32,252 nt of DNA from an uncultured bacterium (GTDB lineage Bacteria > Bacillota > Clostridia > Lachnospirales > Lachnospiraceae): the NCBI GenBank assembly GCA_947651225.1, contig CANSYK010000039.1, forward strand, positions 1 to 32,252. The letters run 5' to 3'. Both the position numbers and the translations under genes were made by a program. Shown in pieces: positions 1 through 32,252 of this stretch. Numbering within the stretch: the first letter of the stretch is position 1; each line of letters opens with the position of its first letter. The notes beneath the pieces were generated by a model. That model was not told where the DNA came from, did no database searches, and saw only the letters and a list, made by a program, of their open reading frames with translations.

Positions 1-24
1 TCCCACAAAGTGTGAAGCACATCT
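1..24. repeat. Edge of a dispersed repeat
   Basis: The first 24 bases match the reverse complement of 14564-14587 with one mismatch (position 13). The window therefore begins inside a copy of the intergenic repeat seen complete at 14519-14701. Beyond base 24 the two copies diverge. Confidence 0.55.
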
Positions 25-52
25 TGCAAAAAGCAATTTTCAAACACGCTCT

Positions 53-71
53 AGGAACTGTAAATAATTAA
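53..71 (+). repeat. Left arm of inverted repeat around the HD-GYP gene
   Basis: This 19-base sequence, AGGAACTGTAAATAATTAA, is matched in inverse orientation at 1350-1368 with one mismatch. The pair brackets the HD-GYP gene and the terminator to its right. The AGGAACTGT core also appears at the ends of the repeat at 14519-14701. Confidence 0.6.
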
Positions 72-94
72 TTTAACCAACTTGTTCCCTTAAT

Positions 95-1162
95 TTATTT
101 ACCGTTCCTAATCTCTTTTTTATGTTCCAGCCGATCCCGCATAACATCACCAAGCTTCATAAACTCATCAATCAAATCTGGGTCAAACTGTGTCCCTTTT
201 CCTTCCATAATAATAGCATATGCTTTCTCATGGCTAAATGGCTCTTTGTAAGGACGCTTTGATGTTAATGCATCATATACATCTACAATGCTCATAATCC
301 TTGCTTCCAGAGGAATATCGGTTCCCTTTAATCCCATTGGATAGCCATTTCCATCCCATCGTTCATGATGATACAATGCCATATGTTCCGCAATCTTTAA
401 AAACTCATTATCCTGGAAGTTCCTCCGTATTTTATGAAAAGTTGCACCGCCAAGCTCGGAATGTGTCTTCATATACTCCATTTCACCCTTTTCAAGTGAA
501 GTTTCTTTCCGCAAAACATTATCATCAATTCCAATTTTTCCAATATCATGTAGTGGCGAGGAACGTACCGCAAGCTTAATAAATTCATCCGTTACCTCTT
601 CTTTGTAGCGTGGAATATCTTTTAATGCACTGACAAACGCTTCAAAATAAATTGATGTATTCTTGATGTGACCCCCTGTCACACCATCCCTGGATTCTAC
701 CAGCTCCGCAAAGCCCACAGAAAGCATATTCTGCAGCCGTTCATTTTCTTCTACCTTTTCCTCCACGATTTTTTCCAAAGAATGCTGATACGCCGACAAT
801 TCTAACTGTGTTGCAATCCTTCTTTTCATTACCTGAGCTATAAACGGCTTCACAATAAAGTCTACCGCCCCCAGGTCAAATCCCATGATCTCACTTGCCG
901 GATCTGTTTCTGCCGTCAGGAAAATAACGGGAATGCCTCTTAATCTGCGGCTCTCTTTTAACTTGCGAATCATCTCATATCCATCCATTTCTGGCATAAC
1001 AATATCTAATAATATTAAATCCGGTATTACCTGATCCAGAATTTCAAACCCTTCTCTGGCAGACGATGCCTCATATAAAATGTAATCTTCCTGTAAAACA
1101 TCCCGTGCCGTTGCAAGGTTCAGCTTCACATCATCTATCATTAATATTGTTTTCTTTTCCAT
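95..1162 (-). CDS. Response regulator with HD-GYP domain
   Basis: This is a 355-residue cytoplasmic two-domain protein. An N-terminal receiver (about 1-120) has the acidic pair IDD near residues 9-11, the phospho-acceptor Asp in LILLDIVMPEMDG, and the FIVKPF lysine. A short coiled-coil linker (about 125-150) leads to an HD-GYP domain with HDIGKIG, HHERWDGNGYP and DVYDALTSKRPYK. HD-GYP domains bind two or three metals and hydrolyse cyclic di-GMP or related cyclic dinucleotides, so the likely role is phosphorylation-controlled removal of a cyclic dinucleotide. The start has an upstream GGAAGGTG ribosome site. No partner histidine kinase lies in the window. It is alone between inverted repeats (53-71 and 1350-1368). 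The family is certain; the substrate is not. Confidence 0.93.
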   Translation of the reverse strand: MEKKTILMIDDVKLNLATARDVLQEDYILYEASSAREGFEILDQVIPDLILLDIVMPEMDGYEMIRKLKESRRLRGIPVIFLTAETDPASEIMGFDLGAVDFIVKPFIAQVMKRRIATQLELSAYQHSLEKIVEEKVEENERLQNMLSVGFAELVESRDGVTGGHIKNTSIYFEAFVSALKDIPRYKEEVTDEFIKLAVRSSPLHDIGKIGIDDNVLRKETSLEKGEMEYMKTHSELGGATFHKIRRNFQDNEFLKIAEHMALYHHERWDGNGYPMGLKGTDIPLEARIMSIVDVYDALTSKRPYKEPFSHEKAYAIIMEGKGTQFDPDLIDEFMKLGDVMRDRLEHKKEIRNGK

Positions 1163-1277
1163 ATCAATTACACCTTCCTTAGTTTATGCATTCACCCTCA
1201 AGCTTATTTTTATCTGATTATGCACAAAATAGCAATCTTTTCTAATGATTATAGCATTTCTTCTGCAAAATAACAAC

Positions 1278-1324
1278 AAAAAGACCAGAATTGCCATGTC
1301 TGCACATATCATTCTGGTCCTTTT
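1278..1324 (-). terminator. Rho-independent terminator after the BlaI gene
   Basis: Read leftward, GGACCAGAAT pairs with ATTCTGGTC across a 19-base loop and is followed by TTTTTG. It ends the M56-LCP/BlaI transcription unit. On the plus strand the same hairpin is followed by only four T, so it could act weakly in both directions. Confidence 0.75.
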
Positions 1325-1349
1325 AAGAAAGAAGTCTTAGGAACTTCAT

Positions 1350-1368
1350 TTAATTATTTACAGGTCCT
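1350..1368 (-). repeat. Right arm of inverted repeat around the HD-GYP gene
   Basis: The reverse complement of these 19 bases equals 53-71 except at one position. It lies between the terminator at 1278-1324 and the end of the BlaI gene. Confidence 0.6.
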
Positions 1369-1396
1369 TACCTTATCAGAAATTTTATATCATTTT

Positions 1397-1816
1397 TTAG
1401 GATTCGTCTGCCTGTATCATTTCTATAATTTCCTGTATATCCTCCCTGCTCAGTTTTTCCTCCTGTACCAACGCTGTAACCAGTCCTTTATAGGAATTAT
1501 GATAAAACTGCTCCAAAAAGATCCTGGTCTCGGATTGACGGTAAACCTCCTGCGAAACCAGAGGTTCATAAAATTTCAGTCTTCCTTTCTTTTGAAAGGC
1601 TACAAACTTTTTTTCCTCAAGTCTTGCTAACAGCACCTGAATCGTAGAGCGGCTCCATTCCCTTTCCCGCCCAAGAATATCAGCAAGGTACCCTGTGCCA
1701 ACCGGCTCCTTTGCCTCCCAGATTATCTGCATAATTGCCAGCTCAGAATCCGGCAGACGGCCGATTCCCTGTTTTTTTTGTTTTTTCACCTTTGACCATA
1801 TCCTTTCTGAAAACAT
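1397..1816 (-). CDS. blaI: BlaI/MecI-family transcriptional repressor
   Basis: The 139-residue protein has the winged-helix pattern of BlaI/MecI: LPDSELAIMQIIWEAKEPVGTGYLADIL, then WSRSTIQVLLARLEEKKFVAFQKKGRLKFYEPLVS, and a C-terminal helical dimerisation part. Family members bind TACA-type dyads and are released when a BlaR1-type membrane protease triggers their cleavage. The gene is 65 bases downstream of the M56-LCP gene, and matching dyads lie at 4095-4132, so it probably represses its own operon. The ATG at 1816 has no clear ribosome site. An in-frame GTG at 1789, preceded by AAAGGA, is an alternative start giving 130 residues. No beta-lactamase or penicillin-binding protein gene is nearby, so the regulon is not obviously beta-lactam resistance. 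Confidence 0.9.
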   Translation of the reverse strand: MFSERIWSKVKKQKKQGIGRLPDSELAIMQIIWEAKEPVGTGYLADILGREREWSRSTIQVLLARLEEKKFVAFQKKGRLKFYEPLVSQEVYRQSETRIFLEQFYHNSYKGLVTALVQEEKLSREDIQEIIEMIQADES

Positions 1817-1881
1817 AAAAATCTATATATTATCAGTTCCTAAATCTTTCCTTTTCTGTATACAGCAAGACAGACACAGGC

Positions 1882-3903
1882 TTATTGTGGAGCAGCCATC
1901 TTTAACCGCAGACAGTTTCCTATCTCAGAATGAAATTCCTCTTCATAAGCATCCTCTGTCCTCTCCTCTGAAACAATGATATCAAAATCTCCAGATACAG
2001 CCATTCTAGCAAGAGAAATCCATTCCTCTATTGGAAGCTCTGCTTTTTGAATTCCTTTCTTTTTTACAACAAGCTGTATCAGTTTTTTCCAGTCCACCTC
2101 CCGGTTTTTCACCTGCTCTGCCAAACCAAGCAGTACATTGTTGCATCTGTCGCTTCTGGCAAATATATCCTGTCTTTTACTCTCCGTCCCCTGAACAACA
2201 GCACTGCCGGCTTCTCCCTTACGGACACGGATATATCCCATCGCCTGATCCCCATTAAGCATCTGTTTTCCTGGTTTTACCGTTCTGTTTTCTTTTTTAG
2301 AAATGAAATTTGTTTGATTCAGATATTCTGCTTCCTTTTTTGTCAGCGTGACCTCTACTCCTCCAACAGCATCAATAACTCTGCGGACCGCTGCATAGTC
2401 AAGCGCAATATAGGAATTAATTTTTATATCATATATTTTTCCCAGAACATCTTTTAAGACTTCATAATCATACATAGCGCTGATTCCACTTAGCTTCTTC
2501 GCTGATTTTTTTGCATTAACTTCTTTAAATCTTTCACTTCGCTCTTCTGTCATGACAGCAGAAATAGCATCTGCTTCCACAAGTAAATCCCTTGGGATAT
2601 TTTCAATAGATACTACATTGTCCCCTGTATTTACGTGAAGCAAAAAAATAGCATCTGCAAGCTTCCATTTGTCTGTTCCAATCACTGCAATCGTCTGATC
2701 AGATACCTGTTCTTCTTCTGAAAAACTGCCTCCTTTTTGTTCCTCCTTTGCCGTTTTTAAGTCCAAATCTGCCTTAGCAGACGCACCCCATTTCACACCT
2801 CCCAGAATCAAAAAGAAAAAAATTACTGCAAAAAGAACACCAATACCAGCTTTTTTTTTCGTTGTACTCATTATATTTTTAAACCGCATCTTCATATACT
2901 CCTTACCTCCATAAAATCCTGCAGACAGTGGGACTTTTCCAGAGGAACCCGTCATATGCCGTAAAAGCACCATACTATATGCTCTCTTTTCCTCTATATC
3001 TTTTTCACCTATTACTGCCTCATCACACAGAATTTCCATCTGTAAGCAGGCACGAAAATACAACTTATGTACCAGCGGATGAAACCAGTATACACCCCGG
3101 CAGATGGTAAAAAGATATTTTATCCATACATCCCTGTGTCTGTAATGAATTAATTCATGTTGGAAGATATATTGATACTCCTGGCTGTTATATTCCTGCC
3201 CTGGCAAAAGAATTACTGTCCGAAAAATCCCATACAGCATTGGCGAACTTACCTGGCTGCTTCTTAAAAGCCGTATATTTTTATGGACCCCATACTGCTT
3301 TCTGACCTGTTGTAATATCTCAAACGACATTGGAATAATGGGCAAACTCCAGCGTTTTATCTGCCTGCAAAAAACGAAATAAGATATTCCCGTTTTCCCG
3401 AAAAAGAATAGCATGCCAAAAATCCAGACAATCTCAGCAATTGTCATAAAATAGGATAATTTTTTTCCCCTTTCCCTGTATGTTGATTTTTCAGAAGAAG
3501 AAATCTCATGTTCCTCCTCTTTTTCTGCAACAGAGTTTTGCCCCAGAGAATAAGAAATTTCTTTGTCCTTTGGTGCTATCTCCTGAAAAGATATACTCTC
3601 ATCTTTACCAGAAAGTTCTTCCATAGCCTGATTCACTGGCTCTTCTGCTTCCTGACCCTCTTCCTGAAAAAAAGGAATTTCAACAGAAAACCACTGTATA
3701 TGCACCGGAACCAATAAATGAAACACAATACAGACAGATATGAAATACTGCCATAAAACACCTGATTTTTTTCTGGTCAAATGGCCAGCCAGAAAAAGCA
3801 GTGCCATCCATATCGTTCCATAAATAGAAAACTCCATAATTCTGCCAAAAAGAATATCGGCCGTTCCCACGCAACTGCTCATTCGCCCCAAAAGCACCGT
3901 CAT
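1882..3903 (-). CDS. BlaR1-like M56 metallopeptidase fused to an LCP (LytR-CpsA-Psr) domain
   Basis: This 673-residue membrane protein joins two families. Residues about 20-380 are M56/BlaR1-like: hydrophobic segments near 24-42, 50-70 and 150-175, the HELIH zinc motif at 249-253, a likely third ligand in EILCDE (about 290-295), and another membrane segment near 355-375. Residues about 400-620 resemble an extracytoplasmic LCP domain: IAVIGTD, IPRDLLV, INSYIALDYAAVRRVIDAVGGVEVTL (known substrate-binding core) and LNGDQAMGYIRVRK. In BlaR1 this position holds a penicillin-binding sensor. LCP proteins attach teichoic acids or capsule to the wall. The usual RSD motif after the first strand reads LAD, so catalysis may be lost and the domain may only sense lipid-linked intermediates. 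The start has GGAAGGAAG upstream. The BlaI partner lies downstream. Confidence 0.85.
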   Translation of the reverse strand: MTVLLGRMSSCVGTADILFGRIMEFSIYGTIWMALLFLAGHLTRKKSGVLWQYFISVCIVFHLLVPVHIQWFSVEIPFFQEEGQEAEEPVNQAMEELSGKDESISFQEIAPKDKEISYSLGQNSVAEKEEEHEISSSEKSTYRERGKKLSYFMTIAEIVWIFGMLFFFGKTGISYFVFCRQIKRWSLPIIPMSFEILQQVRKQYGVHKNIRLLRSSQVSSPMLYGIFRTVILLPGQEYNSQEYQYIFQHELIHYRHRDVWIKYLFTICRGVYWFHPLVHKLYFRACLQMEILCDEAVIGEKDIEEKRAYSMVLLRHMTGSSGKVPLSAGFYGGKEYMKMRFKNIMSTTKKKAGIGVLFAVIFFFLILGGVKWGASAKADLDLKTAKEEQKGGSFSEEEQVSDQTIAVIGTDKWKLADAIFLLHVNTGDNVVSIENIPRDLLVEADAISAVMTEERSERFKEVNAKKSAKKLSGISAMYDYEVLKDVLGKIYDIKINSYIALDYAAVRRVIDAVGGVEVTLTKKEAEYLNQTNFISKKENRTVKPGKQMLNGDQAMGYIRVRKGEAGSAVVQGTESKRQDIFARSDRCNNVLLGLAEQVKNREVDWKKLIQLVVKKKGIQKAELPIEEWISLARMAVSGDFDIIVSEERTEDAYEEEFHSEIGNCLRLKMAAPQ

Positions 3904-4048
3904 CCCTATCTTCCTTCCTGTACCATACTTTTAACAACACCTCAAAATTTAAAGGAACCTGCCAGTAATTCAGTAAAACATACCAATTTACCAGCAGCCC
4001 TCTGCCTATCCATGAATAGTTGTTATGCCAGATGCGTCCATCTAACAT

Positions 4049-4077
4049 AACAGAACCGCATTCTCATTCGGTCTGTT
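4049..4077 (-). other. Hairpin at the 5' end of the M56-LCP leader
   Basis: Read leftward, AACAGACCG can pair with CGGTTCTGTT across a 10-base loop with one bulge. It falls just after the expected transcription start, in a leader of about 170 bases before the M56-LCP start codon. No terminator T-run follows, so a stabilising 5' hairpin is more likely than an attenuator. Confidence 0.35.
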
Positions 4078-4080
4078 ATC

Positions 4081-4109
4081 AGTATATCTCCTTTATTGAC
4101 AAATGTCAA
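4081..4109 (-). promoter_or_regulatory. Sigma-A promoter of the M56-LCP/BlaI operon
   Basis: On the minus strand TTGACA (plus 4104-4109) and TATACT (plus 4081-4086) are separated by exactly 17 bases. The -35 box lies inside a BlaI-type dyad. Confidence 0.8.
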
Positions 4110-4110
4110 T
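4095..4110. promoter_or_regulatory. BlaI-type operator 1
   Basis: ATTGACAAATGTCAAT has perfect six-base arms around AAAT. It resembles the known BlaI/MecI dyad TACAAATGTA with G/C in place of the outer T/A. It covers the -35 box and part of the spacer of the operon promoter, so bound repressor would block polymerase. Confidence 0.75.
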
Positions 4111-4120
4111 AATATTTCAA

Positions 4121-4132
4121 CGACATTTGTCG
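4121..4132. promoter_or_regulatory. BlaI-type operator 2
   Basis: CGACATTTGTCG is a second dyad with the GACA/TGTC core of operator 1. Its centre is 24 bases from that of operator 1, upstream of the -35 box. It sits directly after the stop codon of the small gene at 4135. Confidence 0.7.
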
Positions 4133-4134
4133 AT

Positions 4135-4353
4135 TTAATATATCTTTTTGATTTCCTCAATTCCATATCGCTGTTTAAAATTCTCTAACTCCATATTATT
4201 CCGAATAAACATCTCTTCTTTGAAAACTCCTGTATGAATGTTTTCAAACCCTGCCACCTGCTCTCCATTACAAATACTGCATTTTAAAGCAGGACGCCAG
4301 TTCTCCTTGTCATAATACTCTGTTTTAATGTGTTTTTTTCCAATTCCGAACAT
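4135..4353 (-). CDS. Small conserved protein with CxxC motif (72 aa)
   Basis: The start at 4353 is chosen because AGAGGAG lies seven bases upstream; the longer in-frame reading to 4467 runs into the palindromic repeat. The protein starts MFGIGKKHIKTEYYDKENW and contains CSICNGEQVAGF followed by HTGVFKEEMFIRN, ending in a charged helix. It resembles small Clostridia proteins I recall as uncharacterised, sometimes carrying an unreliable 'aspartate dehydrogenase' label. The CSIC pair could bind metal or be redox-active, but no function can be assigned. Its stop codon lies next to BlaI operator 2 and no terminator is visible between it and the M56-LCP promoter, so its transcript may run into that operon. 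Confidence 0.75.
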   Translation of the reverse strand: MFGIGKKHIKTEYYDKENWRPALKCSICNGEQVAGFENIHTGVFKEEMFIRNNMELENFKQRYGIEEIKKIY

Positions 4354-4371
4354 TCTATTTCTCCTCTTATA

Positions 4372-4508
4372 TATAGTAAACGAAAAAAACGCTTGCGTTT
4401 TGCTTCGTTTACAGCGCCAGATACACGCTGCAAAGCAGCATAACTTCCTATGTGTATCCGTGCGCATCTATTATAGTTAACGCATGTATTTTATGCGTTT
4501 ACTATAAT
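4372..4508. repeat. Palindromic repeat with three stem-loops and terminal inverted repeats (MITE/REP-like)
   Basis: The ends are an inverted pair, TATAGTAAACG (4372-4382) and CGTTTACTATA (4496-4506). Inside are three stems: 4376-4412 (GTAAACGAA against TTCGTTTAC plus a second block), 4414-4465 (GCGCCAGATACAC against GTGTATCCGTGCGC, with an inner GCTGC/GCAGC stem at 4427-4439) and 4470-4508 (16-base arms, one mismatch, seven-base loop). The element is about 135 bases and has no coding capacity. It lies upstream of the 72-aa gene, so it could also supply or shape that gene's leader. Confidence 0.6.
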
Positions 4509-4538
4509 GGCATAAAATATATCCAAAGATAACCTGCA

Positions 4539-4575
4539 CAGGGAGGGAAAACGCTATCTGCGTTTTCCCTCCCTG
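4539..4575. other. Perfect 16-bp hairpin without a T-run
   Basis: CAGGGAGGGAAAACGC pairs perfectly with its complement across the loop TATCT. Neither strand shows a U-tract after the stem, so it is not a typical terminator. It may still end the 60-aa gene transcript or protect the RNA 3' end. Confidence 0.6.
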
Positions 4576-4617
4576 AATAATTCCTATATATACGATGTCA
4601 CTATTTTCCCTTTTATT

Positions 4618-4800
4618 TTATTCTTTGATTCTGTCAATGTCTGCCAGATTAATGCCAGAGGCCTGAAGAATTGCTTTTAAATCCAAGTAGCGTTTACGCA
4701 TAGTATTATAAGCTTTTGCTTCTTTTCCATCTTCTAGCATATAGTCTTGAAGTCTGGAAAATTCCTCAATATTTCTTTGTATCATTTCCTTCTCAGTCAT
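4618..4800 (-). CDS. Small hypothetical protein (60 aa)
   Basis: The gene encodes 60 mostly helical, highly charged residues (MTEKEMIQRNIEEFSRLQDY at the start, INLADIDRIKE at the end) with no membrane segment or cysteines. Translation is well supported: AAGGGGGTGAT, close to the perfect anti-rRNA complement, lies about seven bases before the ATG. I do not recognise a family. It is followed by the perfect hairpin at 4539-4575. It could be a small regulator or a partner protein; nothing in the sequence decides. Confidence 0.7.
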   Translation of the reverse strand: MTEKEMIQRNIEEFSRLQDYMLEDGKEAKAYNTMRKRYLDLKAILQASGINLADIDRIKE

Positions 4801-4891
4801 GCTATCACCCCCTTATTATTATAATGAGTATAGCATAACCAGATGATAAAGTCTATCAAATTACTCAAATACACTACTGTGAGTAGTAACC

Positions 4892-6112
4892 TTACTGCTT
4901 ATAATAACCAAGGAAATCTCTCAGACTTTCCATTGCATCTTTTAACACCTCAACCCTTGGCAGATATACCACACGGAAATGATCTGGCTTGCCCCAGTTA
5001 AATCCACCTCCATGAACAATCAATATTTTCTTATCTTTTAGTAAATCCAATGCAAACTTTTCATCATTAAGGATATTAAATTTTTTAGTATCTATTTTGG
5101 GAAAAATATAAAATGCCGCTTTTGGTTTTACCGCACTGATTCCTGGTATATCGTTTAACGCTTTATAGATATATTCCCTTTGCTCATAAATCCTTCCTCC
5201 TGGAACAATATGACGGTTTACACTCTGATACCCTCCAAGTGCCGTTTGGACAACAGACTGTGCTGGCACATTCGAGCAAAGCCGCATATTCGAAAGCATA
5301 TTCAATCCCTGAATATAATCCTCTGCTATTTTTTTATTGCCGCTTAATATCATCCAGCCAATTCGAAAACCTGCAATCATATGGGATTTGGAAAGCCCAC
5401 TATAGGTCACACAAAATAAATCCGGCGCCAGGGAAGCAATGGATATATGCTCTTCCTCTTCCATTACAAGACGATCATAGATTTCATCCGAAAAAATAAT
5501 CAACTGGTGCTCCCTCGCAATTTCTACAAGCTGCTGTAATACCTCTTTTGGATATAAGGCTCCTGTCGGATTATTGGGATTTATGATAACCATAGCCTTT
5601 GTCCGTTCTGTAATTTTAGATCGGATATCTTCCAGGTCAGGATACCATTCCGCCTGTTCGTCACAGATATAATGCACTGCCTTTCCACCTGCCAGTGTCA
5701 CACATGCCGTCCACAGCGGATAATCTGGTGCAGGCACAAGTACTTCGTCTCCGTTGTCCAACAACGCCGACATACTAAGATTAATTAACTCACTGACACC
5801 ATTTCCAGTGTAAATATCCTCAATGGAAAGATTCGGTATATTTTTTAACTGTGCATATTGCATAATCGCTTTTCTCGCCGAAAAAAGCCCCTTCGCAGCA
5901 GAGTATCCCTCACACTCTGTCAGTTGCCTCTGCATATCATAAATCACTTCATCTGGTGTGCGAAATCCAAATGGCGCAGGATTTCCAATATTCAGTTTTA
6001 ATACATTGGTGCCATTTTCCTCCATTCTTGCCGTCTCATCGACAACTGGTCCCCTGACATCATATAAAACATAATCTAACTTTGATGACTTCTTAATCTC
6101 TTTCATTTTCAT
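4892..6112 (-). CDS. alaA: AlaA-type pyridoxal-phosphate aminotransferase
   Basis: The 406-residue fold-type I aminotransferase closely follows E. coli AlaA (glutamate-pyruvate transaminase) along its length. Shared blocks are KLDYVLYDVRGPV, LKLNIGNPAPFGF, EDIYTGNGVSELI, LVPAPDYPLWTA, VIINPNNPTGA, FSDEIYDRL and YSGLSKSHMIAGFRIGW, whose lysine holds the cofactor, and then CSNVPAQSVVQTALGGYQS and PGGRIYEQR. The likely reaction is pyruvate plus glutamate to alanine plus 2-oxoglutarate in the cytoplasm. Two close starts (6112 and 6106) are possible; GGGGGATAGGA serves either. It has no operon partners and has two hairpins in its leader (6126-6196). Family certainty is high; substrate preference is inferred by similarity. 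Confidence 0.9.
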   Translation of the reverse strand: MKMKEIKKSSKLDYVLYDVRGPVVDETARMEENGTNVLKLNIGNPAPFGFRTPDEVIYDMQRQLTECEGYSAAKGLFSARKAIMQYAQLKNIPNLSIEDIYTGNGVSELINLSMSALLDNGDEVLVPAPDYPLWTACVTLAGGKAVHYICDEQAEWYPDLEDIRSKITERTKAMVIINPNNPTGALYPKEVLQQLVEIAREHQLIIFSDEIYDRLVMEEEEHISIASLAPDLFCVTYSGLSKSHMIAGFRIGWMILSGNKKIAEDYIQGLNMLSNMRLCSNVPAQSVVQTALGGYQSVNRHIVPGGRIYEQREYIYKALNDIPGISAVKPKAAFYIFPKIDTKKFNILNDEKFALDLLKDKKILIVHGGGFNWGKPDHFRVVYLPRVEVLKDAMESLRDFLGYYKQ

Positions 6113-6125
6113 TCCTATCCCCCGT

Positions 6126-6196
6126 CTTTCTCAATTTTGAATGCCCTCTCAAATTTGAGAAAGCATTAATAAGTAGTTTGAAAGGAACTTTCAAAC
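6126..6196 (-). other. Two adjacent hairpins in the leader of alaA
   Basis: One stem pairs CTTTCTCAA (6126-6134) with TTGAGAAAG (6155-6163). The other pairs GTTTGAAAG (6176-6184) with CTTTCAAAC (6188-6196) perfectly over a three-base loop. Neither is followed by a T-run in the reading direction of alaA, so no attenuation can be claimed. Confidence 0.4.
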
Positions 6197-6251
6197 TTTA
6201 CTTCTTGCGAATAAAACCTTAAACCGCACTTTTACGTATCTTACTTAAATT

Positions 6252-6286
6252 AAAAAAAGCCTATAGAAGACTTCCTACAAGCTTTT
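6252..6286 (-). terminator. Terminator downstream of tRNA-Glu
   Basis: Read leftward, AAGCTTGTAGGAAG pairs with CTTCTATAGGCTT (one mismatch and a G-U pair) and is followed by seven T. It lies about 30 bases past the tRNA 3' end. Confidence 0.75.
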
Positions 6287-6315
6287 CCGGGTTGGGCTGT
6301 TTAAAATAAACAGAA

Positions 6316-6387
6316 CAGTCTGTAGGGGAATCGAACCCCTGTTTTCGCCGTGAGAGGGCGACGTCTTAGCCGCTTGACCAACAGACC
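6316..6387 (-). tRNA. tRNA-Glu (anticodon CTC)
   Basis: The minus strand folds as a cloverleaf. The acceptor GGTCTGT pairs with ACAGACT, with a G-U first pair. The D arm is GTC...GAC. The anticodon stem TCGCC/GGCGA encloses CTCTCAC, giving anticodon CTC. The T arm is AGGGG TTCGATT CCCCT. The discriminator is G and CCA is not encoded. It stands alone, with its own promoter and terminator. Confidence 0.92.
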
Positions 6388-6428
6388 ACTTATTTTACTT
6401 GTCCTGCACTCTCGTGCCGACAAATAGT

Positions 6429-6457
6429 ATATTACACTATTTTGACAAAAATTGCAA
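6429..6457 (-). promoter_or_regulatory. Promoter of tRNA-Glu
   Basis: On the minus strand TTGCAA (plus 6452-6457) and TAATAT (plus 6429-6434) are 17 bases apart, about 40 bases before the tRNA. An overlapping TATACT could serve as an alternative -10. Confidence 0.5.
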
Positions 6458-6481
6458 GTACTTTTTTAAAATTTTTTTTAG

Positions 6482-6566
6482 TTACTATTCACGTCTGTTT
6501 TTGCAGTGCCAGACGGCATAGACAGATGGTTTTTCGCATGATGTTTCAAATAGCCGTGAATAGTAA
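6482..6566. repeat. 85-bp palindromic repeat with perfect 12-bp terminal inverted repeats
   Basis: TTACTATTCACG (6482-6493) is the exact reverse complement of 6555-6566. Inside, TCTGT/ACAGA and TGCC/GGCA form a nested stem. The same 12-mer occurs at 15878-15889, which marks a dispersed family. It has no coding capacity and fills most of the gap between tRNA-Glu and the ComFB gene. Confidence 0.6.
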
Positions 6567-6578
6567 TGTATTAAATCA

Positions 6579-6614
6579 GGAACTGCCTTATATGAATAAA
6601 GGCAGTTCCCTTTT
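6579..6614. terminator. Hairpin terminator between the repeat and the ComFB gene
   Basis: GGAACTGCCTT (6579-6589) pairs perfectly with AAGGCAGTTCC (6599-6609). The T-rich tail CTTTTCTTCC follows on the plus strand. No plus-strand gene precedes it, so in practice it probably ends the ComFB transcript from the other side, although that side lacks a T-run. Confidence 0.45.
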
Positions 6615-6658
6615 CTTCCTTTCTGTTTCTCCCATACGCAAAGCAGGCAAGGTTATGG

Positions 6659-6937
6659 CTAATACTCATTCGTATTTTTGTGTGGATCATCTCCAACAAT
6701 TGTGATTCCCTGATAGACTACTGCTGTAATTTCGGCGTCAGTCTGTGTTGTTCTTGCTTCAAACTGATGCAGCATTTTGCCCTCAAAAGACTGTACATAT
6801 CTTGGCGGAAGACGGTTCAATGCATATGCGGCAATATCCATCCGGCATTTTTCGCATTTGCAGTAATCTGTCTGTTTCCATAATTGATCAATTTTTTCCA
6901 AAACGGTCTCTTCCATTAAATTTACTAACCCTGTCAT
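6659..6937 (-). CDS. ComFB-family protein
   Basis: The 92-residue protein matches the ComFB (late competence) family: NLMEETVLEKIDQLWKQ, a cysteine cluster YCKCEKCRMDI that probably binds zinc, and AYALNRLPPRYVQSFEG. Family members are small and mostly alpha-helical. Bacillus ComFB sits in the comF operon, but its molecular role is unclear, and cyanobacterial relatives have been reported to bind cyclic nucleotides. Here no comF DNA-uptake genes are adjacent; the neighbour on the upstream side is a wall amidase read in the same direction. Assignment to the family is firm; the function is open. Confidence 0.85.
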   Translation of the reverse strand: MTGLVNLMEETVLEKIDQLWKQTDYCKCEKCRMDIAAYALNRLPPRYVQSFEGKMLHQFEARTTQTDAEITAVVYQGITIVGDDPHKNTNEY

Positions 6938-6984
6938 ACTGCTACCTCCTCTTAAACATATTCATAATAAGCATGAGTATACCA

Positions 6985-7785
6985 CTAAAACCCGAAATAG
7001 TCATCCACCCCATTCGCAATTCCAACTGCCATTTTTTTCTGGTTCGCCGTTTTTTGCATATAGCGATCCTCAGCAGAATTTGTTAAAAATCCCATTTCAA
7101 TTAGTGTGACTGGTATTTTGCTCCAGTTTGTACCAGTTAAATCATCCCTTGTAAACAGTCCACGGCTTTTAATCCCTGTCTTTTTACAATAACTTTTTAA
7201 AATACAGTTTGATAGCTTTTTTGAGGACTTACTTAAATTTTTAACATAAGGATTCTTTAGGGACGGATAGAGCATACTTGCTCCTCTTACACTTGAAGAA
7301 GAGGAAGCATCTGCATGGATTCTGATATAAATATCTGCTCCACTTTTATTCGCACGTTCCGCTCTTTGCTTATTGCTGATATTCACATTATTTTTCGTGC
7401 GGACCATGTACACCTGGTATCCTTTTTCCTCCAGCTCTTTCTTTAACTTTTTAGCAACCTGGAGTGTCAGTTTATACTCTGGTGTCTTTGTTGCAACACC
7501 AACTGCTCCGCCTGATACCTTTGCTTTTTTTGTTTTTGAACCAGGACCTACCGGTTCTGTTGCGGAATTGGCATGCTGCTGATGCCCTGCGTCAATCGCA
7601 ATTATATACTGGCTTCTTTCTTTAGCGCCTTTTTTAATTTCTAACACACTGTCAGTTTCTTTTGCTGCTGCTGTTTTTGCAGCGGCTTCTTTGCCTGGCT
7701 TTTCTTCTTTCCCTGCAAAAACACTGCATAAAACAAGCACACACACGATTGCAAAACAAAGTAATGTCTTTCCTGCTTTTTTCAT
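6985..7785 (-). CDS. Secreted N-acetylmuramoyl-L-alanine amidase (Amidase_3)
   Basis: The start at 7785 is chosen for the GGAGGAATTT ribosome site; the in-frame upstream ATG at 7797 has none. The 266-residue product begins with a signal peptide (MKK, then a hydrophobic run to about residue 26) and a charged, alanine-rich linker. The catalytic domain shows zinc ligands in IAIDAGHQQH, KTPEYKL and IRIHADA, and the catalytic glutamate in TLIEMGFLTN. It cleaves the bond between N-acetylmuramic acid and the stem peptide. There is no SH3 or wall-binding module, and the signal has no lipobox, so it is freely secreted or held by its N-terminus. It follows the signal peptidase gene by 35 bases and is probably part of the yicC-lepB transcription unit. 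Confidence 0.92.
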   Translation of the reverse strand: MKKAGKTLLCFAIVCVLVLCSVFAGKEEKPGKEAAAKTAAAKETDSVLEIKKGAKERSQYIIAIDAGHQQHANSATEPVGPGSKTKKAKVSGGAVGVATKTPEYKLTLQVAKKLKKELEEKGYQVYMVRTKNNVNISNKQRAERANKSGADIYIRIHADASSSSSVRGASMLYPSLKNPYVKNLSKSSKKLSNCILKSYCKKTGIKSRGLFTRDDLTGTNWSKIPVTLIEMGFLTNSAEDRYMQKTANQKKMAVGIANGVDDYFGF

Positions 7786-7820
7786 AAATTCCTCCATGTT
7801 ACGTCTTTTCTGGTTATATT

Positions 7821-8468
7821 CTATTGATTACCATTTGTTATTGTTCCAAACTTTGAAAATGGATAGACACGAAGAAAAGCATGCCCATCAATATTTTCTT
7901 TTTTAACAACCCCAACGCCTTCTCCATCACGGCTGTCCACACTTTCATTCCGGTTATCCCCCAGGACAAAAAACTCATCATCCCCCAGTTTGACAGGTTC
8001 CTCCGCAATGCCGCCGCTATCCATTGGCTCACGCCCATAATTTTCTTTTAAAACCTCACCATTGATATAGATTGTATTACCTGTAATCTGAATGGTTTCC
8101 CCCGGAAGTCCAATAATACGTTTGATATAATATTCTTCATGGTCACGTCCCTGCGGGTAAAAGGTTACAATATCAAAACGGTCTGGATCTTTAAAATGAT
8201 AGGTGACCTTCTCCACAAGAAGGCTTTCTTTATTATGCAGCGTATTTTTCATAGAGCCGCCGTCTACCTGTGTCCTTTGGATCACATAACGCGGAACTAC
8301 CGTTACACACAAAACAATAATAACAGCATAGATAATCAGCTCCCTGATAAAACTTCCCTTACTGTTTTTTTCTTCTGACGCCTTGTCTGTTTCCTCTTCC
8401 TGTGCCAAAACTTCCGTCTCTTCTGTATCTGATAGTTCCTGTGTCTCTATTGTATCAATATCTCTCAT
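7821..8468 (-). CDS. lepB: Type I signal peptidase
   Basis: The 215-residue protein has an acidic cytoplasmic N-terminus (about 1-38), one membrane segment (ELIIYAVIIVLCVTVVPRYVI, about 43-63) and an external serine/lysine protease domain. The nucleophile lies in DGGSMKNTL and the general-base lysine in EYYIKRIIGLPGE. The conserved GDNRNESVDSRDG box follows. It removes signal peptides from exported proteins. The start has GAGGAGG upstream and lies two bases after the rpoZ stop, so the two are probably co-translated. The acidic N-terminal extension is longer than in Bacillus SipS but is common in Clostridia. Confidence 0.94.
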   Translation of the reverse strand: MRDIDTIETQELSDTEETEVLAQEEETDKASEEKNSKGSFIRELIIYAVIIVLCVTVVPRYVIQRTQVDGGSMKNTLHNKESLLVEKVTYHFKDPDRFDIVTFYPQGRDHEEYYIKRIIGLPGETIQITGNTIYINGEVLKENYGREPMDSGGIAEEPVKLGDDEFFVLGDNRNESVDSRDGEGVGVVKKENIDGHAFLRVYPFSKFGTITNGNQ

Positions 8469-8470
8469 GT

Positions 8471-8791
8471 CTAATCCTCCTCTTCAAAGGACATAACCTC
8501 TTCCACCATTACTGCCTTTTCTGCCTCTTCCTGTACCTTCCTTGCTTCAATTATGGCAGCCTCCTCCTCACTCAAAATATGGATCTTTGACTGATCTAAC
8601 TCATCAATGGCAATCGACAACGGCTTTGGACAACGGCTCTGCACCATTGGCTCAATTCCATCTATCAACTGGCGGGCACGCTTTGCTGTTGCCAAAACAA
8701 TGGAATAACGGCTATTTACAATAGGAGTCTCCCCTTTTTCTACTTCGCTGTTTACTGTGCTCATTAAATCATGGTATGATGGATGTAACAT
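8471..8791 (-). CDS. rpoZ: RNA polymerase omega subunit
   Basis: The start at 8791 (106 residues) is preferred over the ATG at 8830 because AGGAAAGGGG precedes it and the protein then begins MLHPSYHDLM, in line with the family. The omega core is NSRYSIVLATAKRARQLIDG followed by KPLSIAIDELDQSKIHI. The C-terminal extension (about 80-106) is glutamate-rich. Omega helps assemble and stabilise the beta-prime subunit. It sits between gmk and lepB, the usual gmk-rpoZ order of Firmicutes. Confidence 0.92.
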   Translation of the reverse strand: MLHPSYHDLMSTVNSEVEKGETPIVNSRYSIVLATAKRARQLIDGIEPMVQSRCPKPLSIAIDELDQSKIHILSEEEAAIIEARKVQEEAEKAVMVEEVMSFEEED

Positions 8792-8850
8792 CGTATTATA
8801 TCCCCTTTCCTGTTTCAATAATTTTTCCATAACTTATAGTATAACAGATA

Positions 8851-9471
8851 CTACTGGTATTGGTCAAAGTCTTTCCGAATTTTTTCTGTTAATTCCTTTT
8901 GATTGCTCTGTGAAAAGTGAATTGCCTGCAAAAGGCCATGCAGCGAAGCCACACATTCTTCCAGTCCGGCATTTTCCACAATATAATCATAGGACTCCAT
9001 ATAATCACACTCTTCTTTTGCTCTGGCCAACCGCTTATCAATCACCTCTGCCCCTTCTGTTCCCCGTTTTTCCAAACGTCGGCGCAGCTCTTTTACCGAA
9101 GGTGTCGTGATAAAAATGAGAGAAACCTCTGGAAACTTTTCCTTGACCTTTAATGCTCCCTGCATTTCAATCTCCAGGAGAACATCTTTCCCGTTGTTAA
9201 TCTGTTCCATTACATATGCTTTTGGTGTCCCATAATAATTGTCTACATACCTTGCATACTCAATCAGCTCATCGGCTTCTATCATTTGTTCAAACTCTTC
9301 TTTTGTTTTAAAAAAATAGCTTTTTCCTTCCTCCTCCCCTTCTCTGGGTTTTCTCGTCGTCGCTGAAACAGATACAGCATATCCATATTTTTTTGTCAGT
9401 TCTCCGACAACCGTTCCCTTGCCCGCACCTGAAAAACCAGATATTATGGCAATAATCCCTTTTTTACTCAT
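8851..9471 (-). CDS. gmk: Guanylate kinase
   Basis: The 206-residue enzyme phosphorylates GMP to GDP using ATP. The P-loop is SGFSGAGKGT near the N-terminus. The GMP-binding region shows SVSATTRKPREGEEEGKSYFF and YYGTPKAYV, followed by VLLEIEMQGALKVKEKFP and the lid RRLEKRGTE. The start at 9471 is placed by GAGGAG eight bases upstream; an ATG six bases earlier is too close to that site. It overlaps the 3' end of remA by eight bases, so translation is coupled. Confidence 0.94.
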   Translation of the reverse strand: MSKKGIIAIISGFSGAGKGTVVGELTKKYGYAVSVSATTRKPREGEEEGKSYFFKTKEEFEQMIEADELIEYARYVDNYYGTPKAYVMEQINNGKDVLLEIEMQGALKVKEKFPEVSLIFITTPSVKELRRRLEKRGTEGAEVIDKRLARAKEECDYMESYDYIVENAGLEECVASLHGLLQAIHFSQSNQKELTEKIRKDFDQYQ

Positions 9472-9727
9472 CTTCATGGCTCCTCTCTGCTACAGGATTT
9501 CCAGCTACTCTGTTATCGATGGTTTCCGGAAGCAAAGCAGACAGAACAATGTGTCCGCTTTCCATCACTAATATACACTTCGTTTTCCGCCCACATGTTG
9601 CATCGACAGCCATATTTTCATCTCTTGCAACCTGAATCATTCTTTTAATTGGGGCAGCTTCCGCCCGGATAATGCTAATTACCTTATCCATATTCACAAT
9701 ATTTCCATATCCGATATTTACCAACAT
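9464..9727 (-). CDS. remA: RemA-like regulator (DUF370)
   Basis: The 87-residue protein matches RemA: MLVNIGYGNIVNMDKVISII at the start, then APIKRMIQVARDENMAVDATCGRKTKCILVMESGHIVLSAL. RemA in Bacillus is a DNA-binding activator of biofilm-matrix and osmoprotection genes. The yicC-remA-gmk-rpoZ order here is the standard Firmicutes arrangement. The tail beyond residue 70 (PETIDNRVAGNPVAERSHEDE) overlaps the start of gmk. Confidence 0.92.
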   Translation of the reverse strand: MLVNIGYGNIVNMDKVISIIRAEAAPIKRMIQVARDENMAVDATCGRKTKCILVMESGHIVLSALLPETIDNRVAGNPVAERSHEDE

Positions 9728-9742
9728 GCCATTTATTGCTCC

Positions 9743-10621
9743 TCACTCAATATTTTGAATCTGCTCCCTGATTTTTTCTATCTCCGTCTTTAACTCAATG
9801 GCATTTGCCGACAGTTCTTTGTCGTTTGCCTTAGACAAAATCGTATTTGCCTCACGGTTCATCTCCTGCGCAATAAAATCCAGTTTACGGCCAATGGACT
9901 CTTCCTGCAAAAATGTCTCTTCCATATTCTGAATATGGCTTCTTAGCCGGACAGTTTCTTCATCAACACACACCTTATCTGCATAAATGACTAACTCTGT
10001 TGCCAGGACATTTTCATCAAGCTTTTCACTGCCCAAAAATTCCGTCACTTTATTTTTAATCTTTTCTCTGTATTCCTCCAGAATTTGTGGAGAACGTTCC
10101 TCCACAAAAGATACTAACTTAGAAACATACGCTAACTTTGATAAAATATCCTTTTGCAGATGCTCCCCTTCTGTTTTTCTTGTCTCCAGAAATTTTTCAC
10201 CAGCAGCCCTTACTACATTTTCAATCACTGGAAAATACACCTCAATATCTTTATTGTCCTCTTCTAAAGAAACCACTTCCGGAAAACGGATTAGAGAATC
10301 TGCCGTCAGCTTTTGTTCCAGGCAAAAAGTATCTTGCACCTGCTTGATAATCGCAACATAGTCTTTTGCAATTTTTTCGTGATACTGTACTCTGACATCT
10401 CTGTCTGCATAATTATCAAAGCTAATATACAAATCGACCTTTCCACGGCTGACATATTCTTTCAGAATACTTCTAAGTTTTCCCTCTAAAGCATTAAATT
10501 TTTTAGGAAGTTTAATACCCATATCACAATATCTATGGTTTACGGATTTTATTTCCACTGTCACTTTATATTCCCCAGTCACCTCTTCATAGTGGCCATA
10601 TCCTGTCATACTCTTTACCAT
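9743..10621 (-). CDS. yicC: YicC/YloC-family endoribonuclease
   Basis: The 292-residue protein begins MVKSMTGYGHYEE and has VEIKSVNHRYCDMGIKLPKKF, LRSILKEYVSRGKVDLYI, and the C-terminal DUF1732 part GRKLDFIAQEMNREANTILSKANDKELSANAIELKTEIEKIREQIQNIE. YicC proteins are hexameric RNA-cleaving enzymes. The start follows AGGAGGAAACC. It is the first gene of the leftward run yicC-remA-gmk-rpoZ-lepB-amidase, 15 bases before remA. Confidence 0.93.
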   Translation of the reverse strand: MVKSMTGYGHYEEVTGEYKVTVEIKSVNHRYCDMGIKLPKKFNALEGKLRSILKEYVSRGKVDLYISFDNYADRDVRVQYHEKIAKDYVAIIKQVQDTFCLEQKLTADSLIRFPEVVSLEEDNKDIEVYFPVIENVVRAAGEKFLETRKTEGEHLQKDILSKLAYVSKLVSFVEERSPQILEEYREKIKNKVTEFLGSEKLDENVLATELVIYADKVCVDEETVRLRSHIQNMEETFLQEESIGRKLDFIAQEMNREANTILSKANDKELSANAIELKTEIEKIREQIQNIE

Positions 10622-10680
10622 GGTTTCCTCCTAACCTGTTACCTATATCATATCCATGTATTTTGTCATCTTATCTGCGG

Positions 10681-12084
10681 CTATTTTCCTTTTGGCTTCT
10701 TTTGCCCGATGGAATGAAACAGCCTACTGTACTTTTCCTTTAAAGCCGCCCGCTTTTCCTTTTTTTCCTCACTTTTTTGGTTCAATTCCTTTTCTGTATA
10801 CCGGACATAGGAAACGCTTTCTTTTTCATCTATCTCAATACATTTTAAGTTCCGATAATTATCTGTTACAGTAGAAAGGCTCCTTCCTGTCAGCTTCCAG
10901 TTGACAAAGTCAGCAATAATCCGGTAGATTACCGCAAACAGCGGTACCCCGACAATCATTCCAACAATTCCCCATAGACCTCCAAACAGCAAAATAGAGA
11001 ACAATACCCAGAATGCAGATAATCCCGTTGATTCTCCAAGGATTGCCGGTCCAATTACATTTCCATCAAGCTGCTGTAAAATAATCAGCATAATCAGAAA
11101 ATACAACGCCTGCATTGGGTTCACAATTAAAATCAAAAGCACGCTTGGAACTGCCCCAAGATACGGGCCAAATACCGGAATAATATTGGTAACGCCTATA
11201 ATCACACTGATTAACAGTGCATAAGGAAGCCCCATCACCGTCATAAGGAAAAAGCAGATAATTCCAATAATTGTAGAATCCACAATTTTTCCGATAATGA
11301 ATCCACTAAACATTCCATGAGAAATTTTCACATAATGGATAATCACATCTGCCTGCTTTTTCTTAAAAATACCATATAAAAGCTTCTTTGCCTGTGCGGA
11401 AAAGGTATCCTTACTGGCAAGAACATATATTGCTACAATAATACCAATAAAAAGGTTATATAAAACATTCAGTACGCCAATCACACCATTGGCAAACTGG
11501 ACTGCCACCATATTCACACTCGGCAGAAATTCCGACTGAAGCCATGGAAGGAACCCCTTTGTCAGCATCTGGTCCATATACTCTGTTGCGCTCAGCGCAA
11601 CCTCCTGCATGGTATCAGCAAGATATTCATTATTTCTTATGCTTTCATTTAACATATTATAGTAATGGTTTACCTTTTCCGGCAGATTATTGGTCAGTGA
11701 AGTAATGCTGGAAATCAATTGTGGAATAATCATCCAGCAAAGTACGATGATCACTACAATCCCAAAAACAAGGGCTAAGGTAATGGAAAGCCCCGTAACC
11801 AATCCCTTCCTTTTTTCAGACAGCTTTTTTCCCTTCCGCTCTGACAAATGTACCAGCCAATCCTGAAAGGTATTCATCAAAGGATTCAAAATATAAGCAA
11901 TCACACAACCATAGACAACGGGACGCAGAATTCCTATGTAACTGCCAATCGTAGATAAAATTTCATCTGCGTTAGCAATCAAAAAATAAACTACAATCGC
12001 AGCCACAATGACCAAAAAAAGCCCAATCCATTTAATAAATGCTTTTAAGAGAGGCGACTGCCTGTTCGTTTCCTTATTTTCCAT
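10681..12084 (-). CDS. AI-2E family transporter (UPF0118)
   Basis: The start at 12084 (467 residues) follows GGAGG by six bases; the longer reading begins at a TTG. The protein has about eight membrane segments in the family order: two near the N-terminus (LFLVIVAAIVVYFLIAN, then IGILRPVVYGCVIAYILNPL), a long amphipathic middle, then IIGIICFFLMTVMGLPYALLISVIIGVTNIIPVFGPYLGAVPS and a cluster ending GIVGMIVGVPLFAVIYRII. The family contains TqsA-like autoinducer exporters and Na+/H+ antiporters, so the substrate cannot be assigned. The C-terminus (about 410-467) is a charged cytoplasmic tail. It is transcribed away from the type III glutamine synthetase and stands separate from yicC. Confidence 0.88.
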   Translation of the reverse strand: MENKETNRQSPLLKAFIKWIGLFLVIVAAIVVYFLIANADEILSTIGSYIGILRPVVYGCVIAYILNPLMNTFQDWLVHLSERKGKKLSEKRKGLVTGLSITLALVFGIVVIIVLCWMIIPQLISSITSLTNNLPEKVNHYYNMLNESIRNNEYLADTMQEVALSATEYMDQMLTKGFLPWLQSEFLPSVNMVAVQFANGVIGVLNVLYNLFIGIIVAIYVLASKDTFSAQAKKLLYGIFKKKQADVIIHYVKISHGMFSGFIIGKIVDSTIIGIICFFLMTVMGLPYALLISVIIGVTNIIPVFGPYLGAVPSVLLILIVNPMQALYFLIMLIILQQLDGNVIGPAILGESTGLSAFWVLFSILLFGGLWGIVGMIVGVPLFAVIYRIIADFVNWKLTGRSLSTVTDNYRNLKCIEIDEKESVSYVRYTEKELNQKSEEKKEKRAALKEKYSRLFHSIGQKKPKGK

Positions 12085-12235
12085 TGATACCTCCAAAAAT
12101 CCTCTTTGTTAAGTTCTTCATGCTCTGCCACTAATAACAATAACAGCGCTCTTCTTATTATACTTTTTTTACGCTTTTTTGCAAGAAAAAGCCGTAAAAT
12201 TATTCTATTTTTCAAAAAAAATTTAAAAAAAGGAC

Positions 12236-12264
12236 TTTTCAAATCAAAAAAAATGTGCTATGGT
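12236..12264 (+). promoter_or_regulatory. Promoter of the type III glutamine synthetase
   Basis: TTTTCA (12236-12241) and TATGGT (12259-12264) are 17 bases apart. Transcription would start near 12271, leaving a leader of about 140 bases that contains the terminator at 12298-12330. The rest of the gap back to 12084 is A/T-rich, with nothing else recognised. Confidence 0.55.
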
Positions 12265-12289
12265 AGTAACAGTTGGTTAAATACTGTAC

Positions 12290-12305
12290 AGGACAAGGGC
12301 GTTCT
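12290..12305 (+). promoter_or_regulatory. Candidate ANTAR-target hairpin (antiterminator)
   Basis: AGGAC pairs with GTTCT (one G-U pair) around the hexaloop AAGGGC, which has A at loop position 1 and G at position 4 as in known ANTAR-binding hairpins. The hairpin uses bases 12298-12305, which are also needed for the terminator stem, so the two folds exclude each other. Known ANTAR targets have two such hairpins. The upstream one is not clear here: ACAGT/ACTGT at 12269-12287 has a larger loop lacking the consensus. Confidence 0.45.
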
Positions 12306-12330
12306 CAATTTACTTGAGTGCGCCTTTTTT
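12298..12330 (+). terminator. Leader terminator upstream of glnN
   Basis: GGCG pairs with CGCC and CTCAA with TTGAG over a five-base loop, followed by six T. It lies between the promoter and the coding region, so it acts as an attenuator and not as the end of a gene. Confidence 0.75.
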
Positions 12331-12412
12331 GCTAATTTTAATGCTAAATCCTGCAGTACATACTGATTCAAATTTTATCACAACTGATACTCAGGAAAGG
12401 ATGGTATTAATT

Positions 12413-14521
12413 ATGGAAAAAAATGTAATTGAACAGGTATTTGGGATAAACGTGTTCAACGATGAGGTAATGCAGACAAAACTGCCAAAGGATGTTTATA
12501 AATCCTGGAAAAAAACCTTAGAAAGCGGGGAGGACTTAGATTCTGACATCGCAAACGTTGTAGCTCATGCCATGAAGGAATGGGCACTGGAGCACGGTGC
12601 AACGCATTATACGCACTGGTTCCATCCGATGACAGGAATCACAGCAGAAAAACATGACTCCTTCTTAAGCCCTGCAACAGAAAGCAAGCCTGTTCTTGAA
12701 TTTAAAGGAAAAGAATTAATCAAGGGGGAACCAGATGCTTCTTCTTTCCCTTCTGGCGGCCTGCGCGCAACCTTTGAAGCAAGAGGATATACCGCATGGG
12801 ATTGTACCTCTCCAGCCTTTCTGCGTGAAGATTCCGGCGGAGTTACCCTCTGTATTCCTACTGCTTTCTGCTCTTACACAGGTGAAGCTTTAGATAAAAA
12901 GACACCTCTTTTACGTTCCATGGAAGCAATCAGCAAACAGGCTGTCCGTATTATGAAATTATTCGGGTATGACGACGTTAAAAAGGTATCTTGTTCTGTA
13001 GGACCAGAACAGGAATATTTCTTAATAAACCATGAAAAATATTTGCAGCGTAAAGATTTAATTTTTACCGGACGTACTCTTTTCGGCGCACCAGCACCAA
13101 AAGGACAGGAGCTTGACGACCATTATTTTGGTATTATCAAAGAACGTATCGCTGTATTTATGAAAGATTTAAACCAAGAGTTATGGAAAGTGGGAATCCT
13201 CGCAAAAACACAGCATAATGAAGTAGCTCCTGCACAGCATGAAATGGCGCCTATTTACTCTACAGCAAATATTGCTACCGACCATAACCAGCTTGTTATG
13301 GAGATTATGAAAAAAGTAGCAAAAAGGCATAACATGGAATGCCTGCTGCATGAAAAACCATTTGAAGGTGTAAATGGCTCTGGTAAGCACAACAACTGGT
13401 CCATTGTAACTGATACTGGCATCAATCTTTTAGACCCGGGCAAAAAACCACATGAGAACACAAAATTCCTGCTCTTTTTATCTGCTGTCATTAAAGCAGT
13501 TGACGAAAATGCAGAACTTTTACGCCTTTCTGCTTCCAATCCAGGAAATGACCACAGACTTGGTGCAAACGAAGCTCCTCCTGCCATTATTTCTATTTTC
13601 CTTGGCGAGCAGTTAGAAGATATTATTGAGCAGATTGTAAAAGGAGATGTCTCTTCTTCTATTCAAAGTTCACAGCTTGATACAGGTGTCCATGTTCTTC
13701 CTGTTTTAAAGAAAGATGCGACAGACAGAAACCGTACTTCACCATTTGCCTTTACCGGAAATAAGTTTGAATTCCGTATGCTTGGTTCCTCTCTTTCTAT
13801 CGCCGGGCCAAACTTTACATTAAATACAATTGTTGCTGATGTTTTACAGGATTTTGCTGATGAACTGGAAAAAGCAGATGATTTTGACAGTGCTGTAAAC
13901 GATTTGATTAAAAGAACCGTTACAGAACACCAGAAAGTTATCTTTAATGGTGACGGCTATTCTGATGACTGGATTACTGAGGCAGAAAAACGTGGTCTTC
14001 CAAATATTAAATCTATGGTGGAGGCTATTCCATACCTTGTTTCTGATCAAACAGTACAGGTATTTGAAAGACAGAATGTACTTACAAAGGCAGAATTGGA
14101 ATCCAGGGCAGAAATTAATTATGAAACCTATTCAAAGACTATTAATATTGAAGCAAAAACCATGATTGACATGGCTGGCAAACAATACATACCTGCTATT
14201 ATCCAGTATGTCACAAGTCTTGCAGACTCTGTCAACAGCATCACAGCAGCATGCAGCTCCGTTGATGTCTCTGTTCAGACAGAACTTCTGACAAAATGCT
14301 CTTCTCTTCTTGCAACAGCACAGAAAGCGTTGACACAGCTTGAAAAAGTAACGGCAGAAGCTGCTGCAAAAGAAGAAGGCCAGGAGCAGGCAGTCTACTT
14401 TAAAGACGTTGTATTCCCTGCTATGGATGCACTCCGCAGCCCGATTGATGAACTAGAAATGATAGTTGACCAGGATTATTGGCCAGTTCCATCTTATAGT
14501 GATTTGTTATTTGAGGTTTAG
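12413..14521 (+). CDS. glnN: Type III glutamine synthetase
   Basis: The 702-residue length and motifs are those of [85 protein letters not shown] and [11 protein letters not shown]. Each of these blocks keeps the catalytic glutamates and histidine, so it should make glutamine from glutamate, ammonia and ATP. GSIII is a dodecamer of larger subunits than GSI. The start at 12413 matches the family N-terminus ([17 protein letters not shown]); longer in-frame readings run into the leader. It is monocistronic, behind an attenuator-like leader. It is the only catalytically complete glutamine synthetase in the window. A repeat begins at its stop codon. Confidence 0.95.
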
Positions 14522-14701
14522 GGACTGTTAAGAAATAAATCTTCACATTTTGCTTGCCGGAATAGATGTGCTTCTCACTTTGTGGGAGATTTGGCTCAAA
14601 TTTAGGAGGTGTAGCAAGCTGCATTGACTAAATTTGGGGCAAATATAGCACAAAGCATAGAGTGCAGAGGATAAGGCACGAAACGTTCCTACAGTTCCTT
14701 A
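14519..14701. repeat. About 183-bp intergenic repeat with AGG(A/G)ACTGT ends
   Basis: The ends are inverted: TAGGGACTGTTAA at the left and TACAGTTCCTTAA at the right. Bases 14564-14587 match 1-24 inversely (one mismatch), which marks a dispersed element. An internal stem pairs GCTCAAATTTAG with CTAAATTTGGGGC near 14594-14640. It fills the whole gap between the stop codons of the GSIII gene and the DUF4846 gene and overlaps both. Confidence 0.5.
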
Positions 14702-15730
14702 ATATGAGAGCCTCCGTAAGCTTTCCTTCTCAAAAGAATATTCCGGCGTCTGAAAGGTATCACCTATCTCCTCCTCATAATACCATAAATCTTCTTCATG
14801 CAAAGGATTTTTCAGAAGTTGGAATTCCTGTGCCGGCATATAACCCTGTGCCAACAAAAATGCTTTTTTTCCTTCTTCATTTTTGCAGAGATCCACAACC
14901 ATCACAACATGCCCTGGACTTGCACCTTTTATAAAAATATCACCTATCTTTAACTTTTCCAATGAAATCTTTTTTGACTCTTCCTCCATAGAAAGTGTTC
15001 CGGCATAGGCAAAAACAACCCGCATAAATTTCTTATAATTGTTGTAAGAATCGTTGTAAGACGCTGATTTTACCCAGTTCGAGGAATTACTTCCCACCTG
15101 AATCCGATATCCATCTCTCCATTTGGTATATTCTGCTAAAAATCCATCAACAAAATGAAACCGGATGCGTTCCTTCTGTCCAGTCTCCCAAAAATATTCC
15201 GCATACATCCGCATAATAGAATCTGCACATTGTTGTAAGTCCTCTTTTTCTATTGGAAGCTTAAATACTGCAGCATGTGCATTTTGATTTCCTTTTTCTT
15301 CCTTATCATATAACAACACCGGGCTTCCATGCTTTTTTAATGGATAATTTCTTAAAAACTCCCCAAAACTGCCTTTTTTACAATTTATCCTCTGATATCC
15401 CTCCGGTTCCAGAATCCTTTTTTGAAGCGTTTTTCCTGCTGTCTGTAAAAGCTTTTTATTAATTCCTGTCTGCTTGTCAGGCTGTACCGATACATCCTGG
15501 CTTTCTTCCTCTTCCATTATTTCTCCGTTATCCTGACCCTCTTCTATCGTTCTTATTTCTTTATCATCAGAATTTTGTCTTTTTTCCCTCATGTCATTTC
15601 TATTCTGCCTTAACTGTTCTTGCACCCCTCCTAATCCTTTTTTTGTGTTTATTTTATGCCATAGAAAAGCTCCAATCCCTGCCACTGCCAGACAAAAAAC
15701 CAGAATAACTACAATCCTTTTTTTCTTCAT
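14699..15730 (-). CDS. DUF4846 domain protein, membrane-anchored or secreted
   Basis: The start at 15730 follows GGAGGG by four bases; the longer in-frame reading translates the hairpin leader (MSRKSCGMEG). The 343-residue product has a signal/anchor segment (KKKRIVVILVFCLAVAGIGAFLW) and a polar acidic linker to about residue 100. The DUF4846 domain follows: YQRINCKKGSFGEFLRNYPL, SPVLLYDKE, AADSIMRMYAEYFW-like CADSIMRMYAEYF, IRFHFVDGF, LKIGDIFIKGASPGHVVMVVD and FLLAQGYMPAQEFQLLKNP. The GHVVMVVD block is reminiscent of NlpC/P60-like folds, but I would not claim an activity. It ends within a repeat and lies tail to tail with glnN. Confidence 0.82.
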   Translation of the reverse strand: MKKKRIVVILVFCLAVAGIGAFLWHKINTKKGLGGVQEQLRQNRNDMREKRQNSDDKEIRTIEEGQDNGEIMEEEESQDVSVQPDKQTGINKKLLQTAGKTLQKRILEPEGYQRINCKKGSFGEFLRNYPLKKHGSPVLLYDKEEKGNQNAHAAVFKLPIEKEDLQQCADSIMRMYAEYFWETGQKERIRFHFVDGFLAEYTKWRDGYRIQVGSNSSNWVKSASYNDSYNNYKKFMRVVFAYAGTLSMEEESKKISLEKLKIGDIFIKGASPGHVVMVVDLCKNEEGKKAFLLAQGYMPAQEFQLLKNPLHEEDLWYYEEEIGDTFQTPEYSFEKESLRRLSY

Positions 15731-15765
15731 AAAACCCTCCATGCCGCAACTTTTGCGGCTCAATT
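15728..15765 (-). promoter_or_regulatory. Hairpin plus ribosome-site leader module (copy 1)
   Basis: Read leftward, AATTGAGCCGCAA, a short loop and TTGCGGC are followed by ATGGAGGG and then the ATG. GCCGCAA/TTGCGGC forms a stem just upstream of the ribosome site. The 38 bases recur at 30318-30355 with three mismatches, before an unrelated gene. Confidence 0.65.
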
Positions 15766-15877
15766 AGTGATGAAAACAAAGCTGCCACTGTAAGACATCA
15801 TATCCAAATTATAGCATAACCGCACCCAAAATCCAACATAAGTACATTTGCTTTTCCAGCTTTTCCATGATAAAATA

Positions 15878-15970
15878 TTACTATTCACGCTGACATCTGA
15901 AAAAGCTTAAATTTGTTGTGCCTGCACATACGATTTGCTGCCTTTTTTAGAAAGCGGCTGTGAGTAGCAG
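15878..15970. repeat. Degenerate copy of the TTACTATTCACG repeat
   Basis: TTACTATTCACG at 15878-15889 is identical to the terminal repeat at 6482. The opposite end, near 15957-15970 (CTGTGAGTAGCAG), is an imperfect inverted partner. It lies between the divergent DUF4846 and carbamate kinase genes and may carry part of their promoters. Confidence 0.4.
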
Positions 15971-16024
15971 CATATTTAATCACTAATAAAATCTAATTAA
16001 CAAAATTCCCGGGAGGAGTAAAAT

Positions 16025-16960
16025 ATGAATAGTAAAAAAGTAGTTGTCGCATTAGGCCACAGTGCCTTAGGAAGAACTTTTCCAGAGCAAAAAGAAGCTG
16101 TTAAAAACGCAGCGTCTGCTATTTCTGATTTAATAGAAGCAAAATATCAGGTTGTCATTACCCACAGCAATGGACCGCAAATCGGCATGATTCATGCTGC
16201 CATGACCGAGTACAGCAGGTTAGTGCCTTCTAATACCGTTGCACCAATGTCAATTTGTAGTGCAATGAGCCAGGGATATATTGGCTACGACCTGCAAAAT
16301 GAAATCAGGACAGAGCTTTTAAACCGTGGCATTTATAAGCCAGTTTCCACGTTAATTACACAGGTTCGTGTTGATCCATTTGACGCAGCATTTACCCATC
16401 CACACAAATTAATTGGACGCTACATGACAGAAGAAGAAGCAAAAAATGAAGAGAAAAAAGGCAATCATGTCACTTTGGTCGAAGGAAAAGGGTATCAGCG
16501 TATCATCGCCGCACCCCGCCCAATGGAAATCTATGAGTTAGACGCCATCAAAGCGCTGATGGATGCCGGACAGATTGTTATAGCAGCAGGCGGTGGCGGA
16601 ATTCCTGTTTTACAGCAGGGAACACGTTTAAAAGGTGCCAGCGCCGTCATTGAAAAGGACATCACAAGCGCATGCCTTGCCGAACAGCTTAATGCAGATA
16701 TTCTTTTGCTCCTGACCGGAGTAGAAAAGGTATGCCTGAATTTTAGAAAAGAAAGTGAAACGCCTTTAGATTCCATGACCGTAGAAGAAGCTACAAAATA
16801 TATTGAAGAAAACCAGTTTTCTACCGGAGCAATGCTGCCAAAGGTAGAAGCAGCCGTTTCCTTTGCCTCTTCCTCCAATGAACGGAAATCGATTATTACC
16901 AGTATTGATACTGCCCTTGCCGGACTGCAGGGCAAAACCGGCACACAGGTACATTGCTAG
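16025..16960 (+). CDS. arcC: Carbamate kinase
   Basis: The 311-residue amino-acid-kinase protein transfers phosphate between carbamoyl phosphate and ADP, yielding ATP and carbamate (or the reverse). Supporting blocks are VVVALGHSALG, ITHSNGPQIGMI, SAMSQGYIGYDLQN, IAAPRPMEIYELDAI, IAAGGGGIPV, GASAVIEKDITS, LLLLTGVEKVCLNF and TGAMLPKVEAA. The first two motifs read GHSA and THSNGP instead of the usual GGNA and THGNGP, a variant that I believe occurs in Clostridia. GGGAGGAG precedes the start. It has no arcA/arcB or agmatine genes beside it, so the carbamoyl phosphate source is not shown. A hairpin follows at 16976. Confidence 0.9.
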   Translation: MNSKKVVVALGHSALGRTFPEQKEAVKNAASAISDLIEAKYQVVITHSNGPQIGMIHAAMTEYSRLVPSNTVAPMSICSAMSQGYIGYDLQNEIRTELLNRGIYKPVSTLITQVRVDPFDAAFTHPHKLIGRYMTEEEAKNEEKKGNHVTLVEGKGYQRIIAAPRPMEIYELDAIKALMDAGQIVIAAGGGGIPVLQQGTRLKGASAVIEKDITSACLAEQLNADILLLLTGVEKVCLNFRKESETPLDSMTVEEATKYIEENQFSTGAMLPKVEAAVSFASSSNERKSIITSIDTALAGLQGKTGTQVHC

Positions 16961-16975
16961 AATATGCTATATCTC

Positions 16976-17016
16976 AAATGACTCATTTTGATAAACTACA
17001 TCAAAATGAGTCATTT
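16976..17016. terminator. Perfect 17-bp hairpin after arcC
   Basis: AAATGACTCATTTTGAT pairs perfectly with its complement over a seven-base loop. The T-run is poor on both sides, but the position after arcC and at the end of the convergent small gene fits a bidirectional terminator. Confidence 0.55.
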
Positions 17017-17095
17017 CTGCTTTCAATCTCTGTTTTTATATTCTCAACAGAGATACAGCCCCTACTGTTTCTGTTGTACCATAAGCTTTAGCGTC

Positions 17096-17368
17096 CTATG
17101 CTGTTTTCTTTTCCAGTTCTTCAGCTCTTTTCGGCAATGCGTCAATCATTTTTAATAATAACGCTGTATTATCATTCTCAAGCTTTGTGATTCGATAATA
17201 TTGATTTAATTCATCCAAATTTTTTTGAACCTCATTTATTTTATTTGTAAGATTCATCTGTACTCTATCCATTTCCTTTAAAATAAGGTTTTCGGATTCT
17301 GTTATTCTTTTATCAATTATAGTTTCCATCATTTTTTGAAGAACTTCTAAATCCGTTTGCTCTAACAT
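17096..17368 (-). CDS. Small coiled-coil hypothetical protein (90 aa)
   Basis: The product is almost entirely helical and charged, with heptad-like leucine/isoleucine spacing (MLEQTDLEVLQKMMETIIDK, then a long K/E/N-rich helix to KRAEELEKKTA). It has no membrane segment and no cysteine. The start is firm: AAAGGAGGGTGATGTT precedes the ATG. It resembles the short coiled-coil proteins common in Lachnospiraceae, whose role is unknown. It lies 58 bases after carB, but an extended -10 site (17397-17405) suggests its own promoter. Confidence 0.72.
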   Translation of the reverse strand: MLEQTDLEVLQKMMETIIDKRITESENLILKEMDRVQMNLTNKINEVQKNLDELNQYYRITKLENDNTALLLKMIDALPKRAEELEKKTA

Positions 17369-17396
17369 AACATCACCCTCCTTTCATGTGCTATTT

Positions 17397-17405
17397 ATTA
17401 TACCA
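17397..17405 (-). promoter_or_regulatory. Extended -10 promoter element for the 90-aa gene
   Basis: The minus strand reads TGGTATAAT, an extended -10 box, about 29 bases before the ATG at 17368. No good -35 is seen, as is usual for this promoter type. Confidence 0.45.
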
Positions 17406-17426
17406 GATTCCATAATCAGGATGCTG

Positions 17427-20400
17427 TTAACCATTTTCCCGTTCCTTTGAAATGGTTGCAATATCAACAACCGAAAGGTTCTCATGGTCAGAGTTTTCCA
17501 GGCTTGTCAACAGCGCATCTGCTGTATCCAGCGAAGTCAGGCAGTTCACGCCTGTCTCAATCGCCGTGCGGCGAATCAGGAAGCCATCCTTTAACTTATC
17601 GCCATAGGTTGGTGTATCGATTACTAAATCAATCTGATGCTCTAACAGCAAATCCATCAGTGTCGGAGACTCTTCATTTATCCGGTTTACCGGGAAGGTA
17701 AGGACGCCATGCTCATTTAAAACCCTTGCGGTATTTCTTGTTGCAAAGATATCATAGCCTAACTTCTTAAACCGCTTTGCAATATCAACTGCTTCCAGTT
17801 TATCAGAATCCTTGACGGTAAGAATCATCTTTTTATGTTTTGGCAAATCGACACCTGATCCTAAAAATGCCTTATAAAGAGCTTCATTAAAGGACTTGGA
17901 GATTCCTAAGCACTCTCCAGTAGACTTCATCTCAGGCCCTAAACTGATTTCTGCCCCACGCAGTTTCTCAAAAGAGAACACCGGCATCTTAATCGCAAGG
18001 TATTCTGATTTTTTTGCAAGTCCGGTTTCATAGCCCAAATCCTTGATTTTTGCCCCAAGAATCACCTTTGATGCGAGGTCAACAATCGGAATTCCTGTTA
18101 CTTTGCTAATATATGGCACCGTACGGCTGGAACGTGGATTTACCTCAATCACAAAAACTTCTTCGTTATATACGATAAACTGAATATTAATCAGTCCAAT
18201 TACATGCAGGGAACGTGCAAGCTTTCTGGTATAATCCACAATAACACGCTGAATCTTTTCTGAAATACTCTGTGCCGGATAAACGGAAATACTGTCGCCG
18301 GAATGGATTCCTGCACGCTCCACATGCTCCATAATCCCCGGAATCAGAATATCGTCCCCGTCACATACAGCATCTACTTCCACTTCTTTTCCCATCAGGT
18401 ACTTGTCAACCAGAATCGGATGTTCCTGATGATAACGGTTAATCACTGCCATAAATTCCCTGATATCCGAATCGGTTACCGCAATCTGCATCCCCTGCCC
18501 GCCAAGCACATAAGAAGGCCGGACAAGTACAGGATAGCCAAGCTCATTTGCCGCTTCCAAAGCTTCCTCTGTTGTAAATACCGTTTTCCCGGAAGGACGT
18601 GGAATACAGCACTGCTCTAATATTTCATCAAACAATTCCCTGTCCTCTGCGGCATCTACATTCTCCGCACTGGTACCAAGAATCTTAACTCCCATTTTTA
18701 AAAGCGCTTCCGTCAGTTTAATTGCCGTCTGCCCGCCAAACTGCACAACCGCCCCATCTGGATTTTCCAGCCGGACAATATTTTCCACATCTTCCGGCGT
18801 CAAAGGCTCGAAGTATAGTTTATCGGCGATATCAAAGTCTGTACTTACTGTTTCCGGGTTGTTATTGACAATAATTGTTTCATACCCTTCCTGTGACAAA
18901 GCCCAGACACTGTGTACCGAACAATAGTCAAATTCAATTCCCTGCCCAATCCGAATTGGGCCGGAGCCAAGCACCATGATTTTTTTCTCTTTCGTACTGT
19001 CCTCTACCTCATTTACGCCATCAAAACAGCTATAATAATACGGCGTCTCTGAAGCAAATTCCGCTGCACAGGTATCCACCATTTTAAAAGCGGCTGTAAT
19101 GCCCATCTCACAGCGCATATCATGGATTTCTTTTTCTGTCTTTCCAGTAAATTCTGCAATCACCTCATCCGGGAATTCCAGCCGCTTTGCCTCCATCAAA
19201 AGCTCCTTCTCCAGAACTTTTGCCTTTTTCAGCTTCTCTTCCATTTCGACCAGAATTGCAATTTTATCTATAAACCAGTCATCAATCATGGTAATCTCAT
19301 GAATCGTTTCATAAGAAACACCCCGCCGGATTGCTTCCGCTATTACAAAAATGCGGCGGTCATCTACTACATGAAGCTGCTCAACAACCTCTTCCTTTGT
19401 CATGCCAATATATTCATCATTCATCAGGCAATTGACATGCTGTTCCAGAGAACGCAGCGCCTTCATCAACGCTCCCTCAAAATTGGTGCAGATGCTCATA
19501 ACCTCGCCAGTTGCCTTCATCTGGGTGGTCAGCGTTCTTTTTGCCTTGATAAATTTATCAAATGGCAGACGCGGAATCTTTACCACAACATAATCAAGGG
19601 CAGGCTCAAAACTTGCATAGGTCTTTCCTGTCACTGCGTTTGGAATCTCATCTAATGTATAACCAAGTGCAATTTTAGCAGAAACCTTTGCAATCGGATA
19701 TCCGGTTGCCTTGGATGCAAGCGCCGAAGAACGGCTTACACGCGGATTTACCTCAATTACAATATATTCAAAGGAAGTTGGATGAAGCGCAAACTGCACA
19801 TTACATCCACCCGTAATTCCCAGTTCATCAATAATCCGAAGTGCAGAAGTACGGAGCATCTGGTATTCTTTGTCTGACAAGGTCTGGGAAGGCGCCACGA
19901 CAATACTGTCTCCGGTATGCACTCCGACAGGATCCAGATTTTCCATATTACATACGGTAATACAAGTTCCATTGCTGTCACGCATTACCTCATATTCAAT
20001 TTCCTTCCATCCCGCAATGCAGCGTTCTACCAGAACCTGTCCCACACGGGAAAGGCGCAGGCCATTGGAAAGAATTTCCTTTAATTCTTCCTGATTATGG
20101 GCGATTCCACCGCCAGAGCCTCCAAGCGTATAAGCTGGACGCAGAACAACCGGATACCCTATCTTTTCTGCAAATGCAACGCCATCTTCAATATTTTCCA
20201 CTAATTCTGAAGCAGCACATGGCTCGCCAATCCGCTCCATCATATCTTTAAATTCCTGGCGTCCCTCTGCATTTCGGATGGTCTCTGCCGTTGTCCCAAG
20301 CAGCTTCACTCCATGGCTGTCTAAGAAACCGGATTCTGCAAGTTCCATACCAAGGTTTAAGCCTGCCTGTCCGCCCATATTCGGAAGCAGGCTGTCCGGT

Positions 20401-20645
20401 TTTTCCACCTCAATAATTTTCTGGAGTACCTCAACTGTCAATGGCTCAATATAAACCTTATCCGCAATCTCTTTATCTGTCATAATCGTAGCCGGATTGG
20501 AATTGACCAGAATTACCTCCATGCCTTCTTCTTTTAAGGAACGGCATGCCTGTGTGCCGGCATAATCAAACTCAGCGGCCTGTCCAATTACAATCGGGCC
20601 GGAACCAATTACTAAAACTCTTTTTATCCCTTCAAGCTTTGGCAT
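17427..20645 (-). CDS. carB: Carbamoyl-phosphate synthase large subunit
   Basis: The 1072-residue protein has the full duplicated layout. The first ATP-grasp half (about 1-400) has VLVIGSGPIVIGQAAEFDYAGTQ and RPAYTLGGSGGGIA. An oligomerisation region (about 400-550) follows. The second half (about 555-935) has IMVLGSGPIRIGQGIEFDYCSVH and RPSYVLGGQGMQIA. The C-terminal MGS-like allosteric domain (about 935-1072) has DIFATRNTARVLNEHG and IDTPTYGDK. It uses ammonia delivered by CarA, bicarbonate and two ATP to make carbamoyl phosphate for pyrimidines and arginine. Its ATG shares one base with the carA stop codon (TAATG), so translation is coupled. No missing catalytic motif was seen. Confidence 0.97.
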   Translation of the reverse strand: MPKLEGIKRVLVIGSGPIVIGQAAEFDYAGTQACRSLKEEGMEVILVNSNPATIMTDKEIADKVYIEPLTVEVLQKIIEVEKPDSLLPNMGGQAGLNLGMELAESGFLDSHGVKLLGTTAETIRNAEGRQEFKDMMERIGEPCAASELVENIEDGVAFAEKIGYPVVLRPAYTLGGSGGGIAHNQEELKEILSNGLRLSRVGQVLVERCIAGWKEIEYEVMRDSNGTCITVCNMENLDPVGVHTGDSIVVAPSQTLSDKEYQMLRTSALRIIDELGITGGCNVQFALHPTSFEYIVIEVNPRVSRSSALASKATGYPIAKVSAKIALGYTLDEIPNAVTGKTYASFEPALDYVVVKIPRLPFDKFIKAKRTLTTQMKATGEVMSICTNFEGALMKALRSLEQHVNCLMNDEYIGMTKEEVVEQLHVVDDRRIFVIAEAIRRGVSYETIHEITMIDDWFIDKIAILVEMEEKLKKAKVLEKELLMEAKRLEFPDEVIAEFTGKTEKEIHDMRCEMGITAAFKMVDTCAAEFASETPYYYSCFDGVNEVEDSTKEKKIMVLGSGPIRIGQGIEFDYCSVHSVWALSQEGYETIIVNNNPETVSTDFDIADKLYFEPLTPEDVENIVRLENPDGAVVQFGGQTAIKLTEALLKMGVKILGTSAENVDAAEDRELFDEILEQCCIPRPSGKTVFTTEEALEAANELGYPVLVRPSYVLGGQGMQIAVTDSDIREFMAVINRYHQEHPILVDKYLMGKEVEVDAVCDGDDILIPGIMEHVERAGIHSGDSISVYPAQSISEKIQRVIVDYTRKLARSLHVIGLINIQFIVYNEEVFVIEVNPRSSRTVPYISKVTGIPIVDLASKVILGAKIKDLGYETGLAKKSEYLAIKMPVFSFEKLRGAEISLGPEMKSTGECLGISKSFNEALYKAFLGSGVDLPKHKKMILTVKDSDKLEAVDIAKRFKKLGYDIFATRNTARVLNEHGVLTFPVNRINEESPTLMDLLLEHQIDLVIDTPTYGDKLKDGFLIRRTAIETGVNCLTSLDTADALLTSLENSDHENLSVVDIATISKERENG

Positions 20646-21745
20646 TATCTGTTTCCTCCTGTCATTTTCATAAACTCGTCAAACAAAAGCTCCGAATCCT
20701 TTGGGCCGGCATTTGCTTCTGGATGGAACTGCACTGTCTTTACAGGCTTTCCAATATATTCCAGCCCCTCTACCGTTTTATCATTTACATTGATAAACCA
20801 TGGTTTTGCCACTTCCTTGTCAATAGAATCTGCATCCACAACATAACCATGGTTTTGTGAAGAAATATAAACCTTGCCTGTTACCAAATCCTTCACGGGA
20901 TGGTTTGCACCCCTGTGGCCATATTTCATTTTATAGGTCTTTGCCCCATGTGCAAGCGCCATTAACTGATGCCCCAGGCAAATTGCAAAAACAGGAATTT
21001 TGGAATCTGCCAAAACCCGAATCTGTTCAATAATCTCTGTACATTCTGCTGGATCTCCCGGTCCATTTGTAATCATAATGCCATCTGGGTTTGAAGCAAT
21101 TACCTCCTGCGCATCAAAATCACATGGATAAACAGTTACCTTACAGCCACGGTTTAACAGGCAGCGTATAATATTTTTCTTTGTGCCAACATCAATTACT
21201 GCAATTTTTCTATCCGCTTCCACTTTTTCTGACTGGATATCCCCCGGCACATAATCTGTTTTTTCACTGCAGCTTACCCTCTTTACTACACCTGTTACCT
21301 TATATTCTTTTAACAGGGAAAGGACTTCTTCTTTGTTATAGGCCTCATCCGTTGTAATCATACCATTCATTGTACCCTTTTCACGGAGAAGCTTTGTCAG
21401 TGCGCGGGTATCAATGCCTGATATTCCCGGAATATCATTTTCCTCTAAAAAATGCTGTAACGTATCTTCCGAACGGAAATTACTTGGCATACGGGAAAGT
21501 TCCCGGACAATAAAGCCATCCGGCCAGCCTTTTTTTGATTCCATATCCTGATAACAGACACCATAGTTACCAATCAATGGATAAGTCATCGTTACAGCCT
21601 GACCTGCATAGCTTGGATCGGTAAGTACCTCCAAATACCCCGTCATGGAAGTATTGAAAACAATTTCACTGATAATCTCTTTTTCCTTTCCAATACTCTT
21701 TCCCTCAAACACGGTTCCGTCTTCTAAAATAAGAAACGCCTTCAT
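20645..21745 (-). CDS. carA: Carbamoyl-phosphate synthase small subunit
   Basis: The start at 21745 gives 366 residues beginning MKAFLILEDGTVFEGKSIG; the upstream ATG at 21769 has no ribosome site. The N-terminal CPSase domain has VFNTSMTGYLEVLTDPSYAGQ and GISGIDTRALTKLLREKG. The class I glutaminase domain has ITNGPGDPAE, the nucleophile cysteine in FAICLGHQLMALA, and the His-Glu pair in VQFHPEANAGP. It hydrolyses glutamine and channels ammonia to CarB. One base separates its ATG from the ANTAR stop codon, so carA, carB and the ANTAR gene form one translationally linked unit. Confidence 0.96.
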   Translation of the reverse strand: MKAFLILEDGTVFEGKSIGKEKEIISEIVFNTSMTGYLEVLTDPSYAGQAVTMTYPLIGNYGVCYQDMESKKGWPDGFIVRELSRMPSNFRSEDTLQHFLEENDIPGISGIDTRALTKLLREKGTMNGMITTDEAYNKEEVLSLLKEYKVTGVVKRVSCSEKTDYVPGDIQSEKVEADRKIAVIDVGTKKNIIRCLLNRGCKVTVYPCDFDAQEVIASNPDGIMITNGPGDPAECTEIIEQIRVLADSKIPVFAICLGHQLMALAHGAKTYKMKYGHRGANHPVKDLVTGKVYISSQNHGYVVDADSIDKEVAKPWFINVNDKTVEGLEYIGKPVKTVQFHPEANAGPKDSELLFDEFMKMTGGNR

Positions 21746-21746
21746 A

Positions 21747-22307
21747 TTATATTTCCCATTCCTTTCCATTGAGTTCTAATATCATTTCTGCTGTTTCTAC
21801 CATATTGGTAGCACTGTCCATACTTAACTTCTGAATATAATGATGTGCTTCGTCCTCTGTCATCTGGTTACGCTCCATCAACAACTTCTTTGCAGCAGTA
21901 ATCGCCTTTTTTTCCTCTTTCGTCCGAAGCTTCGGCCTGCCTTTCTCTTTCTTGCGCCAGCGGTTATACTGAACCATCATCATTTCTAACGTATTCAGCA
22001 AATCCTGCACCTTAAATGGCATAGCAAGCGACACAAAATTTCCGAAACCAGCTTCTTCTAACTTTGCCGGAGATGCAAGCAAAAGCATCTGAAAACCTTT
22101 TGGCAGATAATCATTTATTTCCATATAATACATATCCGCAAACCGATATCCGCATATTACAATTCCACCGTCCAGACAGTTCACCGCATCAATCACCTGT
22201 GAACCGCTGTCACAAATAATCCGCACATCATAACCATTTTTCAGAAGGAGTTTTTGAAGATTTTTCCCATCACTTCGTTTCGGTAAAGCGATAATGATAT
22301 CTGCCAT
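21747..22307 (-). CDS. ANTAR-domain antitermination regulator with degenerate receiver
   Basis: The 186-residue protein has an N-terminal CheY-like fold (about 1-115) and a C-terminal ANTAR domain (about 125-180: AKKLLMERNQMTEDEAHHYIQKLSMDSATNMVETAEMIL). ANTAR proteins such as NasR, AmiR and EutV bind paired hexaloop hairpins in nascent RNA and prevent terminator formation. The receiver is degenerate: the acidic pair is replaced (IIIALPKRSDG) and the phospho-acceptor Asp position reads ICGYRF. Phosphorylation is therefore unlikely, and control by a protein or ligand is expected. It lies 36 bases after the GlnA-like gene and one base before carA. The nearest RNA target candidate in the window is the glnN leader. 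Confidence 0.9.
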   Translation of the reverse strand: MADIIIALPKRSDGKNLQKLLLKNGYDVRIICDSGSQVIDAVNCLDGGIVICGYRFADMYYMEINDYLPKGFQMLLLASPAKLEEAGFGNFVSLAMPFKVQDLLNTLEMMMVQYNRWRKKEKGRPKLRTKEEKKAITAAKKLLMERNQMTEDEAHHYIQKLSMDSATNMVETAEMILELNGKEWEI

Positions 22308-22343
22308 GCAGAAACAACCTCCAATCTTTGTATGATGCTGCTG

Positions 22344-23657
22344 TTATACCGTTCCCAGATAACGCTCCTTTTCCCATTCTGTTACCTGCTTACAATATTC
22401 ATTCCATTCACTGTCCTTTGTCTGAATCAGATGTCCCGAAATATGTTCTCCAAGCGCCTCCTGAAGAAATGCATCCTTTTTAAACTGGGATACGGCTTCA
22501 TGGAGCGTACGCGGCAATTTTTCCGGGACAACGGCTTCTGGCGCAATTTCATCCATACATGCAGGCGGTTTCAGCTTTTGCTTCATTCCATCCAAACCCG
22601 CATAAAGACATGCCGCAATGACAAGATAGGGATTAGAAGCCCCATCCGGACTGCGCAATACAACTCTTGCACCATCCCCTCCAATCGAAGTCAGCCGGAT
22701 TAACGGACTCCTGTTAGTCGAAGACCAGCACACAGACACCGGCGCCAGATATCCCGGTATCAGCCTTTTATAAGAATTAACAATTGGATTGTTTACTAAA
22801 GACATACTGGCAATATGGTTTAAAATCCCTGCCATAAACTGATAGCCTGTCTCACTGACACCCAGTTTATCTCCTTTATCGGTAAAAATATTTCTTCCAT
22901 ATTTATTGCACATAGAAAATGTATAATGCGCCCCGGAACCCTGTACATTCTCTTTTGGCTTTGGCATAAAAGTCGCATGAACGCCATGACGTCTTGCTAC
23001 AGTCCTTACCACCAGTCTTGTTGTCATAATGTCATCTGCCATCTTTAAGGCATCCACATGCTTTAAATCCAGCACATGCTGCGCTGCCCCGTCAGAATGA
23101 TAGGAAGACTCAACTTCAATTCCCATATCCGCAAGGTAAAGCACCATATCACGCCTTGCATTCTCGCCTCCATCAATTGGTCCTATATCAAAATAGCCGC
23201 CCTTCTCACTGGTATGATTGGTCGGCTCTCCGTTCTCACCCAGGTCAAAAAGGAAAAATTCATTCTTTACTGCCACATCAGGCTGATACCCCATTTCCTT
23301 TGCCTGGCTAATCGCTCTTTTTAATATATATCTGCTGTCTCCGTCAAAAGGCGTGCCGTCCGGCTTTACCACATCACAGATAAAACGTGCCACCTTGCCG
23401 TTTTGCGGACGCCATGGAAAAATAACAAAAGTATCTAAATCAGGAATCAAAAATAACTCTTCATATCCCATTCCCCGGAATCCGTCAATCGCCGCACAGT
23501 CAAACTTGCATCTGCCATCTAAAATCCCCTCTATTTGGTCCACAGTCATCGCCATGTTTTTTAAATTGCCAGCAATATCCGTAAACTGTAGACGAATAAA
23601 TTCAATATCCTCTTCTTCAATCAGATCTAAAATATCCTGCCTGGAATACTCTGCCAT
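22344..23657 (-). CDS. Type I glutamine synthetase-like protein lacking catalytic glutamates (probable pseudoenzyme)
   Basis: The 437-residue protein aligns over its whole length with GSI (IRLQFTDIAGNLKN, IPDLDTFVIFPW, GKVARFICDV, HGVHATFMPKP, NSYKRLIPGY, NRSPLIRL, NPYL, AGLDGMKQKLKPP). By B. subtilis GlnA numbering recalled from memory, metal and catalytic residues are changed: E132 to K131, E189 to S188, E196 to V195, E304 to L304 and E333 to V333. E134 (E133 here) stays, and H245 (H244 here), R298, R316 and R335 are kept. The motif HHEVAPGQHE reads YHSDGAAQHV. Glutamine synthesis is therefore very unlikely, while glutamate or glutamine binding may remain. As first gene of the operon with the ANTAR regulator and carAB, it fits a sensor. 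Database labels will probably say glnA. Confidence 0.88.
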   Translation of the reverse strand: MAEYSRQDILDLIEEEDIEFIRLQFTDIAGNLKNMAMTVDQIEGILDGRCKFDCAAIDGFRGMGYEELFLIPDLDTFVIFPWRPQNGKVARFICDVVKPDGTPFDGDSRYILKRAISQAKEMGYQPDVAVKNEFFLFDLGENGEPTNHTSEKGGYFDIGPIDGGENARRDMVLYLADMGIEVESSYHSDGAAQHVLDLKHVDALKMADDIMTTRLVVRTVARRHGVHATFMPKPKENVQGSGAHYTFSMCNKYGRNIFTDKGDKLGVSETGYQFMAGILNHIASMSLVNNPIVNSYKRLIPGYLAPVSVCWSSTNRSPLIRLTSIGGDGARVVLRSPDGASNPYLVIAACLYAGLDGMKQKLKPPACMDEIAPEAVVPEKLPRTLHEAVSQFKKDAFLQEALGEHISGHLIQTKDSEWNEYCKQVTEWEKERYLGTV

Positions 23658-23702
23658 TCAAACACCATTCCCTTCTGTTTCCATAATTACACACTTCTTA
23701 AC

Positions 23703-23731
23703 ATTATACACATTGTTCCAGTTCCTGTCAA
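23703..23731 (-). promoter_or_regulatory. Consensus promoter of the GlnA-like/ANTAR/carAB operon
   Basis: On the minus strand TTGACA (plus 23726-23731) and TATAAT (plus 23703-23708) are 17 bases apart. The leader is only about 40 bases and shows no terminator. Confidence 0.82.
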
Positions 23732-23769
23732 AAGAAAAATACAGCCACCTGGCATTTCATAGTTCCGCC

Positions 23770-23798
23770 TTGAGGTCATTTCTATTATGCCGTATAAT
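23770..23798 (+). promoter_or_regulatory. Promoter of the regulator/ABC/kinase cassette
   Basis: TTGAGG (23770-23775) and TATAAT (23793-23798) are 17 bases apart. It diverges from the promoter at 23703-23731; the -35 boxes are 38 bases apart. Confidence 0.75.
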
Positions 23799-23860
23799 AA
23801 AAACAAACTATAAGTGGCCAAAATTAAAATATACCCTATTTTATTTGGAGGATATAAAAA

Positions 23861-24529
23861 TTGAAAAAAATAGCAATCATTGAAGATGATACCGATATTC
23901 GCAACATGATAATAAAGTTTCTGATAAACCAAAATTATGAAGTGTATTCTGCTTCAAATGGAAAAGAGGGAATAGACTTATGCCAGAAATTTTTACCAAA
24001 CCTTATCATTTTAGATTTAATGCTGCCAATCCTAAGTGGCGATAGTGTGATAAAGCAATTAAGGACATTTACAGATATTCCTGTAATTGTTGTATCAGCA
24101 AAAACAATGGTACAATCCAAAATAGATTTACTGCGTTTGGGAGCAGATGACTATATGACAAAACCTTTTGACCTTTTTGAGTTACTTGCAAGAATTGAGG
24201 CTAATTTAAAAAGAAGTGTAACTGCTCCACAAAAAGCGGATATTTATTTAAAGTATAAGGATATTGAAATCGAAAATTGTAATGCATATATAAAAGGAAC
24301 CTTTGTACAATTTACAGCAACAGAATTATCAATTTTAATACTTCTGTTACAATATCCGCAAAAAATTTTTTCAAAACAAAATCTCTATGAATCTATCTGG
24401 CAAGAAGAATATGCCTATGATAGTGATACGATCAACACGCATATAAGCAACATTCGTAAAAAAATAAAAAAGCATACGGATACCGAATATATAGAAACCG
24501 TGTGGGGGATTGGATATAAATTGAAATAA
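23861..24529 (+). CDS. OmpR/PhoB-family response regulator
   Basis: The 222-residue protein starts at TTG, supported by GGAGGA eight bases upstream. The receiver has IIEDD, the phospho-Asp in LIILDLMLP, and DYMTKPFDLFELLARIEA. The winged-helix domain has FTATELSILILLLQYPQKIFSKQNLYESIW and the recognition/wing part INTHISNIRKKI...YIETVWGIGYKLK. It probably pairs with the histidine kinase at 26405 to control the ABC transporter genes between them. The coding sequence is strikingly A/T-rich compared with the adjacent GlnA-like operon. Confidence 0.93.
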   Translation: MKKIAIIEDDTDIRNMIIKFLINQNYEVYSASNGKEGIDLCQKFLPNLIILDLMLPILSGDSVIKQLRTFTDIPVIVVSAKTMVQSKIDLLRLGADDYMTKPFDLFELLARIEANLKRSVTAPQKADIYLKYKDIEIENCNAYIKGTFVQFTATELSILILLLQYPQKIFSKQNLYESIWQEEYAYDSDTINTHISNIRKKIKKHTDTEYIETVWGIGYKLK

Positions 24530-24593
24530 TTTTCATTCCTTTAGATTTTTTTTAGATTTGAATTGTAAATTAGCATGGAAAGGAGTTGATAAA

Positions 24594-25511
24594 ATGCCAG
24601 AGATTATATGTCAGACAACAGAACTTTGTAAAAATTACAAAAATTTCCATGTATTACAAAATGTTAATCTTTCTATTAACCGAGGAGAAATATACGGGTT
24701 AATTGGCGAAAACGGCGCAGGAAAATCCACCCTGATCCGTATATTAACAGGATTAGCATTTAAAAGCAGCGGTATCATTACTCTGTTCGGAAAAACAGAA
24801 AATTTGCAACATGAACGTGGCAAAATTGGCTGTACTGTTGAAATGCCCGCATTGTATAAAGATATGACTGCGAAACAAAATTTAGAGATACAGCGGGTAC
24901 AGCGAGGGATTCCAGACAAAAAATGTATCTCAAAAACATTAGAACTTGTCGGACTTAATAATACGAAAGGGAAGAAAGTAAATAACTTTTCTCTGGGAAT
25001 GAAACAGCGTTTAGCATTAGCTGTTGCACTTCTGGGAGAGCCGGAATTTCTAATATTAGATGAACCTGTCAATGGGTTAGACCCAACAGGTATTATTGAG
25101 CTTAGAGAACTGCTAAAAAAGTTAGCACGGGAAAACCATGTAACTATTTTGATTTCAAGCCATATTTTAAGTGAACTAAACCAACTGGCAACTTGTTATG
25201 GCTTTTTACATCATGGTAAACTACTTAAGCAAATTACGGCTAAAGAGTTAAATGAAGAATGTAAGCGGCATATCAAACTGAAAACAGATGATACAAAACG
25301 AACTGTTACTGTTTTGGAAGAACAATTAAAATTCAAAAACTTTTCTATCTATCCAGACAATTATATAAGAATATATGAGAAACTGGAAGAAACACATACT
25401 ATTTCAAAAACGCTTTCTTCTAATGGCATTGTAGTTGAAGAAATATCTGTACAGGGAGAAGAATTAGAAACGTATTTTGAAAATCTAATAGGAGGTGGCA
25501 AATATGTTTAA
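24594..25511 (+). CDS. ABC transporter ATP-binding protein (BcrA/lantibiotic-immunity type)
   Basis: The start at 24594 follows AAAGGAG by eight bases. The 305-residue protein has Walker A GENGAGKST, signature NNFSLGMKQRLALAVAL, Walker B FLILDEPVNGLDP and the switch histidine in ISSHILSE. A C-terminal domain of about 85 residues resembles those of BcrA-like proteins. With the permease it would export or expel a membrane-active peptide antibiotic, giving resistance or immunity. The substrate is inferred only from the cassette type. Its end overlaps the permease start by eight bases. Confidence 0.9.
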   Translation: MPEIICQTTELCKNYKNFHVLQNVNLSINRGEIYGLIGENGAGKSTLIRILTGLAFKSSGIITLFGKTENLQHERGKIGCTVEMPALYKDMTAKQNLEIQRVQRGIPDKKCISKTLELVGLNNTKGKKVNNFSLGMKQRLALAVALLGEPEFLILDEPVNGLDPTGIIELRELLKKLARENHVTILISSHILSELNQLATCYGFLHHGKLLKQITAKELNEECKRHIKLKTDDTKRTVTVLEEQLKFKNFSIYPDNYIRIYEKLEETHTISKTLSSNGIVVEEISVQGEELETYFENLIGGGKYV

Positions 25512-26343
25512 TCAGTTAAAGTCTGAATTTCTCAAATTGAAATATTCTAAGCTCTTTATAGCAGTCCCAATTCTTCTTTTTGTAGGTTTGGCTTTATACG
25601 GAAGTTTCAGCCTGTCCTCAGGGGGAACACAGCTATTTGTTTCAGAGGGGGATGAAGAAACAAATGCTGCCATACAAGGTATGATTGGTTTTTTTGCCTT
25701 TACATTTGAAAACATTGATACTCCTAAATTTAACGAAATTATGCAATCCTGTATATCCTGCAATGTGTTTCTCTGGATTGTTGCCCTCATTTTAACGATA
25801 CAATTTTTCTGTTATGATTACTCTGCAGGCACAATTAAACTCCCTATTGCGTATGGAATAGGCAGAGTAAAAGTTTACTTTGCGAAAGTTATTGTTATTG
25901 TCTTATATAATGCAATCTGCTACTTTTTATTCAATGTCATTACGCTATGTTTTACTTGTTTACAGATTGGATATACCCCCAATATAACAGAACTGATACA
26001 ATATTTAAGTTATATCGGATTGGATTTTTTAGTAATGATTTCCTTTATTTTACTTTGCATTACGATATCTATCTGTTTGAAAAATACTGGTATCATCGCA
26101 ACAGTCATGTGTTTGTTTACTTTAGGTGGTGCAGTAATTTATACTGGAATATGGCAAAATTTTCACAGTCACACAATACTAAAATATTTAGTCTGGCTCA
26201 ATCCATTATACTATTGGATGAATATGGGAACTTTTCGGCTTGAATATGGGCTGATCAATGAAATAATCGTATACTTTGTTTTCGGACTATTATTTTTGCT
26301 GCCCTTGTCTGTTATACTTGCCAGAAAACAGGAGTTTAAATAA
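25504..26343 (+). CDS. ABC-2 type permease
   Basis: The start at 25504 follows GGAGG by eight bases; a GTG three codons earlier overlaps that site. The 279-residue protein has six predicted membrane segments: about 18-38, then a large extracellular loop (SSGGTQLFVSEGDEETNAAI), then around 90-110, 125-160, 170-190, 195-215 and 250-272. The WLNPLYYWMNMG stretch before the last segment is typical of this type. It is the membrane partner of the ATPase; only one permease is present, so a homodimer is expected. Confidence 0.88.
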   Translation: MFNQLKSEFLKLKYSKLFIAVPILLFVGLALYGSFSLSSGGTQLFVSEGDEETNAAIQGMIGFFAFTFENIDTPKFNEIMQSCISCNVFLWIVALILTIQFFCYDYSAGTIKLPIAYGIGRVKVYFAKVIVIVLYNAICYFLFNVITLCFTCLQIGYTPNITELIQYLSYIGLDFLVMISFILLCITISICLKNTGIIATVMCLFTLGGAVIYTGIWQNFHSHTILKYLVWLNPLYYWMNMGTFRLEYGLINEIIVYFVFGLLFLLPLSVILARKQEFK

Positions 26344-26404
26344 TTTTTGCGAAACAGATCATTTACAGGAAGTATTCTAAAATTTCCCAAAGGAGAGAAT
26401 GTTA

Positions 26405-27268
26405 ATGATTTATTTATTATTGGTTTTATTAAATATAATATTGGCATTTTCTCTTTTTTCATGGAAACGCCAAATTTGTGAAATAACAAAACAGATTAGC
26501 GAAAACAGAAAACTACGAATTTCCTTATCAAATAAACATATAGAAAAATTAGCAGGTATAATCAACGAAAAAAACGATTTAGAACGAAAAACAAAAATCC
26601 AGATTATACAGGAAAAAGAACAATGGAAACAATCTATCGCAAATATCAGCCATGATTTAAGAACCCCTTTAACATCAATCCATGGATATTTAGTGCTCTT
26701 AAGAAGTTGTGAAAATAAAGAAGAACAAGAACGCTATTTTTCTATTATTCAAGCAAAAGCAGACTATTTAACAGAGCTATTGCAAATATTTTATGATTTG
26801 TCATTGATAGATCGTGAAGATTATACTCTGGAAATTGAACAAATAGATATCAATAGAATTGTAACCGACTGTCTGATTGACAAATATAACGAACTGAAAG
26901 AACAGACACCCACTATTAAAATAGAAAATGCCCCTGTATGGATAATTGGAAATACTGTTGCCTGTAAAAGAATTATTGAAAATCTGATTACAAACGCAAT
27001 ACGGTATTCTAATGATTATATTGAAATTGTGATAGACGCAAACGGTATCTTTACAGTAAAAAACACCACATCAGAATTAAAGAATATAGATGTTAATCTA
27101 CTCTTTCAAAAATTTTATACAGTAGATACATCACGTTCTAATGGGAATACTGGTTTAGGGCTATACCTTGTAAAAGAGTTATTAAATAAAATAGAGGGCG
27201 GCATAGAGGAAATTAGTTACAAAAATAATATATTAACAATTTCTGTTTATTTTAAACGTTTCTATTAA
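26405..27268 (+). CDS. Sensor histidine kinase with minimal N-terminal membrane anchor
   Basis: The start at 26405 has AGGAG nine bases upstream; an ATG at 26399 is in frame but too close. The 287-residue protein has one short membrane segment (IYLLLVLLNIILAFSLFSW), a coiled linker, the phospho-acceptor box ANISHDLRTPLTSIHGYLVLL, the N box IIENLITNAIRYSND, and the G box GNTGLGLYLVKELLNKI. With almost no external domain it is probably an intramembrane-sensing kinase that reads the state of its ABC partner, as in bacitracin and lantibiotic systems. About 60 bases separate it from the permease. Confidence 0.92.
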   Translation: MIYLLLVLLNIILAFSLFSWKRQICEITKQISENRKLRISLSNKHIEKLAGIINEKNDLERKTKIQIIQEKEQWKQSIANISHDLRTPLTSIHGYLVLLRSCENKEEQERYFSIIQAKADYLTELLQIFYDLSLIDREDYTLEIEQIDINRIVTDCLIDKYNELKEQTPTIKIENAPVWIIGNTVACKRIIENLITNAIRYSNDYIEIVIDANGIFTVKNTTSELKNIDVNLLFQKFYTVDTSRSNGNTGLGLYLVKELLNKIEGGIEEISYKNNILTISVYFKRFY

Positions 27269-27310
27269 ACTGACACAAAAATCAGGTTTGTCAAGTAAAA
27301 GCTGCTGTCC

Positions 27311-27339
27311 TTGTTTTTTTACAACATATCCTCTATACT
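27311..27339 (+). promoter_or_regulatory. Promoter of the DegT-family gene
   Basis: TTGTTT (27311-27316) and TATACT (27334-27339) are 17 bases apart, about 70 bases before the start codon. The T-run within the spacer may also form part of a weak terminator for the kinase gene. Confidence 0.5.
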
Positions 27340-27407
27340 AATAACAAGGAACTTATTCAACAGTCATACAATTAAAAAATATATTTTACTATGAGGGAGG
27401 CTTTTAA

Positions 27408-28538
27408 ATGGAATTTCGAGATTTAAAAAGACAATATCAAAAATTGAAAATACAGATAGACGCTGTTGTCCACAATGTTCTGGACAGTACAAATTTTATT
27501 TCAGGAATGCAGGTCACAGAGCTTGAAAAACAGTTGGCAGAATATACAGGACGAAAGCACTGCATGAGCTGTGGAAACGGGACAGATGCCCTGACACTTG
27601 CTTTGATGGCTTTAGAAGTAAAAGACGGTGACGCCATATTTGTACCGGACTTTACTTTTTTTGCAACGGGGGAAACGCCTGCCTTTGCAGGAGCGACACC
27701 TATTTTTGTAGATGTAGAGGAAGACACATTTAACATGAACCCTTCTTCTTTGGAAGATGCAATTATAGCAATAAAAAAAACCGGAAAATTACTGCCAAAG
27801 GCAATCATTGCAGTAGATTTATTTGGCCAGCCGGCAGACTACGATAAAATTGAGGCAATCGCAAAAAAGTATGGTTTATTTCTTATAGAGGACGCAGCAC
27901 AGGGATTTGGCGGAAATATCTGCGGTAAAATGGCATGCAGTTTTGGGGATATCTCCTGTACCTCATTCTTCCCGGCAAAACCTTTAGGATGCTATGGGGA
28001 TGGCGGCGCAATATTTACAGACAATGACGAATGGGCAGCATTAATCCGTTCCTATCAGATTCATGGAAAAGGGGAAAATAAATACGATAACATTCGTGTT
28101 GGCATAAATTCCAGACTTGATACAATGCAGGCTGCCATATTACTGGTAAAACTTCAGGCCTTCCGGGAATATGAGCTTGAGAAAGTAAACCATGTGGCAA
28201 AAACATATACAGAACTTTTAGAAAATCTTGTTGTAACACCCGCTGTAAAGTCAGGTTATTATTCCAGTTGGGCACAATACAGTATCTTATTGCAAAGCCA
28301 GGAACAGAGAAACAGGCTACAGGCATATCTCAAGGAAAATGGAGTACCAAGCATGATTTACTACCAAAAACCAATGCATCTGCAAAATGCCTTTCAGGAA
28401 ATGGACTGTACTTATGTTGATTTAGGAGTGACAGAAAAAATTTGCCAGAGAGTATTATCATTGCCGATACATCCTTATATGGAAGAAGATGAAATAAAAA
28501 CAGTTGTTGGCTTAATCAAAAATTGTCCTGATTTCTGA
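27408..28538 (+). CDS. DegT/DnrJ/EryC1-family sugar aminotransferase (WbpE-like)
   Basis: The 376-residue PLP enzyme resembles Pseudomonas WbpE in several blocks: CMSCGNGTDALTLALMAL, FVPDFTFFATGETPAFAGATP, AVDLFGQPADYDKIEAIAKKYG, LIEDAAQGFGG, SFFPAKPLGCYGDGGAIFTDND with the PLP lysine, and HIRVGVNSRLD-like NIRVGINSRLDTMQAAILLVKL. WbpE transfers an amino group from glutamate to a 3-keto UDP-sugar acid. Such enzymes usually sit in polysaccharide clusters, but here no sugar dehydrogenase, acetyltransferase or glycosyltransferase is adjacent. GGGAGG precedes the start. It has its own promoter and terminator. The exact nucleotide sugar is inferred only. Confidence 0.88.
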   Translation: MEFRDLKRQYQKLKIQIDAVVHNVLDSTNFISGMQVTELEKQLAEYTGRKHCMSCGNGTDALTLALMALEVKDGDAIFVPDFTFFATGETPAFAGATPIFVDVEEDTFNMNPSSLEDAIIAIKKTGKLLPKAIIAVDLFGQPADYDKIEAIAKKYGLFLIEDAAQGFGGNICGKMACSFGDISCTSFFPAKPLGCYGDGGAIFTDNDEWAALIRSYQIHGKGENKYDNIRVGINSRLDTMQAAILLVKLQAFREYELEKVNHVAKTYTELLENLVVTPAVKSGYYSSWAQYSILLQSQEQRNRLQAYLKENGVPSMIYYQKPMHLQNAFQEMDCTYVDLGVTEKICQRVLSLPIHPYMEEDEIKTVVGLIKNCPDF

Positions 28539-28597
28539 TTCCACATTGATGCAGCCAGACTACTGATTTTTCGTTTTTTATGATTGATATAAAATTA

Positions 28598-28656
28598 GGC
28601 GCTTCCTTTGGTATCTGTGTTGATTGCTGCTAATACCAAAGGCAAGTGCCTTTTTG
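28598..28656 (+). terminator. Terminator after the DegT-family gene
   Basis: GGCGCTTCCTTTGGTAT pairs with ATACCAAAGGCAAGTGCC (small mismatch) and is followed by five T and GTT. The stem is long and the loop is 18 bases. Confidence 0.85.
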
Positions 28657-28660
28657 TTGT

Positions 28661-30320
28661 TTATATGGCAATTCCCGCATACTGTGTCATATACAGTTCA
28701 TAATACTTACCCTGCTGTGACAGCAACGCATCATGATTCCTCATCTAAAATCAGAATCTGGGGATCTGCCACAAAAGCACGGGCAATGGCAAGAAGCTGG
28801 CGCTGCCCCTGACTGATATTTCCGCCGGATTCACTTAACATCGTATCAAAGCCCTGTGGCAGCCGTTCAATCATTTCCCTGCACCGGCTCATCTTTACTG
28901 CTGCTTCAATTTCTTTTAAGCTGGCATCCCCATTCCCATATTTCAGATTGTTTAAAACCGTATCAGAAAATAAAACCGTATCCTGCAATACAATAGCAAC
29001 ATTTTTGCGCAGGGCGTCCCTTGAAATATCCCTTACATCTTGTTGGTTAATTAAAATTTTTCCACTATCGATATCGTAAAAACGCATAAGCAGATTTGCA
29101 ACTGTGGTTTTTCCGCTTCCCGTCGCCCCCACCAGCGCCACCTTTTTACCAGATGGAACAGTAAGTGTAAAATCTTTGAGAACTGGACTATCTGGCACAT
29201 AAGAAAACTGTACATTTTGAAAAACGACCTCTGCTTTCTCTGACTCCCTGATATCAGCGCCTGCCTTATCTTCATTATTTTCATCAAGTACCATAAAGAC
29301 ACGCTCTGCACCGGCAACTGCTGTCTGAAGCTGCCCATAGATTTGTGCAATCTCATTAATCGGGCGGCCAAACTGTTTCGCATAGACAATAAATGCTGAA
29401 ATCACGCCTACCAAAATAATTCCATTCACAGAAAAATACCCTCCAAAAACAGCAATAATAACAAAACCAATATTCCCAATGCAATTCATAACTGGTCCCA
29501 TAACACCACTGAAAATATCTGTCCTGATTCCCTCCTTTGTAAGAGAATCTGATGTTGTGCAAAATTCGTCTATTGTAACCTCCTGATGGTTGTAAGCAAC
29601 TACTGTACGGTACCCGGAAATCATTTCTTCCACAGTGCCATTCAACTGCCCAAGCAGCATCTGCCGCCTGTGTGAGAATTTACGCACCCTCTTTGAGAGG
29701 AACCTTGTAGCAAGAACGGTCAAAAATACAGTTGCAAAGCTTAAAAACGCTAACTGCCAGCAATACCACAGCATAATGGAAACCGTCCCAATCACTGTCA
29801 ACACACCCGAAAATAAGGATGGAAGTGACTGCGATACGGTTGTTGAAATATTTTCGATATCATTTGTCATACGGCTCATCACATCACCATGAGAATGTGT
29901 ATCCAGATACCGGACTGGCAAATCCATCAGCTTGCTAAAAAGCTCTTCACGCATCCGTTTGACAATCCGCTGGCTAAGCCTTGCGCTAATCAATCCCTGC
30001 AATAACTGCCCTACACTGTACAGCACATAAACAACTGTCATTAGGATAAGTGTTGCCAAAAGATTTCCGCTTTTGTTTTTTGCAATAATATCAACCGCAT
30101 TACTTTGCAGGCTCGGTGCATAAACGCCGCACAATGTTCCCAATATAACAACAACCAGCATAAAAAATACCATGATTTTTTCTTTTGCAAAAAAGGCGGC
30201 AATCCGTTTCAGCGCTGCGCCTGAATTTTGGGCGTGCTGTACTTCGGCGAAACGCTGTCCCCGGTTCATCATTCCCGGAATATTCCGTTCTGCAAGCTTT
30301 TGCTCCTTCTTTTCTTGCAT
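28661..30320 (-). pseudogene. Heterodimeric ABC exporter, catalytic half, with internal deletion in the ATPase domain
   Basis: The start at 30320 follows GGAGGG; longer readings translate the hairpin leader. The protein has an exporter membrane domain (residues about 30-330) and an ATPase domain with GATGSGKTTVANLL, the signature ISQGQRQLLAIARAF and ILILDE with the catalytic Glu. It then stops at 28731 after DEES. In the next frame, 28741-28661 encodes a normal exporter C-terminus (RNHDALLSQQGKYYELYMTQ, then YAGIAI and a stop). About 60 residues holding the D-loop and switch histidine are missing, and the join shifts frame. The simplest reading is a deletion with a short GAGG-like junction. 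Its partner at 30415 has a degenerate site, so the pump is probably dead. Confidence 0.85.
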
Positions 30321-30355
30321 AATACCCTCCATGCCGCATTTTTTGCGGCTCAATT
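30318..30355 (-). promoter_or_regulatory. Hairpin plus ribosome-site leader module (copy 2)
   Basis: The 38 bases match 15728-15765 with three mismatches: AATTGAGCCGCA, loop, TGCGGC, then ATGGAGGG and the start codon. GCCGCA/TGCGGC forms the stem. The gene it serves is unrelated to the one at copy 1. Confidence 0.65.
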
Positions 30356-30391
30356 TACAATAAGATTCGTAAAAATGCTAATATTTTTTCT

Positions 30392-30416
30392 AAAGCCATC
30401 AAAAAGCAATGGCTTT
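30392..30416. other. Small hairpin between the two exporter genes
   Basis: AAAGCCAT pairs with ATGGCTTT over a nine-base loop, touching the stop codon of the upstream exporter gene. Neither side has a proper T-run, so it is more likely a processing or stability element than a terminator. Confidence 0.35.
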
Positions 30417-32145
30417 ATGCACTTTCCTCCCCTATCTGGGAATGACAGATAGCCTGATAGATCTCACAATTTTTCCAAAGCTCCTCATGTGTCCCAACAG
30501 CAGTGATTCTTCCATGTTCCATGACAACAATCCGATCTGCCCTGCGCACTGACGCAATCCGTTGTGCCACAATAATTTTTGTGCTTTCTGGTGAAAACTT
30601 CTGCAAAGCCTCATACAGATTCGATTCTGTTTTCAAATCCAATGCACTGGTAGAATCATCAAAAATTAATATCTCTGCGGATTTCAAAACAGCCCTTGCA
30701 ATCGAAATCCTTTGTTTCTGTCCGCCAGACAGACTCATGCCACGCTCTGCGACAGGTGTGGCATAGCCACTAGATGCAGCAGATATAAAATCATCCGCCT
30801 GAGCAACTACTGCGGCTGCCCTGATATCCTCCTCTTTAGCATCCATCCTTCCCCATGCGATATTTTCCCCTATCCTGACGCTAAACAACTCACTTTTTTG
30901 CAATACAACAGCAATCTTTTCCCGCAAGGTTTTCTGGTTGTACTCCTTTACATCTACACCATCCACTAAAACGGTGCCAGAAGCTGTATCATAAAAACGG
31001 GGAATCAGATTAACCAGGGAAGTTTTTCCGCATCCAGTAGCCCCCATAATGGCAATTGTTTCGCCCTGATGTACTTTTAAATCAATATGTTCAAGAACCT
31101 TCTGCCTGGAACCGGGATAAGAAAAAGAAACGTCCTTAAATTCAATGATTCCATGAGAATCTGTATCTTGATCAAAGCTTCCGTCCTTTAACTCCGGCTC
31201 ACCGCACAACACTTCTTTCACACGTTTCCAGGAAGCATATCCCCTCGAAATATTCTGGAACAGCATCACAAGCATCAAAACTCCATTCAGAAGCTGTGTT
31301 GTATAAGTAATTGCCGCCATTATGGTGCCAGGAGTCGTTATTCCATTTCCCACATCAAAGGAGCCTGCAAGCAAGATCACCGCAACCGTCAGATACATCA
31401 ACGCATTGACAACAGGATTCATAAAAGCAAAAATAACCAATACCTTTAACTGTGTTTTAATCAGTTCATCATTTGCCTTCCCAAAGCGCAGCTTTTCATG
31501 GAACTCACGCACACAGGCTTTAATGATACGGATACCGGAAATATCCTCTTGCATAATGGCATTGACATAATCAAGCTGTGCCTGCAGCCTGGCAAACAAG
31601 GGGTTTGCTTTCCACAGGCAGAACGCCATACAGCCAACAATAAATGGAAAAACGCACAAAACAATAAACCCAAAGGTTCTATGAAGGCAGAACATAAAAT
31701 ACATACTTCCAAATGTCAAAAGAAGTGTGCGAATCATTCCCCGTACAAACTGTGATACAAAATTCTGCACCTGAGTAATATCATTTGTCACTCTTGTCAC
31801 AAGAGAATCTGTTCCAAATTTGTCAAGCTGCGGAAAAGAAAATGTCATAATATTGCGAAAGCAGTCCTTACGCATCTCATTTCCGATATTCTGCCCTGAC
31901 ATATGCACGAACACATTGTTCATCGAGCCGCAGAAACCGCCAAATAGGACAAGCAAAATCATCTGGATTCCCAGACGCCAGACCAGATTCAAATCTTTGG
32001 TACCACCATTTTCCAAACCAAGTACCCCATCATCTACAATCTGGCGCATCAGCCCTGGCTGAAGCAAATCCATCATGACCTCGCCAATCATAAATAATGC
32101 AGCAAGAACGGCATATGGCAAATACCTCTTGATATACTTCCACAT
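30415..32145 (-). CDS. Heterodimeric ABC exporter, half with degenerate ATPase site
   Basis: The 576-residue half-transporter has six membrane segments (about 1-310) followed by an ATPase domain: Walker A GATGCGKTSLVNLI, signature MSLSGGQKQRISIARAV, Walker B ILIFDDSTSALD and the switch region IIVAQRIASV. Aspartate replaces the catalytic Glu and glutamine replaces the switch His. This is the pattern of the non-catalytic half in heterodimers such as TM287/TM288. The partner is the downstream gene, which has suffered a deletion. The start has AGAGGTGA eight bases upstream. Substrates of such pumps are often drugs, peptides or lipids; none can be assigned. A group II intron end lies 53 bases upstream. 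Confidence 0.92.
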   Translation of the reverse strand: MWKYIKRYLPYAVLAALFMIGEVMMDLLQPGLMRQIVDDGVLGLENGGTKDLNLVWRLGIQMILLVLFGGFCGSMNNVFVHMSGQNIGNEMRKDCFRNIMTFSFPQLDKFGTDSLVTRVTNDITQVQNFVSQFVRGMIRTLLLTFGSMYFMFCLHRTFGFIVLCVFPFIVGCMAFCLWKANPLFARLQAQLDYVNAIMQEDISGIRIIKACVREFHEKLRFGKANDELIKTQLKVLVIFAFMNPVVNALMYLTVAVILLAGSFDVGNGITTPGTIMAAITYTTQLLNGVLMLVMLFQNISRGYASWKRVKEVLCGEPELKDGSFDQDTDSHGIIEFKDVSFSYPGSRQKVLEHIDLKVHQGETIAIMGATGCGKTSLVNLIPRFYDTASGTVLVDGVDVKEYNQKTLREKIAVVLQKSELFSVRIGENIAWGRMDAKEEDIRAAAVVAQADDFISAASSGYATPVAERGMSLSGGQKQRISIARAVLKSAEILIFDDSTSALDLKTESNLYEALQKFSPESTKIIVAQRIASVRRADRIVVMEHGRITAVGTHEELWKNCEIYQAICHSQIGEESA

Positions 32146-32198
32146 TTGATTTTCACCTCTTTATTCGTTAATTTGGGGCAGTGTTTGTCACAACCGAA

Positions 32199-32252
32199 AT
32201 CGAGTAGGAGGGGGTGACTAACCCCCGTCCTCTCACACCACCGCTCATGCGG
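32199..32252 (-). mobile_element. 3' end of a probable group II intron (domain V part and domain VI)
   Basis: Read leftward, the sequence goes CCGCATGAGCGGTGGTGTGA, then GAGGACGGGGG-TTAGTCA-CCCCCTCCTACTCGAT. The first part looks like the 3' side of domain V. The second is a domain VI-like stem (AGGACGGGGG against CCCCCTCCT) with an unpaired A where the branch point is expected, followed by a CTACTCGAT-type intron end. The rest of the intron and any maturase lie outside the window. It is inserted just upstream of the exporter gene in the same direction. Confidence 0.65.

Follow-up and report, generated by a model that had tools for sequence, protein, structure and literature searches.

A catalytically eroded glutamine synthetase beside an ANTAR protein: a candidate regulatory pair for nitrogen genes in Lachnospiraceae relatives

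Two ANTAR proteins are known to be held by a partner, AmiR by AmiC and NasT by NasS, and glutamine-bound glutamine synthetase (GS) binds TnrA (PMC3795266; PMC9249791). In the GS-GlnR/TnrA circuit of Bacilli, a GSI gene and a nitrogen regulator share one operon, and the regulator reads nitrogen through GS (PMC9249791). According to a review, GS/GOGAT genes of Clostridium saccharobutylicum are induced by the ANTAR protein NitR when nitrogen is limiting (PMC6316151, crediting Stutz 2007). As RNA target of ANTAR proteins, Ramesh 2012 (PMC3369931) describes a hexaloop with A1 and G4 on a short stem, where P2 and a terminator overlap. Canonical target RNAs carry two such hexaloops, P1 and P2 (PMC3369931). 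GS sensing for a neighbouring regulator, partner-controlled ANTAR proteins and ANTAR control of GS/GOGAT genes are already known, each separately. A catalytically eroded GS as an ANTAR partner looks new, as no description of such a pseudo-GS or of a GS-ANTAR pair was found in the titles and abstract openings of the open PMC papers searched.

The locus described here resembles each of these systems in part. As in NasS-NasT and AmiC-AmiR, an ANTAR protein would be controlled by a ligand-binding, non-kinase partner; the partners there are NrtA-like and amide-binding proteins (PMC3795266), while here it is a former enzyme in a predicted complex. The operon shared by a GSI gene and a regulator is reminiscent of GS-GlnR/TnrA, but the regulator is an RNA-binding antiterminator instead of a DNA-binding repressor (PMC9249791), and the GS lacks its catalytic residues. 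NitR is similar in being an ANTAR antiterminator acting on GS/GOGAT genes, and the order glnA-ANTAR-gltB does occur in Clostridium paridis (L123); the passage of PMC6316151 dealing with NitR mentions no sensor role of GS, and what is new here is a GS that has shed catalytic residues. The leader RNAs share with the dual-hexaloop RNAs (PMC3369931) the short stem, the A1/G4 hexaloop, the overlap of P2 with the terminator and the nitrogen genes downstream; they differ in having no P1 above chance, and before glnA-ANTAR operons P2 starts about at the expected transcription start.

Table 1. Features of the window, i.e., of the whole stretch of 32,252 nucleotides analysed
Feature	Position	Strand	Remark
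-10-like hexamer TATGGT of glnN	12259..12264	+	weak promoter call
Upstream hairpin ACAGT/ACTGT, 9-base loop	12269..12287	+	departs from the canonical P1
P2-type hairpin GGAC-AAGGGC-GTTC, hexaloop with A1 and G4	12291..12304	+	predicted ANTAR target, glnN leader
Intrinsic terminator overlapping the P2 hairpin	12298..12331	+	glnN leader
glnN, type III GS	12413..14521	+	only other GS match of the genome; ATG chosen by eye
carB	17427..20645	minus	
carA	20645..21769	minus	start overlaps the end of the ANTAR gene
ANTAR protein, 186 aa	21747..22307	minus	pseudo-receiver, long helix, ANTAR domain (PF03861, 55 bits)
Pseudo-GSI gene, 437 aa	22344..23657	minus	E132K, E189S, E196V, E304L, E333V (Bacillus numbering)
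Promoter TTGACA-17-TATAAT of the pseudo-GS operon	23703..23731	minus	-35 at 23731-23726, -10 at 23708-23703

The window belongs to a genome of 4.38 Mb in 167 contigs. The initial annotation placed a GSI-like protein without catalytic glutamates at the head of an ANTAR-carAB operon; its coordinates were right and the strand, unnamed there, is minus. The full-length GSI match is borne out by both Pfam domains, Gln-synt_C (PF00120, 351.9 bits) and Gln-synt_N (PF03951, 75.9 bits): the beta-Grasp and catalytic domains are present end to end, which places pseudo-GSI in the type I GS family. The closest solved relative is Bacillus GS 4s0r (E 2.5e-137, aligned end to end), and Foldseek matched 4lnn with a TMt of 0.90. 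With the NCBIfam GlnA model, pseudo-GSI scores 398 bits, below the cut-off of 429.15.

In Bacillus numbering, pseudo-GSI has K132, E134, S189, V196, H245, R298, L304, R316, R321, V333 and R335. The initial annotation had thus read correctly both the five replacements and the retained H245, R298, R316 and R335, though R316 is not constant in the group of pseudo-GSI, being T, S or D in four of seven members. Among the residues of a working enzyme (E132, E134, E189, E196, H245, E304, E333), five of six glutamates are replaced. E189, E196 and E333 are metal ligands of GS, and E132 is a substrate contact. Most likely, judging by these residues, pseudo-GSI is a GS fold that no longer makes glutamine.

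The earlier suggestion that substrate contacts may survive proved weak, as not only E132 and E304 are gone but also R62, which is G in the alignment to 4s0r. In Bacillus FBI-GS, glutamine touches E304, itself held by R62 (PMC9249791); pseudo-GSI has L304 and G62 in place of these contacts of the GS-GlnR/TnrA type. Since E304 and R62 are lost, E132 is K and group B lacks H245 as well, glutamine may not be the ligand, and one has to consider another ligand or geometry.

The ANTAR, carA and carB genes lie 3' of the pseudo-GSI gene in the order annotated initially and are closely packed, and the consensus promoter upstream is an exact match. The leader-element model described below found no match between this promoter and the pseudo-GS gene. 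Rfam at the gathering threshold found only a tRNA. A carbamate kinase gene is located near carAB on the opposite strand (window 16025-16960). The region 23861-26343, divergent from the pseudo-GS operon, codes for an OmpR-type response regulator, an ABC ATPase and a likely permease; the ATPase resembles lantibiotic-protection transporters. PF00120 has two matches in the genome, pseudo-GSI and, also in the window at a distance of 10 kb, the type III GS (GSIII) encoded by glnN, which presumably is the working GS.

The neighbour of pseudo-GSI is the only PF03861 (ANTAR) match in the genome. A PDB profile search with this protein retrieved EutV, Rv1626, NasR and AmiR, and its AlphaFold2 model (pLDDT 88.9, pTM 0.64) was best matched by Rv1626 and RNA-bound EutV, with AmiR lower. 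It has Cys-Gly where the acceptor Asp of EutV aligns. Of 104 ANTAR proteins, 85 have Gly and none has Asp at this position; just before it, 79 have Cys and again none has Asp. The protein does not qualify as a phosphorylated response regulator: the acceptor Asp is absent from its receiver, so phosphorylation there is an improbable means of control. The natural alternative is a partner protein of the kind that AmiC and NasS represent (PMC3795266). The comparison with NasS-NasT made in the initial annotation seems reasonable for an ANTAR protein that lacks the acceptor Asp and is the sole one of its genome. When pseudo-GSI and the ANTAR protein were modelled by AlphaFold2 as one chain, the domains folded and their relative placement was not confident (pTM 0.65); all 50 of the matches listed by Foldseek for this joint model were GS.

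The pairing of GSI with ANTAR extends across the family. In 250 genomes with the same family code as the window genome (most named relatives are Lachnospiraceae), a GS match was found in 242 and an ANTAR gene in 221. ANTAR is present in 215 of the 216 genomes with GSI, taken as a match at E<=1e-50, a cut-off set after seeing a gap in the list, versus 6 of the 34 without; these are hand counts, in which nine ANTAR-lacking genomes were assigned by a GS row without an ANTAR row. The sole GSI genome without ANTAR, G130, is 81% complete. All 21 genomes examined for this have exactly one ANTAR match and at least one GSIII each. At the level of loci, we sampled 110 (107 distinct GS), combining the best 80 of 591 with the best 30 of 242 genomes; since likeness to the query guided the choice of loci, their proportions do not stand for frequencies in the family. 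In 104 loci, out of 106 able to show adjacency, the ANTAR gene comes next after GS in the same orientation: four of the remaining six end within 117 bases of GS, and two (L112, L131) have GSI without an adjacent ANTAR gene.

All seven catalytic residues are retained in 80 of the 110 GS, and seven more differ only by Asp at 304. As 87 of 110 loci keep the catalytic set, the GS-ANTAR pairing must be older than the decay. The initial annotation predicted a separate clade in which every member would lack the glutamates and adjoin an ANTAR gene, which was not found; homologues in the same context with all the glutamates, named there as speaking against its reading, form the majority. A narrower version of the prediction does hold, as the GS-ANTAR-carAB order occurs in 11 loci and all of them are decayed.

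Counting Asp at 304 as retained, 23 of the 110 GS, two of them copies, have lost at least one of E132, E134, E189, E196, H245, E304 and E333. We built a tree of 56 of the 110 rows by a quick method without bootstrap, with active-site columns masked and L058, L060 and L063 omitted. Nineteen decayed rows fall on one side of a single branch (SH-aLRT 98), and the decay label requires 3 changes versus 17.1 in shuffles, the other two being the single-residue cases L075 and L115. The lost residues differ among decayed members; e.g., L034 retains E189 and has lost E134, E196 and E304, and H245 is lost in group B. Decayed GS occur in isolates too, among them Anaeromicropila populeti (L060) and Anaerosporobacter faecicola (L126); Lachnoclostridium phytofermentans (L063) is an example of a relative whose GSI has all catalytic residues. 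The most degraded GS include the carAB-linked ones, seven in the group of the window and four in a second one. A link to carAB does not depend on decay as such: in five loci carAB or carB lies directly upstream of an intact GS. In L071, L086, L093 and L113 the end of carB is no more than 26 bases from the GS frame, and in L032 carB is upstream too. These five loci link the same three functions in the opposite order. GSIII is present in all nine genomes with a decayed GS that were checked, and in eight of them the decayed gene is the only GSI-type match. Group A and group B operons of the GS-ANTAR-carAB type occur together in one MAG, HAN043 (L057, L061), so that either one species has two of these operons or the bin is mixed.

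The decayed genes are under purifying selection. Between pseudo-GSI and its nearest relative (95% identity) dN/dS is 0.032 at dS 0.89. Where dS is finite, values range from 0.032 to 0.099 in the six decayed pairs and are 0.043 and 0.039 in the two pairs of GSI that retain the catalytic set, the latter at dS 2.3 and 3.2. Thirteen pairs were computed, of which five with saturated dS are uninformative. In the nearest pair, the ANTAR gene is less constrained (0.139) than pseudo-GSI. Neutral decay of pseudo-GSI is rejected by these ratios, and the view of the initial annotation that it is a selected pseudoenzyme and not a decayed gene is upheld by them. The 19 distinct decayed GS are all full-length, and nine of them come from genomes with eight different genus codes.

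The 142 columns at least 95% conserved in the 86 GSI with the catalytic set were compared with the 19 decayed GSI, leaving out L058, L060 and L063 (copies of L034, L036 and L040) and the single-residue cases L075 and L115, which lie off the branch. In all 19, 86 columns are invariant, among them R298, R321, R335 and G240. Eleven columns are retained in half or fewer; in the numbering of pseudo-GSI these are T26, D67, H186, E188 (=E189), P191, E195 (=E196), F213, N246, P323, E333 and N371. In place of the first His of the HHE motif, 16 of the decayed GSI have Tyr and three have Phe.

Probable targets of the ANTAR protein lie outside the operon and were not mentioned in the initial annotation: the GSIII gene glnN, gltB and amtB. 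A hairpin with an overlapping terminator was found in 21 of 24 GSIII leaders, one per genome (21 genomes; L166 by eye), mostly in the form GRRC-[AG]AnGGY-GTTC. P2 is paired in 84 of 84 cells, as reached by 7 of 500 shuffles, a statistic partly built in because the sites were picked by a motif read from the same leaders. The terminator lies outside the selection motif beyond its first bases. In the 21 leaders 95.9% of its cells are paired, 8 of 11 pairs are changed on both sides, and its covariation is 0.544 versus 0.273 in shuffled alignments, none of 500 being as high.

A covariance model was trained on glnN leaders alone, so that glnN of the window genome is itself a training sequence. Besides glnN, the model found the gltB leader in this genome at E 0.015 and five weaker matches (E 0.25 to 7), none seen before nitrogen genes. 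The amtB leader, found by reading the sequence, has TGAC-AAAGGC-GTCA and a terminator; it was not listed by the genome searches, in which scoring was confined to 150 of the first-look candidates (2184 in this genome). In the relatives, 17 match loci besides glnN included six before gltB, one before amtB, one before glnA and nine before other or unclear genes, one of the 17 being a mirror of a glnN match. Thirty match loci were examined in 20 further ANTAR-bearing genomes: 10 precede glnN, 5 glnA-ANTAR, 3 gltB, 4 amtB and 8 none of these. Matches also lie near genes that by eye resemble purF and an asparagine-synthase-type amidotransferase (L261 in G009 and L282 in G005), suggesting a wider regulon, and a strong element lies about 450 bases before an aspartyl-tRNA synthetase-like gene (L224 in G171, by eye).

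The GS-ANTAR operons can carry the element themselves. Among 72 loci, mostly with intact GS, 36 have a match within about 350 bases before GS at E<=1 and 27 at E<0.01; 39 of 46 model matches entered this count, the mirror and weak distant ones being omitted. Weak elements (E 0.24 to 0.74) precede GS in the decayed loci L036, L049, L126 and L044. The 11 carAB-linked loci have no model match before GS, with only 242 and 111 bases available there in L055 and L059. Over 82 leaders, all four P2 pairs are formed in 78, with GC-to-AT and AT-to-GC exchanges, and the hexaloop has A (74) or G (8) at position 1 and invariably A at position 2 and G at position 4; these counts describe the motif and do not test it, since model or motif had picked the leaders and G4 counted in scoring the register. 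A P1 hexaloop does not exceed chance (5 of 21 leaders versus 2.2 expected, and 2 of 27 versus 2.3), and one is present by eye before gltB of the window genome. All 27 glnA leaders have a TTGACA-like and TATAAT-like promoter, the threshold being reached by 34% of shuffles. In 20 of the 27, 5 to 8 bases separate the end of the -10 box from P2, which would place P2 at the 5' terminus of the RNA or very close to it. For glnN the promoter calls are weak (13 of 21 versus 53% in shuffles).

Occurrence of the element correlates with that of ANTAR. At E<=1e-3 it occurs in 15 of 20 genomes that bear ANTAR and played no part in training versus 2 of 20 ANTAR-lacking ones, and at E<=0.1 in 19 versus 7 of 20, absences referring again to the 150 candidates scored. 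The possibility that ANTAR-lacking genomes miss the element merely for want of glnN is rejected, as all 20 have GSIII. In a smaller search, 3 of the 22 GSIII loci of ANTAR-lacking genomes matched at E<=1e-3, those of G108 (98% complete), G014 (87%) and G130 (81%). In G108 (L245/L285) the hexaloop-terminator element precedes glnN and neither GSI nor ANTAR was found, which makes this genome, so far, a true exception.

We consider it reasonably probable, on the strength of sequence comparison, that pseudo-GSI is a regulatory partner of the adjacent ANTAR antiterminator and gates the glnN, gltB and amtB leaders. The ANTAR protein would bind the hexaloop hairpin in the nascent leader RNA and block the overlapping terminator, and with termination prevented glnN (GSIII), gltB (glutamate synthase) and amtB (ammonium transporter) would be read. 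In the simplest form, the GS-like protein would hold the ANTAR protein when nitrogen is plentiful, and the free ANTAR protein would let these genes be read; induction by NitR on nitrogen limitation fits this direction of the switch (PMC6316151). The main argument is that the GS-ANTAR linkage outlived catalysis in a whole lineage, pointing to a regulatory pair: an eroded GS kept by selection beside ANTAR, in genomes with ANTAR-type switches before nitrogen genes, is most likely a regulator. The regulatory role proposed in the initial annotation thus appears likely, although its clade prediction failed.

Other readings compete with this one. ANTAR might control glnN, gltB and amtB alone or through another signal, the GS-like protein being a ligand-free stabiliser or scaffold. 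Eroded amino-acid and glutamine contacts (E132K, E304L, R62G, and H245 in group B) and the want of a confident contact in the joint model would agree with that, but 86 near-invariant GSI columns unchanged in 19 decayed proteins are more than a passive scaffold seems to need, and we regard it as unlikely. Recognition of the leader element by a non-ANTAR protein, which would take the regulon away from the GS-ANTAR pair, is rather improbable: the hexaloop with G4, the terminator overlap and the correlation with ANTAR speak against it, despite the absence of P1 above chance and the three ANTAR-lacking genomes with the element before glnN.

An enzyme with changed chemistry, e.g., a ligase or transferase feeding CarAB, could be imagined from the retained R298, R321 and R335 and from carAB following in 11 loci. 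However, E189, E196 and E333 have disappeared, N246 and P323 are altered, sublineages have lost different residues, and the seven positions at which the decayed set has gained conservation do not seem catalytic, so that we hold such an enzyme to be very improbable. That pseudo-GSI is a recently inactivated gene on its way out is hardly credible; its lost catalytic residues and the presence of a GSIII gene would suit this, but the frame is open, 19 distinct decayed sequences are full-length, and the dN/dS values contradict it.

The regulatory pairing of pseudo-GSI with ANTAR may be a special case of something broader. Most sampled relatives have a GSI with the catalytic residues intact, and in many of them the element is present in the GSI operon itself, while in the window operon the attenuator is absent and carAB follows the GS-ANTAR pair. 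GSI plus ANTAR could well, with the chances evenly balanced, be the general nitrogen switch of the family, with GS as the sensor, a single 5'-near hexaloop as the target and a GS/GOGAT/Amt regulon. One lineage would then have dispensed with catalysis and been left with a regulation-only GS: in the lineage of the window GSIII would have taken over synthesis, after which the active site eroded.

Sensing by GS independently of catalysis is difficult to examine in a protein that performs both. In the present case, evolution removed the catalytic residues yet kept the GS with its RNA-binding neighbour; if our reading is true, this is a natural separation of function, a GS-ANTAR pair held together by regulation and not by catalysis. 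It would add an enzyme-derived partner to the known partners of ANTAR proteins and would give a family common in the gut (most of the named relatives being Lachnospiraceae) a nitrogen control circuit with predicted targets.
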